Origin: Herpetosiphon aurantiacus DSM 785
Lineage (GTDB): Bacteria > Chloroflexota > Chloroflexia > Chloroflexales > Herpetosiphonaceae
Reading direction: 5' to 3'
Length of the DNA stretch: 64,000 nt
NCBI GenBank assembly: GCA_000018565.1
Contig: CP000875.1
Coordinates: 3,487,199-3,551,198, forward strand
The position numbers and the translations under genes are program-made. This document shows, piece by piece, positions 1 to 64,000 of this stretch (position 1 is the first letter of the stretch; every line of letters starts with the position of its first letter). The notes under the pieces were generated by a model. That model had not been told where the DNA came from and searched no databases. It worked only from the letters and a program-made list of their open reading frames with translations.

Positions 1-441
1 CTAGGCGAAATGCGTGAACTCTTGCTGCAATTACGCCCAACGCCGTTGCAAGAACATGGCATTATCAAATCGCTGCGCGACCATATTGCCAGCTTGAATG
101 CTCAAGAAGTTGCCATTAATTTGGAGTGTGAGGGCGAGGATTCGGTACTTAGCCCAGCCAATGCTGCTGGCTTATATCGAATTGCCCAAGAAGCGATTGC
201 CAATGCGCTGCGCCATGCCCAAGCAACTAATGTACGAGTGAGCTTCAGCTTTGCCAGCAAATCGACGACCTTGATGGTGAAAGATAATGGCTGTGGCTTC
301 GACCCCGATTTATTGGAGCGCAGTGGCCGCCATTTGGGGCTAACCAGTATGGCCGAGCGTGCCGGAGAACTGGGTGGCACGCTCGATGTGCAAAGTGTCG
401 TTGGCGAAGGTACCTGCTTAACCGTGCACCTGCATGGGTAA
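1..441 (+). CDS. Sensor histidine kinase, C-terminal part (NarL/LiaS-type, 5' end outside window)
   Basis: The reading frame is open from the left edge, so only the last 146 residues are present. They form a HATPase_c ATP-binding domain of the HisKA_3 kind: an N-box-like RIAQEAIANALRHA segment, the G1 box DNGCGFD, and a GL-SMAERAGELGG segment typical of kinases that pair with NarL/LuxR-type response regulators. The protein would autophosphorylate a histidine upstream of the visible part. The sensor input and the partner regulator lie outside the window. The family call is firm and the signal sensed cannot be judged. Confidence 0.9.
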   Translation, partial: LGEMRELLLQLRPTPLQEHGIIKSLRDHIASLNAQEVAINLECEGEDSVLSPANAAGLYRIAQEAIANALRHAQATNVRVSFSFASKSTTLMVKDNGCGFDPDLLERSGRHLGLTSMAERAGELGGTLDVQSVVGEGTCLTVHLHG

Positions 442-510
442 GCTTGTTGCATTCGTACCAATCGCAAAGGCCTAAGCAAATTGATTGATTGCCTAGCCTT
501 GTTAATCGCA

Positions 511-537
511 CTTTAGGGGGTGCAGGGGGATGAACCT
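511..537. repeat. REP-like hairpin repeat, left part, interrupted by the IS element
   Basis: The sequence CTTTAGGGGGTGCAGGGGGA followed by TGAACC abuts the left end of the IS. With the right part (1968-2022) it rebuilds an element almost identical to the intact copy at 21112-21180. The last 21 bases (516-536) are repeated, minus one T, just right of the IS. Confidence 0.75.
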
Positions 538-553
538 ATAGGCATCAACCTTA
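538..553 (+). repeat. IS terminal inverted repeat, left
   Basis: The 16 bases ATAGGCATCAACCTTA match the reverse complement of 1952-1967 exactly. The transposase stop codon lies inside this repeat. Confidence 0.85.
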
Positions 554-1885
554 GCCGCTCCCAGCAGTTAAGGCCAACAACCGCTGCGCTGTCGATGGCC
601 GTTTTTGACGTTTCTGCACCCGCGCCAACCGCCCAATGATGCTCGCAAGGGTCGTGAGCACCGTCTCCAATTGCTCACGACATCCGCGACTGCTCGCCAG
701 ATCAGTCGCATAGGCCATCACGATTTGCGCCGCTTTGAACAGACTGCGTTCCGCCGTATCCCACGCACTTGCCACCAGAATCCACTGCTGGAACACCAGT
801 CCAAGCAATTTCGCATAGATTTCGCACAAAATCCGGGCAGGTTTTTTCGTTCGCCATTCATCTACGTGGCCATGACTCTTCCACAATTTAAACAACAGCT
901 CGATCTGCCAGCGCATTTTCAGTAAGACCATGGCCTCGGTGAGGCCGAGCTTATCTTCCGGCGCGTTCGTGATAACCACCGTCCATGCCGCCAGATCCAT
1001 GGCAGCGTTGGAGACTGGGCGGCACTTGTCATGCGCCTCGTCTTGTACCCGCTGGCGACGTTGTGCCGCCACGGCATCGGGGACGCGTTGCACCAATAAG
1101 CGGGCCGCGAGTCGCTCCTTGCTTCCCACCAGCACCGTCCCTTCCCAGTGATCCGCATCCCCCAACCCCGTCACGACCTCCAGAATTGACTGTTCTTTCT
1201 GTCCTGGCAGCCGAATCCGACTGTGACTCTGGACGCGTGACAGCCAATATACCTCGGCGGCAGCAAGCTCACGAAAGATACGGATGTTGTAGAAGCCGAG
1301 GTCCGCCAGCCGAAGGCTCCCAGCAGGCAGCGGGGCACGTTGAACCGATAACACCTGATCCGAAGCTCGTCCGTCCGTGAGGTCGATCCCACACAGGGTT
1401 CCCGTGAGGAGATCGAGCTGGACACCACATTTCAAGCCTGCCGTCCCGCGTGCCGAAGCATTGCCACAGCCACGATACGTGGTCGCCAGCGCATCAGGCA
1501 GGCCGATCGTCGTGCTGTCATGAATACGCACGCTGGTGAACCGTTGGAGGATGGACACCGCCACGGGATCGGCACTGATCGCATACTCCATACTGGCCAG
1601 TAACACGTGATGGAGCAGATCGACGGTGGCCAGCGTAAAGCGGCGATCAATCGCTTGCGGTGAGACCGTCGCGCCTACCCGTGCCGCCATCTGAGCCAAT
1701 TGGCCTAAACTGGCGGTTGGGTTCGCCAACCAGCCATAGACGAGGGTCTGCACCAAGGTGCTCGGCGTGAAGGTCGCTCGATCGGCCCGCTTCACATAGC
1801 CGAGGGTTGCCGCGACGGTTTCGGTGGTCGTGGTCAGTACGGTTTGCATCGCGTCACTGACGTGCGGTATGATGGACATGGGCAC
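551..1885 (-). CDS. IS4-family DDE transposase
   Basis: The 444-residue protein has the IS4 transposase layout. A helical N-terminal region is followed by an RNase-H-like core with the first aspartate in VRIHDSTTIGLPD (about residue 122), the second in LADLGFYN (about 196), and the glutamate in MRWQIELLFKLWKSH, which fits the W-x2-E-x6-K signature of the family. It would cut and rejoin DNA at the element ends. Full length and all three catalytic acids argue for an active enzyme. The gene fills nearly the whole element. Its base composition is more GC-rich than its neighbours, which fits recent arrival. Confidence 0.93.
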   Translation of the reverse strand: MPMSIIPHVSDAMQTVLTTTTETVAATLGYVKRADRATFTPSTLVQTLVYGWLANPTASLGQLAQMAARVGATVSPQAIDRRFTLATVDLLHHVLLASMEYAISADPVAVSILQRFTSVRIHDSTTIGLPDALATTYRGCGNASARGTAGLKCGVQLDLLTGTLCGIDLTDGRASDQVLSVQRAPLPAGSLRLADLGFYNIRIFRELAAAEVYWLSRVQSHSRIRLPGQKEQSILEVVTGLGDADHWEGTVLVGSKERLAARLLVQRVPDAVAAQRRQRVQDEAHDKCRPVSNAAMDLAAWTVVITNAPEDKLGLTEAMVLLKMRWQIELLFKLWKSHGHVDEWRTKKPARILCEIYAKLLGLVFQQWILVASAWDTAERSLFKAAQIVMAYATDLASSRGCREQLETVLTTLASIIGRLARVQKRQKRPSTAQRLLALTAGSG

Positions 1886-1951
1886 TCCTTGGACTCATGG
1901 TGTAGTGCAATTCCATGATGCCATAGGAGTGCCTTTGAGTGATACTGGCGA

Positions 1952-1967
1952 TAAGGTTGATGCCTAT
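1952..1967 (-). repeat. IS terminal inverted repeat, right
   Basis: TAAGGTTGATGCCTAT is the exact reverse complement of 538-553. Confidence 0.85.
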
Positions 1968-2022
1968 GGGGGGCAGGGGGATGAACCCCCTGCGTTTCCC
2001 TCTAGGGGAGGGACGGAAGGGT
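1968..2022. repeat. REP-like hairpin repeat, right part
   Basis: It begins with the duplicated GGGGGGCAGGGGGATGAACC. It contains a perfect 8-bp hairpin, GCAGGGGG-ATGAA-CCCCCTGC (1973-1993), and then a second one, TCCCTC-N5-GAGGGA. The same two-hairpin order appears at 21112-21180. Confidence 0.75.
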
Positions 2023-2077
2023 GGCGAATCGATAATCTACTCAGATCAGTAAGAATACATAAATCATAATTGCCTAA

Positions 2078-2404
2078 CTAGGCAGGCTTGCCAGCTAATA
2101 ATTTTAGCCCGATAATACCCGCAACGATCATCACCAAGCAGGCCAGCCGCAACGGTTGAGCCGATTCGCCAAATAGCCAAATACCCAAAATTGCCGTGCC
2201 AGCCGTGCCAATCCCTGTCCAGATTGCATAGGCTGTACCTAGGGGCAAATCACGCAAGGCCATCCCCAATAGCGCCATACTCGCCGCCAGCATCACACCC
2301 GTGGCAAGGCTTGGGCCAAGCTTGGTTAACCCTTCGCTATATTTTAACCCAACCGCCCAACCAACTTCTAAAACACCTGCCACAATTAAATAGAACCAAG
2401 CCAT
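2078..2404 (-). CDS. SMR family exporter, Gdx/SugE type
   Basis: This is a 108-residue four-helix small multidrug resistance protein, the usual length of the family. It shows the conserved membrane glutamate in VLEVGWAVGLKYSEG (helix 1) and the IWTGIGTAG motif (helix 3) typical of the SugE/Gdx branch. Characterised Gdx members export guanidinium in exchange for protons; others handle quaternary ammonium compounds. The start was set at the ATG at 2404 because GGGAG lies just upstream and the protein then begins MAWFYLIVAG like its relatives; a longer reading frame exists but adds an atypical tail. It is divergent from an Lrp-type regulator, which may control it. I saw no guanidine riboswitch in the 180-bp gap. 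Confidence 0.88.
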   Translation of the reverse strand: MAWFYLIVAGVLEVGWAVGLKYSEGLTKLGPSLATGVMLAASMALLGMALRDLPLGTAYAIWTGIGTAGTAILGIWLFGESAQPLRLACLVMIVAGIIGLKLLAGKPA

Positions 2405-2514
2405 TGTACAACTCCCAAAATTGAAATTAATCAGCGCTTGCAGCGTCGCATAGCCTGAATTAATCATCAGTTCAGCGATATGCAATGATCCTAACAAATT
2501 TGGGAACAAAATGC

Positions 2515-2530
2515 TGACGAAAAACGTCAT
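2515..2530. promoter_or_regulatory. Candidate operator between SMR and Lrp genes
   Basis: The sequence TGACG-N6-CGTCA is a perfect inverted repeat in the divergent intergenic region, 54 bases before the regulator start. Autoregulation is usual for Lrp/AsnC proteins, so this is a plausible binding site. No binding data support it. Confidence 0.4.
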
Positions 2531-2583
2531 TGTGCCAAACCCCGAAGAGTGTGTTTCGTCAGTCCACATTGGAGGAATACGTT

Positions 2584-3057
2584 ATGACAATGGACGAGCT
2601 TGATCAGGCCATTTTAGAAGTTCTGCAAACCGATGCCCGCCTGCCCAATCGGGCGATTGCCAGTAAAGTTGGCAGCAGCGAGCCAACCGTGCGCCGCCGG
2701 ATCGAACGATTGGTTGACGAAGGGTTAATCAAAATTGTCGCAGTCGCCTCGCCCTATGCCCTGGGCTATCAGGTGGTCGCCATCATCGGCATGCAAATCG
2801 ATCGAGCCTACCAGCGCCAAATTGAACAAGCCTTATGTAATTTGCCCCATGTGCATTTTGTTGGCCTCACCTTGGGCAGCTACGATGTTGTGTTGGAAGC
2901 ATGGCTACGCTCCACCGATGAATTATTAGAGCTGTTGGCCGACCATATCGCGCCCTTGCCAGGAGTCCAGCGGGTCGAGCCATGGCAAGTATTGAAGCTC
3001 AGCAAATACAATTACGATTGGGGCAATCAACCTTCGATCAGCAATTCTCACCATTGA
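2584..3057 (+). CDS. Lrp/AsnC family transcriptional regulator
   Basis: The 157-residue protein has an N-terminal AsnC-type helix-turn-helix (about residues 4-50, with MDELDQAILEVLQTDARLPN and the recognition segment GSSEPTVRRRIERL) followed by an RAM/ACT-like ligand domain (about 70-140). Such proteins bind DNA as dimers to octamers and sense amino acids or related small molecules. The ATG at 2584 is preceded by a strong GGAGG site. The gene is divergent from the SMR exporter, so it may regulate export; the ligand is unknown. Confidence 0.92.
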   Translation: MTMDELDQAILEVLQTDARLPNRAIASKVGSSEPTVRRRIERLVDEGLIKIVAVASPYALGYQVVAIIGMQIDRAYQRQIEQALCNLPHVHFVGLTLGSYDVVLEAWLRSTDELLELLADHIAPLPGVQRVEPWQVLKLSKYNYDWGNQPSISNSHH

Positions 3058-3121
3058 CGCAGGCTTAACTGGCGCGTACAATGGCCTAATACTGAATCAC
3101 TAGCAATCGGGAGAAAGGAAT

Positions 3122-4564
3122 ATGCCAGGTCAACGCTGGCGGCTCTTGCCGTCTCTGGTATTGGGATTGGCGCTCTTGGGGCTTGCGCCAAGTGTACCAA
3201 CTGCCTCGGTTAGTGCTGCCGTGCAGGCACAACAAACGACTGCATGGGAGCCATATCGCTATTTTGCGGCAACTGGCCATAACATCTCGTTCGATGTCAA
3301 ACGCTTCTATGAACGCCAAGGCGATCTTGAGGTGTTTGGGTTGCCATTAACTGAAGTGATTTGGGAGAATGGGTTTCAGGTGCAATATTTCGAGCGTGCT
3401 CGCTTGGAGATTCACCCTGAAAATAAGGGCACAGATTTCTATATTTTAGCGACACGTTTGGGGGCAGTTGCCGCCGAAGGTCGCCAAAACGAAGATCCAT
3501 TTGTCTGGCGCACCGGCCCGAGCTACGAAGGCGCAACCTTCTATCCTGAGTCGGGCCACTCATTAGGCAATGGCTTCCGCGATTATTGGACGAAGTATGG
3601 CGGTTTGTATACTTTTGGCTATCCGATCAGCGAAGAATTTTCGGAAGTTAACGCTGAAGATGGCCAAACCTATACTGTCCAATATTTCGAACGCGCTCGC
3701 ATGGAATGGCATCCCGAGCATGCTGGCACCAAGTGGGAAATTCAATTAGGTTTGTTAGGCAAGCAATATATCAATCGCATGGGCATTGATCAAAATTTGC
3801 TCAAGCCAGCCCTCGAAGTGCAAAAGCTGGGGAGTGCCACCACCTACTATCGCGGCTCCAACGCCGAACGCATCAACAACATCAAACGCGCCGCTGATCG
3901 CTTCAAAGGAGTCACGGTAAAAGCTGGTCAGGTCTATTCGTTCAACCAAAATGTTGGCGATGTTTCCGAAGAGGCTGGCTTTACCGATGGCTATGCAATC
4001 GTCGATGGTAAGCTTGAAAAAGTTGTTGGCGGTGGTTTATGTCAAGTTTCAACCACGATGTATCGGGCGGTTTTCAATAGTGGCATGCCAATTATCGAAC
4101 GCTATGGCCATAGCTACATCGTCTACTATTATGAAAATATTTTAGGCTTTGATGCCACCGTGTTTGTGCCCGATGTTGATTTCCGTTGGAAAAACGACTT
4201 AGGCACCGATATTTTCATGTGGACAGATACCGACACCAGCGCTGGGCGGGTGACCTTCTCGCTGTGGGGCTATGGCGATGGCCGTCGCGCTACCATGGAA
4301 GGCCCAACCTATTCCAACGAGCAAAAACCTGGCAAACCGGTTTGGCAATACGACAAAACTATGCGACGTGGCGCAGTTGAACAACTCGTCCATGGCCGCG
4401 CAGGCATGGATGTGACGATGTATCGCGTCATCAATAAGGCCAATGGTACATCGAATCGCGAACGCTTCTTCACTCGCTACTATCCATGGGAAGATTTCTA
4501 TCTGTATGGGCCTGGAGTTAAGCCACCAGCAGGCGTAACGATCGCCCCACCGCGCTATCCATAG
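3122..4564 (+). CDS. Secreted VanW family protein
   Basis: The 480-residue protein starts with a signal peptide (about 1-35). Next come two repeats around FGLPLTE/FGYPISE and VQYFERAR (about 45-220), a cell-wall-associated repeat style common in Chloroflexota. A VanW domain follows (about 240-370) with the hallmark GGGLCQVSTTMYRAVFNSG and a downstream ERYGHSY. VanW was named for vancomycin clusters but its biochemical role is unknown; here the protein is probably extracellular or wall-associated. An AGAAAGGAA site precedes the ATG. It is monocistronic and followed by a hairpin. Confidence 0.88.
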   Translation: MPGQRWRLLPSLVLGLALLGLAPSVPTASVSAAVQAQQTTAWEPYRYFAATGHNISFDVKRFYERQGDLEVFGLPLTEVIWENGFQVQYFERARLEIHPENKGTDFYILATRLGAVAAEGRQNEDPFVWRTGPSYEGATFYPESGHSLGNGFRDYWTKYGGLYTFGYPISEEFSEVNAEDGQTYTVQYFERARMEWHPEHAGTKWEIQLGLLGKQYINRMGIDQNLLKPALEVQKLGSATTYYRGSNAERINNIKRAADRFKGVTVKAGQVYSFNQNVGDVSEEAGFTDGYAIVDGKLEKVVGGGLCQVSTTMYRAVFNSGMPIIERYGHSYIVYYYENILGFDATVFVPDVDFRWKNDLGTDIFMWTDTDTSAGRVTFSLWGYGDGRRATMEGPTYSNEQKPGKPVWQYDKTMRRGAVEQLVHGRAGMDVTMYRVINKANGTSNRERFFTRYYPWEDFYLYGPGVKPPAGVTIAPPRYP

Positions 4565-4593
4565 ACCACACCCGATCAAACAGTAAATTCAAC

Positions 4594-4618
4594 AACGAGC
4601 GTCCTTTGGGCGCTCGTT
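4594..4618 (+). terminator. Hairpin between VanW gene and membrane-protein array (terminator or leader element)
   Basis: AACGAGCG and CGCTCGTT form a perfect 8-bp stem around the 9-base loop TCCTTTGGG. There is no U-run, and the next start codon is 20 bases on. A very similar hairpin (7011-7035) stands at the same distance before a paralogue of the next gene, so this may be a leader element rather than a plain terminator. Confidence 0.6.
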
Positions 4619-4638
4619 AGCATATCAAAAGGTAAATT

Positions 4639-5343
4639 ATGTCAAATCAACTTCCGCCAACCACCCCGATTCAGCCGAGCAACCAACCACCAGCAAATCA
4701 ACCGCCAGGCCAATGGTATGGGCAACAACCCTATCAAGCAACGCCTCAAGCCTATGGCAACCCAACCTATAGCGTTCCACCTCAAAGTGTAAATGCTACC
4801 AATAGCTGGCTGCGCTGGCTTGGTTTTAATGTTTTAGCCATGATTTTGAGTAGTGTGGTTTTTGCTGTGCTCTTTTTTATCTTGGCAATCTGGTTGTTTA
4901 TTGATGGAAGCCAAGCTGGCGGCATCGTCGATTCGATCAATACCCAAGCAGGCGAAGTGGGCTTTACAATTGGATTATTTGCTACGATAACTGGCATTAG
5001 CGGCTTAGTCGCAGGCTGGATTCAACGGATCGGGCTGCACAACCGGGTTTCTTATGGGCCATGGATATTCAAAACTGGCTTAATGACCGCCCTAACAACC
5101 GCTGTTAGCTTGGCAATCTTCTTTTTTCTGATCAATCCTAATACCTCTGCTGATAATTACCAATTGATCAATACCTTGTTTCTCACCGCAAGTACGGCAG
5201 CCATCGCCTTGGCAACTGGGTTGGGCCAGCTTTCCGAAGTAAAAAAAGTTAGCCAACAGCCCTTTACCTGGATCATTATTTCGGTCTTAACTTGGACGAG
5301 CCTAAGTGGCTTGGCATGGGGTAGTTTTATTTTCTCATTGTAA
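4639..5343 (+). CDS. Array membrane protein 1 (P/Q-rich tail, four helices)
   Basis: This is a 234-residue protein of unknown function. Residues 1-50 are cytosolic-looking and rich in P, Q, Y and N (for example QPPGQWYGQQPYQATPQAYG). Four hydrophobic helices follow (about 65-90, 110-130, 150-170, 180-235). It belongs to a set of five paralogues in this window, which share NxWxRWxGxN before helix 1, a WIQR..LHN..S..PWI.KT loop between helices 2 and 3, and an EVKKV....W......TWT stretch before the last helix. AAAGG precedes the ATG. No enzyme motif is visible; a membrane scaffold or sensor role would be a guess. Confidence 0.75.
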   Translation: MSNQLPPTTPIQPSNQPPANQPPGQWYGQQPYQATPQAYGNPTYSVPPQSVNATNSWLRWLGFNVLAMILSSVVFAVLFFILAIWLFIDGSQAGGIVDSINTQAGEVGFTIGLFATITGISGLVAGWIQRIGLHNRVSYGPWIFKTGLMTALTTAVSLAIFFFLINPNTSADNYQLINTLFLTASTAAIALATGLGQLSEVKKVSQQPFTWIIISVLTWTSLSGLAWGSFIFSL

Positions 5344-5402
5344 GCAGCAAGTCACAGCTTGGCGTTAGTGCTACAATCTTTAGCATCTATTTGCCAACTC
5401 AG

Positions 5403-5429
5403 CACTGAGCGTTCTTATAATGCCCAGTG
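5403..5429 (+). promoter_or_regulatory. Leader hairpin before array membrane protein 2
   Basis: CACTGAGC and GCCCAGTG pair with one A-C mismatch around the loop GTTCTTATAAT, 21 bases before the start codon. The position matches the hairpins before paralogues 1 and 3 although the stem sequence differs. Confidence 0.4.
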
Positions 5430-5450
5430 GTCTTATCAGGAGCTAGGTTT

Positions 5451-6365
5451 ATGCCAGAACCAATTCAACCAACCACACCATTGACCCCACCAGCAAATCC
5501 CGAGCAACCAGTCGCAACCAACGTACTTCAGCCGCAAGTAACTCAAGTGCTGGATTCCTCGACTCAAGCGTTGCCGCCTAATCCAAGCTATGGGCAATCG
5601 CCCCAAGCCTATGGCTATCAACAGCCAACACAATACGGGCAACAACAAGGCTATGGTCAGCCTCAACCGCCCTATGGCCAACAACCAGCCTATTATCAAC
5701 AACCGCCCCAAGCCTATGGCTATCAGCAACAGCCAGTGGCCTATGGCAATCCAGCCTATATGGGGCCACCGCCAATCATTAGCGATATTAATGCGCCTGA
5801 TCGTGGGCTGCGCTGGGTTGGCATGAACGTACTAGGCTTTTTTGTGGCTTCAATGAGCTTCTTGAGTTTATTTTTTGGTCTAGCCATGGTTGTCGCCGCA
5901 TCCTATGTCGATTCAAATTCAAACTTTGAAAATATTGAGAATATTGCCAATGCCGATATTCTCGTATTATTCGGCTATGGGGTCTGTGCAGCACTTACCG
6001 CAGCAATCGTGGCCTTAATTCAGCGCGGAGCCTTACATAATAAAGTTTCGCTCTGGCCATGGATTGGCAAAACGGCCTTGGCTGTAGGCATTTTATTACC
6101 ATTAAGCACCTTTCTCAGCGGCACAGTAATTAATATGCTAGAGCCTGCCGAATCAAATGCTTGGATGTTTATCGTTTTAGCCACGCTTATTTTTGGCATA
6201 ACCTCGTTTGGCACGGCCTTCGTGCAATATCTTGAGGTTAAGGAAGTCGCCAATCGTCCGATGCAATGGGTGATTACGACTGGCCTAACCTGGACAATTC
6301 TCGGTGGGTTAGTTTTAGGTGGCTTGTTTGGCTTCTTTGCGATGGCGATTGAGGGTCAGATCTAA
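5451..6365 (+). CDS. Array membrane protein 2 (long QPYG-rich tail)
   Basis: This 304-residue paralogue of the preceding protein has the longest tail in the set: about 125 residues dominated by QAYGYQQP/YGQQ units, a low-complexity, prion-like composition. Four predicted helices follow, with the shared loop LIQRGALHNKVSLWPWIGKT and the closing EVKEVANRPMQWVITTGLTWT. The ATG at 5451 has AGGAGC at good spacing and gives the same GCTAGGTTT-ATG context as paralogue 3; an in-frame GTG at 5427 is less likely. Function unknown. Confidence 0.75.
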   Translation: MPEPIQPTTPLTPPANPEQPVATNVLQPQVTQVLDSSTQALPPNPSYGQSPQAYGYQQPTQYGQQQGYGQPQPPYGQQPAYYQQPPQAYGYQQQPVAYGNPAYMGPPPIISDINAPDRGLRWVGMNVLGFFVASMSFLSLFFGLAMVVAASYVDSNSNFENIENIANADILVLFGYGVCAALTAAIVALIQRGALHNKVSLWPWIGKTALAVGILLPLSTFLSGTVINMLEPAESNAWMFIVLATLIFGITSFGTAFVQYLEVKEVANRPMQWVITTGLTWTILGGLVLGGLFGFFAMAIEGQI

Positions 6366-6534
6366 GCCTGTTATCGTTGGCTCGCTCTAACTAACTCATT
6401 TTGATACAATGTTGATCTCACACGATTTGATCTTGATAGCATCTTGATTGGTAGTTAAGGTTTACTGGTACTTAAACCAATCAAACGGCGTACGTATAAA
6501 AATTCACGCCATTTGTTAGTCTTGAGGCCAGATC

Positions 6535-6834
6535 ATGAGACCATTATCCAAACTTTATTGGACCTTATATCTTCGTAGTGGGTTAGGCATTGCAGCACTC
6601 TTAAGTATTAGTCAGTTTTTATTCTCGCCCCAAGGTCGTAAATTAGCCTTAAATATCGTCATCTTAACAATATTTTGGCTGATTCATCGCTGGGTTAAAA
6701 CGCATCAAGCCGAGCTTGATAATGCGGTAAAACCCACTAGAGCGCAAAGCTTTGAGCAAAAATCCGATGCTGCGACAGCAACCCAGTTGCATTTCCGCGA
6801 AGTAATGTATTCCCAACAGCAACATTTAAACTAA
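6535..6834 (+). CDS. Small hypothetical membrane protein within the array
   Basis: This 99-residue protein has two short hydrophobic stretches (about 12-28 and 35-50), then a charged tail. It does not share the motifs of the surrounding paralogues and I do not recognise it. GAGG lies upstream of the ATG, and a TATAAA-like -10 element lies near 6495. Its position inside a paralogous array suggests co-inheritance but gives no role. Confidence 0.55.
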   Translation: MRPLSKLYWTLYLRSGLGIAALLSISQFLFSPQGRKLALNIVILTIFWLIHRWVKTHQAELDNAVKPTRAQSFEQKSDAATATQLHFREVMYSQQQHLN

Positions 6835-7010
6835 CTTCTTCAAACTAGGGTTAATTGACAAGTTCATTGGTATACCACTAACAGGCCATTAACCCTAGTT
6901 ATCCAATAACACCTTCTTGGTAGCCCTAAATACAATTAGCATCAATCATAGACTGTTTGGCATACCCTCCCTTATGGGTTAGTGTTACAATTTCTATGAT
7001 GATAGTGAGT

Positions 7011-7035
7011 AATGAGCGTTCTTCGGGCGCTCATT
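7011..7035 (+). promoter_or_regulatory. Leader hairpin before array membrane protein 3
   Basis: AATGAGCG and CGCTCATT form a perfect stem with loop TTCTTCGGG, 22 bases before the ATG. The stem differs from the one at 4594-4618 by a compensated base pair, while the loop and spacing are kept. Confidence 0.5.
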
Positions 7036-7057
7036 GCTATATTCAGGAGCAAGGTTT

Positions 7058-7732
7058 ATGGCCGATCCAACCAAGCCACCCTATCACGATCAGCAGTCAC
7101 CAACCGCCTACGCCATTCCAGGCTATGTAGTTCCAACAGCATTTGATCCTTCAATTAATCAGCCTAATCGTTGGATTAACTGGATGATGATCAATATTCT
7201 CAGTTTTATCGTGGCAATCGTTACGTTTGCTGTTTTAGTATTTATCGCTATTACAACCATAGGCAAGCTGAGCGATCTCTTAATGTCCTTATTACTTAAT
7301 CTCAACACCCTTCGCATTCAAATTCTTGGATTATTAATCTTGGGATTGATCGCGGCGATAACGGGCGCAGTATCGGCACTGACCCAACGATCAGCGCTCA
7401 ACTATCAAGTTCCACGTTGGCCATGGGTGATCAAAACTGCGTTAGCAGTTGGAATGCTCTTTCCAGTTAGCACAGTCTTAAGTAACCTCGTCGGAGATAC
7501 TTTTTTTCTCCGCGATACATCATGGCAACGATATATCACTACAATGCTTGTAAACTTCGGGCCAACCGCTTTTGGCACAGCCTTAATCCAAGCATTCGAA
7601 GTCAAAAAAGTTGCCAATAACCCAATCGAATGGGTGTGGGTAAGAGGCTTCACTTGGACAATCCTAGGAAGCTTGGTTGTGGGAAGTATTATTAGTTTTG
7701 TTATGGGGGTAATTGGCAGTATTAGTGTGTAA
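7058..7732 (+). CDS. Array membrane protein 3
   Basis: This 224-residue paralogue has a short, polar N-tail (about 40 residues) and four hydrophobic helices. It keeps NRWINWMMIN before helix 1, LTQRSALNYQVPRWPWVIKT in the central loop, and EVKKVANNPIEWVWVRGFTWT before the final helix. The ATG at 7058 was chosen because AGGAGC precedes it in the same context as paralogue 2. Function unknown. Confidence 0.75.
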   Translation: MADPTKPPYHDQQSPTAYAIPGYVVPTAFDPSINQPNRWINWMMINILSFIVAIVTFAVLVFIAITTIGKLSDLLMSLLLNLNTLRIQILGLLILGLIAAITGAVSALTQRSALNYQVPRWPWVIKTALAVGMLFPVSTVLSNLVGDTFFLRDTSWQRYITTMLVNFGPTAFGTALIQAFEVKKVANNPIEWVWVRGFTWTILGSLVVGSIISFVMGVIGSISV

Positions 7733-7737
7733 AAGTA

Positions 7738-7775
7738 AAGGTTGCCTCAACTGCAAACCAAGCTGAGGCAACCTT
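7738..7775 (+). terminator. Stem-loop between array genes 3 and 4
   Basis: AAGGTTGCCTCA pairs perfectly with TGAGGCAACCTT (12 bp, 14-base loop). It follows the stop codon of gene 3 and lies 25 bases before the start of gene 4. It lacks a U-run, so it may be a leaky terminator, an mRNA stabiliser or a leader hairpin like the others in the array. Confidence 0.6.
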
Positions 7776-7800
7776 AAACGATTGAGAAGAGGAAAAATCT

Positions 7801-8424
7801 ATGCCCGATTCACCCGATCCACTGATTAACCAACCAGCAACCTCCAATTCCGCGCAAGGCTATCGCATTCAAGCAACGATCATGGCCAACCATAACCAGC
7901 CAAGCCGTTGGGTCGATTGGGTGATTATGAATGGTGTAGCTTTTGTTATTAGTTGCATCGTTTTTCCAATTCTATTGGTTGGATGTTTATTGATCTTTGC
8001 AGGATTCACAGAGTCAGCCTCAGCAACCCAAGCTCAAATTTCAGATGGTTTTGGCCTGCTATTCGTCGTTGGAATTCCAGCATTTGTAACGATGTATCTT
8101 GCAAGTTTTCTACAATGGACTACGGTCAGCGAAGGAATTAATCGTTCGACATGGGTCACCAATAGCGCAACGGTTGGGGCAATTACATTGACTGTATGGA
8201 TCTATCACCTAAGCCCAATCACTGCTCAATCGATTAAAAACTACAATCAAGTTATCATTCTGACCTTTGGAATCACCTCAAGTAGTATTAGCTGGGCACA
8301 ATGGCTTGAACTACGCAAAACAATCGATCAGGCATGGCAGTGGGCATTGATTAGCATCATCACGTGGACAGGCCTTGGAACATTAATTTTTGGTTTTGGC
8401 CTTAGCTATTTGGTACGACGCTAG
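7801..8424 (+). CDS. Array membrane protein 4
   Basis: This 207-residue paralogue has a short polar tail and four hydrophobic helices. It keeps SRWVDWVIMNG before helix 1 and WAQWLELRKTIDQAWQWALISIITWTGLG near the C-terminus. The central loop motif is the least conserved of the set. GAGAAGAGG precedes the ATG. The next gene begins 15 bases after its stop, so the two are probably co-transcribed. Function unknown. Confidence 0.72.
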   Translation: MPDSPDPLINQPATSNSAQGYRIQATIMANHNQPSRWVDWVIMNGVAFVISCIVFPILLVGCLLIFAGFTESASATQAQISDGFGLLFVVGIPAFVTMYLASFLQWTTVSEGINRSTWVTNSATVGAITLTVWIYHLSPITAQSIKNYNQVIILTFGITSSSISWAQWLELRKTIDQAWQWALISIITWTGLGTLIFGFGLSYLVRR

Positions 8425-8439
8425 CCCAAGGAGTAGCCG

Positions 8440-9150
8440 ATGAGTGAAGAACCAAACCAAGCAGATCAACCTCAGCCGCCGTCTGCCAATTATGGCTATC
8501 AGCCGTATGATCAGCAGCAAACTTACCCAAGTTACAACTCCCAACCAAGCTATAGCGTGCCAGCAACGACTGATAACAATACCAATGCTCCCAATCGTTG
8601 GCGGCGCTGGGTTGGCTACAACGCTTTAGCATTTGGCCTAAGTTGTGTCATTATGCCCTTGGGCTGTTGCGTCATGTCGGTCGTCGCCAATGTGCTGCGC
8701 AGCGGTTTGCAGGAATTGGTCGATAATCCCAACTTTAATCTTGCTGGGGCAATTGGGGTTTTCGTGCTACTCAGTTTTCCGCTCTTTCTGACCATCGGCG
8801 TTGCCAGCATGATTCAACGAGCAGCCTTGTACCACCAAATGCCCACCAAATTATGGGTTTTCGGCAGTGCCCTCAGTGGCATCGCTGCAATGTTTGTGGC
8901 AATAATGTTGATGGGAATGATCGCAGCGCTATTTAATCTCGACTTCACGCCAAATGCCTATATTTTGAGCATCGTTGGCATCTTTGCTGGTACATCAACT
9001 GGCATTGGCTTTTTTCAATGGTGGCAAATTCGGCGGGTTGTAATTAATGCTTGGCACTGGCCGCTGATCTCCGGCGCAACGTGGACTGGCCTTGGCACGC
9101 TGATTCTTGGCGTAGGGATGAGCTATCTCTACAACCGCTTAGGCATTTAG
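8440..9150 (+). CDS. Array membrane protein 5
   Basis: This 236-residue paralogue has an N-tail of about 50 residues rich in Q, P, Y and S. Four helices follow, with NRWRRWVGYNALAFG at the start of helix 1, MIQRAALYHQMPTKLWVFGS in the loop and TWTGLGTLILG near the end. AAGGAG precedes the ATG. Its stop codon overlaps the convergent GAF-STAS gene by four bases. Function unknown. Confidence 0.75.
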   Translation: MSEEPNQADQPQPPSANYGYQPYDQQQTYPSYNSQPSYSVPATTDNNTNAPNRWRRWVGYNALAFGLSCVIMPLGCCVMSVVANVLRSGLQELVDNPNFNLAGAIGVFVLLSFPLFLTIGVASMIQRAALYHQMPTKLWVFGSALSGIAAMFVAIMLMGMIAALFNLDFTPNAYILSIVGIFAGTSTGIGFFQWWQIRRVVINAWHWPLISGATWTGLGTLILGVGMSYLYNRLGI

Positions 9151-10070
9151 CGAATGCCCAACATCGCCAAGCCCATCGGCAAATCGCGGGCGGTGCGAAT
9201 GTTGGTAAGATGAATGCCCGCCCGAATCAGGCCTTCAATCAAGCTTGGGCGTAGGCCAATCAGCATGCTTTTGGCCCCGATCAATTCAATCGCTTTAACA
9301 ATCGTACTAATCGCTTGGATCGCATCGGGATCGAAGGTTAATAAGCCACTGCCATCGAGCAGCACATGTTCACAGCCACGCTCGCGCAAGGTTTCAAGAA
9401 TCGTATGGGTCAGGTTTTCCCAGCGCAGCCGATCAAGCACCCCAATCAAGGGCACAATCAATACATCATCGGAAAGTGGGATGCGCGGAATATCGAGTTC
9501 GCTGACTTCTAGCTCTAGCTCAGCCAAAACTTGGGCATTATCGAGCGCCAAAGCCACCGAACTGGCGACCGTGCTCAACAAGGCTTCTTCAAACTCGCCA
9601 TACAAGGCAGGCTGATAGCTCTGAATATTCAACACGCCCACAAAATCAGTGCCAATCAGCAAGGGCACGCTCATCCAGGCGCGTGAACGTTTCTCTTCTT
9701 GACCAAAGCTGCGAGTGTTTTCCACGGTAAAGCGTTTGGGCAAATCTTCATGCAAATCATCAAAGCGCACCAATTGCTGGTTGGCAATAATCCAAGTTAC
9801 GACCTTTGAGCGCCGATAATCCCAAGCATAGGGCACAACGTTTTCAATGCCCTCATCAATCGAGTAGATCGTTTGCATGGTGTCGGTTTTGGGCTGATAT
9901 TGCTCGATAAAGCCAGCATCAAAACGCAACACGTGATGCAATTGCTCAAAAATTGTTCGACAAACATCAGCCAAATCACGCGGCAGCAAAATCGCCCGAA
10001 TCAATTCATGAATCGCCAGAATCGTTTGCTCAACTGGCTGATGATGGCGGCTACTTTCATAGGCTGTCAT
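9147..10070 (-). CDS. GAF-STAS sensory regulator (RsbR-like), second copy
   Basis: The 307-residue protein combines a GAF domain (about 20-170) with a STAS domain (about 200-300; DDVLIVPLIGVLDRLRWENL and a VLLDGSG-type strand). This is the layout of RsbR-type co-antagonists that act in stressosomes or partner-switching cascades. In the STAS domain the position usually phosphorylated has LLDGSGLLTFD, which retains a serine. It starts 11 bases after a homologous upstream gene ends. The ATG at 10070 has GAGGTGAG upstream and is preferred over a TTG five codons earlier. No RsbT-like kinase gene lies nearby. Confidence 0.82.
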   Translation of the reverse strand: MTAYESSRHHQPVEQTILAIHELIRAILLPRDLADVCRTIFEQLHHVLRFDAGFIEQYQPKTDTMQTIYSIDEGIENVVPYAWDYRRSKVVTWIIANQQLVRFDDLHEDLPKRFTVENTRSFGQEEKRSRAWMSVPLLIGTDFVGVLNIQSYQPALYGEFEEALLSTVASSVALALDNAQVLAELELEVSELDIPRIPLSDDVLIVPLIGVLDRLRWENLTHTILETLRERGCEHVLLDGSGLLTFDPDAIQAISTIVKAIELIGAKSMLIGLRPSLIEGLIRAGIHLTNIRTARDLPMGLAMLGIR

Positions 10071-10081
10071 ACTCACCTCGC

Positions 10082-10990
10082 TCAAATTTGGCGCTTGAGA
10101 TAGCGCAAACTTTGCTGCACATCACGCACAATCAGCACATTATGCTGGCTCAAAATTGGGCTAAGCACCGCGCTATTTTCGGCCTGCACGCCGCTAACAA
10201 TGCAAGTTGCACCCAATAAGCGTAATGCGCCGATTAATTTATTGAATAAGCCAGTTGCTTGTGGGTCAAATGAGCGCATGCCAGTTAAATCGAGCACCAC
10301 ATAGCGAATCCGTTGGCGCTCAACATGGCCCAAAAGAATCGTTTGCAAAATTGCGAGGCGCTGTTGATCAACCCGCCCAATCACTGGCACAATCCATAAA
10401 TGTTGATCAACCGGAATTGTGGGAGCGCTCAAGGCCAAGCGCAGCACTTCCAATTCTTCAACTCGTTGAATCTGGTTGATCGTCGTGGCCAGCATTAAAC
10501 TGAGAGTTTGCAACAATTGCAGTTCGCGGTCGCCATACGCCGCCGTTTCATGATGCTGAATCGTCACCAAGCCCAACAATTGGCTGCCCAACATAATTGG
10601 CAAGCCCAGCCAACTACAACTGGCGTGGTGCAAATCGGCTCCGAGCGCATGCTCAAGGTTAATCTCGCTATGGCTATCAGTGTAGATATTTTCAAACAAC
10701 AGTGGTTTGCGCTGACGCAAAATCCAAGCGCTGGGCGTATGCGGTTTAATTGTGACTGGCTCATCGGCAAAATTACCACGCCGATGGGCAATCACATACA
10801 CATGGCGCAAATTCTGCTGCGCATCAAAAAAGCTGATGGTACCGTGATCGATCGGCACAACCTGCTCAAGTAATTGATAAAACGACTCGTAGACCACAAA
10901 CCGATCGCGGGTACTATGGATAATACGGCCAAACTCTTGAATACACTCCAACTCGGCTCGTGCCCGCACCAACGCCTCAGTCGTCGGCAT
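10082..10990 (-). CDS. GAF-STAS sensory regulator (RsbR-like), first copy
   Basis: The 302-residue protein has a GAF domain (about 15-165, with ILRQRKPLLFENIY and LGLPIMLGSQLLGLVTIQ) and a C-terminal STAS domain (about 195-300, with LWIVPVIGRVDQQRLAILQ and VVLDLTGMRSFD, where a threonine sits at the usual phosphosite). It resembles the next gene throughout, so the pair arose by tandem duplication. Two paralogues could form a mixed complex. It belongs to the long minus-strand operon that starts at purH. Confidence 0.82.
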   Translation of the reverse strand: MPTTEALVRARAELECIQEFGRIIHSTRDRFVVYESFYQLLEQVVPIDHGTISFFDAQQNLRHVYVIAHRRGNFADEPVTIKPHTPSAWILRQRKPLLFENIYTDSHSEINLEHALGADLHHASCSWLGLPIMLGSQLLGLVTIQHHETAAYGDRELQLLQTLSLMLATTINQIQRVEELEVLRLALSAPTIPVDQHLWIVPVIGRVDQQRLAILQTILLGHVERQRIRYVVLDLTGMRSFDPQATGLFNKLIGALRLLGATCIVSGVQAENSAVLSPILSQHNVLIVRDVQQSLRYLKRQI

Positions 10991-11014
10991 AGCTCAATCC
11001 TTCAGCCTCACGGT

Positions 11015-11395
11015 TCAGCCAATCTGATGCCCAGCCGCCGTCAGAACTGCCACAGCTTCGTTAAATTCAGGCTCACGAAGCAAAAGATAATCGGTATCAT
11101 AGGTTGATAGCACAAAAATACTGATCTGGGCTTGAGCTAGCGGCGCTGCTAAACTGGCCAAAATCCCAACTTGGCTAAAATCTAATGTGCCTACGACCCG
11201 CAGCCCACGCCAATTGCGCTCAGCTTGGACGTTTGCGGGCACACATTTAGTTTCACACACGATCGATAATTCATCAGTGGTACGGCTGATACTCACAAAT
11301 GGGCTTTGCAAGGCCCATTCCGGCCATGGCTGATCAACATTCAAACGAGCAACCGCCAACATTTCGGGATAGATGGTTAATTTCAATTGATGCAT
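11015..11395 (-). CDS. ACT-domain protein
   Basis: The 126-residue protein is built of ACT-like halves, with LRVVGTLDFSQVGILASLAAPLAQAQISIFVLSTYDTDYLLL strongly resembling the CASTOR/ACT_7 group that binds amino acids; this segment spans about residues 64-106. It starts one base after the upstream stop codon, so translation is probably coupled. It may be an amino acid sensor. The target is unknown. Confidence 0.78.
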   Translation of the reverse strand: MHQLKLTIYPEMLAVARLNVDQPWPEWALQSPFVSISRTTDELSIVCETKCVPANVQAERNWRGLRVVGTLDFSQVGILASLAAPLAQAQISIFVLSTYDTDYLLLREPEFNEAVAVLTAAGHQIG

Positions 11396-11396
11396 G

Positions 11397-11987
11397 TTAC
11401 TCACGAACCCGCTGGGCTGCAAATAGCGCTCCCAACACCACAAAAAAAGCATTTGGCAGGGTAAAGCCCAAATAACGTCGCGAAGGTACTTCGCCTAGGT
11501 ACAGCAACCATTGGCTTGGCTCAAGATCGTTGCTGATGCCCAGTGTCCAGAGCGCCGCGACTAGCGCTGCAATCACCACGCCTGTCCCGGCAATCCACAT
11601 TAATTGGGCATTGCGACGCTCGTTGGAGATTCGGCCAACGACTTCGCCGCTCAATAGGCTAATTGCAAACACAAACCAAAAACTCCAATCACCCCAATCG
11701 CCGAGCAAACGAAACTGGCCCCAAGCAATCCCGCCAATAATTGCCACACCCAACATTCCCGCAATCGCTTTGAGATATTGCTGGCTGGTGACTTGACTGA
11801 GCAGGGTTGGGACATAATAGCCAGTGCGTCCGGCCACTGCACCAGTGCAATCGGGGCAGCGCCAGCCAACCGGCGTGCGCATGGCACAACGCCCACAAAT
11901 TGGATTCAAACATTTTGAGCAGCGCAAAAGCGTCGCTTCTTTGGGGTGATTAACACAAAAAAACTCTTCTTCTACGGTTGTTTGCAT
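11397..11987 (-). CDS. B-box zinc-finger membrane protein
   Basis: The 196-residue protein starts with a cysteine/histidine-rich B-box-like zinc finger (about 10-45: C-VNH, CSKC, CGRC, CPDC) followed by four hydrophobic helices (about 65-195). This combination is common in bacterial membrane proteins related to rhomboid-associated B-box proteins, but no rhomboid serine motif is seen. The start at 11987 gives MQTTVEEEF directly before the finger. It lies four bases after the glycosyltransferase gene. Role unknown. Confidence 0.72.
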   Translation of the reverse strand: MQTTVEEEFFCVNHPKEATLLRCSKCLNPICGRCAMRTPVGWRCPDCTGAVAGRTGYYVPTLLSQVTSQQYLKAIAGMLGVAIIGGIAWGQFRLLGDWGDWSFWFVFAISLLSGEVVGRISNERRNAQLMWIAGTGVVIAALVAALWTLGISNDLEPSQWLLYLGEVPSRRYLGFTLPNAFFVVLGALFAAQRVRE

Positions 11988-11991
11988 AGAT

Positions 11992-12756
11992 TTAGCCTCG
12001 TTTGATGCGTTGAGCTTCGCGCCAAGCCGCCCAACCAAAAAGCACCACCGCTGTGAAAATTCTGCGCCACCGCTCTGGATGGCGAATTAAGCGCCATAAC
12101 CATTCTAGCCCAAATTTGCGCATCCATTGCGGCGCTCGTGGGCGCAATCCAGCCAGATCATCAAACGTGCCGCCAACCCCAATTCCCAGTTTAATCCCCA
12201 ACCCAGCGCCATAGCGCCGAATCCAGAGGTCTTGAGCGGGAGCACCATAGGCTACCAAGACAATATCGGGCTGGCTGCGCCGAATTTCGTTGGCAATCAC
12301 TGGCTGATCAGGTTCGCGCGGCGAGCCAGCCCAAGTGCCAACAATCTGGCAATTGGGATAGCGCTGTTGTAGCACTGCCGCTGCTTTGGCTGCCACCCCA
12401 TCAGCCGCCCCCAGCAAAAAGATTTTCCAGCCGCGCTGGGCACTTTCAGCTGCCAAACGTTCAGTTAAATCAATGCCTGTGACTTTGGAGCGCAGCTGTT
12501 TGCCTTGCCAACGAGCCGCATGCAACAAGCCTGTGCCATCGGGAACCGCAAGACTTGTGGCGGCCAAGGTTGCGCGAAATGCCACATTATCTTGAGCCGC
12601 CATCACAAATTCAGGGTTAACCGTGGCAATTTGATGTGCTCCACCAGCGGCGAGCATGGCCGCAATCAGCTCAATCGTTTCATCCATGGTCACATCATCG
12701 ACGCGCACCCGCAGAATTTCGAGCGAAGCCAGATTGGCTGGACGTTGAAAAGTCAT
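11992..12756 (-). CDS. WecG/TagA/CpsF family glycosyltransferase
   Basis: The 254-residue protein fits the GT26 family. It shows TVNPEFVMAAQ, VPDGTGLLHAARW, GVGGTFDDLAG and a C-terminal EWLWRLIRHPERWRR. Members transfer an N-acetylhexosamine-type sugar to a lipid-linked acceptor during teichoic acid, ECA or exopolysaccharide synthesis at the membrane. Length and motifs are complete. It follows hisIE by two bases, an unusual neighbour; acceptor and sugar cannot be predicted. Confidence 0.92.
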   Translation of the reverse strand: MTFQRPANLASLEILRVRVDDVTMDETIELIAAMLAAGGAHQIATVNPEFVMAAQDNVAFRATLAATSLAVPDGTGLLHAARWQGKQLRSKVTGIDLTERLAAESAQRGWKIFLLGAADGVAAKAAAVLQQRYPNCQIVGTWAGSPREPDQPVIANEIRRSQPDIVLVAYGAPAQDLWIRRYGAGLGIKLGIGVGGTFDDLAGLRPRAPQWMRKFGLEWLWRLIRHPERWRRIFTAVVLFGWAAWREAQRIKRG

Positions 12757-12758
12757 AG

Positions 12759-13397
12759 TTATTGTTTTTCCTCACGTTGGCGGCCATGGCGTTCGCGCAA
12801 GGTAAACCAAACATCCTCGGGCGAAACGCCCTGATTGAGCAACAATACAAACAAGTGATAAATTAAATCGCTGGCTTCGTTGCGCAATTCGTCGGCGTTG
12901 CCATTTTTGGCGGCAATAATTACTTCAGCTGATTCTTCGCCAATTTTCTTGCCAATTTTATCGACCCCTTTTTCCAGCAAGTAGGTGGTGTAGGAGCCAA
13001 TCGGGCGGGTTTGTTCGCGTTCGCGCAAAAATTCAAACAATTGGCTAACAAAGGCCAATGGCACAGCGCTACCTTCGCGTTTGGTGCCATCAAGCGTCGT
13101 ATGAAAACACGAGCGTGAACCAGTATGGCAGGTTGGGCCAGTTGGCTCAGCCAAAATCAACAACGCATCATTGTCGCAATCGGTGCGAGCAGCGATAAAT
13201 TTCAGCACATTGCCGCTGGTTTCGCCTTTTGTCCATAACTGTTGGCGCGAACGGCTCCAAAAGGTCACTAAGCCGCTGGTTTGGGTTTTGGCCAGCGCTT
13301 CGGCGTTCATATATCCAACCATCAATACCTCACCACTGCGGGCATGTTGCACTACAGCGGGAATCAGGCCTTGGCTATCGTAGGTTAATTCGACCAT
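12759..13397 (-). CDS. hisIE: Bifunctional phosphoribosyl-AMP cyclohydrolase / phosphoribosyl-ATP pyrophosphatase
   Basis: The 212-residue fusion carries HisI at the N-terminus (about 1-110, with the metal-binding DCDNDALL and the GPTCHTGSRSCF motif) and HisE at the C-terminus (about 115-205, with GEESAEVIIAAKNG and a YHLFVLL helix). It catalyses the second and third steps of histidine synthesis. No other his genes are in view. It is placed in a purine/histidine operon, where AICAR links the pathways: histidine synthesis releases AICAR, which the PurH encoded just upstream consumes. Confidence 0.95.
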   Translation of the reverse strand: MVELTYDSQGLIPAVVQHARSGEVLMVGYMNAEALAKTQTSGLVTFWSRSRQQLWTKGETSGNVLKFIAARTDCDNDALLILAEPTGPTCHTGSRSCFHTTLDGTKREGSAVPLAFVSQLFEFLREREQTRPIGSYTTYLLEKGVDKIGKKIGEESAEVIIAAKNGNADELRNEASDLIYHLFVLLLNQGVSPEDVWFTLRERHGRQREEKQ

Positions 13398-13469
13398 AAC
13401 ATCACATTCTTTCGACTAAAAAGCGACCAGCGTGGCCGACCATCGACCAACGCTGGCCAGTAGATAGAT

Positions 13470-14990
13470 TTAGTGTTTGAAGTGGCGAGTAGCAGTGAAG
13501 ATCATCGCGATGCCTGCGGCGTTAGCAGCAGCAATCACTTCATCATCACCTTGCGAGCCACCAGGCTGAACAATTGCGCTCACGCCAGCTTCAATCGCGG
13601 CCTGAATTCCATCGGCTTTGGGGAAGAAGGCATCGGAAGCTAGCACGCTACCCTTGGCCCGTTCGCCCGCCTTGCGAATCGCCGTCAATACCGAATCAAC
13701 CCGTGAAGGCTGACCAGCGCCCATCCCCACCAATTCCTCGCCTTGCACCAAGACAATCGCATTCGATTTCACGCTGGCACAAGCTTTCCAAGCAAATTGC
13801 AAGGCTGCCAGTTGCTCATCGCTGGGCACAGTTTCAGTAACAACCTGCCAAGCATCCCAGCGATCATTACCAACGCGATCAACATGTTGGGCCAAAATGC
13901 CGCCGCCAATACTGCGATATTCCCAATCGTTGCTGCTTGAGCGGCTGGTATCGACGCTCAACAAGCGTAAATTGGGCTTTTCGGCCAAAATTGTCAAGGC
14001 TTCAGGGCTAAAGGATGGGGCAATAATCACTTCGTAAAAATATTTTTTCAGCACATTGGCTAAAGCCCGATCGACGGGGCGATTGACCCCGACGATGCCA
14101 CCAAACGCCGAAAGCGGATCACCCGCCCGCGCCGCTTTGTGGGCCGCCACCAAATCCTCAGCCGAAGCCAGGCCACAAGGATTAGTGTGCTTGATAATCG
14201 CCACGGTTGGCTGATCAAAATTTTGAATTACTTGCAAGGTAGCATCAGCATCAAGCAAGTTGTTGTAGGAAAGCTCTTTGCCTTGATGTTGCACTGCTTT
14301 TGCCAAGGTGTTGGCGGCAGCATTGGGAGCGCGATAAAACGCCGCTGCTTGATGCGGATTCTCGCCATAACGCAGCGATTGGGCTAATTCCCAGGCCAAG
14401 GGCAATTGCTGCGGGAACGTTTCGTCGGTTAAGTAGGCGGCAATCGCGCTATCGTAGGCTGCGGTATGGGCAAAGGCTTTGGCAGCAAGTTGGCGGCGCA
14501 ATTCAGGCGTAATTTGCTCAGTCCGCAAGGCTTCCAAAACCCGTGGATAATCAGCAGGATCGATCACAATCAAGACATGGGCATGATTTTTGGCCGAAGC
14601 TCGCACCATCGTTGGGCCACCAATATCAATCTGTTCAACTGCTTCTTCTAAAGTAACATCAGGTTTGGCGATGGTTTGAGCAAACGGATACAAATTGACA
14701 ACTACCAAATCGATCTGGCCGATGTGGTGCTCAGCCAATTGGGCCAGATGGGCTGGCTTATCACGGCGGGCCAAAATGCCAGCATGCACACCAGGATGCA
14801 AGGTTTTGACCCGACCTTCCAAAATTTCAGGAAAGCCCGTCAAATCGCTGACACTGCGGACTGGCACACCAGCCCCAACCAACGCGGCTTTGGTACCGCC
14901 AGTTGAAAATAATTCAATGCCCAAATCGCTCAAGCCCTGAGCAAAATCCGCCAACCCCGATTTGTCTGAAACACTGACAATAGCTCGCAT
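13470..14990 (-). CDS. purH: Bifunctional AICAR transformylase / IMP cyclohydrolase
   Basis: The 506-residue protein has the normal PurH length. The N-terminal MGS-like IMP cyclohydrolase domain spans about 1-190 (VSVSDKSGL, STGGT, GRVKTLHPGVHAGIL). The AICAR transformylase domain follows (about 200-506), with the catalytic IIKHTNPCG and a C-terminal GGSQGDDEVIAAANAAG. It performs the last two steps of purine synthesis. The ATG at 14990 gives the canonical MRAIVSVSDKSG start with GGAG at the right spacing. A ZTP riboswitch in the leader and a TTGCAC-17-TATAAT promoter indicate control by folate and purine status. Confidence 0.97.
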   Translation of the reverse strand: MRAIVSVSDKSGLADFAQGLSDLGIELFSTGGTKAALVGAGVPVRSVSDLTGFPEILEGRVKTLHPGVHAGILARRDKPAHLAQLAEHHIGQIDLVVVNLYPFAQTIAKPDVTLEEAVEQIDIGGPTMVRASAKNHAHVLIVIDPADYPRVLEALRTEQITPELRRQLAAKAFAHTAAYDSAIAAYLTDETFPQQLPLAWELAQSLRYGENPHQAAAFYRAPNAAANTLAKAVQHQGKELSYNNLLDADATLQVIQNFDQPTVAIIKHTNPCGLASAEDLVAAHKAARAGDPLSAFGGIVGVNRPVDRALANVLKKYFYEVIIAPSFSPEALTILAEKPNLRLLSVDTSRSSSNDWEYRSIGGGILAQHVDRVGNDRWDAWQVVTETVPSDEQLAALQFAWKACASVKSNAIVLVQGEELVGMGAGQPSRVDSVLTAIRKAGERAKGSVLASDAFFPKADGIQAAIEAGVSAIVQPGGSQGDDEVIAAANAAGIAMIFTATRHFKH

Positions 14991-15019
14991 GAACCAAAGC
15001 TCCATTCGCGGTGTACATA

Positions 15020-15107
15020 GGGCTAAACAGCCCTTTGCCCAGGCGAGCGGCATCTGCGCAAATCGGCTCCCCCGTGGTTGCCCACGTTTGTGTATCGCCA
15101 GTCACCG
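15020..15107 (-). ncRNA. ZTP (pfl) riboswitch in the purH leader
   Basis: Reading the minus strand, the leader contains GTGACTGGCG, a short hairpin GTGGG-CAA-CCAC, the run CGGGGGAGCC, and then GCCGCTCGCCTGGGCA. These are the hallmarks of the pfl motif, which binds ZMP/ZTP (AICAR phosphates) and usually activates folate and purine genes such as purH. A small hairpin (AGGGCT-GTTT-AGCCCT) follows with no U-run, so control may be at translation. The match was made by eye. Confidence 0.85.
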
Positions 15108-15118
15108 ATTCATGCGCC

Positions 15119-15147
15119 ATTATAGCTGCGCCCCGCTTGGAGTGCAA
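15119..15147 (-). promoter_or_regulatory. Promoter of the purH operon
   Basis: On the minus strand TTGCAC is followed after 17 bases by TATAAT. The expected transcript start lies just before the ZTP riboswitch, giving a leader of about 120 bases. Confidence 0.75.
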
Positions 15148-15179
15148 AGACCGAAGAACATAGAGCATAGAACAATAGA

Positions 15180-15262
15180 TGTAATGGTTCATTGCATGAA
15201 CAACAGCCAAGTATGCCCTGACACCCTAGCCCCTCGCCCGCAGGCACGGCGAGGGGGAATTG
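15180..15262. repeat. Half copy of the large intergenic palindromic repeat
   Basis: TGTAATGGTTCATTGCATGAACAAC and then ATGCCCTGACACCCTAGCCCCTCGCCCG match one arm of the family seen complete at 39291-39463. The other arm is missing here. The copy lies between the divergent purH and AlkD-like genes. Confidence 0.65.
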
Positions 15263-15428
15263 CTCTTATCAATACGTACAACTTCTTCTCAATGACAATT
15301 ATGCTAGAAACGCTATACTCAATGGTGATTTGAGCCTAACCAAACCACATAAATATGCTTATTGCCGATTGATGATTGCTTTAGTATCATACAAACGAAC
15401 ATTTGAGCGATTATTCAAAGGATTCTCA

Positions 15429-16205
15429 ATGGCTGAATCACGCAAGGGCGCAACCAAACTAGCCAATATTCCGCCCGACATTTTACAGCAACTCAATACT
15501 GGTCAACTTGCTACTGCTAATTTAATGGAAGGCTTGGCGATCGATTTTCAGCAATTAGTGCAACATTGTTTTGCTGAATTGCCTGCCACTGCTTTGGCAA
15601 GATATGATCCAACGACGGGAGTCGTCAAGCGCATGCAAACAATGGGCCAAATTCTCAATCAACAGCTAGGCTTTGGGGCGTTCAATCGCGTAGCAACCCA
15701 TCAAGCCGATACGGTGCGCGGTTGGGCCGCCTTTATGCTGGCCGATCAGGCTGATTTGAGCATTGTCGAGCGATTAAAGTTGGTACAACCCTTGGCTGAT
15801 GATGCTCATTTTGGCGTGCGCGAATGGGCTTGGCTGGCATTGCGACCACAGCTTGCTGCCGATTTAGCCACGAGCCTGAGTGAATTGCAAACTTGGGTTG
15901 GTCATAGTTCGGAGAATATTCGGCGCTTTGCAATTGAGTCGTTGCGCCCGCGCGGCGTTTGGTGCAGCCATATCAATCAATTAAAACAAAACCCTAGCTT
16001 GGCGCTCGAGCTTTTAACCCCAGTGCGCTCCGATGCCAGCCGCTATGTCCAGCTTTCAGTTGCCAATTGGCTCAACGATGCCAGCAAAGCCCAGCCAAGT
16101 TGGGTTGAGCAATTAACCACGCAATGGCTGGCTGAATCGCCAAGCGCTGAAACCCGCTGGATCGTGAACCATGCCACTCGGAGTTTGCGCAAAGCCAAGG
16201 GCTAA
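15429..16205 (+). CDS. AlkD-like DNA alkylation repair protein (HEAT-repeat)
   Basis: The 258-residue protein is all-helical with repeated short helices such as VRGWAAFMLAD and VREWAWLALRP, as in the HEAT-like ALK repeats. The strongest link is the ENIRRFAIESLRPRGVWCSHI block, which is typical of AlkC/AlkD-type DNA glycosylases that remove 3- or 7-alkylpurines. The ATG at 15429 has AAGGA upstream; a longer frame exists but adds an atypical tail. Enzyme activity is inferred, since some members bind DNA without cutting. Confidence 0.72.
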   Translation: MAESRKGATKLANIPPDILQQLNTGQLATANLMEGLAIDFQQLVQHCFAELPATALARYDPTTGVVKRMQTMGQILNQQLGFGAFNRVATHQADTVRGWAAFMLADQADLSIVERLKLVQPLADDAHFGVREWAWLALRPQLAADLATSLSELQTWVGHSSENIRRFAIESLRPRGVWCSHINQLKQNPSLALELLTPVRSDASRYVQLSVANWLNDASKAQPSWVEQLTTQWLAESPSAETRWIVNHATRSLRKAKG

Positions 16206-16361
16206 AATTGCCAAACAGCAAACGAATCGGTAGATAGACCGATCTCACATTGGGCTATTTCGGTTAAGCTATGCGGTAGCTCGGATGTTTGTATGACATG
16301 GGATCAATGGTGGCGAGATTGACTGCCAAGCGCCATCGTGTGCTAAATGTGGGAGTACCTA

Positions 16362-18149
16362 ATGGCCAAACGTGAATTTTCGGTTGCACATGAATATAAC
16401 TACCCGCGAAGTAGCTCAATTCGCTGGATTATAGCGCATGTTTGGCGCTATTGGTTTTTAGCTTGTGTAGTATTGCTGTGTTTTCTCGGGTCATGGGTGA
16501 CCTACTCGCAGGCACGGGTCGTGATCGGCGCTGTGGCGGCCATGCTAGAAGTGCCCTTCGATGCCGCTGAATTGTTACGACTTTCGCTGATTATTTTGGC
16601 CTTGTTGGTTGGCGATGGTTTTTGCTTGTGGTTTGGCAGTTTGGCGGGCGAAACAATTGCCGCCCGTTTCGAGGCCGATGCCCGCGAAGAGCTGTATATC
16701 AGTTTGCTCGGCAAAAGCCAAGCCTACCACGACCGCCAACGGGTCGGCGATTTGATGGCGCGAGCCACCGATGATACCAGCCAACTTGCCAGCATGATTG
16801 TGCCTGGTAGCACCATGATTTTCGAAAGTATTTTGGGGATTGTGGTTCCGCTAACCTATATTGGCTTTATAAAACTTGAGTTATTGTTAGTACCATTGGG
16901 CTTTGTAGCCTGTTACATTATCGCGGTACGACGCTATGTGCGGCGCTTGAATCCAGTGGTGGCTGAGCAGCGCGAACAATTTGGCAAGCTCAATGCTGGC
17001 CTCGAAGAAACCATCTCAGGAATTGAAGTGGTCAAGGCTAGTGCCCGCGAAGGCTTTGAACGCCTCAAATATCGCCGCCATGCGCGGGGCTTTCGCGATT
17101 TGTTTGTGCAGCAAGGTCGAATCGAAGCCTGTTATATTCCACTTTTGCTGTTTGGCATCACCTTTGGCCTGACCTTTTTACACACGATGATCTTATTCGA
17201 TCAAAATCGGATCAGCATTGCCGATATTATTGCCGTGATGAGCTTAATCGGCTTGTTGCGCTTCCCAACCTTTATCTCGCTGTTCGCCTTTACCTTGGTG
17301 CAAACAGGGATCGCTAGCGCGGGCCGGATTTTGGGTGTAATTAAAGAGGAAACTGAGCTAGACGAAAATACCCAAGGCCATCAAGCAGCGATTAAAGGCG
17401 AATTGCGCTTTGAGAATGTGCAATTTGGCTATGAAGCTCAGCCGATTTTGCATGATGTTTCGTTCAGTGTCAAGCCTGGCCAAACCGTGGCAATTGTTGG
17501 GCAAACTGGCTCAGGCAAAAGTGCCCTAACCCAGTTGGTCAACCGCACTTACGATGTGCAATCTGGTCGGGTATTAATTGATGGAATTGACGTGCGTGAG
17601 TGGAATTTGGATACATTACGCTCACAAATCTCGAAAATTGAGCAAGATGTCTTTTTATTCTCGCGCACAATTGGCGAGAATATTGCTTTTGGTGCGCCCA
17701 GTGCCAGCCGTGAACAAATTATCGAAGCAGCTAAAGCAGCTCAAGCCCACGATTTTATCAGCTCATTCGTCAATGGCTACGATACCGAGATTGGCGAACG
17801 TGGCGTGACGCTCTCTGGTGGGCAACGCCAGCGCATCGCCTTGGCACGGGCCTTTTTGAGCAACCCACGCATCCTCATTTTGGATGATTCGACGAGTGCG
17901 ATTGATAGCGCGACCGAAGATCAAATTCAACGGGCAATTCGTGAGGCTCAGCGTGGCCGCACCACCTTGCTGATTACTCACCGGCTTTCGCAAATTCGCT
18001 GGGCCGATGTGATTTTGGTGCTTGATGGTGGGCGAATCGTGGCGGCAGGTAGCCATGAACAATTGCTGCGCAGCTCAAGCCACTACCGCCGAATCTTTGC
18101 CCGTTATGAAAGCTCGCTGCCACCGATTGAAGCTGCCGTTCTGGACTAA
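16362..18149 (+). CDS. ABC exporter half-transporter (MsbA/MDR type)
   Basis: The 595-residue protein joins a six-helix ABC membrane domain (about 25-325) to an ABC ATPase (about 350-585). Visible motifs are Walker A GQTGSGKSA, Q-loop, signature LSGGQRQR, Walker B ILILDD and H-loop ITHRLS. The residue after Walker B, normally glutamate, is aspartate (LDDSTSAID), as in one half of heterodimeric exporters such as TM287-type proteins, but no partner gene lies nearby. The ATG at 16362 follows GGGAG; an upstream GTG would overlap that site. Substrate unknown. Confidence 0.92.
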   Translation: MAKREFSVAHEYNYPRSSSIRWIIAHVWRYWFLACVVLLCFLGSWVTYSQARVVIGAVAAMLEVPFDAAELLRLSLIILALLVGDGFCLWFGSLAGETIAARFEADAREELYISLLGKSQAYHDRQRVGDLMARATDDTSQLASMIVPGSTMIFESILGIVVPLTYIGFIKLELLLVPLGFVACYIIAVRRYVRRLNPVVAEQREQFGKLNAGLEETISGIEVVKASAREGFERLKYRRHARGFRDLFVQQGRIEACYIPLLLFGITFGLTFLHTMILFDQNRISIADIIAVMSLIGLLRFPTFISLFAFTLVQTGIASAGRILGVIKEETELDENTQGHQAAIKGELRFENVQFGYEAQPILHDVSFSVKPGQTVAIVGQTGSGKSALTQLVNRTYDVQSGRVLIDGIDVREWNLDTLRSQISKIEQDVFLFSRTIGENIAFGAPSASREQIIEAAKAAQAHDFISSFVNGYDTEIGERGVTLSGGQRQRIALARAFLSNPRILILDDSTSAIDSATEDQIQRAIREAQRGRTTLLITHRLSQIRWADVILVLDGGRIVAAGSHEQLLRSSSHYRRIFARYESSLPPIEAAVLD

Positions 18150-18190
18150 AATACAATGCGCCACTAGCGATTGCTGGTGGCGCATCCTGA

Positions 18191-18637
18191 TTAATTAAGC
18201 TGCAACCATGGATGCTCAGCTTGATTGGTAAAGACGGTCACAATATCACGGATCAGTTGGTGCGATTGACGATTTTTTGAGATAAAGCCATCCAGGCCTG
18301 CACGATAGAAAACCTCTTGAGCTTGGTCGTCACGACTCCAGCCAATAATTTTGGCATCATCGGCCAAGGCACGATGTTTAAAATGCTCAGAACGAATTTG
18401 CGGCATTAATTCATCGATGCTTACCCCATCGGCCAAACGTTGATCAACCAAAATCAAACGGGCATACTGCTGTGGTTGATATTCAAGCCATTGCAAAAGC
18501 TGAAAACTCGTACTACAAATCGCGATTGTCGTCGATAAATTGAACTGCGTCAGTAATTGTTCAGCGCCGCGAAACTGAGTCTTTGCCATAATTTGCAAAA
18601 CACGGGTACTCTCCACCAGACACACATTGGCCAGCAT
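18191..18637 (-). CDS. Stand-alone receiver-like protein
   Basis: The 148-residue protein is mostly one CheY-like receiver domain. A strand ends in RLILVDQRLADG, where the aspartate fits the phosphorylation site, and DGFISKN carries the conserved lysine. There is no output domain. The first half is divergent, so phosphorylation by a histidine kinase is likely but not certain. The ATG at 18637 was chosen for its AAGGAG site. Confidence 0.68.
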   Translation of the reverse strand: MLANVCLVESTRVLQIMAKTQFRGAEQLLTQFNLSTTIAICSTSFQLLQWLEYQPQQYARLILVDQRLADGVSIDELMPQIRSEHFKHRALADDAKIIGWSRDDQAQEVFYRAGLDGFISKNRQSHQLIRDIVTVFTNQAEHPWLQLN

Positions 18638-18699
18638 GCCAGACTCCTTGCTCCATGCCAAGAAATATTCTATACCTAGAATATTGATATAGCTCATTG

Positions 18700-19265
18700 G
18701 CTCAAATTAGGCCTTTGAGTGTAGTAATCGGCGATAAAACGCTTGTTTGATTAATTATGTGATTGATGTTTGAATTGTAGAAGTTGCTGGTTGGTAGCGA
18801 CGATGCTCTCGTTGCATTTGATTATAGCATAGCCTGATTGGTATGAATGTGACTTTTGCTGCCTAATTTGGCGTAAAAATGCCGCAACAACCATGATTAC
18901 TGAGTTGAGTAGCAAATTTTGGTTGTACAATCGTTATTTGCGCATGCTTCAATCTAATTTTGATATTTATTAATCTATTTAATGACTATTAAATGAATAT
19001 ATCTGCATATTACACTTATAGAATATTGATTAATAAGTTTGGCCTAACTGTGCTACATAGCTGCCCGTAGGTTTTTTGTTCCCTCACCCCCAGCCCCTCT
19101 CCCACTGCGGCAGGCGAGGGGAGTTCAAATCGGCATGGTGGGATGATTTCCCCATCGCTCGCTGGGCGGGTGAGGGCATGCTAATCGATGGTACATTCAA
19201 CCCAACCATTAGCTCGGAGCCCAAGTCAAAAAGCCAATTTGCTTAAATTCTGTTAATTAAACCTC
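18700..19265. other. Long intergenic region, AT-rich, with one palindromic repeat
   Basis: This gap between the receiver gene and the chitinase gene holds no supported gene. Its left half is AT-rich (18920-19060), and a repeat copy lies at 19079-19180. The chitinase promoter follows. Confidence 0.6.
19079..19180. repeat. Large intergenic palindromic repeat, copy
   Basis: The core arms CCCTCACCCCCAGCCCCTCT and GGGCGGGTGAGGGCATGC face each other around the conserved CCCACTGCGGC-GGCGAGGGGAG centre shared with 27986-28080, 39291-39463 and 50466-50647. The outer arms are degraded here. Confidence 0.75.
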
Positions 19266-19294
19266 TTGACAAATGTTTAAAAATCGGTTAAAGT
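19266..19294 (+). promoter_or_regulatory. Promoter of the chitinase gene
   Basis: TTGACA (19266-19271), a 17-base spacer and TAAAGT (19289-19294) form a near-consensus sigma-70 promoter. The leader to the ATG is about 95 bases. Confidence 0.7.
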
Positions 19295-19395
19295 CTTTGT
19301 AATTCCAATGAAATTAGTTAGTGATTTCTAAGTTGGCTAGCAGTTTGGAACGTTCGCGTCGGATGATCTCTAGTAACCACGAAGGAGTGACGATT

Positions 19396-20961
19396 ATGAA
19401 TTTGATCCATCGTCGGTTTCGGTTTCTAGCCTTTATCTTAATTCCCGTTCTTGTTATGTTGATGGCATTGAGCCAACAAAAGGTTCAGGCAGCCGCACCT
19501 GCATGGGATGGTAACTATCATGCCTATGCGATTGGGGCACGAGTAAGCTATGCTGGTGGCGAATATGAATGTATTCAACCGCATACTTCATTGCCAAATT
19601 GGAATCCAGTTGATGTTCCAGCCTTGTGGCGAGCGGTTTCACCAAGCAATCCAACCGCGACTTCAATTCCAGCCACCGCAACTCCACGCCCTGCAACATC
19701 AACGCCTCTGCCACCAACGGCAACGCCACGACCTGGCACGGCCACGCCAACGCCAAATAATCCAACCGCAACCCCACGCCCAGCAACTGCAACCCCAGTC
19801 TTGCCAACTGCAACCACCACACCTGGCGGTGGCAAACGCATCATCGGCTACTTCGCTGAATGGGGCGTCTACGGTCGCAACTATCACGTTCGCAATATCA
19901 AAACCAGTGGCTCAGCTGCTAAGTTGACCCACATCAACTATGCCTTTGGCAATGTTGTCAATAGCCGCTGCCAATTGGGCGACACCTACGCCGATTATGA
20001 TCGGGCTTATAGCGCTGCTGAAAGCGTCGATGGCGTAGCTGATACTTGGGATACTGGCGTATTGCGCGGTAGCTTTGGCCAATTGCGCAAACTCAAAGCC
20101 GAATTCCCCCACTTGAAAGTGTTGATTTCATTGGGTGGTTGGACGTGGTCGGCAGGTTTCTCGGATGCTGCCTTGCCAGCTAACCGCGCAGCCTTCGTCA
20201 AATCATGTGTTGACCTGTTCATCAAAGACCCACGCTGGGCTGGCGTATTCGATGGCATCGATATCGACTGGGAATACCCCGCAGCTTGTGGTAACACCTG
20301 TAACTATCGCCCTGAAGATACCCAAAACTTCACCGCCTTGTTGAGCGAATTCCGCAGCCAATTGAACGCAGTTCGCCCAGGCTTGTTGTTGACGATTGCT
20401 GCCCCAGCCGACCCAGCCAAGATCGCCAAGATTCAGGTTGGTCAAATTCACCAATATCTCGATTTCATCAACATCATGACCTACGACTTGCACGGCGCTT
20501 GGGAAGCTAACACCAACTTCCAATCAAACTTATATTCAATCGCTGGCGATCCCGGCCCAGTCTACTCGGTTGATATTGCTGTCAACGCTTGGTTGAATGG
20601 TGGAACTCCAGCCGATAAAGTTGTGGTTGGTGTACCATTCTATGGTCGCGGCTGGAAAGATGTACCAAGCACCAACAATGGCTTGTTCCAACCTGGCTCA
20701 GCTGCTCCAGCAACTTACGAAGCTGGCATCGAAGATTACAAAGTGTTGAAAACCAAAGGCTTGACCCGCTACTCAAATAGCGCTGCTGGCGCTGCTTGGC
20801 TCTACGGCAACGGCCAATTCTGGACCTATGATGACCCAGCCATTATGAAAGTCAAGACTGACTATGTAAAAGCCAAAGGTCTTGGCGGCACGATGTTCTG
20901 GGAATTGAGCGGCGACACCACGAATGGCGAATTGATCAACGCCCTTTACCAAGGTCGCTAG
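19396..20961 (+). CDS. Secreted GH18 chitinase with chitin-binding module
   Basis: The 521-residue protein begins with a signal peptide ending near QKVQAA. A CBM5/12-type chitin-binding module follows (about 35-80, aromatic-rich, AWDGNYHAYAIGARVSY), then a T/P-rich linker (about 85-145), then a GH18 barrel (about 150-520). The barrel has the LISLGGWTWS strand and the catalytic DGIDIDWEYP, with all acids intact, plus MTYDLHGAW. It should hydrolyse chitin outside the cell by substrate-assisted catalysis. AAGGAG precedes the ATG at 19396. A predatory or scavenging lifestyle would suit it. Confidence 0.96.
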   Translation: MNLIHRRFRFLAFILIPVLVMLMALSQQKVQAAAPAWDGNYHAYAIGARVSYAGGEYECIQPHTSLPNWNPVDVPALWRAVSPSNPTATSIPATATPRPATSTPLPPTATPRPGTATPTPNNPTATPRPATATPVLPTATTTPGGGKRIIGYFAEWGVYGRNYHVRNIKTSGSAAKLTHINYAFGNVVNSRCQLGDTYADYDRAYSAAESVDGVADTWDTGVLRGSFGQLRKLKAEFPHLKVLISLGGWTWSAGFSDAALPANRAAFVKSCVDLFIKDPRWAGVFDGIDIDWEYPAACGNTCNYRPEDTQNFTALLSEFRSQLNAVRPGLLLTIAAPADPAKIAKIQVGQIHQYLDFINIMTYDLHGAWEANTNFQSNLYSIAGDPGPVYSVDIAVNAWLNGGTPADKVVVGVPFYGRGWKDVPSTNNGLFQPGSAAPATYEAGIEDYKVLKTKGLTRYSNSAAGAAWLYGNGQFWTYDDPAIMKVKTDYVKAKGLGGTMFWELSGDTTNGELINALYQGR

Positions 20962-20985
20962 ATTCAAACTCATATCGGTGAGGCT

Positions 20986-21024
20986 AAATGGCGCGAGCAG
21001 TGGTGCTCGCGTCATTTGGTTTTT
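20986..21024 (+). terminator. Terminator of the chitinase gene
   Basis: AAATGGCGCGAGCA pairs with TGCTCGCGTCATTT (one mismatch) and is followed by GGTTTTTA. Confidence 0.85.
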
Positions 21025-21111
21025 AGCACAATACATTGAATCAAGAGAACTTACATATTCATATTAAAGCCCTGATTTTGAATATACCATCATATTATGG
21101 GTCTCCCAAAT

Positions 21112-21180
21112 CGACCTTTAGGGGGTGCAGGGGGATGAAAACACCCTGCGTTTCCCTCCAGCGGAGGGACGGAAGGGAGG
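21112..21180. repeat. REP-like two-hairpin repeat, intact copy
   Basis: This copy reads CCTTTAGGGGGTGCAGGGGG, a short loop, CCCTGCG, then TTTCCCTC-N5-GAGGGACGG. It is the uninterrupted version of the element split by the IS at 511-2022. Confidence 0.8.
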
Positions 21181-21282
21181 AGATCTATAAAATCAATAAA
21201 CTCTCCATAAATTATCCACATTGATCAATGCCTTGAGCGAGAGTGCTATACTGAGCATATTCTATTTGGTGGAGGTTGTAGC

Positions 21283-22383
21283 ATGAGTGGCGTGCGAATT
21301 CGACGTTTGGCTAGCGCTGCCCGCCCGCAAGGGATGGATTATGTGGTGTTGATGCCTGGGGCTAACTTACAATATTTTACGGGCTTGACCTTGCATTTAA
21401 GTGAGCGTTTGGCCTTGGCGTTGATCGCTGCTGATGGTCAGAGCATCAATATTGTGCTGCCAGCCTTGGAGCAACCGCGTGCTTTAGCCGAATATAGCGG
21501 CGAAGTGGCGGTACGTTGGTTTCCATGGAGCGATGATGAAGGCCCAATGAATGCTTTGCGCAATGCAGCGGCAGGCCTGATTGGTCGCACAGTTGGCGTG
21601 GAATATACGACGATGCGGGTGCTAGAATTACGCGCTTTAGAAGAAGTTGCGGGCGTACATAGCATCGATGCCAGCGCCGCGATCGCCAGTTTGCGCATGC
21701 AAAAGGGCGCTGATGAAATTGCCCTGATGCGCGAAGCTGTGCGCATTGTTGAGGCTGGGCTTAAAACCGCAATTGAGGCGCTTCATCCAGGCCGAACCGA
21801 GCGCGAAATTGCCCGCATTTGGGAAGAAGCGATGCAACTTGAGGGTGGCGAAGGCCCATCATTTGCGACGATTGTGGCGAGTGGCCCAAATAGTGCTAAT
21901 CCACACCATACGACGGGCGAGCGCCAAATCCAAACTGGCGATTTGGTAATTTTGGATGGTGGGGCGTTGTATCGCGGCTATTGCTCGGATATTACCCGCA
22001 CTGTTTGCGTTGGCGAGCCAAACGAGCAACAACGGATGCTCTATGAAACCGTTTTGGCGGCCAATCGCGCTGCCTGTGCCGGAGCCAAACCAGGCATGAG
22101 CGGCGCACAGGTTGATCGGCTCGCACGGCAAGTGGTTGAGGATGCCGAATTAGGCCGTTACTTCATCCATCGCACAGGCCATGGCTTGGGTATGGAAATT
22201 CACGAGCCGCCCTATATCGCTAGCACCAACACCGTTGCCCTGCCAATTGGCACGGTTTTTACGGTTGAGCCAGGCACCTATGTTGCTGGAATTGGTGGCG
22301 TGCGGATTGAAGATGATGTGCTGTTGACCCCCACTGGCGCTGAATGTTTGACCAACTTTCCACGGGAGTTGATTGTCAAATGA
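21283..22383 (+). CDS. Xaa-Pro dipeptidase-like M24 metallopeptidase
   Basis: The 366-residue protein has the creatinase-like N-terminal domain (about 1-135) and the pita-bread M24 domain (about 140-366). All five metal ligands are present: the aspartates in VILDGGALY and CSDITRT, the histidine in HRTGHGLGM, and the glutamates in TVEPGTY and RIEDD. Such enzymes cleave dipeptides or the N-terminus before proline in the cytosol. GGAGG precedes the ATG. A 43-residue membrane protein overlaps its stop codon (ATGA), so the two are probably co-translated. Confidence 0.93.
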   Translation: MSGVRIRRLASAARPQGMDYVVLMPGANLQYFTGLTLHLSERLALALIAADGQSINIVLPALEQPRALAEYSGEVAVRWFPWSDDEGPMNALRNAAAGLIGRTVGVEYTTMRVLELRALEEVAGVHSIDASAAIASLRMQKGADEIALMREAVRIVEAGLKTAIEALHPGRTEREIARIWEEAMQLEGGEGPSFATIVASGPNSANPHHTTGERQIQTGDLVILDGGALYRGYCSDITRTVCVGEPNEQQRMLYETVLAANRAACAGAKPGMSGAQVDRLARQVVEDAELGRYFIHRTGHGLGMEIHEPPYIASTNTVALPIGTVFTVEPGTYVAGIGGVRIEDDVLLTPTGAECLTNFPRELIVK

Positions 22384-22511
22384 TCGTGCTGGCCCAAACT
22401 ATCGCCCAAGATCCACCGTTGTGGGCGATGATTCTCGCGCTTGGCGTGGGCAATATTGTTGGAATTATTGGCATTTGGTGGTGGCGGCGACGCTCTGCCA
22501 CCAGAAAGTAG
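22380..22511 (+). CDS. Small single-helix membrane protein (43 residues)
   Basis: The ORF starts with an ATGA overlap on the M24 peptidase stop and runs MIVLAQTIAQDPPLWAMILA onward. It has one hydrophobic helix (about 14-34, including LGVGNIVGIIGIWWW) and a basic RRRSATRK end, so it should sit in the membrane with the C-terminus inside. It is too short for many gene finders. The coupled start and the clear membrane pattern support it. Role unknown. Confidence 0.6.
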   Translation: MIVLAQTIAQDPPLWAMILALGVGNIVGIIGIWWWRRRSATRK

Positions 22512-22515
22512 GCTT

Positions 22516-23022
22516 ATGCAACAACGTCGTGCTTCATTTTGGACATTAAGTTTGTTGGTGATTGGGTCGTTGGCGCTGCATGGCTGGACGATCGGCACGC
22601 TGTTTCAGGTGCGTTCGACCGCCAACCAACAACTCAGTCAATTGCAAATAGCGCTTGATGAAGCACGACGTGAACCCTTGGTCTATCAAGTACCGATTAA
22701 CCAAACCGTGCCGATCAAGCTCGATGTGCCAATCAATCAATCGCTGAATATTCCAATCAATACCTCGGTGCAAATCAAGGATACCTTGCAATTGCCCGTC
22801 GATACTGGTTTTGGCTCATTGACAATTCCAGTGCCAATCGATGTTACGATTCCGGTTTCGACCAATGTGCCAATCAATTTCAACCAAACTGTGGCAATTT
22901 CCACCAGCGTGGCAGTCGATTTGAATGTGCCAATTACGCTTGATTTGAACCAACCACCCTTCAATGGATACCTTGATCGCTTGCAAAAAGCGCTAGCCGA
23001 TGTAGCCGAGCAACTGAATTAA
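22516..23022 (+). CDS. Membrane-anchored protein with VPI repeats
   Basis: The 168-residue protein has an N-terminal membrane helix (about 8-27) and a short coiled segment (about 32-50). About 90 residues of regular short repeats follow, of the form VPIN-QTVPIKLDVPIN-QSLNIPIN, suggesting an extended beta-solenoid or fibre-like stalk, probably outside the membrane. The end (about 150-168) is helical. It starts five bases after the 43-residue gene, so the two probably form a unit with the peptidase. I do not recognise a family. Confidence 0.65.
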   Translation: MQQRRASFWTLSLLVIGSLALHGWTIGTLFQVRSTANQQLSQLQIALDEARREPLVYQVPINQTVPIKLDVPINQSLNIPINTSVQIKDTLQLPVDTGFGSLTIPVPIDVTIPVSTNVPINFNQTVAISTSVAVDLNVPITLDLNQPPFNGYLDRLQKALADVAEQLN

Positions 23023-23134
23023 CCATATATAACAACCAAAATAGCCCCAGATAGCAACAAGCATAGCATAATCAAAACACTCTTTGTAAAGCCGCAGAAA
23101 CCAAAAGGCCTAGCTCTAAAAATCGATATTGAAC

Positions 23135-23161
23135 ACTATAGTCTGTAGATCTATAGTCTAT
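23135..23161 (+). promoter_or_regulatory. C-boxes upstream of the restriction-modification controller gene
   Basis: The unit CTATAGTCT occurs at 23136-23144 and 23151-23159, one 15-base period apart, with GTAGAT between. This matches the layout of C-boxes bound by controller proteins of type II systems (GACT/AGTC half-sites around TATAGTC and GT). It lies about 45 bases before the C gene. The overlap of the two units contains AGATCT. Confidence 0.75.
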
Positions 23162-23203
23162 ATAGCAACCATGTTTCCGATTTCACTTTGTTGGACGACG
23201 ATC

Positions 23204-23455
23204 ATGAAGTTGCAGCATGCGTTTGCAGTGGTTTTGAAGGATCTTCGGGTTAGCCTTGGTATCTCGCAAGAAGAACTTGGCTTTAAAGCAAACTATCATC
23301 GAACGTACATTAGTCAGCTTGAACGGGGCTTAAAAATTCCGACTTTAACAACGGTTTTTGAATTAGCCCATGTACTCAAGATTACACCTGCAGAATTTAT
23401 TGAACGTGTCCAACAAGCATTTGAAAAAGCTCTATCAGAGGAATGGACACGATGA
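23204..23455 (+). CDS. Controller (C) protein of a type II restriction-modification system
   Basis: The 83-residue protein is one XRE-type helix-turn-helix domain: LRVSLGISQEELGFKANYHR, then TYISQLERGLKIPTLTTVFELAHVLKI at about residues 35-61. Size, sequence and position match C proteins such as C.BamHI and C.PvuII, which bind C-boxes to time endonuclease expression after methylation. The ATG at 23204 was chosen over earlier in-frame starts because it gives the usual C-protein start just before the HTH. It overlaps the endonuclease start by ATGA, so the two are coupled. C-boxes lie upstream. Confidence 0.88.
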   Translation: MKLQHAFAVVLKDLRVSLGISQEELGFKANYHRTYISQLERGLKIPTLTTVFELAHVLKITPAEFIERVQQAFEKALSEEWTR

Positions 23456-24048
23456 AAATAATTCATGAAGAACGACTCATAGATGCAGGCAATTTCTCCT
23501 TAACAACCGATTGGAACACCATTTATGCTGATATTATCGAAGCCATTGCCACCATCCGTTGGCCGACTAATGGTGCTGTTTTCTCATTGAATCCTATTGA
23601 TAAAGGAAATGGAGTCAAACCAATTAAAACCGCCTGTATGGATCATTTGGCAAAAAAGGGTTGGCTACTGGAACATTCAATTGATATTGCCACAGCTAAG
23701 AAACCTGGTCCAATGGATGCATCATATAAAACTCCCAATTCATAACTTTTCTGTTTGGAATGGGAAACAGGAAATATCTCCTCAACCCATCGGACATTAA
23801 ATAAGCTAGCACTTGGGATGCTAAAAGAAACAATTATCGGTGGGGTACTAATCCTTCCTACTCGTAGCATGTATAAATACTTAACTGATCGAATTGGGAA
23901 CTATACAGAAATTGAACCCTATTTTGATCTTTGGCGATCACTTCAGATTAGAAATGGTATATTAATGGTTATCGCGATTGAGCACGATAGTTTAGATCAT
24001 ACTGTTCCACTCATTCCAAAAGGAACAGATGGTCGGGCTTTGCGGTAG
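23452..24048 (+). pseudogene. BamHI-like restriction endonuclease gene, interrupted by an in-frame stop
   Basis: Read through one TAA (codon 98, 23743-23745), the frame gives about 198 residues; BamHI has 213. From memory of BamHI, landmark blocks align throughout: NGVKPIK (BamHI NGVVPIK), GPMD (GPID), EWETGNISSTHRTLNKLALG (EFETGNISSAHRSMNKLLLG), YLTDRIGN, ELEPYF-like EIEPYFDL, and VPLIPKGTDG (VPLIPKGSDG). The catalytic K59, D89, E103 and E105 are all encoded, but the stop separates D from the two E residues. A single change of AAA or CAA to TAA would explain it; two compensating frameshifts are an alternative. As read, no complete enzyme can be made unless the stop is read through. Confidence 0.85.
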
Positions 24049-24091
24049 AATAAAAAAGAATGTTCTGATTTGACTAGGATAGGATTTGTAT

Positions 24092-25027
24092 ATGCCCGAT
24101 CATCCATCAAAACTATTCGATATTCAGCAGAGTTTGGAATATCATCATAGATATAGTACAGATTTAGGAAGTCTCTATCAAGGAGATTGCCTTAATTTTC
24201 TTCAAGCCATACCCTCGGAATCGATCGATATGGTGTTTGCTGATCCGCCATTTAATCTTGGTAAAAACTATGGTAAGGGAATTAATGATCAACTTTTAGA
24301 CGCTGAATATCTTGAATGGTCTTATAGCTGGATTAGCGAACTTATTCGAATTATCAAACCAGGAGGAGCAATTCTTCTGTTTAATCTACCTAAATGGTTA
24401 ATTAGCTATGGTTCATATCTTAATCAAGCAGGAATGATGTTCAGGCACTGGATCGCATGCAGAATGCCAAAGGCCTTTCCGCGTGGCAAGAAGCTTTCGC
24501 CTGCTCACTATGGTTTGCTTTACTACACAAAAGGCGAACCCTCAACCTTCAATAAAGTCTATATTCCTATTCCAGTATGTAGACATTGTGGTAAGGAAAT
24601 TCGCGATTATGGGGGGCATCGTAAGAAATTGAATCCTCAAGGCTTAAATCTGATGGATATATTTGACATGCCAGAAGAGGTTTGGTGTGATGAAAGCCTT
24701 GAAGCACATTCAACCAACCAGTTATGGACTCCTGCCGAAGATTTATGGGATGATATTCCAACAGTCCGACATAGTAAGCATAAAACACGAGGAGCCAATG
24801 AATTAGCTCCAATTATGCTAGAGCGTTTAATTGCATTAACCACTAACCCTCATGACCTGATTCTCGATCCGTTTGGTGGATCTGGAACGACTTATTATGC
24901 TGCTGAGAAATTACAGCGTCGTTGGATAGGTATCGAGATTGGCGAAATAGATCCTGCGATTCAGCGACTCCAAAATTTGCACCAAGGCCAAGTTGCTCTA
25001 TGGGAATCGGCCCGAGGGATCGTTTAA
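24092..25027 (+). CDS. Type II DNA methyltransferase (beta class) of the BamHI-like system
   Basis: The 311-residue protein has catalytic motif IV FADPPFNLGKNYG at 49-61 and the AdoMet motif I LDPFGGSGTT at about 258-267. This IV-before-I order defines beta-class enzymes. A DPPF core usually goes with N6-adenine methylation, whereas BamHI- and BglII-type partners are N4-cytosine (SPPY) enzymes. A CRHCGKE pair near 170 could bind metal. AGGA precedes the ATG at 24092. With the nuclease apparently dead, it would act as an orphan protective methylase. The segment is AT-rich compared with its neighbours, suggesting transfer. Confidence 0.92.
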   Translation: MPDHPSKLFDIQQSLEYHHRYSTDLGSLYQGDCLNFLQAIPSESIDMVFADPPFNLGKNYGKGINDQLLDAEYLEWSYSWISELIRIIKPGGAILLFNLPKWLISYGSYLNQAGMMFRHWIACRMPKAFPRGKKLSPAHYGLLYYTKGEPSTFNKVYIPIPVCRHCGKEIRDYGGHRKKLNPQGLNLMDIFDMPEEVWCDESLEAHSTNQLWTPAEDLWDDIPTVRHSKHKTRGANELAPIMLERLIALTTNPHDLILDPFGGSGTTYYAAEKLQRRWIGIEIGEIDPAIQRLQNLHQGQVALWESARGIV

Positions 25028-25029
25028 TA

Positions 25030-25335
25030 ATGCATTATCTGGCGTGTGTGGTCTATTGCGCAACCTTGGCGCTGGGCGCAAGTGTCCAATATTTGCACCT
25101 GCGCTTGGGGCAGTGGCGTTGGCTGCATCATGCGCTGTTTTTCGCAACATGGCTTAGCACAGCCACAGCCCTAACTTGGCGTTGGTGGAATGGCGTTGAG
25201 CAGTGGTGGTTGGTCAGCTTAATCATCCCAATTTTGGCGCTGTTTCCCTTGCAGCGAGCTAGCACCCGTCGGCATCGTTGGCTGGGTGTTAGCGGCTTGG
25301 TAGTTTGGGCGTTCATTTTAGCCTTGAGCGCTTAA
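25030..25335 (+). CDS. Small three-helix membrane protein
   Basis: The 101-residue protein has three hydrophobic helices (about 1-20, 30-48, 55-75 and a fourth weak one at 82-100) rich in tryptophan. It starts two bases after the methyltransferase stop codon, but base use returns to the host pattern, so the restriction island probably ends here. It does not match a family I recognise. Its end overlaps the convergent ABC ATPase gene by four bases. Confidence 0.6.
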
Positions 25336-26090
25336 TGCAAAATCCGCGATAAGAATAACTTGGTGCGTTCATGTTGGGGTGCACCAAACACTTGGTCGGG
25401 CGTGCCTTGCTCGACAATCGTGCCGCCATCCATAAAGACCACTTGATGCGCCGCTTTGCGAGCAAAGCCCATTTCGTGCGAAACTACAACCATGGTCATA
25501 CCTTCGCTGGCCAGCGTCAACATTACGTCAAGCACCTCGTTGATCATCTCAGGATCAAGCGCCGAGGTCGGTTCATCGAACAAAATCACTTTGGGTTGCA
25601 TTGCCAACGAGCGGGCAATTGCGACGCGCTGTTGTTGGCCACCTGAAAGTTTAGGTGGATATTTATTGGCCTGCTCAGGGATGCCAACTTTTTCGAGCAA
25701 ACTACGGGCGATTTTTTCGCTTTCACTGCGTGAACTTTTGCGCACTTTTTGCTGAGCCAAACAGATATTTTCGAGCACCGTCAGATGCGGAAATAGCTCG
25801 AAACGCTGAAAAACCATGCCAACTTCAGCACGAATTGCATTTAATTCGCGTTCTTTGGGCGTAACATGCTTGCCATCGATCATAATTTCGCCTGCATCGG
25901 GCACTTCGAGATGATTGATACAGCGTAACAAGGTTGATTTGCCAGAGCCAGAAGGCCCAACAATCATCAACACTTCACCGCGATCAACCGTCAGACTGAC
26001 CTCATCCAAGGCGCGAAAATCGCCAAAAAACTTGCTGACCTTGTTAATGCTAATCATTGGTTGATTGGAATTGGCAAGTTTAGTGGACAT
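25332..26090 (-). CDS. Polar amino acid ABC transporter, ATPase
   Basis: The 252-residue ATPase is of the GlnQ/HisP family, with Walker [12 protein letters not shown], the family hallmark [14 protein letters not shown], signature LSGGQQQR, Walker [15 protein letters not shown] and H-loop VVSHEMGFA. It powers uptake by the permease and binding lipoprotein encoded upstream. Its start overlaps the permease gene by 11 bases, so translation is coupled. Glutamine or another polar amino acid is likely; the exact substrate is open. Confidence 0.94.
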
Positions 26091-26889
26091 TGCTGCTCAT
26101 CTTTCGTTGCAACCATTGCAGCAGCAATGACAGCACTAAAGTCATGGTCAAATAGAAGGCGGTCAGAATAAAATAGGTTTCTTCATATTTAAACGACGAG
26201 CTAACCGAAAGCCGTGAAACTTGGGTAATTTCGCGCACACCCAATACCGATACCAACGATGAATCTTTGAGAATCGCGATCAGATCGTTGCCTAAGGCTG
26301 GCAGCACATTGCGAAATGCTTGCGGCAAAATCACATAGCGCATCGCTTGCCCATGGGTCATGCCTAATGATCGTGCGGCTTCCATCTGGCCACGACTGAT
26401 CGATTCGATCCCAGCGCGGAAGATTTCGGCAATATAGGCCGCGTAAATTAACACCAGTGCAATAATCGCACGGGCAGTTAACGAAACAGTCAGTTTCTGG
26501 CCGTTTATCGTGATCCAATCGGATAACGCTGGCACAATTGCAAATGAGATGGTAAAAATCAGCACCAAAATTGGCACGCCACGAATAAACTCAATATAGC
26601 CAATTGAGAGATTGCGCAAGATTAAGTTGCGTGAAACGCGCCCCAACCCCAGCACCAAACCTAAAATTAATGCACAAATAAATGAAATACCTGTGACCAT
26701 CAAGGTTGTGCCAAGTCCGGTCAGAATCGTCTCGAAAATGCGGGTATATTCCGGGTCGCTGATAATCCGAAAGCCCATAAAGGCGATGATCAGGCCAATT
26801 GCGACCAGCCACCATGGGATTGTGCGCCAATCAAGACGTTTATTGGTTGGGGGTTGCAGCGAGGTTGAAGGCGGAAGGTCGGCAGCCAT
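26080..26889 (-). CDS. Polar amino acid ABC transporter, permease
   Basis: The 269-residue protein has five or six membrane helices and the HisM/GlnP-type inner-membrane motif ([20 protein letters not shown] at about 165-184, then [15 protein letters not shown]) that contacts the ATPase. [15 protein letters not shown] is also typical. It forms the channel, probably as a homodimer. AAGGAG precedes the ATG. A hairpin separates it from the upstream binding-protein gene. Confidence 0.94.
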
Positions 26890-26930
26890 GGGAACTCCTT
26901 GTGATGCCTAAGGAGAGGATGGAATAAACC

Positions 26931-26964
26931 CAGTGGTGTAGCGCCTCAATGCACCACACCACTG
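26931..26964 (-). terminator. Intercistronic stem-loop after the binding-protein gene
   Basis: CAGTGGTGT pairs perfectly with ACACCACTG in the 86-base gap between binding protein and permease. It lacks a U-run, so it probably stabilises the upstream message or partly stops transcription, giving more binding protein than permease. Confidence 0.65.
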
Positions 26965-26975
26965 AATTGATGAGC

Positions 26976-27809
26976 TTATTCGGGCAATTTGAAATCAGGG
27001 CCGAAATATTTCTTTTCAAGCTCAGCTAGCTTGCCATTTTCGCGCAGCGCCTTGAGGGCGGCATTCACTGGCTCAACCAAATCGCTGTTCTTTGGAAAAA
27101 TAAAGCCCAATTGATCGCTCTTGATTGGGTCGCCAACCAGCTTCAATTGGTCGCTGTTGTTGCCAACATAGCCTTGGCCAGCGGTTTCGTCCATAATCAC
27201 CGCGTCAACGTCGCCGTTGATCAAGGCGGCTACCGCAAATGGGAAGGTTTCAAAACCTTGGATGCGGGCTTCATCGAGCAAACCTTTGGCGGTTTCGTAG
27301 TTGCTGGTGCCAGTTTGCGTGCCTAAGCGGAATTCAGTTTTGGCGAATTCGTCCATGCTGGTGAAACGAGTTTCATCGTTGCGCACCAACAGGCGTTGGC
27401 TAATTTGAATATAGCCATCGGAGAAAGCCACTTGCTCAGCTCGTTCAGGCGTGATCGTGATCCCATCGGCAGCAGCGTCGAATTGACCATTGCCAACCGC
27501 TTGGATCATGCCTTCCCATGAGGTTTCTTTGAAAACTGGTTTACAGTTCAACTCAGCACAAATCGCTGTCCAAGCATCGTAATCCCAGCCTTCGCCTTTG
27601 CCCGTTTGCGGGTTGATGTAGTTGAATGGTGGGTACAAGTTTTCGACGGCGATGCTGACTTCACGGCCAGCAAGATCGATCTTGCCAGCGACGGGAGCGG
27701 TGGTCGAAGCGGTTGTTGGAGCAGTTGTTGGAGTTGCTGACTCTGCGCCACATGCGCCCAGCACAACCAACAGTAAGCTCAACAGAGCCACAACATTGAG
27801 GCGTTTCAT
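26976..27809 (-). CDS. Polar amino acid ABC transporter, substrate-binding lipoprotein
   Basis: The 277-residue protein starts with a lipoprotein signal whose lipobox is VVLGAC (cysteine near residue 20), then a T/A-rich spacer, then an SBP_bac_3 domain (about 50-275; GWDYDAWTAICAELN, DAAADGITITPERAEQVAFS, QTGTSNY). It captures the amino acid outside the membrane. The ATG at 27809 follows a strong AGGAGG site; the longer frame has no signal peptide. A TATAAT lies at 27838-27843 inside the palindrome GGTATTATACC, a possible operator. Confidence 0.94.
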   Translation of the reverse strand: MKRLNVVALLSLLLVVLGACGAESATPTTAPTTASTTAPVAGKIDLAGREVSIAVENLYPPFNYINPQTGKGEGWDYDAWTAICAELNCKPVFKETSWEGMIQAVGNGQFDAAADGITITPERAEQVAFSDGYIQISQRLLVRNDETRFTSMDEFAKTEFRLGTQTGTSNYETAKGLLDEARIQGFETFPFAVAALINGDVDAVIMDETAGQGYVGNNSDQLKLVGDPIKSDQLGFIFPKNSDLVEPVNAALKALRENGKLAELEKKYFGPDFKLPE

Positions 27810-27918
27810 CTGCAGTTCCTCCTGATATAGAGTTGGTATTATACCGTCAATCGCACGGTTGTTTTGCAAAATCTTGGCCTAAAATCAAAAATTGCTAGGG
27901 CTTATTGCGATCAATGCA

Positions 27919-27970
27919 ATTAACGCAGCGGCGCAGAGTAAATCAACATACTCTGCGCCGCTACGTTAAT
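27919..27970. terminator. Long perfect stem-loop downstream of the efflux gene
   Basis: ATTAACG-c-AGCGGCGCAGAGTA pairs with its complement around AATCAACA, with one mismatch in 22 pairs. It lies after the end of the minus-strand efflux gene and next to a palindromic repeat. There is no clear U-run. Confidence 0.55.
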
Positions 27971-27985
27971 CGTTATAGTGTTTAT

Positions 27986-28080
27986 TTCCCTCACCCCCAG
28001 CCCCTCTCCCACTGCGGCGGGAGAAGGGAGAATCGCTGATGGTTCCCCGGCGGACTAGGAGGCTAGGGGGTGAGGGTACG
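27986..28080. repeat. Large intergenic palindromic repeat, copy
   Basis: TCCCTCACCCCCAGCCCCTC, the CCCACTGCGGCGGGAGAAGGGAG centre and the closing GCTAGGGGGTGAGGG match the family at 19079, 39291 and 50466. It lies just after the stop codon of the efflux gene. Confidence 0.75.
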
Positions 28081-28095
28081 CATTTACATTACATC

Positions 28096-29733
28096 CTAAT
28101 GGCTAGCAGTTGCCGCCGCTCCGGCAGTTCCACCGCGACCGGCCCACTTGAGCGGCCAACCAGGCAGGAATAAGCCAAGGAAGAGTGCTACCATTGCTAC
28201 ATAGAAGGTGAAGTGATAGGTTTTTTCAAAGCCAGCAACTTGTTCAGCACAAGCCAATTGAATGCTGCTCCGAACTTGATCTTGCATCACAGCTGGTGCT
28301 TGCTCCATGCCTGCTGGCAAATTCTTGGATGGGTCAACGCCTGGGGTTTCGCACAGGCCAAATGCGGCAGTTGCAACTCCAGCTTGGGCATTCTCGGCGG
28401 CACGAGCCTGCGATTGCTCTTGAAATTCTTTGGTTGCGACTGAGGTTGTGCTGGCGAGAATCGTCGCCAACACGGCCACGCCAATCGATTGAATCACTTG
28501 GCGCGTAGCATTGATCAAAGCCGAACCACGTGGCACTTTGGGCAAATCAACATCCGATAGTGCTGTGACGAAGGTGGTTTGCACGGTCATGCCCAGCGCC
28601 AAGCCACGTAAGGCCAGCAAGAACATAATCCAGCCAATTGAGGTATCGGCTTGCAATTTCGAGAGTTGCCAGGTGTTGAGAATCAAAATCGCATAGCCAG
28701 TCACAATCAACGGGCGCGGGCCGATTTTGTCGTATAAACGCCCAGCCGTTGGAGTAGCAAAGCCAGCAGCAATCGCCAAGGGCAGCAAGATAAAGCCAGT
28801 TTCTAAAGCGGTGCGCCCACGTAGCACCTGCAAATACAAGGGCAACAAAAATTCGGCCCCGAACAATGCCAAGACGCTAACCCAGCCCACCAAATTGGCC
28901 ATAGTAAAGGTTGGTTTTTTGAATAAGCGCAAATCGAGTAGGGGTTCTTTGGCCACGAATAATTCAATCAAACCAAAGAGGAGCAAGCTAATGCCACCGA
29001 TGATAAACCACATCGTGACGCTGCCCGATTCCCAGCCCTGTTCGGCGGCAATCGTGGCGGCATACAGCACCGAGCCAAATCCAACCGTGGAGGTGATCAA
29101 GCCTAGCACATCAAGTTTGGGTTTGCCCGTTGGTGGGGTTGGCTTGAGCCAGCGAATCGCCAAACTTACACCCAGCACGCCAATTGGCACATTGATAAAG
29201 AAAATCCAGCGCCAAAGATCGTTATCGACCAACAAGCCACCGAGAATTGGCCCTAAAGCAGGCCCAAGCACCATGGCAATCCCAAACACCCCAAGGGCTT
29301 TGCCACGCTCATTGGGAGGGAAAGCTCCATAGATGAAGGCCGTGCCAAGTGGAGTTGATAAACCACCACCAAGCCCCTGAATTGCCCGCGCCACGACCAA
29401 CGTTTCAATTGTTGGTGCGACCCCACACAAAAACGAGCCAAGTACAAAGATTGAAAGACCGATCACATAAGTGCGCTTGAGGCCAAAGCGATCAGCCATA
29501 TAGCCCGAAATTGGCGTGCTAATCCCCAACATCAAGACATAAATGCTCAAAATCCATTGGGCTTCGTTGATCGTCGCCCCCAGATCTTGTTGCACCGTGC
29601 GAAATGCCACGTTTACGACAGTCGTATCCAGAATCACCATGAAGATCCCGAATATAACCGAAATTAATACCTTCCATTTGTAGGCTAAACCGCCTTTTGG
29701 TGATTGCTCTGAATCTTGCGCTGTCGCCGCCAT
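28096..29733 (-). CDS. MFS efflux transporter, DHA2 family (EmrB/QacA type)
   Basis: The 545-residue protein has about 14 membrane helices. It shows the DHA2 features LDTTVVNVAFRTVQQDLGA in helix 1, the motif A loop GYMADRFGLKRTY, and motif C GPALGPILGGLLVD. Such pumps expel drugs or metabolites with protons. The ATG at 29733 has GAGGG at good spacing. A perfect palindrome about 110 bases upstream suggests control by a TetR- or MarR-type repressor, which is not encoded next to it. Confidence 0.93.
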   Translation of the reverse strand: MAATAQDSEQSPKGGLAYKWKVLISVIFGIFMVILDTTVVNVAFRTVQQDLGATINEAQWILSIYVLMLGISTPISGYMADRFGLKRTYVIGLSIFVLGSFLCGVAPTIETLVVARAIQGLGGGLSTPLGTAFIYGAFPPNERGKALGVFGIAMVLGPALGPILGGLLVDNDLWRWIFFINVPIGVLGVSLAIRWLKPTPPTGKPKLDVLGLITSTVGFGSVLYAATIAAEQGWESGSVTMWFIIGGISLLLFGLIELFVAKEPLLDLRLFKKPTFTMANLVGWVSVLALFGAEFLLPLYLQVLRGRTALETGFILLPLAIAAGFATPTAGRLYDKIGPRPLIVTGYAILILNTWQLSKLQADTSIGWIMFLLALRGLALGMTVQTTFVTALSDVDLPKVPRGSALINATRQVIQSIGVAVLATILASTTSVATKEFQEQSQARAAENAQAGVATAAFGLCETPGVDPSKNLPAGMEQAPAVMQDQVRSSIQLACAEQVAGFEKTYHFTFYVAMVALFLGLFLPGWPLKWAGRGGTAGAAATASH

Positions 29734-29841
29734 GAAATACCCTCGCAACTAGCATGTCCAATTTATTCCACATCAAAAAGCAGCAGTTTCTGGTTGCTTC
29801 CAGCCCATGCAAACTACTGCTGATAGATTGCAACTATTTGC

Positions 29842-29858
29842 TTAGTTAATCTAACTAA
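29842..29858. promoter_or_regulatory. Palindromic operator upstream of the efflux gene
   Basis: TTAGTTA-ATC-TAACTAA is a perfect 7+7 inverted repeat in an AT-rich stretch between the divergent efflux and hmgA genes. The form fits MarR- or TetR-type operators. Confidence 0.6.
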
Positions 29859-29982
29859 TTAAATGGTACGCCGAAAAATTTGTTTGTCAAGCAGGCAATT
29901 GGGGCTCGGTTGTTGGGGATCGGAGATCGGGAGCTACTATGCGCCGATCAGACTGGATTTTCCTCATTTTGCAATTTAGCTT

Positions 29983-29988
29983 TATAAT
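29983..29988 (+). promoter_or_regulatory. -10 element of the hmgA promoter
   Basis: TATAAT stands 70 bases before the hmgA start. The -35 region is poor, so an activator may be needed. Confidence 0.45.
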
Positions 29989-30057
29989 CAAGGCGTGGCC
30001 AATGCAGAAGTAGGGCTGAATTGGTCTTGTCGTTTTCATTTTTGCGGGAGGTCAAAG

Positions 30058-31215
30058 ATGCCCTTCTATCACAAACTTGGCAACATTCCACACAAGCGCC
30101 ATACCCAATTTCGCAAGCCCGACGGGTCGCTGTATTCGGAACAGTTGATGGGAACCAAGGGATTTAGCGGGGTCGAAGCCTTGCTCTATCACCATTATCC
30201 GCCAACTGCAATTCTCAAAGTGGAAGATCTTGGTTCAACCGCGATTGAACTTGAACCTGATGGAGCACTTCGCCATCGCCATCTCAAAACCTTTGCCCAT
30301 CAGCCAGGCGGCGATCCCATCGGTGGGCGACGTATGTTGTTGGTCAACAATGACGTGCGCATGGGAATTGTCCACCCCACCGAACCCCAAACCTATTTCT
30401 ATCGCAACGGCGAAGGCGATGAAATGTTGTTCATTCACGAAGGTGAGGGAGTGCTCGAAACCATTTTTGGCAATATTCCCTATCGTCGTGGCGATTACTT
30501 GGTGATTCCGATTGGCACAACCTATCGGGTCAATACCAATGGCACGCCCACCAAAATGTTGGTGCTCGAAACCATGGGCGAAATCACCACGCCCAATCGT
30601 TATCGCAATGAACATGGCCAATTGCTTGAGCACGCCCCCTTCTGCGAACGCGATATTCGGGTGCCGCTGGAGCTTACCCCTCACGACGAAAAAGGTGAAT
30701 TTGCCGTCCATGTGCGGGCGCATGGCCGCATGACCAAACATGTGCTCAATCATCATCCCTTTGATGTAGTGGGCTGGGATGGCTATCTCTATCCATTTGC
30801 CTTCAACATCGAAGATTTCGAGCCAATTACGGGGCGGGTACACCAACCGCCACCAGTTCATCAAACCTTCAGCGGGCCAAATTTTGTGGTCTGCTCGTTC
30901 GTGCCACGGCTGTTCGATTATCATCCTGAGGCAATTCCCGCACCCTATAATCACTCAAATGTCGAAAGTGATGAGGTGTTGTATTATGTCGAGGGCAACT
31001 TTATGTCACGGCGTGGGGTTGATCTTGGTTCGATCACCTTGCATCCATCGGGCATGCCGCACGGGCCGCACCCTGGCACGGTCGAGGGTTCAATTGGCAA
31101 AGCGGCCACTGAAGAATTAGCGGTAATGGTCGATACCTTCAAGCCGCTCTACCTCACCAAAGCTGCCTTGAACCTTGAAGAACCCAACTACACCTATTCA
31201 TGGGTCAACCACTAA
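30058..31215 (+). CDS. hmgA: Homogentisate 1,2-dioxygenase
   Basis: The 385-residue protein is a cupin-fold ring-cleaving dioxygenase. The iron-ligand regions are visible: HPSGMPHGPHPG near 345 and SNVESDEVLYYVEG near 310. It opens homogentisate to maleylacetoacetate in tyrosine and phenylalanine breakdown. GGGAGG precedes the ATG. The hpd gene for the preceding step is 1.1 kb downstream on the same strand, with a regulator gene between. Maleylacetoacetate isomerase and fumarylacetoacetase genes are not in view. Confidence 0.93.
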   Translation: MPFYHKLGNIPHKRHTQFRKPDGSLYSEQLMGTKGFSGVEALLYHHYPPTAILKVEDLGSTAIELEPDGALRHRHLKTFAHQPGGDPIGGRRMLLVNNDVRMGIVHPTEPQTYFYRNGEGDEMLFIHEGEGVLETIFGNIPYRRGDYLVIPIGTTYRVNTNGTPTKMLVLETMGEITTPNRYRNEHGQLLEHAPFCERDIRVPLELTPHDEKGEFAVHVRAHGRMTKHVLNHHPFDVVGWDGYLYPFAFNIEDFEPITGRVHQPPPVHQTFSGPNFVVCSFVPRLFDYHPEAIPAPYNHSNVESDEVLYYVEGNFMSRRGVDLGSITLHPSGMPHGPHPGTVEGSIGKAATEELAVMVDTFKPLYLTKAALNLEEPNYTYSWVNH

Positions 31216-31223
31216 AACCCACG

Positions 31224-31256
31224 ACGGCCAAGCAGTGCATTGCTTGGCCGTTTTGT
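31224..31256 (+). terminator. Terminator of hmgA
   Basis: ACGGCCAAGCA pairs with TGCTTGGCCGT, followed by TTTGTT. It separates hmgA from the regulator's own promoter. Confidence 0.88.
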
Positions 31257-31443
31257 TACCCCCTACCTCAGGTTAGCACCCCAACTCCATCCAGTAACCC
31301 TATTTTGGCAAGGCCTCGCTCGTAGTACAATTTGGCTTCGCAACGCCAAACCAACCATAGCGTTGGTAGCGCTCCCATTTTTGTTCGCACAATGTGCGGA
31401 ATATATTCGATTTCGGTGCTGCACGTGGCCTTTGCTCGCATGA

Positions 31444-31472
31444 TTGACAAGCATTCGACAACTCGCTACAAT
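31444..31472 (+). promoter_or_regulatory. Sigma-70 promoter of the TrmB-hpd unit
   Basis: TTGACA (31444-31449), a 17-base spacer and TACAAT (31467-31472) match consensus at 11 of 12 positions. Transcription would start near 31479. Confidence 0.82.
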
Positions 31473-31498
31473 AGCACCACTAGGCAGTGGTGACACCA

Positions 31499-32308
31499 AT
31501 GCACGATGAATCTTTGATTGATCAACTGAGCGATTTAGGCTTAAGTCGCTACGAGGCAACCGCCTATTTGGGGCTACTCGGTCGGCAATCGTTTTCGGCA
31601 GCCCAATTAGCAACCCATACCAGCATTCCGCGCCAGCGAATCTACGATGTGTTGCAGTCGTTGGCAAGCAAAGGCTTGGCTCATGAACGGATGGGGCCAC
31701 GACGTACCTTTGTAGCAGTCGCGCCTGAGCAAGCCTTGCCAGCACTCTTAGCCGAACGGCGCAGTGTGATGGAACGCGAATTAGCCGAGGCCCAAAGCAT
31801 TGCCCAAGGCTTGGTTGCCACGATGCAGCCGATCTATACCGAAGGCAGCAACGAAGATAATCCCTTGGATTACATCGATGTTTTGCTCGACCCACGCCAG
31901 ATTAGCGCTCGGGCTTGGACATTGGCCCAACAAGCTGAACATGAAATTTTAGCCTGTTTCAAACGCCCATTAGTTTCGAGCCTTGAGGAAAATGTGGCTG
32001 AAGTTCGCGAACCACGCTCGCGCGGCGTGCAGTATCGAGCTTTATATGAACTCAGCGCCTTGGAAGATGCTCAATTGCGGCCAGTGTTGGCGCAGTTTCG
32101 CAGTTTAGGCCAAGAGTTGCGTTTTGTGCCACAATTGCCAATCAAAATGAATTTATTTGATGGTCGGGTGGCCTTGCTTTCATTGCAAGATCCCATCACG
32201 GGGCGGCCTTCAATTACCGCGTTATGTATGAATCATCCATCGCTAGCGCAAACCTTACGGGTCGCGTTCGAGGCATTCTGGGCGCAAGCTCAGCCCTATA
32301 GCGATTAA
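31499..32308 (+). CDS. TrmB-type transcriptional regulator
   Basis: The 269-residue protein has an N-terminal TrmB winged helix (LGLSRYEATAYLGLLGRQSF, then ATHTSIPRQRIYDVLQSLASKGL), a short helical linker, and a C-terminal effector-like domain (about 120-265). It lies between two tyrosine-catabolic genes, so it probably controls them. The ATG at 31499 is preferred over a GTG at 31487 because the latter would lie only about eight bases from the predicted transcript start. The inducer is unknown. Confidence 0.85.
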   Translation: MHDESLIDQLSDLGLSRYEATAYLGLLGRQSFSAAQLATHTSIPRQRIYDVLQSLASKGLAHERMGPRRTFVAVAPEQALPALLAERRSVMERELAEAQSIAQGLVATMQPIYTEGSNEDNPLDYIDVLLDPRQISARAWTLAQQAEHEILACFKRPLVSSLEENVAEVREPRSRGVQYRALYELSALEDAQLRPVLAQFRSLGQELRFVPQLPIKMNLFDGRVALLSLQDPITGRPSITALCMNHPSLAQTLRVAFEAFWAQAQPYSD

Positions 32309-32341
32309 TCGTTGCGGCGTTTCATCAAAAGGAGGCTATCA

Positions 32342-33463
32342 ATGACGATGGCAGAACAAGAAACCACGAATGCCCATGATCCTTTAGCATTACGTGGCAT
32401 CGATTATGTCGAAATGTATGTTGGTAATGCCCGCCAAGCAGCTCATTACTATCGGACGGCCTTTGGTTTTACGCCAGTCGCTTATGCTGGCTTGGAAACA
32501 GGCACGCGCGACCGCGTTTCGTTTGTGATGCAACAGCGCAACATCCGCTTGGTTCTGACTGGGGCACTCAATCCTGATTCGCCAATTGCTGAGCATGTTA
32601 AATTGCATGGTGATGGGGTTAAGGATATTGCGCTCGAAGTTGAAAACGCCACTGCTGCGTTCGAAGCAGCACTTGCCCGCGGCGCAACCGCAGTGCTTGA
32701 GCCAACCGTGCTGGAAAGCAAATGGGGCAAAGTGGTTAAAGCGACCATTCGTACCTATGGTCATACGGTGCATACGTTTGTTGAGCGCGATGGCTATACT
32801 GGTACGTTTATGCCAGGCTACAACAAGGTTAAAAATCCGGCCAAAGCTGAGCCAACTGGTTTAGCCGCGGTTGATCATATTGTGGGTAACGTTGAGCTAG
32901 GCAAAATGGATGAATGGGTCAATTTCTATGCCCGCATCCTTGGGTTTAGCCAACTCCAACAATTTACCGACGACGATATTTCAACCGAATATAGCGCCTT
33001 GATGTCGAAAGTCGTGCAAAATGGCACAGGCCGGATCAAATTCCCAATTAATGAGCCAGCCGAAGGTCGCAAAAAATCACAAATCGATGAATATCTCGAT
33101 TATTACCGTGGCCCCGGTGCTCAACACATCGCCTTGATCACGCCTGACATTATCAAAACTGTGCAGCAGCTGCGTGATAATGGCGTGGAATTTTTGCGCA
33201 CGCCGGATACATATTACTCGGCCTTGGCCGGTCGGGTTGGCCATATCGACGAGGACTACAATACCCTGCAACAATTGGGTATTTTAGTCGATCGTGACGA
33301 TGAAGGCTATCTCTTGCAAATCTTCACCAAACCAGTTGGCGATCGACCAACCGTGTTCTACGAGATTATTCAACGCAAGGGCAGCCGTGGCTTTGGTGCT
33401 GGAAATTTCAAAGCCCTATTTGAAGCGATTGAGCGCGAACAAGCCAAACGTGGCAATTTGTAA
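32342..33463 (+). CDS. hpd: 4-hydroxyphenylpyruvate dioxygenase
   Basis: The 373-residue protein has two vicinal-oxygen-chelate halves, as usual for the family. The three iron ligands are seen in VDHIVGNV (about 180), AQHIALITPD (about 260) and VFYEIIQRKG (about 340). It converts 4-hydroxyphenylpyruvate to homogentisate, the substrate of the nearby HmgA. GGAGG precedes the ATG, 33 bases after the regulator gene, so the two are probably co-transcribed. A strong hairpin follows. Confidence 0.96.
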   Translation: MTMAEQETTNAHDPLALRGIDYVEMYVGNARQAAHYYRTAFGFTPVAYAGLETGTRDRVSFVMQQRNIRLVLTGALNPDSPIAEHVKLHGDGVKDIALEVENATAAFEAALARGATAVLEPTVLESKWGKVVKATIRTYGHTVHTFVERDGYTGTFMPGYNKVKNPAKAEPTGLAAVDHIVGNVELGKMDEWVNFYARILGFSQLQQFTDDDISTEYSALMSKVVQNGTGRIKFPINEPAEGRKKSQIDEYLDYYRGPGAQHIALITPDIIKTVQQLRDNGVEFLRTPDTYYSALAGRVGHIDEDYNTLQQLGILVDRDDEGYLLQIFTKPVGDRPTVFYEIIQRKGSRGFGAGNFKALFEAIEREQAKRGNL

Positions 33464-33472
33464 TTAATCGCC

Positions 33473-33522
33473 AATACTAAGCCCGCAGTGCTGCCCCTAC
33501 TCGGCACTACGGGCTTAGTATT
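33473..33522 (+). terminator. Terminator of the regulator-hpd unit
   Basis: AATACTAAGCCCGCAGTGC pairs with GCACTACGGGCTTAGTATT (one mismatch), followed by GTTATTT. Confidence 0.85.
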
Positions 33523-33671
33523 GTTATTTAATCAGCTTAATTGTAAGAATTCCTAGCTGTTTTTTGATTCCATCGATGCTACGCTACATTTGTTGCGATT
33601 GTGTGAATGTTCGATCCAGTTTGATAGCTATCGAGCAAATACATTTAACCAAACTAGCAAGGTGGAATCAT

Positions 33672-33905
33672 ATGCCTCGACATGGTGATCAACCAACCAC
33701 TCGCGAGTTAGAAATTGCTGAGTTGAGCATTAATGGCTATAGTTGCGACGAAATTGCCCTGCAATTAAGCCTTAGTCCAGCAACAATCCGCACATATTTA
33801 CGCAATATTTACGCAAAAATGGATGTTTCAAATATTCGCGCATTGACAGTAAAGCTGTATAAACTTGAACGACGTTCAGAGTTTACCTGGAAAGTTCCCG
33901 ATTAA
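33672..33905 (+). CDS. Small LuxR-type HTH protein
   Basis: The 77-residue protein is only a GerE/LuxR DNA-binding domain: TRELEIAELSINGYSCDEIA, then LSPATIRTYLRNIYAKMDVSN. It has no receiver or autoinducer domain. AAGGTGG precedes the ATG. It is convergent with the borosin-type methyltransferase gene, so it could regulate that locus, but nothing shows this directly. Confidence 0.82.
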   Translation: MPRHGDQPTTRELEIAELSINGYSCDEIALQLSLSPATIRTYLRNIYAKMDVSNIRALTVKLYKLERRSEFTWKVPD

Positions 33906-33934
33906 TCTTGGCATCAAACCCTGATCAGCGAGCA

Positions 33935-33987
33935 GCTTAAGCTTCAACCCTGCACCCATCCAGTAGCCGCAAGCTTGAAGCTCAAGC
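33935..33987. terminator. Candidate bidirectional terminator
   Basis: GCTTAAGCTTCAA and TTGAAGCTCAAGC form an imperfect stem between the convergent HTH and methyltransferase genes. Confidence 0.45.
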
Positions 33988-33999
33988 AAATTAAGCCCA

Positions 34000-34788
34000 C
34001 TACATTAACCCAAACTCACGCGCCAAGCTTTGATCAAGTTGGGCATCGCCATAAGCAGGAATATACAAAGTGGCATAGGCCGAAACCTGTTGTTCGGCCA
34101 AATCTTTGAGTAAAACGCGCTGGATGGTTGGTTCTTCGATTGGCAAAATCGCTGCTTGGTAGATCGTCACCTCATGCCGAGCAGGATAAAATGCTTGTAA
34201 ATGCGCGACCAAACGGGCTAAGCCAGCCCGCGAATCAAGCTGATCATGCACCACCTTGAAATAGCCAATCACCCCAATTTGCCATAAAACCAAGGGCGTG
34301 CTGGGGTCAAAGCGCCGTGGGCGCACCAAAAAATCGCTGGCCTCGTAGCTTTGATAGCCATGCAAGCCCGGGTCAATGGCCAAATCGGCAAACAAACAGG
34401 CCTCAGCTGAAATGCCAGGTAATATGTTGACCCGCAAGCCTTCGCGCTGCCCACGCTGTACCAAATCGCTGGTGGGCGTGACAAATACACTAGGATGACC
34501 ATAAAATGCCACACAAACCCGCAATCCCTGACGCACTGCGGCCCAAATATGCTCGACCATGGCTGCATAAACCTGCTCACGCGGCTGATCGGCTTGGTAA
34601 AAATGGGCTAACGATTCGGCCTGTGGATTCAGTTTGTGAATCCATTCATCGGCCAGCGGGTGCATCACCAAGTAAAAGGTTTGGTCGGCTTTGCTGATCC
34701 ACGCATGGGCTTCATTAGTTAAATGCGCGATCATGGTGATGCCTGTGCCAACAATTGTCAGCGAGCCTTGTTTCACTGCTGACACCAT
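34000..34788 (-). CDS. Borosin-type peptide backbone N-methyltransferase (tetrapyrrole-methylase fold)
   Basis: The 262-residue protein has the tetrapyrrole-methylase fold: LTIVGTGI near the start, FYGHPSVF at 95-102 and PGISAEACLFADLAIDPG at 124-141. The last block and the following YQSYEASDFL are close to SonM of Shewanella, not to cobalamin-pathway enzymes. Y64, R70, Y74 and Y96 keep the spacing of catalytic OphMA residues Y66, R72, Y76 and Y98, as I recall them. It would methylate backbone amides of a precursor using S-adenosylmethionine. The ATG at 34788 begins one base after the upstream stop, giving coupled translation; 34806 is an alternative. Substrate fusion, as in OphMA, is absent, so this is the split type. 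Confidence 0.82.
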   Translation of the reverse strand: MVSAVKQGSLTIVGTGITMIAHLTNEAHAWISKADQTFYLVMHPLADEWIHKLNPQAESLAHFYQADQPREQVYAAMVEHIWAAVRQGLRVCVAFYGHPSVFVTPTSDLVQRGQREGLRVNILPGISAEACLFADLAIDPGLHGYQSYEASDFLVRPRRFDPSTPLVLWQIGVIGYFKVVHDQLDSRAGLARLVAHLQAFYPARHEVTIYQAAILPIEEPTIQRVLLKDLAEQQVSAYATLYIPAYGDAQLDQSLAREFGLM

Positions 34789-34789
34789 A

Positions 34790-35386
34790 CTACGTTGGTT
34801 GCTCATCAAAGGCTATTTCAAATAATGGTGGCTGATCATCTTTTTGGCGATGATAGACAAAATTCGTTAATTTTGTATGAACTGGGCGAGTTCTACCAAC
34901 CAAAATATAATTATTGGCCGGAATATGTAATTCAATTGGAATATTGGCACAATTGTAGGTTGGTTGTTCGATTTGGTTTTTGCTGCGAATATAAAAGACC
35001 TGAGGAACGTCATCAGGGTCGTTTGGGTCAACATAGCAAACATGTAAATCGAAGTAGGGATTACCGCTATCATCTTCGATCATATAGCTATGATTGAGCA
35101 ACCAGCAGGTCACGTTATAATCTTTGGATTTATCGGCGGCTTCGATAAATACATTCATATACGATGAAACTGTGACCGGAACATCTTGATAAGCTTGGGT
35201 TTCTGTTTGGGCAACAGTGCCAACGCTCCGCAAGGTCATCACGGTGGTAACTTCTTGAATTGGGTCTGCTTTGGCGAGTTTCTGACCAAGCCCTAGTTGT
35301 TGCAAAAAGCCTTGAGGATTTTGCTTGAACGAGGCTAAACGGCTTGGGTCATCGACGAGGGTTTGGACGAAATCGACCATATCCAT
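34790..35386 (-). CDS. Candidate borosin precursor with BBD-like N-terminus and large C-terminal domain
   Basis: The 198-residue protein starts with a helical segment, FVQTLVDDPSRLASFKQNPQ then GFLQQLGLGQKL (5-37), that resembles the borosin-binding domain of split precursors and also Nif11-type leaders. Next is a V/T-rich stretch (VTTVMTLRSVGTVAQTETQ, about 46-64), then about 130 residues with a beta-rich, acidic pattern. Known split precursors are about 70 residues with a C-terminal core, so this would be an unusual substrate. The next gene is the methyltransferase, one base away. The core position, if any, is not determined. It may instead be a partner protein. Confidence 0.55.
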   Translation of the reverse strand: MDMVDFVQTLVDDPSRLASFKQNPQGFLQQLGLGQKLAKADPIQEVTTVMTLRSVGTVAQTETQAYQDVPVTVSSYMNVFIEAADKSKDYNVTCWLLNHSYMIEDDSGNPYFDLHVCYVDPNDPDDVPQVFYIRSKNQIEQPTYNCANIPIELHIPANNYILVGRTRPVHTKLTNFVYHRQKDDQPPLFEIAFDEQPT

Positions 35387-35400
35387 GAATATTCCTCCTA

Positions 35401-38400
35401 CTAAACCGCAATACTCTGGCTTTGCTCAATTTGGCTTAAGCAAAGGGCTACATAGCGTTCAATTCCTGACAGTTCAACCTCAATCGTCGGCCTGCTTTGG
35501 CCTGCGGAATGCTGGTGCAACTGTAAACGATTGAGCAAACTTTTGGTTTCGGCACTACAGGCTGGATGTTGGCTCAAGCTATGCCATAGTTTGAACCAAT
35601 GGCTTGGCTCGCCATCGCAAACCGCCGCCCAAAATTGCAAAACTGTCGCATAACATTCGAGCAATAGCGGGATTTCTTGGCGTTGCTGAGCAACCATAAT
35701 CGCCCGCGCCAACCATGGCTGCACATATTGAAAATGACGTTGCGCCAATTCGAGTTGGGCTAGATGAATCGCCGCCCGTCCAATCATGGCCTCAACCCCT
35801 AGTTCTTGAAAAATGGCAAAGGCTTTGTGCAAATAGCCCGCACTTTGGGCAAAATCTTCGCGGCGCAGCGCCAACATGCCCATTTGATCGCGAATTAATG
35901 CCTCGCCAAGCGGGGTTTTGAGCTGATAGGCCAAATCAAGGCTGGCCTCAAAATGATGCTGAGCCAGATTATAATTGGCTTGTGCCAGCGCCACCACCCC
36001 CAAAAAGCGTTGACTATGGCATAACCCCCACAGATGTTTTTGGGCTTGATAGTGATCGCTACAGGTCTGGAAGGCTTGTTCGGCGGCTTGCCAATTGCCT
36101 TGTGCCAACAACACCGCGCCGATCGATAACCATGTATCACTGACTTTAATTGGATCGTTGACGCTTTCAGCCTGAGCCAAACAGCGTTGTAATAGATCAA
36201 GGGCGCGGGTATATTCGCCTCGGCGTTGGGTAATCACCCCAAGTTGCTTATAAATAAACAACAATTCAGCCACATTCTGCAATTGCCTTCGATACAAGAC
36301 ATCGATACACTGTTGCAATAATGCCTCAGAACGTGCTAATTCGCCCAAAATATAATGAAACTCAGCGTAACACGAAACAATTCGCACTACAATTAAAACG
36401 ATCTCAGCCTCAACATCCTGATGGTCAAGCGTGCTTAATAACGCTGCGGCTGGAGCAAAAAGCTGTTGGCCTTCGATCTCGCGGTTGCGAATCGCAAAGA
36501 AATCGTGTAAAGCAATACAATAATCGCCTAAAATATGAATTTGTTGGGCTTGAACCGCCCAGAGCCAACCACCCCGAATATTATCAAGCTCTTGTTCTAA
36601 GAGCATTAACCCTTGTTGGCTGGCGTTGCCATGAATTAATTGCTCTTGCTGACGGCTAAATTGGCCAAAGTAGCGGGCATGGCGTTGATACAGCGTTTGC
36701 TGATCGGCGGCCAAGCCTTGGAGTTTGGTTTGGGCAAATTGATGCAGCAATGGGTGTAAGGCATAGCGGGTTTGTTGTTGCAAAATTTCAAGCGTGAGCA
36801 ACGATTTGGCCCGTAAATTGGCCAGCACGTTCAAATCGACCTCGGCAATGATTGTGGCGGTTTCAGCATTAAAGCTACTAGGAAATACCGCCAAGCGTGC
36901 TAGACAAGCCTGTTCATGCGGATCAAGCAATTGCCACGAATAATCAAAGGCGGCCTGGATGCTGCGATGGCGGGTTGGAATATCGACCACATCGCTATGA
37001 AAAAGCTGCATGTCATTGCTGAGTGCCTCGACAATTTCATGGCCACTACGAATGGTCATCCATGGCGCGATCAATTCAATTGCCAACGGCAGGCCATGGA
37101 CCATCTGGCAAATTTGGCCAATCGCTTGACGATCAGCGTGGCTATAATCGGCCAAATCGCCCGATTTGCCTTGCCGCTGCAAACAATGCACAAATAAATC
37201 GACCGCTGCAAAATGCTGAAGTTGCTCGGCCAACAGCGGCGAATAGCCTGAATCATCATTAATCTGGGGATAGGCCAAGCCTGCTAATTCCAATACATAT
37301 TCGTTTTGCAGGCGCATGCGCTCGCGCGAGCCAATAATTAAGCGCAATTGCGGAATATGTTGAATCAGACTGCTGAGGGCTAAGCGAGCGCTAGTCGCCA
37401 ACAATTCGCCATTATCAATGATGATGATCAATTCATGCTGTTGCAACTGGAGAATCAGGTGTTCAACCAGATCGTTGGTGCGTGGTGGTGGTAGGTTTAA
37501 GGTCTGCACAATTGCCAACAACACAGGTTCTGCATCCAACAGGCGCGGCTGTTGATCGGCACTGACCAAGGAAATATAAAAAACTCCGTTGCTCGAAGCC
37601 CCTAAATATTCGTTGACCACCTTCCAGCCAAAGGTCAGGGCTAATTGGGTTTTGCCGCTCCCGCCAGCGCCCATAATCGTCAACAGTTGGTTACGTTCAG
37701 CCGCCAGCCAATGGGTCATGCGTTCTAGCTCAGTTTGGCGACCATAGAGCATTGGAGTTGGCCGAATCAACCGATGCGGACGTTGGGCGGGTGTTGCCAT
37801 AATTTGGCGCTGCAAGGCCTCACTCGCTGGCTCGGGTTTTAATCCATACTCACGCTCTAAAACTTGTTCGAGCAGCCGATATTGGCGCAGGGCAGTGTGG
37901 CGTTGGCCGGTGCGCATCAACAGCAACATCAACTGGCGATGGGCGACCTCATCACATTCATCAAGCGTCACCAAGCGCTGAAGCCAACGAATTGCCTCGT
38001 TGTAGTTGCTTACCACGGTATAGCGTTCGATCAGGCGGCGAATCGCGACCAGCGCTTGTTGTCGCCAATATTCTACCTGTTGGAGTTGCCAGCTGCTGAA
38101 GCCATCGGCATCGCGGAGATAAAACCCATTGAGAAAATCGCCTTGATAATGTTCGATCGCGCTGGCTAATTCGTTGGTTGGGCTAGCTGGGTTCTCAAAA
38201 ATTTGGGTGCAATGCTGAAGGTCGAGCCAATAACGGGCTTGGGGATGCAACCCGATCGTATGGCGCGTGACCTCAATAAACGGGTCCATCACTTTGCGTA
38301 ATTGATTGAGTGTGAGGCGTAAGTTGCCCGCCGTGCGTTCTGCCGATAAATCATTCCATAACAGTTGTGCCAAAACCTCACGTTCGTGGGGGTAAGGATT

Positions 38401-38553
38401 GACGACAAGGTAGATCAGCAGTGCTTCCACTTTGCGAGTTGCTAGATCACTAATGCGTTGATTGTCGATAAAGATCCGCAAGCCGCCAAAAACGTGAATC
38501 CGTAAACTTGGCACCGATTGAGCCGAATCATCAGGCTGATGCGTGACATTCAC
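35401..38553 (-). CDS. SARP-type regulator with NB-ARC and TPR domains
   Basis: The 1050-residue protein has an OmpR-like winged helix (about 15-95, LRIHVFGGLRIFIDNQRI), a bacterial transcriptional activator domain (about 100-245), an NB-ARC ATPase with P-loop IMGAGGSGKTQLAL (about 290) and a long TPR-rich C-terminus (about 650-1000). This AfsR-like layout marks activators of specialised metabolism. Its stop lies 14 bases before the precursor candidate, so the regulator and the two borosin-type genes seem to be one operon. It is divergent from an ECF sigma gene. Confidence 0.9.
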   Translation of the reverse strand: MNVTHQPDDSAQSVPSLRIHVFGGLRIFIDNQRISDLATRKVEALLIYLVVNPYPHEREVLAQLLWNDLSAERTAGNLRLTLNQLRKVMDPFIEVTRHTIGLHPQARYWLDLQHCTQIFENPASPTNELASAIEHYQGDFLNGFYLRDADGFSSWQLQQVEYWRQQALVAIRRLIERYTVVSNYNEAIRWLQRLVTLDECDEVAHRQLMLLLMRTGQRHTALRQYRLLEQVLEREYGLKPEPASEALQRQIMATPAQRPHRLIRPTPMLYGRQTELERMTHWLAAERNQLLTIMGAGGSGKTQLALTFGWKVVNEYLGASSNGVFYISLVSADQQPRLLDAEPVLLAIVQTLNLPPPRTNDLVEHLILQLQQHELIIIIDNGELLATSARLALSSLIQHIPQLRLIIGSRERMRLQNEYVLELAGLAYPQINDDSGYSPLLAEQLQHFAAVDLFVHCLQRQGKSGDLADYSHADRQAIGQICQMVHGLPLAIELIAPWMTIRSGHEIVEALSNDMQLFHSDVVDIPTRHRSIQAAFDYSWQLLDPHEQACLARLAVFPSSFNAETATIIAEVDLNVLANLRAKSLLTLEILQQQTRYALHPLLHQFAQTKLQGLAADQQTLYQRHARYFGQFSRQQEQLIHGNASQQGLMLLEQELDNIRGGWLWAVQAQQIHILGDYCIALHDFFAIRNREIEGQQLFAPAAALLSTLDHQDVEAEIVLIVVRIVSCYAEFHYILGELARSEALLQQCIDVLYRRQLQNVAELLFIYKQLGVITQRRGEYTRALDLLQRCLAQAESVNDPIKVSDTWLSIGAVLLAQGNWQAAEQAFQTCSDHYQAQKHLWGLCHSQRFLGVVALAQANYNLAQHHFEASLDLAYQLKTPLGEALIRDQMGMLALRREDFAQSAGYLHKAFAIFQELGVEAMIGRAAIHLAQLELAQRHFQYVQPWLARAIMVAQQRQEIPLLLECYATVLQFWAAVCDGEPSHWFKLWHSLSQHPACSAETKSLLNRLQLHQHSAGQSRPTIEVELSGIERYVALCLSQIEQSQSIAV

Positions 38554-38660
38554 GGAGCTACATCTCCAATAAAACGATTTTGAAACGCTGGGCCGCTATG
38601 CTGTGAATTGTAGCAGACCTTGTAGCGGATATTCAATAGATAGTGAATGAAGGATGAGCT

Positions 38661-39272
38661 ATGAACAGCGAAGTTCGGAATCAAAACCATCACAGCGAAA
38701 CAGTGGCATTACAACTCGTCGAACAAATTTGCCGAGGCGAACATGCAGCCATTTGGGAGTTGTATAGTTTGTACCACACTGAACTGTCACAGCAATGTTT
38801 AGTTTGGATGCATGGCAATCCCCACGATGCCGATGAAGCATTAAGCCGTTTGGTGCTCAAAGCGTGGGAATCGTTGCCCCGCCATGCCTATAAAATTACC
38901 AACGCCAAGGCTTGGCTCATGCGCATGGCCTACAACATTTGCATCGATATTCATCGTCAACAACAACGCGAACTCAAGCGGCTTCAACCGCTCGATAGCC
39001 TGCTGGGCAATGACGACAGCATGCCACATAGCGCAACGCCCTCGCCCGAAACGGCGTTGTTGAAGCGCGAAGTTTATGAAACGATCAATCAAGCCTTGCA
39101 AGCGTTATCGCCACGCTTGAATAGCACTTTTTCGTTGTGGCTCTACAACGATATGTCATGCGATGCGATTGCGCAGCATCAAGGAATTTCGTTGGCCAAT
39201 GTCTATAAACGCTTGCAACAAGCCCGCGATATGTTGCAACCACAATTACGCCCAAGCACTGTTGAGGGGTAA
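38661..39272 (+). CDS. ECF-type RNA polymerase sigma factor
   Basis: The 203-residue protein has sigma region 2 (about 25-100, with a degenerate DADEALSRLVLKAWESLPRH core and AWLMRMAYNICIDIHRQQQR) and region 4 (about 135-195, LSPRLNSTFSLWLYNDMSCD then AIAQHQGISLANVYKRLQQAR). AAGGATGAG precedes the ATG. No anti-sigma gene follows. It is divergent from the SARP regulator with a 107-base gap, so the two may act on the same locus. Confidence 0.85.
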   Translation: MNSEVRNQNHHSETVALQLVEQICRGEHAAIWELYSLYHTELSQQCLVWMHGNPHDADEALSRLVLKAWESLPRHAYKITNAKAWLMRMAYNICIDIHRQQQRELKRLQPLDSLLGNDDSMPHSATPSPETALLKREVYETINQALQALSPRLNSTFSLWLYNDMSCDAIAQHQGISLANVYKRLQQARDMLQPQLRPSTVEG

Positions 39273-39290
39273 ACGAACATAGAACATAGA

Positions 39291-39463
39291 TGTAATGGTT
39301 TATAGCGTTAACAACGGTCAGCATGCCCTCACCCCCAACCCCTCGCCCACTGCGGCGGGCGAGGGGAGCACCGTTGGAGCAGTCCCCCCTCGCCTCGCGT
39401 GCGGGAGAGGGGGTTAGGGGGTGAGGGCACGAGAATTGGTTGTTAATCCAATGAACCATTACA
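39291..39463. repeat. Large intergenic palindromic repeat, complete copy (173 bp)
   Basis: It starts TGTAATGGTT and ends AACCATTACA. Inner arms GTTAACAAC/GTTGTTAA and GCCCTCACCCCCAACCCC/GGGGGTTAGGGGGTGAGGGC face each other, so the whole element can fold into one long hairpin. There is no coding capacity; the form resembles a MITE or a REP/BIME unit. Confidence 0.85.
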
Positions 39464-39599
39464 CATAGAGCATAGTTGAGATTAGGGGCCAAGGATCAGG
39501 GACGAGGGATCAGAGTTTGGCGCAGAGGATCAAAGGCTATGGGCTATTGGCTATTGGATTTACTCTTTGGAATACCAAGGAATATTCGATAGTCCATAG

Positions 39600-39705
39600 C
39601 CCATAGCCTCATTTCGTGTCCTTCGTGTCCTTCGTGGATCAAAACCTAGCCCTTGCCCCCTCTTTCCTTCGTGTCCTTCGTGGATCAAAACCCAGCCCCT
39701 GCCCC
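39600..39705. repeat. TTCGTGTCCTTCGTGGATCAAAA repeats
   Basis: TTCGTGTCCTTCGTG occurs in two neighbouring units, each followed by GATCAAAACC and a CCCTTGCCCCC-like tail. The same word occurs at 54253-54272 and, inverted, at 54222-54234 and 58118-58138. The rest of the gap 39464-39827 shows degenerate GGGATCAG-like and TATGGGCTATTGG words but no gene. Confidence 0.65.
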
Positions 39706-39827
39706 CTGATACCGACCCCTGAGCTTTGCGTGTGTAACTCAAGTGTAACTGCTTGCTGCTATGCTTAAAATCCTTCCTGCCCCATTGCCCACGTCGCCCA
39801 ACTAGGTTCAATCAAAGGAGATTGCTC

Positions 39828-41462
39828 ATGAAACGAGGATGGCTGATCGTACTGCTGTTACTTGGCATTTTGGCAAGTTTTTGGAGTCCACAGGCGGCGA
39901 GTGCAGGTCAATGGATTACCGGTTCAGTTACAACGAGCGCCGGTTCGCGCAATTACAAACTATGGGTTCCAACTAATTATTCGACCTCAACGCCTACCGC
40001 CTTAGTGGTGCTGTTACATGGCTGTACTCAAACGCCCGATGATTTTGCCCGTGGCACCGAAATGAACAATTTGGCCGATAACCAAACGTTTTTGGTACTC
40101 TACCCTGAACAACCAACCAGCAGTAATGCCAATCGTTGCTGGCAATGGTGGGATAGCCAACATCAAACACGGGGGGCAGGCGAACCCAGCATTATCGCCG
40201 CAATGGTGACCAGCATTCAAGCGAGCTATAACGTTGATCCAAGTCGGCGTTATGTTGCAGGGATTTCGGCTGGTGCAGCGATGAGCGTCATTATGGGCGC
40301 GACCTATCCCGATATCTTTTCAGCAATTGGGGTTGTTGGTGGCTTGGAATACAAGGCCGCAACCAGCGTGTTGAATGTTTCGACGGCCATGCAATCGGGT
40401 GGCCCCAACCCCGAAGCTCAAGGCTTGGCCGCCTATCAATCGATCGGTACGCGAGCCAATTTGGTGCGGGTGATGGTGATTCATGGAACGGCGGACAGCG
40501 TGGTTACGCCGATCAACGGCCAACAAGTTGTCCAGCAGTGGCTCACCACCAACGATTATCTTGATGATACTCAGCGCAATTATTCAGTCGATGCAACCGT
40601 TGATCAAACAATTTCGGGTACTGTGCCTAACGGTCGGAGCTACACCCGCACTATCTACAACAATGCAACCAACCAACCAATTATTGAACATTGGGCAATT
40701 AATGGGATGGGGCATGCATGGTCAGGTGGCAGCAGTTCAGGTTCCTACACCGATCCTCAAGGCCCAAAAGCCAGCAATGAATTTTGGCGGTTCTTTAGCC
40801 AAACCTCGGCCAGCCCCACCCCAACAACTACGCCAGCAGCCAGTGCCACCAGCACTCCACCCAGCATAACGCCAACAAATCCAACCTCGACCCCGATTGC
40901 TCCTAGCCCTACACCCAGTGCAGGCCAAAGCATGCAATTCCCTTCGTGGGGCTTGGAAGATGGCTTGGTTGCCCAAACAACGTTTGGTGGATATGTATTG
41001 ATTCCAAGTATGTATGTTGGTGATAGTGGCAGCACCAGTCTGCGCGGAATCCTCTCATTTGACACCTCGGCCATTCCCGATGGGGCGACGATTACCAGCG
41101 TCAACCTAAGCTTAGCGTATGAACAAAGCGCGATTGGCACTCCGTGGACAGGTCTTGGAAGCTTAGTTGCAGATCTAAATCAAGGTTGTTTAAGTCTGAC
41201 CTGTTATCTTGAATTGAGTGATTTTGGCACAACGACCACAGCCAGCAGTGCCATGAGCTTTCAGCAAACCCCCAATGGTTTGAATGGTAGCGCCAATTCA
41301 ACCGGATTAAGTGCTATCAATAAACAAGGCCGTACCCAAATTCGGCTGCGCTTTGAGAACTTAACCAATGCTAACAGCCAAGCTGATTATGTGCGGATTG
41401 CTGGTGGCGAAGCAATGTTGACAAGCAATCGCCCAGTCTTGACTGTAACCTATCAACCATAA
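39828..41462 (+). CDS. Secreted PHB-depolymerase-family esterase with C-terminal beta domain
   Basis: The 544-residue protein has a signal peptide (about 1-25), then an alpha/beta-hydrolase of the PHB depolymerase/LpqC type (about 30-315). The oxyanion region LLHGCTQTPDDFA and nucleophile elbow GISAGAAM (catalytic serine) are clear, with an aspartate near GTADSVV and a histidine in WAINGMGHAWSGG. A T/P/S linker leads to a C-terminal DNRLRE-like beta domain (about 375-544). It should hydrolyse polyesters or feruloyl-type esters outside the cell. AAGGAG precedes the ATG at 39828. Confidence 0.88.
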   Translation: MKRGWLIVLLLLGILASFWSPQAASAGQWITGSVTTSAGSRNYKLWVPTNYSTSTPTALVVLLHGCTQTPDDFARGTEMNNLADNQTFLVLYPEQPTSSNANRCWQWWDSQHQTRGAGEPSIIAAMVTSIQASYNVDPSRRYVAGISAGAAMSVIMGATYPDIFSAIGVVGGLEYKAATSVLNVSTAMQSGGPNPEAQGLAAYQSIGTRANLVRVMVIHGTADSVVTPINGQQVVQQWLTTNDYLDDTQRNYSVDATVDQTISGTVPNGRSYTRTIYNNATNQPIIEHWAINGMGHAWSGGSSSGSYTDPQGPKASNEFWRFFSQTSASPTPTTTPAASATSTPPSITPTNPTSTPIAPSPTPSAGQSMQFPSWGLEDGLVAQTTFGGYVLIPSMYVGDSGSTSLRGILSFDTSAIPDGATITSVNLSLAYEQSAIGTPWTGLGSLVADLNQGCLSLTCYLELSDFGTTTTASSAMSFQQTPNGLNGSANSTGLSAINKQGRTQIRLRFENLTNANSQADYVRIAGGEAMLTSNRPVLTVTYQP

Positions 41463-41476
41463 TCCAAAGTTTATTG

Positions 41477-41518
41477 GATAAGAGCCATCCATCGCAGTTC
41501 AGATGGATGGCTCTTATC
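41477..41518 (+). terminator. Terminator of the esterase gene
   Basis: GATAAGAGCCATCCATC forms a perfect 17-bp stem with its complement around an 8-base loop. The U-run is absent, but the stem is very strong. Confidence 0.75.
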
Positions 41519-41609
41519 GTTCATAGCAATTCAATACAGCAATTATGGTAATAAACTGCGTTATAATGAAGCTAGTACCTAGAATTTTAGCGTATGGCTA
41601 GATTTGCCT

Positions 41610-42713
41610 ATGACAGCACCATCTTTCCCAGCTTTTTGCAATCGTTGTGGCAACCGGCGGAGTCCTCAAGCGCGGTTTTGCAGATACTGTGGTAATGCCT
41701 TTCAGCATTGGCAGGCCACAGCAACCAAGTCGATCCCTTCAACTGAGGTAGGCGTAAAGGCTGTGCAGCGTAGCATAAAATGGCGTTATTGGTTTGCGTT
41801 AACGCTTGTTTTATTCATTGGTGCACGACTTAGCCTAAAACCATTGATGGGATTGGTACTAGGTGGTTTAAATTTTAGCAACGCACCAATTGCTGGTACT
41901 CCTAACCAGAGTCCGCCTAATCAACGCCTTGCCACAGGCCAAACGCTCCGAATTCACGTGATCGATGTTGATCAGGGGGACAGTATCTTAATTCAAACTC
42001 CACAGGGGATGAACGCCTTAATTGACGGCGGCTATGACAATGGTTTGGCATTAGAATACTTACACCAACAAGGCATTCAACGAATCGATCATATGATCGT
42101 ATCACACCCTCATGCTGATCATATTGGCGGGCTGGTTGAGGTGCTGAATTCTCTCGAAGTTGGCAGTATTTGGACATCGGGTGCAGTTCACTCCACCAGT
42201 TATTTTGAGAATTTGCTTGATGCGATTGATCGTCAACAAGTGCCATATCGCGAAGTTAAAACCCAAGAGTCTATTCCTCTGGGCGATTTGAGTTTATTAG
42301 TTGTCCGCAGCGAACCACAGGCTGGTGATTTAAATGATACCTCCCTGATTTTGCGTTTAGAGTATGGTCAATTTAGTATGCTTTTTACTGGTGATGCTGA
42401 AGCGAGTAGCGAGGTCGATGTTTTACAAACAACGCCCAATTTGTTACCAGCTACGGTGCTTAAGGTTGGCCATCATGGGTCATATACCTCAACGACTCCT
42501 GCATTTGCCCTAGCGGTTGATCCAACTCTAGCGATCTATTCAGCAGGTCGTAATAATTCTTATGGCCATCCACATCAACAAACATTAACAACATTGTGCA
42601 ATCTCGGGGCAACGGTTTATGGCACTGATCGTCATGGGACAGTCGTTATAACCTCCGATGGACTTGAGTATCAGGTGCAAACGGCCCAGCGAACAACAGC
42701 ACTGTGTCATTAA
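41610..42713 (+). CDS. Zinc-ribbon, membrane-anchored MBL-fold hydrolase (ComEC C-domain-like)
   Basis: The 367-residue protein starts with a double-CxxC zinc ribbon (FCNRCGNRRSPQARFCRYCG, about 10-29), then one membrane helix (about 60-80), then a metallo-beta-lactamase domain (about 110-365) with VSHPHADHIGG, FTGDAE and VGHHGS. This domain is close to the extracellular nuclease-like domain of ComEC. It probably faces outward as a phosphodiesterase or DNase. The next gene encodes the DUF3006 protein often found beside such enzymes. The ATG at 41610 has no strong ribosome site. Confidence 0.85.
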   Translation: MTAPSFPAFCNRCGNRRSPQARFCRYCGNAFQHWQATATKSIPSTEVGVKAVQRSIKWRYWFALTLVLFIGARLSLKPLMGLVLGGLNFSNAPIAGTPNQSPPNQRLATGQTLRIHVIDVDQGDSILIQTPQGMNALIDGGYDNGLALEYLHQQGIQRIDHMIVSHPHADHIGGLVEVLNSLEVGSIWTSGAVHSTSYFENLLDAIDRQQVPYREVKTQESIPLGDLSLLVVRSEPQAGDLNDTSLILRLEYGQFSMLFTGDAEASSEVDVLQTTPNLLPATVLKVGHHGSYTSTTPAFALAVDPTLAIYSAGRNNSYGHPHQQTLTTLCNLGATVYGTDRHGTVVITSDGLEYQVQTAQRTTALCH

Positions 42714-42723
42714 GGAGCCAATA

Positions 42724-42978
42724 ATGCTTGTAGTTTTTGATCGCTATGAAGGTGAGCATGCGGTATTAATTGATCAGCATAATCACCAAATCTATAATAT
42801 TGTCATCGGTTGCTTACCAGCATCAGCCCAAGTTGGCGATTATCTTGATCTCAGTTTCGATACTGCCAACCAGCCCCAATTAATCCTAGCCCCTGAACAA
42901 CGTCAAGCTGCTGAGCAACGAATTACAGCAAAATTGGAGCGTTTGCGCCGTGGCGATCATTTAGCAAATAATTCTTAA
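42724..42978 (+). CDS. DUF3006 family protein
   Basis: The 84-residue protein fits DUF3006: an N-terminal beta barrel (VVFDRYEGEHAVLIDQHNHQ) and a charged helical end with QRQAAEQRITAKLERLRRG. AGGAG precedes the ATG, ten bases after the MBL gene, so the two are co-transcribed. Genes of this family regularly sit next to ComEC-like MBL genes, but the role is unknown. Confidence 0.78.
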   Translation: MLVVFDRYEGEHAVLIDQHNHQIYNIVIGCLPASAQVGDYLDLSFDTANQPQLILAPEQRQAAEQRITAKLERLRRGDHLANNS

Positions 42979-42985
42979 TTGAGTG

Positions 42986-43837
42986 TCAGTTGGGTTTTGT
43001 GCCAAGCGCATCGACATAGGCATGAATTCGCGGGTAGGCGTAAGTATCCGATTCGCTAATATAAATCGTGCGCAAGCCATAGACTAAGTTATCGGTTTGG
43101 CCTTGGCTCAGCATATCGTGGGCTTTGATGCTTGGGTCAATGCTTTGCCAAATCCGCTCAAAATCGGGCAGTTGCATTAAGCTCGCAACTTTGGCCTGAT
43201 ACCATGTTTCAAATTGGCATGCACGATTAGCTTGCTGAAAATTATAGACATAGTTGCGAGCAACCCGCTCCCATTGCAAGCCACCTTTGCTCAAGATTTT
43301 GCGAGCCGAATAATTAACTGGATCAAACATGAAATTCAAAATATTACGATGTTCAACCGGAATACGTTCAAAGTTCAGCCCCAAAAAGTGCTGAAAGACA
43401 TGCACCATTGGCTGATTAATCGCTAAAATATCCCAGACTTGATTAACTAAAAATGCTGGGTACTGCAAGATATCTAACAAACTTTGCAATTGGGCAAGTT
43501 GAGCTTCTAAGGCATCCCCGCTTAAAATATCTGGATCTTCGGCGTAGCCTGCACTGCGCAAGAGGTAATTTCGCTCGTGAATTGGACACTCCAATAAACT
43601 GGCAATCCCCCGCACCACATGTTCAGCCACTTGGTTTTTAGCCCGTTGCTCCAATAGCCGTTTATAGGTTGGGTATTCAGCCCAAATTGCTTGTTGGCTA
43701 AATGGATTGGCTTGCTTCGGTTGCTTCTTATGCCAAAGCTGATCCTCAAAGGCTCGTTTGCGTTGAATCCGAATACTTTCGGCGGCCTCAATAAATGTCG
43801 CATTAATCTGGGCTGCACGGTCTTTGGCCACAGTCAT
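42986..43837 (-). CDS. MmyB-like XRE transcriptional regulator
   Basis: The 283-residue protein has an N-terminal region resembling a divergent XRE helix-turn-helix (WAEYPTYKRLLEQRAKNQVA and SLLECPIHERNYLLRSAGY, about 45-100) and a C-terminal MmyB-like ligand domain (about 105-270; LQSLLDILQYPAFLVNQVWD and ILAINQPM). Relatives bind DNA and fatty-acid-like ligands. It is transcribed away from the M23 peptidase gene. The start at 43837 follows AAGGAAA. Confidence 0.75.
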   Translation of the reverse strand: MTVAKDRAAQINATFIEAAESIRIQRKRAFEDQLWHKKQPKQANPFSQQAIWAEYPTYKRLLEQRAKNQVAEHVVRGIASLLECPIHERNYLLRSAGYAEDPDILSGDALEAQLAQLQSLLDILQYPAFLVNQVWDILAINQPMVHVFQHFLGLNFERIPVEHRNILNFMFDPVNYSARKILSKGGLQWERVARNYVYNFQQANRACQFETWYQAKVASLMQLPDFERIWQSIDPSIKAHDMLSQGQTDNLVYGLRTIYISESDTYAYPRIHAYVDALGTKPN

Positions 43838-43888
43838 ATCTATTAGTTTCCTTTTCCAAGGAGATAGCACCTTTTTTGATGGTAACAA

Positions 43889-44281
43889 GCCTATGAATCA
43901 ATGTCAACTATGCTTTAATTCATAGGCGGCTAAACCGAGATAATTCTCTATGCAATCACTGATTAACTCTGTATGCTCAATCGCAGAAGGTCGCCATATG
44001 CTCTAGTTTGTGGGAGAGTCGTGAGAACATACAGCAGGGTTGGTATATGGGGTATACCAATCCTGTTGGTATTTCCAAGCATCCTCGGCTAACCCAAAGC
44101 CTTTAGCCATCTCTCGCCCTCTGCGCCTCTGCGTTAAAAACGAACCTTATGGAGCGTTCAACTGATCCTTCATCCTTCATCCTTTCATAACTCCTGACAT
44201 CACTTAGTAATCTCGCTGGGTAGTATTTTGCAGCTTGGCAGGCTAGGCTAACAGCAGTTTTTGTATGCAGGAGTTTGGTCT
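43889..44281. other. Intergenic region with inverted repeat and genomic repeat words
   Basis: No gene is supported here. GGTTGGTATA-TGGGG-TATACCAATCC (44037-44061) is an inverted repeat that may be an operator. CTCTGCGCCTCTGCGTTAA (44117-44136) is a word also found near 58238-58255. Confidence 0.5.
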
Positions 44282-45997
44282 ATGGCCCGCCATTCACTCA
44301 GCCCTAATCGATCATTGCAACGTGCTTGGCGTTTTGATCGTGGATTACCTAAGCCATTGTTATTGCTGTTATTGCTTGATTTATGTCTGCTTTTGCCAGT
44401 GCCATGGCTCTTGCCAAGCGTGTTTGATCCACAGCCACATAGCCAACCTAGCACAAACCTAGCAATCGAAGTTCCAAGCGCAACTGCAATACCCCAAGGT
44501 GCAGGCATTGGCAGCGCAGCCGAACAACGCCAATTGCCATTGTTAATTGATCCAGTGCGGTTGCAAGATGCTCGCTATGGTGATGCCCAAACTATTGCTA
44601 GGTTGCTGGCTAAATATTGGCCCAGCTTGGCTAAGCAAACCTTTGATGTGGGCAATGGCATCCAACAAGATGCTGCCAATATCATCACTGGCCAAGCCTT
44701 GCGCTGGAATATTAATCCACTCATTTTAGTGAGTTTGTTGGCAATTAATTACGATGTTGCCAATTCGCCACGGTTTGAACAGGCGTTTGGCGGCCCTGAA
44801 ATGGGCTTTCCCCAACAAGTACTCTGGGCAACAATCGAGCTGCGCGAAGGCTTAGACCAACCAATCACCAACACATTTCAACTCCAGCATGGCGGTTGGT
44901 GGTCAACTGAACAACCATTAGATCGAGCGAATGCCAGTTTGTTGCGAGTATTGGCGCAAACCCGTAATCAAACTGAGCTTGAGCAATTGTTGGGTGCTGG
45001 TAACCAGTCATGGGTCGCGCAGGTAACCCCAATTATGGGTGATCCGCGTCAGCCAATCTACAATCCAGTCATCGATCAGCCGTTTATGGTCACGCCGTTT
45101 AATGCTGCCAATCATCCAATTGCCCAATTCGATCATCAGTATCCTTTAATTAACGCCGATGGCACGATGCTTGGCAATGGCTTGAGTTTCGAGTTAGGCT
45201 ACGATGGGCATAATGGCTGGGATTACGCTCTACCTGCCGATAGTCCGATTTTGGCTGTGGCAGCAGGCACAGTGCTATTTGCAGGCTGGGTTGATAGTGG
45301 TTGCGCTACACCAGCAGGCGTGGTAGTGGTTCAACATCTCAATGGTTATCGCAGCGCATATTGGCATTTGGGGCGGGTTGATGTTCAAGCAGGTCAGCAG
45401 GTGGCTCAATCGGAGTTACTGGGGCTGATTGGCCAAACTGGTTGTAGCGTTAATGATCATCTTCATTTGAGCATTCAGCGCTTAGGTCGCGATGTTAACC
45501 CTGCTGGCTGGTGTAGCACCTTGCCCGATCCATGGGCTGCCCATCCAGCCGGAGCCAGCAGCCGTTGGCTATGGCTCGATCAGGTCGATAGTTGCAACCA
45601 GCCAGCCATGAGCAGTTTGGCCGATGATAGCGATCCAGCCACGACCACGCGCTATGGCAGTGGCTGGCAAATAGATTCAGCAGGCAATTTCAATGGCTCA
45701 CACTGGACAAGCACTGGTGGTCAAACCCTCTGGCGGCCATGGATCGCCCAAGCGGGTCGTTATCGTGTAATGGTCTTTATTCCCAATGTGGCGACCAAGG
45801 CTGGCACGGCCCATTATCGGATTGCCCATAGCGATGGCATGAGCGAAATAGTGATCGAGCAGGCCAAGCATGCTGGCAGTTGGCTCAGTTTGGGCGATTT
45901 TTGGTTTGATCCAGGCCAAATTGGCCGCATTGGGCTTAGCGCCATACCAGGCACGTTAACATGGGCCGATGCAATTGCCGTTCAATCGTTAAATTAA
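44282..45997 (+). CDS. M23-type peptidase with C-terminal golvesin-like domain
   Basis: The 571-residue protein has a membrane anchor or signal (about 22-45), then a helical region (about 85-250), then an LytM/M23 domain (about 295-415): ELGYDGHNGWDYALPADSPI with the H and D zinc ligands, and DHLHLSI with the HxH ligand. A C-terminal beta domain (about 440-571) resembles the golvesin/xanthan-lyase carbohydrate-binding type. It should cut peptide bridges in the cell wall. AGGAG precedes the ATG. Confidence 0.88.
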   Translation: MARHSLSPNRSLQRAWRFDRGLPKPLLLLLLLDLCLLLPVPWLLPSVFDPQPHSQPSTNLAIEVPSATAIPQGAGIGSAAEQRQLPLLIDPVRLQDARYGDAQTIARLLAKYWPSLAKQTFDVGNGIQQDAANIITGQALRWNINPLILVSLLAINYDVANSPRFEQAFGGPEMGFPQQVLWATIELREGLDQPITNTFQLQHGGWWSTEQPLDRANASLLRVLAQTRNQTELEQLLGAGNQSWVAQVTPIMGDPRQPIYNPVIDQPFMVTPFNAANHPIAQFDHQYPLINADGTMLGNGLSFELGYDGHNGWDYALPADSPILAVAAGTVLFAGWVDSGCATPAGVVVVQHLNGYRSAYWHLGRVDVQAGQQVAQSELLGLIGQTGCSVNDHLHLSIQRLGRDVNPAGWCSTLPDPWAAHPAGASSRWLWLDQVDSCNQPAMSSLADDSDPATTTRYGSGWQIDSAGNFNGSHWTSTGGQTLWRPWIAQAGRYRVMVFIPNVATKAGTAHYRIAHSDGMSEIVIEQAKHAGSWLSLGDFWFDPGQIGRIGLSAIPGTLTWADAIAVQSLN

Positions 45998-47082
45998 GCC
46001 AGTGCTTTGGCGAGATCCGCTAAAAATGCCTCGGCAGCAGCATCACTGATCAAACGAGTATCATAACTGAGGGTGGCGATCGCTTGTTGGCTAATTTGCA
46101 ATGCCTCGCCAACCAACACTTTGCGGGTAGCCCCAATATGCAACGTCGCCGATTGACCATAGTTGATCGGCGCAGCACTCCACAAATTCACCGCACTTTG
46201 AATGAAGCTAAACACCCCAGCTTGCTCAGTGGCTGGGCTGGTTAATGCCCGTTGCAAGCCACGCAAATTCAAATCGGCGGCGAATGGAATGCTACAGCGA
46301 CCCAAAGGATGTTCAACCTGAATATGCAAACTAGCCCGTTCCAAACGATCACCAGCAGACCAAACACTGCGTAATAGTGGATGGCGTTGCAAGACCTGAA
46401 TTGTGGCGAGCAATAAATGCGCGGTTAATTCGGTTGAAGCAAACCGATCGAGGCTGATGGCGTGCGAACAATAGGCTTGGGGAATGCTGGCTGCGGCAAG
46501 TTGGCGCAGCTGAATCTGCTGGAGTTGGGCCTCAGTCCACGGCTGAAGCGTGCTTGCTTGTGGCGGCGTTGTTTGGCTGATTGGCGGGTTTTTGGGAGCA
46601 GCAACAACAATTACTTGCTCAGATTGGGCAAAAGCATTGCCCATCTGTTCGGCGACACAAAACCCATCGGCAGGAGCGGCAAGTTGCTCGGTTGGCTCAG
46701 CTAACGTTGGGGAGACATCGGGCAAATGCGCCAGAATATCGCGTTTGCCCACCCGCCCATCGGCGAGCGTACCACTGATTGTGCTTAAATCGAGTTGATG
46801 GCGCTCGGCAATGCAACGAGCCAGTGGGGTGACAGTAAGTTGGCGTTTTGACACCATTTCAACAAATTGTAATAATGGAGTAGTCACATCGAGGGTGGCT
46901 CCCTCATCAACTAATAATGCCGCAACCGTTCCAGTTTGCTGTGCTGGAAGCGCCCATTCAGCGTGTGCATCAACAACCAACGCTACAAGCTGGCCTGCTG
47001 CTACCTCAGCACCAGGTTGAATCAACCAACGGTATAATCGGGCGGTTGATTGAAACGTTGGCAGAGCCACTGACGATGCCAT
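45994..47082 (-). CDS. Degenerate dihydrolipoamide acyltransferase (E2)-like protein
   Basis: The 362-residue protein has the E2 layout: a lipoyl-like domain (about 1-75), an intact peripheral-subunit-binding domain (VTPLARCIAERHQLDLSTIS then GTLADGRVGKRDIL, about 83-118), a linker, and a catalytic-type domain (about 180-362). Key residues are missing. The lipoyl lysine of the usual DKA turn is replaced (VVDAHAEW), and the active-site DHRxxDG reads DTRLISD. It can hardly act as an acyltransferase and may bind E1/E3 or have a structural role. AAGGAG precedes the ATG at 47082. No E1 or E3 gene is adjacent. Confidence 0.82.
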   Translation of the reverse strand: MASSVALPTFQSTARLYRWLIQPGAEVAAGQLVALVVDAHAEWALPAQQTGTVAALLVDEGATLDVTTPLLQFVEMVSKRQLTVTPLARCIAERHQLDLSTISGTLADGRVGKRDILAHLPDVSPTLAEPTEQLAAPADGFCVAEQMGNAFAQSEQVIVVAAPKNPPISQTTPPQASTLQPWTEAQLQQIQLRQLAAASIPQAYCSHAISLDRFASTELTAHLLLATIQVLQRHPLLRSVWSAGDRLERASLHIQVEHPLGRCSIPFAADLNLRGLQRALTSPATEQAGVFSFIQSAVNLWSAAPINYGQSATLHIGATRKVLVGEALQISQQAIATLSYDTRLISDAAAEAFLADLAKALA

Positions 47083-47275
47083 GAACACTCCTTTGTGATC
47101 TACATGAATGACAGTTGAGCAGCACATTAGCAGGAGCAAGCACCATCGACAAGGGGTGACTCCACGCTGAGACGTAAGCTATTGTACCATGGGGATGAAT
47201 GGTCAAAAAACGGTGCCAATTCAACCGTAACAAATTGACCCTTCAGACGGTATACATTGAAAGGGGACGCTCGTT

Positions 47276-47824
47276 TTGTTCGAGTCTCTCAGCGATCAAG
47301 AAATTATCGAACGCGCCAAAGCGTATGATCATGCAGTGCTGCAATTTCTTTACGAATCATATTCGCCTGCGTTGTTTCGTTATATTTACTATCGCATCGG
47401 CGACCGCGAGACAGCCGAAGATATTCGCGCCGATGTGTTCATAAAAATGCTCGAGGGCTTGGCTTCATTCAATTATCAAGGGTGGAGCATCGCCTCATGG
47501 CTGTATCGGATTGCCCATGATCGGGTAGTTGATCATTTACGTCGTCAAGGGCGGCGCAAACAAGAAACCCTTGTGGAAAGTGTTGTTGATCCTGCCGACG
47601 GGCCAGATCAACAATCGTTAGAATCGTTGGATCATGCTGAACTCTATGCGGCATTGCAGCAACTCACCGATGAGCAAGCTGAAGTGATCATACTGCGATT
47701 TCTGCAAGATCGGAGTATACGTGATGTTGCGCAAATCACTGGTCGTAGCGAAGGTGCTATCAAAGCATTACAGCATCGGGCACTTAACGCGCTGGGTCGA
47801 TTACTTCGACCAGTGGGGGACTAA
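47276..47824 (+). CDS. ECF-type RNA polymerase sigma factor
   Basis: The 182-residue protein has sigma region 2 (YESYSPALFRYIYYRIGDRE then TAEDIRADVFIKMLEGL, and SWLYRIAHDRVVDHLRR) and region 4 (LTDEQAEVIILRFLQDRSIR then DVAQITGRSEGAIKALQHRA). A TTG start at 47276 is used because AAAGGGG lies upstream and there is no other start before region 2. Its stop overlaps the next gene (TAATG), which encodes a membrane protein that probably acts as its anti-sigma factor. Confidence 0.9.
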   Translation: MFESLSDQEIIERAKAYDHAVLQFLYESYSPALFRYIYYRIGDRETAEDIRADVFIKMLEGLASFNYQGWSIASWLYRIAHDRVVDHLRRQGRRKQETLVESVVDPADGPDQQSLESLDHAELYAALQQLTDEQAEVIILRFLQDRSIRDVAQITGRSEGAIKALQHRALNALGRLLRPVGD

Positions 47825-49110
47825 TGAACGATAATTTGAGCCACATGATTATTGATGCATGGCAAAACGGGGCCAGCCTCGAAACACTCTGCCAGCAGTA
47901 TCCTCACCACGCTGAGGCTATCCAACAATTAATTAATCCATTAATTCAGTTACAACGGGTCAATCCACCAACTATGCCAGCACGAGCAAGCCATGCACAA
48001 GCTGATTTTATGCGTTTAGCGCAACACTATCGCGCTCAAACTGCCCCAAAGCCTAAACCACGACGGCGCTTATTAACTCAACGCTGGGTTTGGGCCACAG
48101 CGACAATCCTGCTCTTGGTTTGTTTGAGTGGCAATTTGGTCTTATCGGCCTCGGCTAGCGCCTTGCCAGGCGATAGTTTGTATGGGATCAAACGTTGGAG
48201 CGAATCGATCAGCTTGGTGTTTACGCCCAGCGCTGAACAATTAACTGCACGGATCGATCTGGTCAACGAACGCCAGCATGAGATCGCTAGCTTGGTAGCA
48301 TTAAATAAACCAGTGCCAAGCGAATTGCTTGATGAAGTCGTCAACGAAACTCAGTCAATTGAGTTGGCGCTTGCGCCGACCCATACGAATGACCCACGAC
48401 GGAGCAAATTGAGCCAAGTCAATCAGCAACTGCAAACGACAATTGCAATTATTCCAGTGGAAAATGCGACTGACAATCTCAAACATCATGATCTGATTGA
48501 GACGCTTGATCAAAGCCGTCAGCGCATCGATATTGCCAATCTGACGACTATTCCGACCCAACCAGCGAAGGTTTTGGTTGGTCCAACAGCAACCAAGCAG
48601 CCAAGTATCGCGCCAGCGGCAACTGATCTGCCACATATTGCAAACCCAAAGCTCCCGCCAAAGCCACATACACCAACGCAGGAGCCAACCGAAGTCGTTT
48701 TACCAACCTCAACGAGCACACCATGGCCAACCGCGAAACCAACGCGGGTGCCGCCGCCTGTGATCAAACCAACTGCCACTGCGACTTCGCTACCCACATC
48801 AGCCCCAACCGATGTGCCAATGCCCACATCAGCCCCAACCGATGTGCCAATGCCCACATCAGCCCCAACCGATGTGCCAGTGCCCACCGAAATTCCGAGC
48901 ATCGGGTTACCAACCGCCACGCCAACGATTGTGCGTGAGCAACCAACTGCGCCTGTCCCAACCAAAGATCCTGGCGATATTAAGCCAACCGAAGTTCCAC
49001 CAACTTCACCACCAACTTCACCACCACCAACGAAGGAGCCACCGCCGCCTTCACCAACGAAAGAGCCAGAGGATACCAAAGGTCAGCCAAACCCCATTCT
49101 CCAATATTAA
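47824..49110 (+). CDS. DUF5667-like putative anti-sigma protein with P/T-rich extracellular tail
   Basis: The 428-residue protein has a cytosolic start (about 1-75), one membrane helix (about 84-103) and a DUF5667-like segment directly after it (PGDSLYGIKRWSESISLVF, then helices to about 225). A long P/T-rich tail ends it (about 240-428), including three copies of PTSAPTDVPM. This arrangement next to an ECF sigma gene suggests an anti-sigma factor that senses the outside. The start is coupled to the sigma stop codon. No zinc-binding anti-sigma motif is visible. Confidence 0.82.
   Translation: MNDNLSHMIIDAWQNGASLETLCQQYPHHAEAIQQLINPLIQLQRVNPPTMPARASHAQADFMRLAQHYRAQTAPKPKPRRRLLTQRWVWATATILLLVCLSGNLVLSASASALPGDSLYGIKRWSESISLVFTPSAEQLTARIDLVNERQHEIASLVALNKPVPSELLDEVVNETQSIELALAPTHTNDPRRSKLSQVNQQLQTTIAIIPVENATDNLKHHDLIETLDQSRQRIDIANLTTIPTQPAKVLVGPTATKQPSIAPAATDLPHIANPKLPPKPHTPTQEPTEVVLPTSTSTPWPTAKPTRVPPPVIKPTATATSLPTSAPTDVPMPTSAPTDVPMPTSAPTDVPVPTEIPSIGLPTATPTIVREQPTAPVPTKDPGDIKPTEVPPTSPPTSPPPTKEPPPPSPTKEPEDTKGQPNPILQY
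48793..48882 (+). repeat. 30-bp tandem repeat, three copies
   Basis: CCCACATCAGCCCCAACCGA plus TGTGCCAATG recurs at 48793, 48823 and 48853; the third copy has one A-to-G change. It encodes PTSAPTDVPM and could vary in number by slippage. Confidence 0.9.
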
Positions 49111-49145
49111 GGCTTTGATCTATGAGTCAGCAATCAACCCCACAA

Positions 49146-49192
49146 GATTGCTGACTCCTGACTCCTGACTCCTCCTGACTCCTGACTCCAAA
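49146..49192 (+). repeat. TGACTCC short tandem repeat
   Basis: TGACTCC occurs five times here, mostly in 7-base phase with one CTCC slip, just after the anti-sigma gene. Confidence 0.75.
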
Positions 49193-49306
49193 TTCTGTCC
49201 GTTTGGACAGGTCTAAGCCTGTCCGATTGTGCTGCACCTAGCCCCACTGCTGGCTGAGTTATTAGCAAACGCTAATAGCTATACTGCTAGGCAGATGGAG
49301 GTAGCT

Positions 49307-49708
49307 ATGAACAACGACGATTTTCGAGGCTGGTGTAGTAGCCTCGCCACAGTTTGGAATCAACATATGTTGGCTGTTTTGCCCACATTATTCAGCCCAG
49401 CCATTCGTTATCAAGAGCATCCCTTCGAGCCGGCCTTGCATGGCGTGGCGGCGGTTATGAGCTATTGGCGCACAACCTTGGCCCAACATGAGCAAGTCGA
49501 ATGTGTGATCACACCAGTCATCTTTGCCGATGGATGTGGAGTTGCCGAATGGCGCACCAAGCTCTATCACCACAATCAACAGCAAGCCCAAACTTTAGCC
49601 GGAATTTTTATTGTGAATTTTGATGCCCATGGCCAAGCTAGCGAACTTCGCGAATGGTGGTTGGCGCAGGCAGTCGAGGAGCAACAGATATGCAACGCAT
49701 TGGATTAA
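49307..49708 (+). CDS. NTF2/SnoaL-like small protein
   Basis: The 133-residue protein has the cone-shaped alpha+beta pattern of SnoaL/NTF2-like proteins: a helix around WNQHMLAVLPTLFSPAIRYQ, a strand GVAEWRTKLYHH, and a closing strand AGIFIVNFDAHGQASELREW. GGAGG lies eight bases before the ATG at 49307. The SDR gene overlaps its end by 19 bases. Activity cannot be predicted. Confidence 0.75.
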   Translation: MNNDDFRGWCSSLATVWNQHMLAVLPTLFSPAIRYQEHPFEPALHGVAAVMSYWRTTLAQHEQVECVITPVIFADGCGVAEWRTKLYHHNQQQAQTLAGIFIVNFDAHGQASELREWWLAQAVEEQQICNALD

Positions 49709-50361
49709 TTACCGGGGCTTCGCGTGGTTTAGGCCTAGCCTTAGCCCAACAATTAGCCTTGAATGGCTGGCACTTAATTATTACTGGCCGTGGAGCAACC
49801 GCGCTTGAGCAGGCTCGCGCCGCTTTGGCAACGCACACGACAGTTCAGGCAATTGCTGGCGATATTGCCGACCCAGCCCATCGCCAAGCGTTGGCGGTTG
49901 CAACCCAAGCATGGGGGGGCTTAGATCTTTTGGTGAATAATGCCAGCATTTTGGGGCCAAGTCCCCAGCCAAATCTGCTCGATTACCCGCTTGATAATTT
50001 AGCTCAAGTGTATGCAATTAATGTATTTGCGCCATTGGCAGCAATTCAAACATTAGCCCCAAGCTTCAAGCCAAGCATTCGAATTATCAATATCAGCAGC
50101 GATGCGGCAGTACAAGCCTACGAGGGTTGGGGTGGCTATGGCTCAAGCAAGGCCGCACTCGACCAACTAACCGCAATTTTGGCCGCCGAACAGCCAACAT
50201 GGCGGGTGTATGCCCTCGATCCAGGCGATATGAACACCCAAATGCATCAAGAGGCCTTTCCTGGCGAAGATATCAGCGATCGGCCACCACCAGAAGCGAG
50301 TGTACCTACAATTCTGCGCCTGATTAACGATGATCTGCCGAGTGGGCGCTATCGGAAGTAA
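49690..50361 (+). CDS. Short-chain dehydrogenase/reductase
   Basis: The 223-residue protein is a classical SDR. It has the glycine-rich TGASRGLG near the start, NNASILGP, the catalytic serine in INISSDAA, and YGSSKAAL with the tyrosine and lysine. It reduces or oxidises an unknown carbonyl/alcohol with NAD(P). GAGGAGC precedes the start inside the upstream gene, so the pair is translationally linked. Confidence 0.92.
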   Translation: MQRIGLITGASRGLGLALAQQLALNGWHLIITGRGATALEQARAALATHTTVQAIAGDIADPAHRQALAVATQAWGGLDLLVNNASILGPSPQPNLLDYPLDNLAQVYAINVFAPLAAIQTLAPSFKPSIRIINISSDAAVQAYEGWGGYGSSKAALDQLTAILAAEQPTWRVYALDPGDMNTQMHQEAFPGEDISDRPPPEASVPTILRLINDDLPSGRYRK

Positions 50362-50465
50362 CGAACACGGTAACAGGGGTCAGGCACTGGAAGTCAAAAG
50401 GCAGAAGTCAAAAATCAAAAGGGGCATCATTTTAACGCTGAGGCCCAAAGCGATAAGGCTATGGG

Positions 50466-50647
50466 CTATGGGTCATGGATTCATTGGGTTAACCACCAAT
50501 TGTACCGTGCCCTCTCCCCCAGCCCTTCTCCCACTGCGGCGGGCGAGGGGAGCACTCCTAGGGAGCTTTTCCCTCGCTGGGCGGGCGAGGAGGTTCGGGG
50601 GTGAGGGCATGCGGGCCGTTGTTCATGCGATAAACCATGACCCATAG
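50466..50647. repeat. Large intergenic palindromic repeat, complete copy (182 bp)
   Basis: Both ends carry the perfect 13-base inverted repeat CTATGGGTCATGG/CCATGACCCATAG. Inside lie the GTGCCCTC and GAGGGCATGC arms and the CCCACTGCGGCGGGCGAGGGGAGC centre shared with 39291-39463. The rest of the gap 50362-50737 contains GTCAAAAGGCAGAAGTC-like words and no gene. Confidence 0.85.
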
Positions 50648-50737
50648 CCCATAGTCAGTGCGCAGATGCTTTGTGGATCATCAGCCCGATCCCCGCCAAG
50701 CGATCCTCGACCCTCTATTCATGAAAGTGATCGATCT

Positions 50738-51787
50738 ATGCTTGCAACAATAGATTTTGAATTGCCCGCCGTGCTCGAGGCGGGGGAACCACCGGAAGCA
50801 CGTGGCTTGGAGCGTGATCAAGTGCGCCTGATGGTTTCGCACAGTCGCTCAAATACGATTGAGCATTATCGCTTTGATCAATTGTCGATGATTTTACAAG
50901 CAGGCGATGTACTGGCAATTAATACTAGTGGCACGCTGAACGCAGCTATTCCCGCCACCGATGCTAGTGGTCAACGTTTCATGGTGCATCTTTCAACCCA
51001 GTTGTTGGCCGAACTATGGCTCGTGGAAGTTCGCTTACCCCATGGCACAAGCAGCCAGCCATATCGGGCTGCACTGGCTGGGAACAGCCTAAATTTACCA
51101 TCTGGTGGGCAGATTGATATTCATCGCGGTTATGCAAATGATGGATCAGCGATCAATCGTTTGTGGATTGCTAGCCTGCGCTTGCCCCAACCTTTGCCAC
51201 ACTATCTCGCTGAGCATGCCAAGCCCATTCATTATCAGTATGTTGCCGCTGATTGGCCCAACAGCTACTATCAAACAGTCTATGCAACTGAACTTGGCAG
51301 CGCCGAAATGCCCTCAGCTGGGCGAGCCTTTTCTGAGCGTTTGCTCACACGCTTGGTGGCGCAGGGCATTCAAATTGCACCATTATTGCTGCATACAGGC
51401 GTGGCCAGTCTTGAAGATCACGAGCCGCCCTATGCCGAATGGTATCGCGTACCAGCAACCAGTGCTGATCTGATCAATCGGGCACGCGCTGATCATCGTC
51501 GGGTGATCGCGGTTGGCACAACCAGTGTGCGGGCAATTGAAAGCACCGTCGATCAACGTGGCTTGGTGCATCCCCAAGCAGGCTGGACAGAATTGGTGAT
51601 TACGCCAGAGCACGGTTTGCAGGCGGTCGATGGAATTTTAACGGGCTTGCACGAACCCAAAGCGACCCATTTGGCCATGCTTGCCGCCTTAGCAGGCTAT
51701 CAACACCTGGAGTTATGCTACCAAGCCGCGTTAGAACAGCACTATCTTTGGCATGAATTTGGCGATTTACACTTAATTTTGCCCTAG
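50738..51787 (+). CDS. QueA-like S-adenosylmethionine:tRNA ribosyltransferase-isomerase
   Basis: The 349-residue protein aligns with QueA in overall form, with HTGVASLED in place of the usual HVGAGTF block, the AVGTTSVRAIES motif, LVITPEHGLQAVDGILTGLH and PKATHLAMLAAL. QueA adds the ribosyl part of S-adenosylmethionine to make epoxyqueuosine in tRNA. Here the N-terminal GDVLAINTSGTLNAAIPA differs from the standard NDTRVIPAR, so it may be a divergent paralogue with another substrate. The ATG at 50738 has only a weak ribosome site. Confidence 0.78.
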   Translation: MLATIDFELPAVLEAGEPPEARGLERDQVRLMVSHSRSNTIEHYRFDQLSMILQAGDVLAINTSGTLNAAIPATDASGQRFMVHLSTQLLAELWLVEVRLPHGTSSQPYRAALAGNSLNLPSGGQIDIHRGYANDGSAINRLWIASLRLPQPLPHYLAEHAKPIHYQYVAADWPNSYYQTVYATELGSAEMPSAGRAFSERLLTRLVAQGIQIAPLLLHTGVASLEDHEPPYAEWYRVPATSADLINRARADHRRVIAVGTTSVRAIESTVDQRGLVHPQAGWTELVITPEHGLQAVDGILTGLHEPKATHLAMLAALAGYQHLELCYQAALEQHYLWHEFGDLHLILP

Positions 51788-51807
51788 CCCAATTCATTCG
51801 CTAGATT

Positions 51808-51857
51808 GATCACTATTCAGGAATTGTTTGGCATACTGCTTGAATAGTGATCTTTTT
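51808..51857 (+). terminator. Intrinsic terminator after the QueA-like gene
   Basis: GATCACTATTCA pairs perfectly with TGAATAGTGATC, followed by TTTTTC. Confidence 0.88.
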
Positions 51858-51877
51858 CAAGGATGATTAGGCTATTG

Positions 51878-52762
51878 ATGCATCCAAATGAGCAACCAAT
51901 AGATCATGCTTTAGTGCAAAGCTTACTGGCAAGCCAATTTCCTGAATGGGTCGGGTTGCCGTTGCAAAAGGTGGATTCAGCGGGAACTGATAATGCAATT
52001 TACCGCCTTGGATCAGAGTTGGCAGTGCGGCTACCACGAATTGATTGGGCCGTCGATCAAATTGCTAGCGATTTTCGCTGGTTATCATGGTTGCAAGCCC
52101 AATTGCCATTGCAGATTCCTCAGCCCATCGCCCAAGGCCAGCCAACCGCAAATTATCCATGGCCATGGGGCATTTATGCTTGGCTAGCTGGCGAAAATGC
52201 GATTAATGCAAGGCCCAATAATCCAGAACATGGATTGAGTCAATTTTTGCATGCACTCCAAAAAATTGATGCGCAGACTGGCCCAGCTCCAGCCTCGCCA
52301 ACTGCACGCGGGGTATCGTTAATTCAACGTAATGCGGTAACTCGCGCGGCAATTACCCAAGCTCATACATTACTTGATACTGAACAAATTTTAGCAGTAT
52401 GGGACCACGCCATACAAATTGAAACATGGGCGTATGCACCCGTCTGGATTCATGGCGATTTGCATGCTGGAAATTTATTGGTTATTGATAGCAACCTTAG
52501 TGCAGTAATTGATTTTGGAGCGTTGGCAGTGGGTGATCCTGCTTGCGATTTACTGCCAGCCTGGAATATGTTTGATCGTCAAACACGGCTGAATTTTCGT
52601 CAAGCAATGGCGGTTGATGCTGCCACTTGGATACGTGGGCGGGGCTGGGCCTTGTCGGTTGCCGTGATTGCGTTGCCCTACTATCACCAAAGTAACCCTG
52701 TTTTGGCTCAGATGGCACGTTATAGCATTCAGCAAGTGTTGGATGATTGGAATAACCTATGA
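51878..52762 (+). CDS. APH family phosphotransferase
   Basis: The protein of about 294 residues has the aminoglycoside phosphotransferase/choline kinase fold. It shows the catalytic loop VWIHGDLHAGNLLV and the metal-binding IDFGALAVGDPACDL, with a nucleotide-binding N-lobe (YRLGSELAVRLPR). It phosphorylates a hydroxyl group of an unknown small molecule; aminoglycoside resistance is possible but not shown. The ATG at 51878 leaves room for AAGGA; one at 51863 would overlap it. DUF1330-like gene overlaps its stop (ATGA). Confidence 0.85.
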   Translation: MHPNEQPIDHALVQSLLASQFPEWVGLPLQKVDSAGTDNAIYRLGSELAVRLPRIDWAVDQIASDFRWLSWLQAQLPLQIPQPIAQGQPTANYPWPWGIYAWLAGENAINARPNNPEHGLSQFLHALQKIDAQTGPAPASPTARGVSLIQRNAVTRAAITQAHTLLDTEQILAVWDHAIQIETWAYAPVWIHGDLHAGNLLVIDSNLSAVIDFGALAVGDPACDLLPAWNMFDRQTRLNFRQAMAVDAATWIRGRGWALSVAVIALPYYHQSNPVLAQMARYSIQQVLDDWNNL

Positions 52763-53061
52763 TCTATTTAACTCAGCTTATTTATGTCAATTCAGGTCAA
52801 GCAGGAGTAGTTGAGCAATTTGAAGCGCTAGTTTTGCCATTGTTGCCGCAATATAATGGGCGGTTGTTGTTACGAATCCGCCCAAACGACGCAACGATCA
52901 TTGAACAAACGATTGAAACCCCCTACGAAATTCATTTGCTTGAATTTGCCTCGCAGGCCGATTTCGAGCGCTACCTTGCTGATCCTGAGCGCCAAGCGTG
53001 TTTACACTTGAAAGAACAAGCAATTCGTTCGACATTTGTTATTCAGGGACAAACACTTTAG
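52759..53061 (+). CDS. DUF1330-like small protein
   Basis: The 100-residue protein has a ferredoxin-like pattern: LTQLIYVNSG, VVEQFEALVLPLLPQYNGRL, then EIHLLEFASQADFERYLADP. This fits the dimeric alpha/beta-barrel DUF1330 group. It is coupled to the kinase gene by ATGA. Function unknown. Confidence 0.75.
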   Translation: MIYLTQLIYVNSGQAGVVEQFEALVLPLLPQYNGRLLLRIRPNDATIIEQTIETPYEIHLLEFASQADFERYLADPERQACLHLKEQAIRSTFVIQGQTL

Positions 53062-53085
53062 CTTTAGATTACACATTGAGAAAAT

Positions 53086-53478
53086 TTATTTTTTGCGATA
53101 GGTTTCGACAAAAACATCGCTAACAACCCATTGCCCATCGTCATACGTTGTGGTGCAAAACCAAACCCATGGTTCGGACAAAATCGTTTGGGCAGTCATC
53201 CGACGCATAGCTAAAGCGGTTGAGCGAATGCCCCGAACATGGGGTTCAGGTTTGAGGATTGTGTGATTCGCATCGAGGAAAACAACCGACCAAATATTAA
53301 ATTTCTCAACTACAGCTTGTTTGCAGGCGGCCAAGGCTTGTTTTTCTTGATCAATAGGTGGAGTGGTTGGGCTTGGTACAATGGTTACAGTCGGTTGGGT
53401 CGTAGGTTGGGTCGTTTGGTTGGCACAGCCACCAACAAGGCTGACGGCCAAAAGTGCAATCCAGATCAAGCTGCGCAT
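53086..53478 (-). CDS. Small lipoprotein
   Basis: The 130-residue protein has a lipoprotein signal with lipobox LVGGC (cysteine at about 18), a T/P/Q spacer (about 20-42), then a folded part (about 45-130). GAGGA precedes the ATG. I recognise no family. Confidence 0.75.
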   Translation of the reverse strand: MRSLIWIALLAVSLVGGCANQTTQPTTQPTVTIVPSPTTPPIDQEKQALAACKQAVVEKFNIWSVVFLDANHTILKPEPHVRGIRSTALAMRRMTAQTILSEPWVWFCTTTYDDGQWVVSDVFVETYRKK

Positions 53479-53589
53479 ACAGCGTCCTCATCTCTCAATG
53501 ATACTCATCAATTGGGCAGAGTATACCCGATTAACCAGTTTTTGCCTACAAACAATTCATTCAGGATTGATAATTCAAGCACAAATGCT

Positions 53590-53943
53590 TTAATCTGCAA
53601 GTAATTGGTATATTGTATTCATTGCAATTTCCATTTCTAGGAGAGTAAAACAATCCAGATCAAGCTGCGCCAATGTTTCTGGAATATGGCGAAAGCTAAC
53701 GAAAATGACTGGTACAGCCTGATTTAAATGCTGACGTGTATAGAAATAAATTTCTAGCGGGTCACGAAATCCCTCAATAAAATGGTCAATAATCAAAATA
53801 AGATCTGGATTAAGCTGATAAACTGTATCGAGTGCCAGTTGAATGCTATCACAACAATATGGAAAATAGCCATGCTCGGTTAATTCTTCAGCGATGAAAG
53901 GAATTGCCGCAGTTCGGGCAATAATCATAATCGATTTCGCCAT
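53590..53943 (-). CDS. Degenerate receiver-like protein
   Basis: The 117-residue protein has a CheY-like order of strands and helices: IMIIARTAAIPFIAEELTEH, PDLILIIDHFIEGFRDP and VPVIFVSFRH. The aspartate in LIIDHF fits the phosphosite, but the acidic pair at the start is absent and the lysine is replaced in LTLLEME. It may be a pseudo-receiver. A divergent 68-residue gene starts 27 bases away. Confidence 0.62.
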   Translation of the reverse strand: MAKSIMIIARTAAIPFIAEELTEHGYFPYCCDSIQLALDTVYQLNPDLILIIDHFIEGFRDPLEIYFYTRQHLNQAVPVIFVSFRHIPETLAQLDLDCFTLLEMEIAMNTIYQLLAD

Positions 53944-53970
53944 GCTAGCTGCTCTCATAAAGGTTTACCT

Positions 53971-54177
53971 ATGCACGAACTTCCAACACCGATCAGGATA
54001 ACAACAAAGCGCTTTGAGCTACAAGGCATACCGGTTGGCACAATTGGTGAATTAACCCATATTTATGCGGAAGATCAATGGGAATTGTGCTTTGAGAATG
54101 AACATGGCATTACTTACGCTATTATTTTGGCCGAATCGAATGATTTTGTGCGGATTATGCCTTTTGAGGCAGATTAA
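53971..54177 (+). CDS. Small beta-rich protein (DUF4926-like)
   Basis: The 68-residue protein has IPVGTIGELTHIYAEDQWEL, then CFENEHGITYAIILAESNDF, a barrel-like pattern similar to DUF4926 proteins, which often occur near toxin-antitoxin or nuclease genes. AAAGG precedes the ATG. It is divergent from the pseudo-receiver. The family match is uncertain. Confidence 0.55.
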   Translation: MHELPTPIRITTKRFELQGIPVGTIGELTHIYAEDQWELCFENEHGITYAIILAESNDFVRIMPFEAD

Positions 54178-54221
54178 CAGGTTGCAAAGGAATTGATCCA
54201 TTTTTTAACCGCAAAGATCGC

Positions 54222-54265
54222 GAAGGACACGAAGTTATTAACCGTAGTGGTTCTTCGTGTCCTTC
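54222..54265. terminator. Bidirectional terminator built from repeat words
   Basis: GAAGGACACGAAG pairs perfectly with CTTCGTGTCCTTC between two convergent genes. The outer AACCGC/GTGGTT partly extends the stem. The arms are the TTCGTGTCCTTCGTGG repeat word in opposite orientation. Confidence 0.7.
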
Positions 54266-54292
54266 GTGGTTAAATCGTTGTTCTATATGAAC

Positions 54293-56017
54293 CTACTCGG
54301 TTGGTAATTCGAGCTTTTTAAACAGCACGCTTGGGGCGGCCAACTCACGACCTGCGGGCAGATCGCTCCATTCCCAGCGGCCAATCCAAGTACTAGGTTC
54401 GCAGGTAAGCACTTCGTGGCTATGCTGGCTTTCTTGGCGTTCTTCAAACAGCAATGGCCCTGCCAAATAACCTTCATTACCCAAAAGTTCATGCAATTTT
54501 TGGCTGGTGAAGGGCAAAAATGGCGTAAACAAGGTGCGCAAATTATTAATCGCTTGCAAGGCAACATACAAAATCGTGCCACCGCGTTCGCGATCGGTTT
54601 TGAGCACCTTCCATGGTTCTTGGCTGGCCAAATATTCGTTGACCGAACGCGCTGCTGCCATAGTGGCGATCAAGCCAGCTTTGAAATGAGCTTGCTCTAA
54701 TTCCTTGCCAACCGTTTCAAAAGCCGCCCGCACAGTCGCCAAGGCGGCTTCATCCTCGGCGGTGAGGGCTTGCGGCGTTGGCACATGGCCAAAATTTTTG
54801 TGGGTGATTGAAAGTACCCGATTGACCAAATTACCCCAGGTTGCTACTAACTCTTCGTTGTTGCGTCGAATGAATTCGCCCAGCGACCACTCAGTATCCG
54901 AGGTTTCAGGGCCAGCAATCACCAAGAAATAGCGCAACGGATCGGGATCATACTGGGCCAAAAATTCGCCAACAAACGGAATACTATTGCCTTCAGCGCG
55001 TGATGATGAGATTTTCTCGCCGCCTGCCAAGGTCAAAAACTCGCTACTGACGACCTCATAGGGCAATTCCAATTCGCCATGACCAATCAGCATGGCGGGC
55101 CAAATCACGCTATGAAACACAATATTATCTTTGCCCATGAAATAATAATGCCGCGCGTCGGAGTTGAGCCACCAATCGCGCCAAGCCTCAGGCCGCCCAA
55201 CCTTGATCGACCATTCAACTGCTGCTGAAAGATAGCCAATCACTGCATCAAACCACACATAAATTCGCTTGCTATCGAATTCGTCGCCTTCCACCGGAAT
55301 TGGCACGCCCCACGTCAGGTCGCGGGTGATCGCGCGAGCTGGTACATCATCGAGTAAGCCCAACGAGAAGCGCTTAACATTTGGTCGCCAATGGTTTTGG
55401 CTTTCGATCCATTCGCGCAAACGTTCAACAAAGGCTGGCAAATTTAAGAAAAAGTGGGTTGTTGGCTTGAACACCGGCGTTGCGCCACTCAAGGTCGAAC
55501 GTGGCTCGATCAAATCAACCGGATCAAGCTGCTTACCACAGTTATCGCACTGATCGCCACGGGCTTTGGTGTAGCCACAATGCGGGCATGTGCCTTCAAC
55601 GTAGCGGTCGGGCAAAAAGCGCTTGTCAGCTTCGCTGTAGGTTCCAATCATTTCTTGAGCAAAAATATAACCTTTTTCTTGCAAGCGGGTAAAAAATGCT
55701 TGGGTTATTTGGTAATGGTTTTCGGTTGATGTGCGGGTAAACAAATCATACGACAAGCCCAAATCACGCAAATTGTTGCGAATTTCAGCATTGTAGAAAT
55801 CGGTTACTTCGCGGGGTGTTTTGCCCTCGCGATCGGCTCGCACCGTGATCGGCGTGCCATGATCGTCAGTGCCACTGACCATGAGCACATTGTTTCCAAC
55901 CAAGCGTTGATAGCGGGCAAATACATCGCTTGGTACGCCAAAGCCAGCAACATGGCCAAGGTGTCGAGCGCCGGAAGCATAGGGCCACGCGACCGCCACT
56001 AAAATATTTTTCGCCAT
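54293..56017 (-). CDS. metG: Methionyl-tRNA synthetase
   Basis: The 574-residue class I synthetase has the HIGH-type motif RHLGHVAG near residue 20 and a KMSKS-type GGEKISSS near 315. A zinc-binding connective domain carries CPHC and CDNC (about 140-160). It charges tRNA-Met. The anticodon-binding helical domain is present, but the C-terminal EMAP-like domain of many bacterial enzymes is absent, as in other short forms. The ATG at 56017 follows AAGGA. A terminator and a small ORF lie upstream. Confidence 0.96.
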
Positions 56018-56053
56018 ACACACATCCTTAAAAAAACAATCATTGAGGGCAAC

Positions 56054-56078
56054 AAAAAACCGAGCGCAAGTCGCCCGG
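56054..56078 (-). terminator. Intrinsic terminator between the 41-residue ORF and metG
   Basis: On the minus strand CCGGGCG-ACTTG-CGCTCGG is followed by TTTTTT. It lies 30 bases before the metG ribosome site. It may end the small ORF's transcript or act as an attenuator in a metG leader. Confidence 0.82.
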
Positions 56079-56108
56079 TTGTACGAATCAACGAGGTGGG
56101 CGCATCTT

Positions 56109-56234
56109 CTAGTTGGCGGGAAGGCCCGCCATGAAGCCGCCAGCGGTAAGGCGAACCCCGGCCCATAGCCAAAAATCGGCTGCTGCTTGCGCCGCTTCGG
56201 GGGAAGTTTTGGTTGTGGTTTGATTGGTTTGCAT
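56109..56234 (-). CDS. 41-residue peptide ORF upstream of metG
   Basis: The ORF starts [20 protein letters not shown] and ends [20 protein letters not shown]. It has a polar, T-rich N-terminus, a short helix, then a W/L/G-rich amphipathic end. GAGGC precedes the ATG, TACAAT stands about 30 bases upstream, and an intrinsic terminator follows, so it is organised like a real small gene. A leader-peptide role for metG is unlikely because only two of 41 codons are Met. Function unknown. Confidence 0.5.
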
Positions 56235-56457
56235 TGGGTTGCCTCGCCTACGTAAGCCTCATTGTACCATACAGGTTGGTTGTGCGTATAGGCCTAAAGC
56301 TGTAGCGATTGGGGATCGGGGATCGGTTATTGGAGGTTGAGGATCAGCACTTAATGTAGAGGCACAGAACGACAATAGGCTATTGGCTATCGAACGATTG
56401 TGCCGCATACACGCTGATAGCCAATACCTGTTCATAAGTTCCTTATACTTGTTTCTT

Positions 56458-57216
56458 CTATGCCCCAACCACGCGACTAGTCAATGGATAGCCCGCACCA
56501 AAAATCGCGCCGAGCAATTGCTCTTTGATTGCGGCAAATTCGGCACTGCCCCGTTGACGGCTACGTGGTAGGTGAATCGGTAAATTGAGTGCAATATGCT
56601 GATTCTGAATAAGCAACACTCGATCAGCCAAGGCAATCGCTTCTTCAACATCGTGAGTAACCAGAATGGCAGTAAAGCCCTGTGCTCGCCAAAGTTGCTC
56701 AACCAATTGCTGCATTTCGATTCGCGTCAGGGCATCGAGTGCGCCAAATGGCTCATCAAGCAGCAACAAACTTGGCGTGTTGGCGATCGCACGGGCGAGC
56801 GCTAAGCGTTGACGTTCGCCACCTGATAAACCCAATGGCCAATCATATGCGCGATCAGCAAGGCCAACTTGATGCAAAGCTTGTAGGGCATGCTCAGGAT
56901 TGAGGTTAGGCAAACCGAGCGCAACATTCTCCCAAACCCGTTTCCAAGGCAACAAGCGAGCATCTTGAAACATCACACGGGCGGCAGGATTTAAGCCCGC
57001 CAACGGGCTATTATCGAGCGCTACTTGGCCAATGGTTGGCTCGGTTAGGCCAGCAATCAAGCGCAACAAGGTTGTTTTGCCACAGCCACTTTTGCCGATG
57101 ATCGCGATAAATTCGCCAGGTTTAATCTCAAGGTTGATGTCGTGCAAAATTGTCCGATTGGCAATTGCCTTGCCCAAGCCACGTAACCCTAATTCAACTC
57201 CACGGATACTCATCAC
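56458..57216 (-). CDS. ssuB: Aliphatic sulfonate ABC transporter, ATPase
   Basis: The 252-residue ATPase has Walker [12 protein letters not shown], signature LSGGERQR, Walker [13 protein letters not shown] and H-loop [16 protein letters not shown], typical of SsuB/TauB. It drives import of sulfonates through SsuC. It is the last gene of the ssu set, 22 bases after ssuC. The neighbouring monooxygenase and flavin reductase make sulfonate the likely substrate. Confidence 0.9.
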
Positions 57217-57238
57217 ACACTCCTACGAGATTTGTTGT

Positions 57239-58057
57239 TTATGCGCCAACTCGCCAACGAAGGCTGCGGCGTTCGATCAAACGCGCAATCGTATCGGCTA
57301 ATTTGCCGAGCAGAGCATAGATCACAATGCCCATTACCAACACATCAGTTTGCATAAATTCGCGGGCATTCATCGTCAAATGGCCAATACCAGCATTCGA
57401 GGCCAAACTCTCAGCGACGATCAAGGTCAACCACATGACTCCCAAAGCAAAGCGTAGGCCAACCAAAATTGAAGGTAAGGCTCCAGGAAAAATAATATGG
57501 CGAAACAAGCCCCATTTTGATAACCCATAAACGATGCCCATCTCGCGGAGATTAGGATCAATACTGCGGACACCATGATAGGTATTCAGATACAGCGGGA
57601 AGAACACGCCAAAGGCTACCAAAAATAGGCGTGATGTTTCGCCGATGCCAAACCATAAAATCACCAATGGCAGCAGCGCCAAATGGGGAATATTGCGAAT
57701 CATTTGGAAGGTGCTATCAAACAGGCGTTCACTGGTTGGAAATGTGCCATTCAGCAGGCCAAAGATAAAGCCAAGGCTGCCGCCAATTGCCAGGCCGAGG
57801 AGTGCCCGACGAGTGCTAACCGCAATATCGCCAAGCAAATTCTGGTGCAGCAAAAGCTCCCAGGTTGTTTGCAGAATTGTGCTGGGTGCTGGCAACACGC
57901 GGGCGCTCAGCCAGCCAATCGTTGCTGCAAGTTGCCATACCCCAATGAGCACGATTGGCACCAGCCATGGGAGCCAGCGTTGGCCCAATTGGCGTAATTG
58001 CAGCCGTTTTTTGGCTGAGCGCGGCGCGGTTGTTGGTTGTTCAATCGCCAATGCCAT
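57239..58057 (-). CDS. ssuC: Aliphatic sulfonate ABC transporter, permease
   Basis: The 272-residue permease has about six helices and the BPD_transp_1 loop (EMGIVYGLSKWGLFRHIIFP then GALPSILVGLRFALGVMWL). It forms the sulfonate channel with SsuB. AAAGGAG precedes the ATG at 58057; an earlier in-frame start would skip that site. Confidence 0.9.
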   Translation of the reverse strand: MALAIEQPTTAPRSAKKRLQLRQLGQRWLPWLVPIVLIGVWQLAATIGWLSARVLPAPSTILQTTWELLLHQNLLGDIAVSTRRALLGLAIGGSLGFIFGLLNGTFPTSERLFDSTFQMIRNIPHLALLPLVILWFGIGETSRLFLVAFGVFFPLYLNTYHGVRSIDPNLREMGIVYGLSKWGLFRHIIFPGALPSILVGLRFALGVMWLTLIVAESLASNAGIGHLTMNAREFMQTDVLVMGIVIYALLGKLADTIARLIERRSLRWRVGA

Positions 58058-58310
58058 TGCTAAGGCTCCTTTCGTAGGGGCTAGGGACAAGGGATCAGGT
58101 GCCAGAAGTTAGCTGAAACCACGAAGGACACGAAGATCACGAAGGGAAATTGGCTATAGGCTAGCGGCTTTTGGCGCAATAGATCATCTATGTACCAACA
58201 TTTGTTCCGATAGCCATCAGCCTAGCGCCATTGTTTCTCTGCGCCTCTGCGTTAATGGCTTTTTCGGTTTCATATCATTCGTGGATCAATAGCCCCTGAC
58301 ACCTAATTAA
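58058..58310. other. Gap inside the ssu operon filled with repeat words
   Basis: This 253-base gap between ssuD and ssuC has no gene. It holds CCACGAAGGACACGAAG (58118-58134), CTCTGCGCCTCTGCGTTAA near 58238-58256, and GGGATCAGGTGCCAGAAG-like words. These are the same repeat words seen at 39600-39705, 44110 and 54222. They appear to have entered the operon. Confidence 0.55.
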
Positions 58311-59459
58311 CTACTGGCCAGTTGGAGCTGGCTCGCGCCGTGAAAATTCGTGCAACTGCAGCAACTCGCCAAAGATCCCAGTTTGGTTGGTAGGCGCGGT
58401 TGGTTTGCTACCCAACGGCAAGCGCGGAAACAACAATTCAGCCACGCGATAAGCTTCTTCCAGGTGAGGATAACCTGAAAGCACAAAGGTATCGATGCCT
58501 AGCTCGTTATATTCGAGCATGCGTTCGGCGACGGTTCCGGCATCGCCAACCAAGGCTGTACCAGCACCACCACGTACCAAGCCGACTCCAGCCCACAAAT
58601 TTGGGCTAACTTCGAGCTGGTTGCGATTGCCATTGTGCAAGGCTTGCATACGCTTTTGGCCGACTGAATCCATCTTGGCAAAAGCCGCTTGCGCATTGGC
58701 AATTGCCGCATCATCAACATATCGAATCAGATCGTTGGCGGCATCCCACGCGGCTTGGTTGGTTTCGCGCACGATCACATGCATGCGCATGCCGAAACGA
58801 ATTGTGCGGCCATGCTTGGCGGCCAAAGCCCGAACTTGGGTAATTTTCTCGGCGACTTGGGCTGGCGGTTCACCCCAAGTCAGGTAGACATCGACATGTT
58901 TGGCGGCAACTTCGAGCGCTGCTGGCGAGGAGCCACCAAAATAGAGCGGCGGATGCGGTTGTTGCAACGGCGGTAACATTAATTTGCCATCGGTCACATG
59001 AATATGCTGGCCTTCGAGAGTTACATGTTCGCCAGCCAACACGCGCCGCCAAACATCCAAAAATTCGTCAGTCAGCGCATAACGTTGATCATGATCGAGA
59101 TGTAAGCCATCGCTGGCAACTTCGGCGCTATCGCCACCAGCCACCACATTGATCAACAACCGTCCGTTGGAGATGCGGTCGAAAGTCGAAGCCATTCGCA
59201 CGGCGGGGCCAGGCAACATCAGGCCTGGGCGAATTGCCACCAAAAATTTCATCTGACGCGTGACCGCAGATAGTGCTGAGGCCAAGACCCAGGCATCTTC
59301 GCAATAATGGCCAGTTGGTAGCAATGCCCCAGTAAAGCCCAATTCATCGACTGCCTGGGCAATTTGGCGCAAATAGGGAAACGTTGTCGAGCGGCTGGCC
59401 ACGGTCGAGGCAAGATAGCGCCCATCGCCGTGGGTTGGAATAAACCATAGGATTTCCAT
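58311..59459 (-). CDS. ssuD: FMNH2-dependent alkanesulfonate monooxygenase
   Basis: The 382-residue protein is a luciferase-like monooxygenase with [18 protein letters not shown] at the start, [37 protein letters not shown] and [21 protein letters not shown], all as in SsuD. It splits alkanesulfonates to aldehyde and sulfite using FMNH2 supplied by SsuE. The ATG at 59459 has AAGGAG upstream. Confidence 0.95.
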
Positions 59460-59562
59460 CGAGCCAAGCTCCTTTACCAATGAGCGCTGTCGTTGGGTCA
59501 CACCACCCCAGCGAACACCAACGACAGCAGGAAATCATCACTGATGATTATACAGATCGACG

Positions 59563-60555
59563 CTACTGAGCGCTGGCTTGGGTTGGTTGCCACGTCCAAA
59601 CTGCTTCGCGAATGCTGACCTTTTTGGGAATTAAGCCTAATTCAAAAAAGGTATCGGCAATTTGCTGTTGCTCATTCACAATTGCGTCATTGATTGGGCT
59701 AAGCCCAAAGGCCTGTTTTTTGGCCACTTCTTCTAAGATTGCCGCATCAACCCCAATCACGGGAGCTAGAATTTTGGCAACTGCTTGCGGTTCTTGGGCT
59801 GACCATTGCTCAACTTTTTGAATTTCTTCCAAGGTTGCGCTGACCAGATCGGGATGTTGCTCGGCAAAGCTTTTGGCTGCTAAATAGTAGCTATGGCTGG
59901 GCGCAAGGCTCGATCCATCGTGCACAACTCGCGCATCGGTTGCTTTGAGCGCAATCGTCAAATAGGGTTCCCAAATAATCCAAGCATCGACGCTGCCACC
60001 CTCGAACGCTGGCCGCGCATCGGGTGGAGTCAGAAATGCTGGCTCAATATCGCTATATTGCAAGCCTGCTTCACGCAGAACATCAATTGCAAAATAATGG
60101 GCGCTCGAACCTTTGGCAAAGGCAACTTTTTTGCCCTTGAGCTCGCTCACGCTTTGAATTGGTGAATCTTTCGGTACGAGCAAGGCTTGGCCGGTAGGCG
60201 AAGCCGCGACCGAGGCCACATAAACCAGCGGCGTGCCAGCAGCTTGGGCAAAAATTGGCGGAGTTTGGCCAGTCGAGCCAAGATCGATGCTGCCTGCATT
60301 CAGTGATTCAAGCAGCGGCGGCCCTGCGGCAAACTCAATCCATTCAACCTTGACATCCTTGAGCCGACTCTCAAGAGCGCCGTTGCCCTTGAGAATCGGC
60401 AACGAGCCACCCTTTTGATAGCCGATCCGCAGGGTGCGCGTGCTCGTTTGTCCATCTGAAGCAGCATCATTGCTGGTGGAGCCACAGCTTGCCAAAAGCC
60501 CGACGATTAAAGCCAAGGCCAAGCGTTGCCAACCAAGTGAAAAACGGCGTGCCAT
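59563..60555 (-). CDS. ssuA: Aliphatic sulfonate ABC transporter, binding lipoprotein
   Basis: The 330-residue protein has a lipoprotein signal with lipobox GLLASC (about residue 24) and an SsuA/NMT1-like domain (about 40-320; LRIGYQKGGSLPILKGNGAL, EWIEFAAGPPLLESLNAGSI, DAWIIWEPYLTIAL). It binds sulfonates outside the membrane. It lies ten bases after ssuE, so the two are co-transcribed. Confidence 0.93.
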   Translation of the reverse strand: MARRFSLGWQRLALALIVGLLASCGSTSNDAASDGQTSTRTLRIGYQKGGSLPILKGNGALESRLKDVKVEWIEFAAGPPLLESLNAGSIDLGSTGQTPPIFAQAAGTPLVYVASVAASPTGQALLVPKDSPIQSVSELKGKKVAFAKGSSAHYFAIDVLREAGLQYSDIEPAFLTPPDARPAFEGGSVDAWIIWEPYLTIALKATDARVVHDGSSLAPSHSYYLAAKSFAEQHPDLVSATLEEIQKVEQWSAQEPQAVAKILAPVIGVDAAILEEVAKKQAFGLSPINDAIVNEQQQIADTFFELGLIPKKVSIREAVWTWQPTQASAQ

Positions 60556-60565
60556 GATCTGCTCC

Positions 60566-61123
60566 TTAGGCCACTGCTGCCAGTGGCAAAACCCCTAATT
60601 GCTGGGCGATATCATCAAGTGCTAGCCCCAAGCGTTCTTCTAAACTGCGATGAATTCGTGGTGGTAATTTTGATCCGAGCAGCTGAATTTGCTGCTCGGC
60701 GGCAAATAGGCTCGGAATGATATGCTTAGCTCCAAGTTGGCGAAACCGCGTTGCCAAATCCGCATAGATTTGAGCTTCGGTTCGCGCCGATGAACCAGTG
60801 ATTATTGGCAATACCAGCGTATTCCGTAGAATTCCTGTTGGAAGTAGATTAAGCCAGGCACGTAATAATTCAGCATAAGTGTCCTTATAAACTGGCGTTG
60901 CTACAATTAATGCCCCGGCTTGGCGAATCAGTTGGCTATAATGGCGCACTGCTGGGCTAAATTGAGCTTGGCCGATTAATTCTTCTGGTGGAATATCGCG
61001 CACACTCATCGATTTAACCACGAGTGCATGGCGCTCTAAAATTGTTTTGGAATGCTCCAAAAGTGCTGCTGCTGTTGAGCGGGGCGCTGGACTTCCCGCT
61101 AAAGTGACCACATCAACCACCAC
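60566..61123 (-). CDS. ssuE: NADPH-dependent FMN reductase
   Basis: The 185-residue flavodoxin-fold protein has VTLAGSPAPRSTAAALL (phosphate-binding loop), ALIVATPVYKDTYAELLRAW and LPIITGSSARTEAQIY, as in SsuE. It makes the FMNH2 used by SsuD. The start is a GTG near 61123 with AAAGGGG upstream; the next GTG one codon on is also possible. It is the first gene of the ssu set; no clear promoter was found. Confidence 0.92.
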   Translation of the reverse strand: MVVDVVTLAGSPAPRSTAAALLEHSKTILERHALVVKSMSVRDIPPEELIGQAQFSPAVRHYSQLIRQAGALIVATPVYKDTYAELLRAWLNLLPTGILRNTLVLPIITGSSARTEAQIYADLATRFRQLGAKHIIPSLFAAEQQIQLLGSKLPPRIHRSLEERLGLALDDIAQQLGVLPLAAVA

Positions 61124-61301
61124 ACACCCCTTTGATAACTTTCTTGATAAGAATACTTAACAATTGCCAGTATAGACAGTCGCGGTTCCGAAGAAGGTTC
61201 CATGCTGGTAACAGGTTGGTTCCAAATCAGGGCAACGAGGGATGGAGTATAATCAGATTTTGTGAATCGAACCCGAACAATACCTGGCCTAAGGAGCTTG
61301 T

Positions 61302-62288
61302 GTGGATAAATCATTACGTTCAAAAGTGGTAATCTCAGTAGTGCTGGGTGTAATAGTGATGCTTGGCCTAGCTCTATTTAGCGATATTGGCAAAGTTGGT
61401 GATAGCCTCAGCACTTTTAATTGGCTGATGCTGCCAGCAGTGCTGGGCTTTACGATTTTCAATTATGTCTTGCGCTGGCTCAAGTGGGATTACTATTTGC
61501 GCAAATTGGGCCAAGGCACGAATGTAAGTTATGGACAAAGTGCGTTGCTATTTACCGCTGGCATGGTGATGGCGGTCACGCCTGGCAAGGTTGGCGAGGT
61601 ACTTAAATCAGGCTTACTCAAACGCCTGAATGGCACACCGATTAGCCGCTCAGCGCCGATAGTTTTGGCCGAACGCTTGACCGATGGGTTAGCGATGCTC
61701 TTGCTGATGGCCACTGGGTTGGCGTTGTATCCGCCGGCTCGCCCAGCCTTTGTGGTCTTGGTGATTTTGAGTGTTCTAGGTTTGGCGTTGTTCCAAAATC
61801 GCCGAATTGCCCTTGGTTTTATTGCTTGGCTGGAACGTGGGCGCTTGGCGCGTTTTGCCAAACCATTGCATAGCTTCTACGAAAACAGTGCCGAGCTGTT
61901 GAGCGGACGATTGCTGATTGTCTCAACCATTATCTCGGTCGTTTCTTGGGCGGGCGAATGTGTAGCGATGTACTATGTACTACGCGGCTTTGGAGCCGAG
62001 GCATCTGGATCACTTTTGTTACAATCGACCTTTATTTTTGCTGCCTCGACGCTATTTGGTCTGGTATCATTCTTACCAGGTGGTTTGGGCGCTTCAGAAG
62101 TTTCGAGCACCTTATTGATTACCACCTTGGTCAAATTAGGCGAGGGCGCGGCAACTGCCGCCACGATTGTCATTCGCTTTTGCACGTTGTGGTTTGGCGT
62201 GTTGCTGGGGATTGTCGCAATGAGCATCTTCGCCCATCGTTATGGCCTGATCGAGTCGGAGGCAACCAATCTTGCGAAAGAAGCTTAA
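61302..62288 (+). CDS. Lysylphosphatidylglycerol synthase TM-region family protein
   Basis: The 328-residue protein has seven or eight membrane helices and the family landmarks FTAGMVMAVTPGKVGEVLKS (about 86-105) and SFLPGGLGASEVSS (about 253-266). Relatives include flippase-like proteins of lipid or glycan metabolism and the membrane part of MprF, but no aminoacyl transferase domain is present. The GTG start at 61302 is supported by AAGGAG. The next gene overlaps its end by 17 bases. Confidence 0.85.
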   Translation: MDKSLRSKVVISVVLGVIVMLGLALFSDIGKVGDSLSTFNWLMLPAVLGFTIFNYVLRWLKWDYYLRKLGQGTNVSYGQSALLFTAGMVMAVTPGKVGEVLKSGLLKRLNGTPISRSAPIVLAERLTDGLAMLLLMATGLALYPPARPAFVVLVILSVLGLALFQNRRIALGFIAWLERGRLARFAKPLHSFYENSAELLSGRLLIVSTIISVVSWAGECVAMYYVLRGFGAEASGSLLLQSTFIFAASTLFGLVSFLPGGLGASEVSSTLLITTLVKLGEGAATAATIVIRFCTLWFGVLLGIVAMSIFAHRYGLIESEATNLAKEA

Positions 62289-63462
62289 CTATTTATTCGG
62301 TTTAGGATTTGGCCTGGTACTTTTAATTGGCTGTGGCTCGGATGCTGCGCTTGGTGAAGTGACGCTCAGCGAGCCAATTATCAACTTGAATACTGGCCCG
62401 CGCACCACCACCATCAGCTATCTGATTGGGCAGCCAACCAAGGTTTCGATTTGGCTTGAAACCAGTAGTGGTGAGCGTTATGCCTTGCGTCAAGCAGTTA
62501 CCCGTGAGCCATCCAAGGATGCGTATCAAGTGCTGTTTGATGGCAGTGTGCCAGTTGATGCTGATACGAATCGTTTATTGCCGAGTGGTAGCTACACAGT
62601 GGTGATTGAGGCGGAAAATACTGCGGCCCAACGGCTGAATTTGCAAATCGATCAAGCGCCAAGTGATAGCTTTGACGTGTATGATCTGCGGGTTACGCCC
62701 AATCCATTTTCGCCAAATGATGATGCAGTTGAAGATTTTACAACCTTCTCGTATCGTTTGCCGATTACCGCGACCGTCTCGTTGGATGTGATTGATTCAG
62801 CCAATGCGACGCGCTATCCAATTCTCAATCGTGAGTTACAAGGCTTGGGCGAACATAGTGAGGCTTGGTCGGGGCGGCCTGTGGTTGGCGGTATTTTGGC
62901 CGCAGGAACCTATCAATATGAATTGCGAGCTGATGATGGCCGTGGCAACCGCGTGACCAAGCGCGGCGATGTGACCCTCAGCAGTGCTGGGATCGGGGCG
63001 CTCGATGTGCTCAGCGTTGAAATTGGCCCTGAACAGATCTTATTAAACGATGTGATCACGGTCACGTTCAAGGTCAAAAATAATAGCGATGTGGCCTTGC
63101 GCACCTTTGGGCCAGCTTCGGGCTACACCTATAGCACCAACCAAAGCTACTCGTCGATTGAAAACGAGCAGTATGCTAACCTTGGCGGCGGCTTATGGCG
63201 GGTGGCAATCGATTGGGATGGCAATGGTGGCTCGGGTTTTCGCTACCCATTCCGTTGGGCGATTTCGCCACGCAGCCCTGACCAATGGTACGACCCCAAC
63301 AAATTTGATTACCTGTATCCAGGCGAAGAAGCCACGATTATTGGGCGCGTGCAAATCAAACAACGCGAAGATCGCATGACCTTTTATGCTGGCGTGGCCC
63401 ATGAAGGTGTTGATTACCCCACCAATCGACTCAAACCAACCCTAATTCAAGTTTCATTCTAA
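62272..63462 (+). CDS. Lipoprotein with FlgD-like Ig domains
   Basis: The 396-residue protein starts at a TTG with a strong GGAGG site inside the upstream gene. It has a lipoprotein signal (lipobox LLIGC, cysteine at about 21). Next come Ig-like beta domains; VTPNPFSPNDDAVEDFTTFS followed by GILAAGTYQYELRADDGRGN is the FlgD-like Ig signature used in surface proteins. A further beta domain (about 245-396) ends the protein. Its role is probably structural at the cell surface; the overlap suggests a link with the upstream membrane protein. Confidence 0.8.
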   Translation: MRKKLNYLFGLGFGLVLLIGCGSDAALGEVTLSEPIINLNTGPRTTTISYLIGQPTKVSIWLETSSGERYALRQAVTREPSKDAYQVLFDGSVPVDADTNRLLPSGSYTVVIEAENTAAQRLNLQIDQAPSDSFDVYDLRVTPNPFSPNDDAVEDFTTFSYRLPITATVSLDVIDSANATRYPILNRELQGLGEHSEAWSGRPVVGGILAAGTYQYELRADDGRGNRVTKRGDVTLSSAGIGALDVLSVEIGPEQILLNDVITVTFKVKNNSDVALRTFGPASGYTYSTNQSYSSIENEQYANLGGGLWRVAIDWDGNGGSGFRYPFRWAISPRSPDQWYDPNKFDYLYPGEEATIIGRVQIKQREDRMTFYAGVAHEGVDYPTNRLKPTLIQVSF

Positions 63463-63474
63463 ATTTAAACCGAC

Positions 63475-63502
63475 AACCCACGGTATTTGCCGTGGGTTTT
63501 TA
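63475..63502 (+). terminator. Intrinsic terminator
   Basis: CCCACGG-TATTTG-CCGTGGG is followed by TTTTTATATTTT. It ends the lipoprotein transcript and may serve the convergent small gene too. Confidence 0.9.
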
Positions 63503-63506
63503 TATT

Positions 63507-63662
63507 TTAGGCTGCGCCATTTTTGGTGAGCAGTTGATAGACTAATTGATTAAGTCGTGTTTCGGCTTCGAGGTAGGTTGGCGCATAGCCGACCAATTCC
63601 CCATCAAGATACATAGCAAAATCGCCAGTCTTTCGATCATATACAATCATTTTGCGATACAT
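63507..63662 (-). CDS. 51-residue small protein
   Basis: The ORF begins MYRKMIVYDRKTGDFAMYLD and continues GELVGYAPTYLEAETRLNQL, ending with VYQLLTKNGAA. The composition is that of a real globular protein: two or three strands with the turn DRKTGDF and one amphipathic helix. It resembles small proteins I associate with mobile or phage-like regions of Chloroflexota, though I cannot confirm the family. GAAAGCGAG lies upstream of the ATG. Its end is shared with the terminator of the convergent gene. Confidence 0.65.
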   Translation of the reverse strand: MYRKMIVYDRKTGDFAMYLDGELVGYAPTYLEAETRLNQLVYQLLTKNGAA

Positions 63663-64000
63663 GGATGTACTCGCTTTCTATGGTACGTTGTCGATAACCC
63701 AGTAACGAATATTTTAGCACAAACGTTCGTTATAATCAAGGCCTATTTGTTAACAAAATGGACTTTTATTGCGTTTGCTGGCCTGAGTATATGGGTTTGG
63801 TGTGACAACCAGTGTCATTTAATTAATCCAATTTGGCAATAGCGTGCGATTAATTAATGACAACCAGACCGAGCCAAGGCTAGCCAACATAGTGCTTGTG
63901 CGTGACAAAACTCAACCTATTGGGCTATTTGCAGTCTTGTCACCGATCGGCTATGATCTTAAGTTGGGTGTGTGGTGTGATGCTCTATCACACAGCGCGG
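63663..64000. other. Right end of the window, no gene recognised
   Basis: No convincing gene, repeat or promoter is seen. The final bases may be the start of another gene's control region outside the window. Confidence 0.4.

Follow-up and report, generated by a model that had tools for sequence, protein, structure and literature searches.

The window analysed here, a 64,000-nucleotide stretch of the genome of the gliding soil bacterium Herpetosiphon aurantiacus DSM 785 (Chloroflexota), carries on its minus strand a three-gene unit consisting of a regulator, a gene for a 198-aa protein and a methyltransferase gene (Table 1). The reading we favour, with a probability of about one half, is that of a split borosin in which an internal core, preceded by a short leader and followed by a folded domain, would be methylated on its backbone.

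Gene order and regulator

The coordinates of the open reading frames bore out the gene order, 14-bp gap and one-base spacing proposed in an earlier sequence-only reading of the window: 14 bp separate the regulator from the 198-aa gene, whose stop codon (TAG, 34790–34792) is followed one base later by the methyltransferase ATG at 34788. Relatives retain this start (L015, the Met of KMPN; L014, MP), so the upstream ATG at 34806 is probably unused. The Shine-Dalgarno sequence of the 198-aa gene is strong and placed 7 nt upstream of its ATG, which would suit a stoichiometric substrate. No protease gene was found within the unit. The candidate promoter is weak, with 7 promoter-like sites across the region versus 7.7 in shuffled sequences. 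The divergent ECF-type sigma factor (90–92% identity across the genus) is not conserved outside the genus, and the divergent position in G024/L118 is taken by a different gene, a 221-aa beta-rich ORF.

Table 1. Features of the three-gene unit and its surroundings (window positions)
Feature	Coordinates	Strand	Remarks
Predicted BTAD (SARP-type)-NB-ARC/STAND-TPR transcriptional activator	35401..38553	-	1050 aa, GTG start, gene 1 of unit
198-aa BBD-beta protein, presumed substrate	34790..35386	-	ORF, AGGAGG Shine-Dalgarno
Truncated borosin-binding domain (BBD), residues 3–34	35285..35380	-	NF038175, leave-out BBD HMM, SonA PDB matches, AF2
Conserved island QEVTTVMTLR, residues 44–53, candidate core	35228..35257	-	Alignment, pLDDT of linker
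Predicted beta-rich C-terminal domain, residues 69–198	34793..35182	-	Without recognised family; AF2 strands, low confidence
Predicted borosin-type peptide-backbone N-methyltransferase	34000..34788	-	262 aa from ATG 34788 (268 aa from ATG 34806); phmmer, catalytic residues, tree
Promoter-like site, extended -10 (TTGAAT-18-TACAAT, TG before -10)	38607..38636	-	54 bp upstream of regulator start; weak
ECF-type sigma factor, divergent	38661..39272	+	Neighbour kept within genus; unit membership uncertain

By its domain content the first gene encodes a SARP/AfsR-type regulator, with Pfam matches to BTAD (2.8e-19) and TPR_12 (1.1e-12), NACHT and NB-ARC remaining below cut-off. Its earlier assignment to the SARP-type regulators is supported by these domains and by conserved linkage with the unit. 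In four other cassette-bearing genomes the regulator encoded in the cassette was the top match. The top match in G508 was probably the rest of the cassette regulator beyond a contig break. Matches in these five genomes scored 342–860 bits, whereas the best paralogue within the Herpetosiphon genome itself reached 246 bits. The neighbourhoods of the closest regulator paralogues in the Ardenticatenaceae genome showed no additional borosin-like unit, and no plasmid-borne copies were found. Cassette enzymes were scattered in a quick enzyme tree. This could mean that unrelated enzymes had each recruited the regulator independently, but a tree joining the cassette enzymes in one clade was 16.5 log units better and was not rejected (p-AU 0.716), which makes a single origin the simpler reading.

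The methyltransferase and its partner

Sequence comparison identifies the third gene as encoding a borosin-type alpha-N-methyltransferase, for which backbone methyl transfer is predicted. Against PDB sequences (phmmer), the enzyme matched SonM (7e-49, 39% identity) and OphMA (2e-45), and the best unrelated match was a precorrin-2 methylase (0.088). Residues Y70, R76, Y80 and Y102 (P0002 numbering) align with the catalytic Y58, R67, Y71 and Y93 of SonM; they correspond to Y64, R70, Y74 and Y96 of the sequence-only reading, which had rightly recognised a SonM/OphMA-like enzyme with these four residues at the OphMA spacing. The counterpart of the SonM docking loop (208–216) is AAILPIEEP, the LPI..P pattern being common to both. 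The Pfam TP_methylase domain would also fit a tetrapyrrole (cobalamin-type) methylase beside an unrelated gene, an alternative to which we give almost no weight, given the gap between 0.088 and the SonM and OphMA matches, cobalamin equivalogs that all scored far below cut-off, and borosin catalytic residues that are in place. Phylogeny likewise placed the enzyme among borosin enzymes, not with cobalamin methylases, and the phylogenetic grounds for refutation set out with the sequence-only reading did not arise.

The N-terminus of the 198-aa protein is identified by profile comparison as a truncated BBD, through which the protein may dock on the enzyme. Residues 3–35 scored 24.7 bits with a BBD HMM built without the protein's own family, while the best of 2000 shuffles reached 8.4 bits, which puts the assignment beyond chance; the match covers model positions 5–37 of 58, i.e. 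only the start of the protein. NF038175 (IniB N-terminal domain) matched residues 3–34 at 1.3e-7, under its curated cut-off, and when the family profile was compared with PDB, SonA alone reached E ≤ 10, a match not individually significant. The resemblance to IniB is confined to this domain, which ordinary borosin precursors (L075, L088) match too. Helices were predicted by AF2 at residues 3–12, 14–22 and 24–30; the Herpetosiphon BBD thus has the first three helices only, helices 4–5 being absent, and the G024 homologue has helix 4.

Residues ~69–198 would form a beta-rich domain of ~130 aa, unlike known families. AF2 placed strands at 62–193 with low confidence (mean pLDDT 58.8 and 48.6; about 38 in other models of the first run), the domain had no match in Pfam, NCBIfam or PDB sequences, and a Foldseek search with the weak AF2 model returned nothing below E 0.13. 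The proposal that the first 37 residues resemble a BBD and are fused to a beta-rich domain of about 130 residues is thus upheld by the HMM, NF038175 and SonA matches for its first part and by low-confidence models for its second.

Borosin enzyme and BBD each occur once in the genome and adjoin each other. The 198-aa protein is present in 6/6 Herpetosiphon genomes and in one further member of the order, G024/L018 (29–30% identity for the partner, 56% for the enzyme), always beside the methyltransferase. The homologue search with neighbourhood check suggested earlier gave strict co-occurrence of enzyme and partner (7/7 relatives), and carriers of this exact protein family fall into two divergent groups only, the genus and G024.

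Related units and known borosins

Units with this gene order, a regulator, then a variable protein and then the enzyme, are also present in Anaerolineae, Ardenticatenaceae and Caldilineaceae. The enzyme docking loop is altered in the Ardenticatenaceae units L052 and L076, whose middle proteins have no recognisable BBD, and also in L051, which has one. The L023 middle protein is linked to that of Herpetosiphon by the BBD alone, and comparison of the Herpetosiphon and Ardenticatenaceae beta-rich parts gave no support for shared ancestry (hhalign probability 0.6).

A BBD ORF was present at 61/79 borosin-enzyme loci examined, adjacent in most, with a median length of 103 aa. The earlier statement that known split precursors are small was too strong, as BBD proteins of 140–310 aa with repeats or disordered tails occur at other loci. 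Long disordered or repetitive precursor tails in related units (L051, L084, L060, L073, L089) would agree with an ordinary split borosin, in which a BBD-adjacent core is methylated and then excised by a housekeeping protease, leaving the beta-rich part as a dispensable long follower that has no biological role. We consider this very unlikely: the beta-rich part is identical at 112–114 of 130 positions in distant Herpetosiphon species, unlike a dispensable tail, and the middle proteins of L023, L052 and L076 are beta-rich too.

SonM-SonA of Shewanella oneidensis, a type IV split borosin (PMC8429565; PDB 7LTC and others), likewise combines a separate enzyme of ~263 aa with an adjacent BBD gene, and has its catalytic residues and LPI..P docking loop in common with the Herpetosiphon enzyme. 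SonA, however, is ~71 aa long; its BBD has five helices and its core lies at the C terminus. The BBD of the Herpetosiphon protein has three, the candidate core is internal and the 130-aa beta-rich domain comes after it, and the gene pair is preceded by a SARP regulator, unlike SonM-SonA. Enzyme and precursor genes are separate and adjacent and the precursor begins with a BBD (first 35 residues only), but a small precursor with a C-terminal core is replaced by a 198-aa protein in which the candidate core is followed by a beta-rich domain, and we therefore file the unit as a variant rather than as type IV. OphMA and the fused fungal borosins (types I–III) belong to the same enzyme family, with the same Tyr/Arg/Tyr/Tyr spacing; OphMA unites leader, enzyme and core in one chain, whereas Herpetosiphon has two chains, the partner being translated first. 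Under the scheme of PMC11395268, class 3 (BBD fused to core) fits the layout of Herpetosiphon, L018, L023, L051 and L084, and class 4 (cluster without BBD) fits L052 and L076. The literature searched, outside the primary papers on types V–X, ties borosins to Herpetosiphon or Chloroflexota only in passing mentions and gives no description of a folded beta-rich partner with or without BBD.

Candidate site of methylation

The leading candidate for the methylated core is the internal island at residues 44–53, identical at 6/10 positions to G024 and at 9/10 within distant Herpetosiphon species, in a region of low model confidence (residues 31–60, pLDDT 32–45); its flanks share 2/10 and 1/15 residues with G024. 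Of the three options in the sequence-only reading, the internal core is favoured, in narrower form: 44–53 replaces 46–64, as residues 54–68 are variable, sharing 1/15 positions with the distant homologue. The setting of the island, in a variable linker immediately behind the BBD, recalls SonA, where the core comes after BBD and linker (PMC8429565). In profile comparison the island aligns gap-free with the final part of the SonA BBD (helix 5 region) and might be a docking element; the spacing is 8 residues longer in the G024 homologue, and this varying distance between BBD and island tells against such a role.

On the internal-core reading, the regulator would activate its own three-gene operon, the half-BBD would dock on AAILPIEEP as the SonA BBD does on SonM 208–216, and the flexible linker behind it would enter the active-site channel, where the enzyme would use S-adenosylmethionine to methylate backbone amides in the conserved V/T/M/L segment 44–53. 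The beta-rich domain would remain attached as C-terminal cargo or follower; clamps opening up to 14 Å (PMC8429565) could let the segment in from the side, and a folded domain at the C terminus is therefore no obvious obstacle.

The cores known from borosins are hydrophobic and lie at the C terminus (PMC8429565), BBD proteins at many borosin loci end in LLFT, LVLVV or VVVVI, and a hydrophobic strand likewise lies close to the C-terminal end of the middle proteins in BBD-less Chloroflexota units. These points would favour a substrate methylated within its beta-rich domain, for example in the last strand (PPLFEIAFDEQPT), the enzyme acting before folding or keeping the domain from closing. That strand is poorly kept (2/9 aligned residues conserved with G024) and predicted within the fold (AF2), making a site there distinctly unlikely.

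The 198-aa protein could also be a non-substrate BBD partner (adaptor, inhibitor or scaffold) giving the enzyme another, unlinked substrate. Neither a protease nor a separate core is visible in the unit. Enzymes of other kinds, such as dioxygenases, can be capped by BBD-like domains (PMC8429565), BBDs occur on unexpected proteins (a PRMT-like methylase in L074), and the Ardenticatenaceae middle protein lacks a recognisable BBD. We nevertheless judge this unlikely, as no other BBD-bearing gene was found in the Herpetosiphon genome, no third small ORF was seen in the unit, and the conserved island behind the BBD would need a reason.

A doubtful but possible extension of the internal-core reading is that a Chloroflexota borosin clade under a dedicated SARP-type regulator backbone-methylates folded beta-rich proteins and releases no peptides, the Herpetosiphon site lying between half-BBD and fold and the Ardenticatenaceae protein being used without a docking domain. 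To our knowledge, most backbone N-methylation described for ribosomal pathways occurs on peptides with the core at a chain end. The one substrate apparent for the Herpetosiphon enzyme is not a short peptide but a docking tag joined to a whole folded protein, which hints that borosin enzymes may also decorate proteins. The recurrent Chloroflexota unit of regulator, protein and enzyme offers several natural pairs, with and without docking domain, for testing. If an internal segment before a folded domain is accepted, a borosin enzyme would be a tool for placing backbone methyls inside proteins, and one would then ask what effect backbone methylation has on a protein that stays intact.

Gene order and the methyltransferase

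The three-gene layout claimed by the sequence-only reading was found as described, with gaps of 14 bp and one base between closely spaced minus-strand genes for the regulator, the 198-aa protein and the methyltransferase, in that order. A strong ribosome-binding site, AGGAGG, lies seven bases ahead of the ATG of the 198-aa gene, and comparison with relatives backed the methyltransferase ATG at 34788, not that at 34806. Related loci gave the genus of the unit as Herpetosiphon (Chloroflexota). The ECF-type sigma gene beside the regulator was kept in three other Herpetosiphon species examined (90–92% identity); the remaining window neighbours were absent from the 6-kb flanks in the other Herpetosiphon species compared, and the sigma gene was absent at the divergent position in the genome of a non-Herpetosiphon member of the order (G024, locus L018), where a 221-aa beta-rich ORF stood instead.

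Genes of the Herpetosiphon unit, related units and neighbouring ORFs (BBD, borosin-binding domain; unit, regulator–protein–enzyme; L-numbers, borosin-enzyme loci)
Feature	Location	Strand	Description
Regulator, 1050 aa	window 35401–38553	minus	
198-aa protein gene	window 34790–35386	minus	14 bp after regulator
Methyltransferase	window, conserved ATG at 34788	minus	ATG one base past stop of 198-aa gene
ECF-type sigma factor gene	window 38661–39272		divergent from regulator
Unit	Herpetosiphon		middle protein BBD + beta-rich domain
Unit	L018		BBD + beta-rich domain; regulator interrupted by contig end
Probable remainder of L018 regulator	C36:1–2733, same genome		860 bits
Unit	L023, Anaerolineae		BBD + beta-rich domain
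Unit, twice	L052, L076, one Ardenticatenaceae genome		beta-rich, no detectable BBD
Unit	L051, L084, Caldilineaceae/Chloroflexi		BBD + acidic repeats
221-aa beta-rich ORF, no family assigned	L118:3031–3696, contig piece of L018 genome		divergent from regulator, at Herpetosiphon ECF-sigma position
ORFs without Pfam match	L076:1198–1755; L023:587–2317		divergent, beside regulator
BBD precursor and flanking ORFs	L051:1045–1548, 5132–5677, 6541–8403		repeats GRIFAASIDEP, EKVYGDSADD; papain-like cysteine-protease-like ORF to one side, LodA-type-oxidase-like ORF to the other, both named by eye
PRMT-like arginine methyltransferase ORF, 396 aa	L074:4829–6019, Paracoccaceae MAG		carries BBD-like stretch

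Against all PDB sequences, the methyltransferase matched SonM of the split Shewanella borosin (7e-49) and the fused fungal OphMA (2e-45). Identity as a cobalamin-type methylase was rejected, as equivalog models scored far under their cut-offs and the next PDB match, a precorrin-2 methylase, reached 0.088. SonM residues Y58, R67, Y71 and Y93, mutation of which reduces activity (PMC8429565), align with Y70, R76, Y80 and Y102 (numbered from the ATG at 34806); among 78 aligned enzymes Y80 and Y102 were invariant, while R76 was present in 75 and Y70 in 59. SonM loop 208–216, wrapped by the docking domain of its precursor SonA, is retained as AAILPIEEP, and a tree of the 78 enzymes placed the Herpetosiphon protein among borosin enzymes, SonM included. 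The SonM/OphMA-like assignment made earlier was thus upheld, and at sequence level its identity as a borosin-type enzyme is solid.

The 198-aa partner protein

The 198-aa protein scored 24.7 bits (best of 2000 shuffles, 8.4) with a BBD model derived from 15 precursors at other loci and excluding its own family. Searching its family profile against PDB (177,635 sequences) returned seven matches at E ≤ 10, all of them SonA, not significant singly (E 0.37–0.65), with no other PDB entry appearing. Both results bear out the proposed BBD-like N-terminus. The match covers only positions 5–37 of the 58-position model, equivalent to helices 1–3; the fourth helix is retained in the distant G024 homologue. 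IniB_NTERM, which models the N-terminal domain of mycobacterial IniB in NCBIfam, matched the first 35 residues (1.3e-7, under the cut-off), its matches to borosin-binding domains comprising residues 3–34 here and those of ordinary precursors at two other loci (L075, L088), which suggests that the IniB N-terminus belongs to the same superfamily.

AlphaFold2 predicted helices at residues 3–12, 14–22 and 24–30 and strands from 62 to 193, with very low confidence for residues 34–61. The strands agree with the beta-rich domain envisaged earlier, but its fold remains tentative because mean pLDDT was just 58.8. Foldseek with this predicted structure found no relative, and the beta-rich part was matched by no family library searched.

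The Herpetosiphon genome holds one borosin enzyme and one BBD-like domain with a meaningful score (4.5e-10; the next, at 0.29, contains a stop), and the two adjoin. The pair was present in 6/6 genomes of the genus and one further genome of the order; neither member was found without the other, and 53 further relatives searched lacked the pair. Extending the search to 158 genomes across the class returned the identical seven pair-bearing genomes. Homology, catalytic residues, pairing and conservation are established for this unit by sequence comparison.

Related units and other borosin loci

Scanning 84,980 species (one genome each) yielded 79 loci with related enzymes, 61 of them with a BBD ORF inside the fetched stretch. 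Neighbourhood analysis of homologues, suggested earlier as a check, found the partner always paired with the enzyme and the order BTAD (SARP-type) regulator, variable protein, enzyme recurring in Chloroflexota on one strand and closely spaced. The beta-rich nature of the L023, L052 and L076 middle proteins was judged from sequence and not from models, and a sequence relation among beta-rich parts across groups was sought and none shown. Both middle proteins of the Ardenticatenaceae genome (MAG CFX1) share a G-[FL]-YV-x-DD stretch.

Cassette regulators scored 342–860 bits against the Herpetosiphon regulator, whose strongest paralogue within the Herpetosiphon genome reached 246 bits, and the best match per genome was a cassette regulator (in one genome, G508, via the contig-break piece); in the Ardenticatenaceae genome other paralogues scored close, up to 349 bits. 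Holding all cassette enzymes in one clade gave a tree 16.5 log units better than the unconstrained quick tree (p-AU 0.716).

At L074 the PRMT-like ORF, an enzyme bearing a docking domain, directly precedes the borosin methyltransferase with an overlap of a few bases. Precursors at L060, L073, L083 and L089 are ~270–310 aa with long tandem repeats (PQIHPQIFPQ, VVYAAGQAQ) and are likely many-core or structural.

Candidate core and place among borosins

Between the 198-aa protein and its G024 homologue (29–30% identity), the best-conserved ten-residue windows were the BBD start and 43–54. Segment 44–53 (QEVTTVMTLR) is identical at 6/10 positions, against 2/10 and 1/15 in its flanks; among distant Herpetosiphon species it is invariant at 9/10, against 5/10 and 6/15. 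This conserved V/T/M/L-rich island in a disordered, variable linker, just after the docking domain, has the features expected of a core. Alternatively, it may serve in docking in place of BBD helix 5, consistent with its alignment to the end of the SonA BBD in the PDB profile search.

Most likely, the docking half-domain would tether the 198-aa protein to the enzyme, and backbone amides of linker segment 44–53 would receive the methyl groups. SonM clamps move by up to 14 Å, and SonA BBD helix 5 can unwind, feeding the channel (Miller et al., PMC8429565). The absent helix 5, flexible linker and sideways-opening channel are compatible with an internal core. We infer docking, methylation and its position, and likewise the product's use.

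Over 1600 split-borosin clusters are reportedly described in one paper; Herpetosiphon may be among them, so the novelty of the unit as a catalogue entry is uncertain. By layout it agrees with class 3 borosins (BBD fused to core, separate enzyme; scheme of PMC11395268), but a small precursor with a terminal core defines that class and is lacking here, and the unit is therefore filed as a variant. Although still unproven, a folded partner protein of a borosin enzyme is likely to be novel.

Follow-up and report, generated by a model that had tools for sequence, protein, structure and literature searches.

Does an E2-like gene that has lost both its lipoyl lysine and its catalytic histidine motif represent a decaying copy, or is it kept for something else? 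This question is raised by a gene of Herpetosiphon aurantiacus DSM 785 (contig CP000875.1), located in the stretch of 64,000 nucleotides that we analyzed and call the window. Here, we refer to its product as the pseudo-E2.

The gene, its domains, and the E2s of the same genome

The coding sequence occupies 45994..47082 on the minus strand (362 aa plus stop). Its ATG lies at 47082, a start over which the orthologs also align, and a Shine-Dalgarno sequence, AAAGGAG (47088..47094, minus strand), is found 5 nt 5' of the ATG and is identical in five aligned Herpetosiphon sequences. An Rfam search of 44000-49500 found no RNA element near the gene. The Pfam domains Biotin_lipoyl, E3_binding, and 2-oxoacid_dh all scored above their cut-offs in the pseudo-E2; its scores against the NCBIfam E2 models were far below theirs.

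Read along the minus strand, residues 1-74 (46861..47082) form a lysine-free lipoyl-like domain (PF00364, 33.4 bits, residues 16-72), in which the hairpin VVDAHAEW (residues 36-43; 46954..46977) takes the place of the DKx lipoylation turn, with K replaced by H at residue 40. The peripheral subunit-binding domain (PSBD) follows at residues 83-118 (46729..46836; PF02817, 27.7 bits, residues 85-117), and the linker motif APADGFCVAEQMGNAFAQSEQVIVVAAP (residues 135-162; 46597..46680) lies between it and the C-terminal domain. The latter (residues 184-362; 45997..46533) was assigned the E2 catalytic-domain fold, shortened and devoid of active-site groups, on the basis of Pfam (PF00198, 30.0 bits, matching only the C-terminal part at residues 303-361) and an AF2 model; it comprises ~180 aa, compared with 208-255 aa in most of the matched solved E2 core chains. 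SYDTRLISD stands at residues 339-347, where E2s have DHRxxDG, and within it YDTRLISD (46042..46065) replaces [FY]DHRxxDG, with H changed to T and G to D. A preliminary description of this DNA had read VVDAHAEW instead of a DKA-type turn and DTRLISD instead of DHRxxDG, and had called the PSBD intact; the translation bears out both motifs, and the PSBD exceeds the PF02817 cut-off. The statement that the E2 architecture is kept stands for the three domains in outline and fails for the length of the C-terminal domain.

We compared the pseudo-E2 with the E2s of the same genome (6.79 Mb, 3 contigs), a check proposed in that description. The genome encodes three PSBD proteins: two canonical E2s and the orphan pseudo-E2. 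The PDH-type E2 (L016, 468 aa) carries ETDKV and SADHRATDG, and the BCKD-type E2 (L017, 439 aa) carries TTDKVD and TFDHRLIDG, the type names having been assigned from the sequences in this analysis; both keep the DK turn and DHRxxDG, whereas the pseudo-E2 has neither. Each canonical E2 gene is preceded by E1alpha and E1beta genes, and both E1alpha-E1beta-E2 operons contain Pfam E1_dh, a transketolase-type E1beta, and all three E2 domains. One clear E3 (L131) passes the lipoamide dehydrogenase cut-off. The next candidate (L132) scored 363.8 bits, below the cut-off of 408.8, and was read as probably another disulphide oxidoreductase rather than a second E3. Given two E1-E2 operons and one E3 elsewhere, the orphan pseudo-E2 gene is extra.

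Distribution, shared losses, and selection

Profile searches covered the class (158 genomes), a sample of the phylum (400), and the order (82), and the fetched matches were read by motif. Pseudo-E2s with the same losses were found in at least 36 of the 82 order genomes and in all four families sampled (f1-f4, of which f2 presumably includes Chloroflexus); this count is a lower bound, and some of the other genomes are incomplete. In the window's own family, f1, the gene was present in 7 of 9 genomes, and both misses were 75-76% complete. A scan of contigs from close relatives matched only three Herpetosiphon records, as expected of that method. Outside the order, matches in the 400-genome sample reached at most 263 bits among those listed, and the seven phylum matches that were read (L083, L084, L085, and L088-L091) were all canonical, with no pseudo-E2 among them. 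Restriction of the pseudo-E2 to the order is not proven, the profile search having been confined to Chloroflexota.

The loci in the motif reading formed two classes, one with DHRxxDG and a DKx turn and the other with YDxR and neither of these; a single canonical locus, the split gene L106, had no DKx turn, and one further L106 fragment fitted neither class. For this sorting, ten loci were passed over as near-duplicates and rows sharing identical ends were taken out; the two G027 fragments (L106) were omitted from the residue counts and from the domain identity comparison. The lysine at the lipoyl position was present in all 37 canonical E2s (a set in which some Herpetosiphon E2s are near-identical and a G008 gene is counted twice) and in none of the 30 pseudo-E2s with an intact lipoyl-like domain. 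At the active site, the histidine (37/37 canonical vs. 0/36 pseudo; A in 28, T in 5) and the glycine of the motif (37/37 vs. 0/36) followed the same division, and Y340, D341, and R343 occurred in 36/36 pseudo-E2s and were also invariant in a 27-row alignment; these five counts are partly by construction, as rows were sorted on the active-site motif, whereas the lysine was not used. The preliminary description took retention of the lysine and DHRxxDG in orthologs as the mark of a copy that is just decaying. Both are missing from all seven f1 sequences, which were collected by similarity alone before the motif reading, as well as from the other members found later. The lysine and histidine counts indicate that the losses are not due to chance or sequencing error, and the loss of catalysis and lipoylation in the pseudo-E2 is well supported at the sequence level.

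Among the 30 intact lipoyl-like domains, residue 42 was E in 29, followed by W or V in 26, a pair that forms a new signature at the tip of the hairpin. No lysine at all was found in 25 of these domains, and the remaining five have one or two each. Residual lipoylation via a nearby lysine was considered separately and is unlikely: the visible lysines in those five domains lie away from the hairpin and none is at the lipoyl position, with one of the five placed outside the stretch examined. The six members outside the intact set are G029, G032, G033, G034, G035, and G038. The lipoyl-like domain was absent from every frame of the stretches searched in G033, G034, and G035, which belong to one genus and keep the PSBD and core, and it was also absent from the 3 kb searched in G032; the G038 pseudo-E2 starts at a contig end, and the lipoyl-like part of G029 is in another frame.

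A quick maximum-likelihood tree of 67 rows split 36 pseudo-E2s from 31 canonical E2s at one branch with a support of 100; this tree is unrooted, has long branches flagged, and leaves out the two G027 fragments (L106), L122, L123, L124, L126, L088, and L108. Given the one-branch split, a single origin of the pseudo-E2 family is likely, and is rated no higher because of the long branches and the unfixed root position. In the PDB, the family profile matched a PDH E2 best (275.6 bits), with human protein X lower, at 125.4 bits. In one member (L060, genome G024; ORF 7317-8609), the PSBD-linker part seems partly duplicated, as two overlapping profile matches fall in one ORF, read on L086 from the same genome.

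Whole-gene dN/dS of the pseudo-E2 within Herpetosiphon was 0.08-0.18, and the BCKD-type E2 in these strains gave 0.03-0.09; ratios of distant pairs, whose dS is near or above 1, are rough. Within the genus and against the window sequence, the values by part were 0 to 0.11 for the PSBD, 0.08-0.09 for the core domain, 0 to 0.05 for the linker motif, and 0.09-0.23 for the whole linker. The lipoyl-like domain had higher ratios than the other parts (0.24-1.4), on unusually low dS. Whole-gene selection on the pseudo-E2, as estimated from these alignments, is purifying, which together with the conserved neighborhoods described below argues that the gene is not a decaying copy. Family-wide losses, purifying selection, and conserved neighborhoods agree with the earlier proposal of an inactive E2-architecture protein retained in one of three roles: decoy, scaffold, or binding protein. 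Decay of one copy was likewise considered and is ruled out by orthologs, dN/dS, and synteny; the higher dN/dS in the lipoyl-like domain was the sole sign in its favor.

Two further observations concern the 5' part of the gene. Its first ~75 codons (46861-47082) showed a dS of 0.02-0.04 in the two nearest strains, compared with 0.30-0.45 in the core domain, perhaps because they overlap with regulatory DNA of the divergent sigma factor gene. An extended -10 promoter-like site (46848-46876, plus strand) lies inside the pseudo-E2 gene, antisense to it and pointing at that sigma gene. It has 11/12 matches, a 17-nt spacer, and hexamers identical in five aligned Herpetosiphon sequences, and is at about the chance expectation for the stretch searched (mean 1.2).

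Binding domain, core, and gene neighborhood

The PSBD is well conserved: P86, A88, A92, and D115 were found in 36/36 members, R89 in 32/36, and R110 in 30/36 (lost in 6). It was nearer to the PDH-type than to the BCKD-type E2 of the genome in 36/36 members (mean identity, 53% vs. 32%), a comparison that covers 36 residues and a single pair of reference E2s. The core domain was nearer to the BCKD-type E2 in 26/36 (PDH type in 9, 1 tie), and the lipoyl-like domain was evenly split (13 PDH type, 14 BCKD type, 3 ties; n = 30). Since the core leans to the BCKD type, simple descent from a PDH E2 does not account for the PDH-like PSBD, and a common set of partners may lie behind the resemblance. The one clear E3 is presumably bound by both canonical PSBD types, so the PDH E1 may be indicated no less than E3. 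Overall, the sequence of the PSBD weakly suggests the PDH complex.

The AF2 model had a mean pLDDT of 73 and a pTM of 0.49, with low confidence at residues 123-179. Its core matched the PDB with a best Z of 21.8 to 6zzn (182 residues, 4.3 Å), 1c4t aligned over 175 residues at 2.5 Å, and human E3BP (6h60) gave a Z of 19.8. The E2 core fold is thus present in the predicted structure, a match that is expected of homologs and uninformative on activity. The core fold is also that of chloramphenicol acetyltransferase (6x7q, Z 14.9), from which the pseudo-E2 differs in lacking the catalytic His and carrying a PSBD.

In the linker, FCVAEQMG and QVI are invariant in 7/7 sequences of the window's family, and the motif contains a Cys. 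The peptide of residues 135-162 occurs once in the genome, which rules out a repeated genomic module. Two f3 members show, by eye, a Cys-Phe motif at a similar place in the linker. The excerpted text of PMC10156792 describes conservation suggestive of a binding role in the Neurospora E3BP linker as well.

We read the neighborhoods at six f1 loci and, for the 29 members in the other families, at 20 loci (L044-L063). In 14 of the 20 loci, the next gene downstream, on the same strand, encodes phosphofructokinase, with gaps below ~330 nt (in L052, this gene is split into two frames). EtfA was directly upstream in 6/20, all in f3 or f4. RecG was upstream in 12/20, exclusively in f2 loci; in L058, an ORF separates it from the pseudo-E2. 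In 6/6 f1 loci, a sigma factor gene and a DUF5667-type gene are divergent from the pseudo-E2; in the window, these are a sigma-70 family (ECF-like) gene (47276..47824, plus strand) and, 3' of it, a DUF5667 protein gene (47824..49110, plus strand). When the genome's own E1, E2, and E3 proteins were used as BLAST queries, the 26 loci and the 64-kb window gave matches to the pseudo-E2 alone. As to gene order, f2 genomes tend to have a cluster of genes in one direction, encoding a DegV/FakB-like protein, RecG, the pseudo-E2, phosphofructokinase, and a START-like protein, and f3 and one f4 genome have the order ECH, acyl-CoA dehydrogenase, EtfB, EtfA, pseudo-E2, phosphofructokinase. The DUF5667 protein carries a Pro/Thr-rich tail; with the ECF-like sigma gene, its gene spans 47276-49110 (plus strand).

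A possible adaptor subunit and its alternatives

As read from the sequences, the pseudo-E2 is a lineage-specific E2 paralog with a retained function that is neither acyl transfer nor swinging-arm chemistry. Our best explanation, to which we give about an even chance, is that it is a paralog of the E2 of 2-oxoacid dehydrogenase complexes, catalytically dead and non-lipoylated, which has been retained as a subunit for binding or scaffolding. Its PSBD would grip E3 and/or an E1, like the PSBDs of the genome's own E2s, and its shortened core domain would self-trimerize or dock on an active E2 core. The complex would then gain binding sites for peripheral enzymes with no swinging arms or active sites added, and the pseudo-E2 would tune the E1 or E3 load, in the manner of eukaryotic E3BP (protein X). 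Docking is a guess, as identity between the core of the window protein and those of the genome's two E2s is just 24-25%, and the nearness of most cores to the BCKD type counts against a simple PDH origin. The absence of E1, E3, or E2 neighbors, the occurrence in at least 36 of 82 genomes only, the six losses of R110, and the weaker constraint on the lipoyl-like domain also count against the adaptor.

Conversely, those neighborhoods could mean that the protein was repurposed outside 2-oxoacid dehydrogenase complexes, as a CAT/E2-fold trimer with another partner; candidates would be phosphofructokinase, ETF/acyl-CoA dehydrogenase, and, in Herpetosiphon, a product controlled by the divergent sigma factor. 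This would fit the lack of E1, E3, and other E2 genes in the 26 loci as well as the recurrence of EtfA, phosphofructokinase, and the divergent sigma gene, but the neighbors differ by family (RecG/DegV, ETF, sigma), as expected if they were inherited by descent, and the PSBD is well conserved, with E1 and E3 binding as its known use. We consider this explanation unlikely. Ranking after it, and improbable in our view, is a decoy or competitive regulator whose PSBD, with the lipoyl-like domain, sequesters E3 or E1 off the complex and lowers PDH/BCKDH flux without joining the E2 core. The same PSBD conservation and the conserved motif in place of the lipoyl turn would suit such a role, and the phosphofructokinase gene directly downstream could mean control of glycolytic flux; however, a PSBD alone would suffice for a decoy, yet the core-like domain is present in 36/36 members and conserved within the genus. 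In addition, at least three genomes of one genus lose the lipoyl-like domain and keep the PSBD, which mildly favors an adaptor or scaffold over a lipoyl-domain decoy. A degenerate E2 active by other means, or a decaying pseudogene, is very improbable: the frame break in G029, the divergence faster than that of the BCKD-type E2, and the still higher ratios in the lipoyl-like domain are in line with it, but such a break was seen in no member other than G029 (the G038 sequence starts at a contig end), the gene as a whole is under purifying selection, none of the 27 aligned rows departs from Y-D-x-R, the losses are family-wide with one tree split, and no lipoyl lysine or general-base His is left.

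For the adaptor reading, eukaryotic E3BP (PDHX, protein X) is the nearest known system. According to the excerpts of PMC10156792, it is an E2-derived paralog with a lipoyl-type domain, a PSBD, and an inactive E2-fold core, features that the pseudo-E2, inactive as judged by its residues, appears to share. E3BP works beside an active E2, and the genome with the pseudo-E2 also encodes canonical E2s. Unlike E3BP, the pseudo-E2 is bacterial and has no lipoyl lysine, whereas mammalian E3BP includes a lipoyl domain (excerpts of PMC6270654). Compared with canonical bacterial E2s of the PDH or BCKD type, it has the same domain order and folds, with a PSBD resembling the PDH type and a core slightly closer to the BCKD type, but lacks the lipoyl lysine and DHRxxDG, has a shortened core, and is accompanied by no E1 or E3 in the loci searched. 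In the excerpts of PMC10156792, E3BP is presented as a gene of eukaryotes through which E1 and E3 are recruited separately, and E1 and E3 are said to share the PSBDs of bacteria; why E3BP is catalytically inactive is described there as unknown, and the criterion given for fungal E3BP is an M3-like motif. The retained PSBD and degenerate core correspond to the pattern used for recognizing E3BP in those excerpts, and on this analogy we propose that the pseudo-E2 may be an E3BP-like adaptor, without classing it as an E3BP. That Chloroflexales evolved an E3BP of their own, independently of eukaryotes, in the form of a dedicated E2 paralog with neither swinging arm nor active site, which docks on a PDH or BCKDH core and sets its E3 (or E1) load, is possible, although we lean against it.

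Among the titles and abstract beginnings that the literature search returned, no description of a bacterial non-catalytic E2 of this kind was found, and the pseudo-E2 is apparently bacterial in origin. If the proposed role is true, it would provide an independent, tractable bacterial case of E2 neofunctionalization as in E3BP. Moreover, annotating such Chloroflexota genes as dihydrolipoamide acyltransferases would lead metabolic reconstructions astray for the central pathways of Herpetosiphon and related bacteria.
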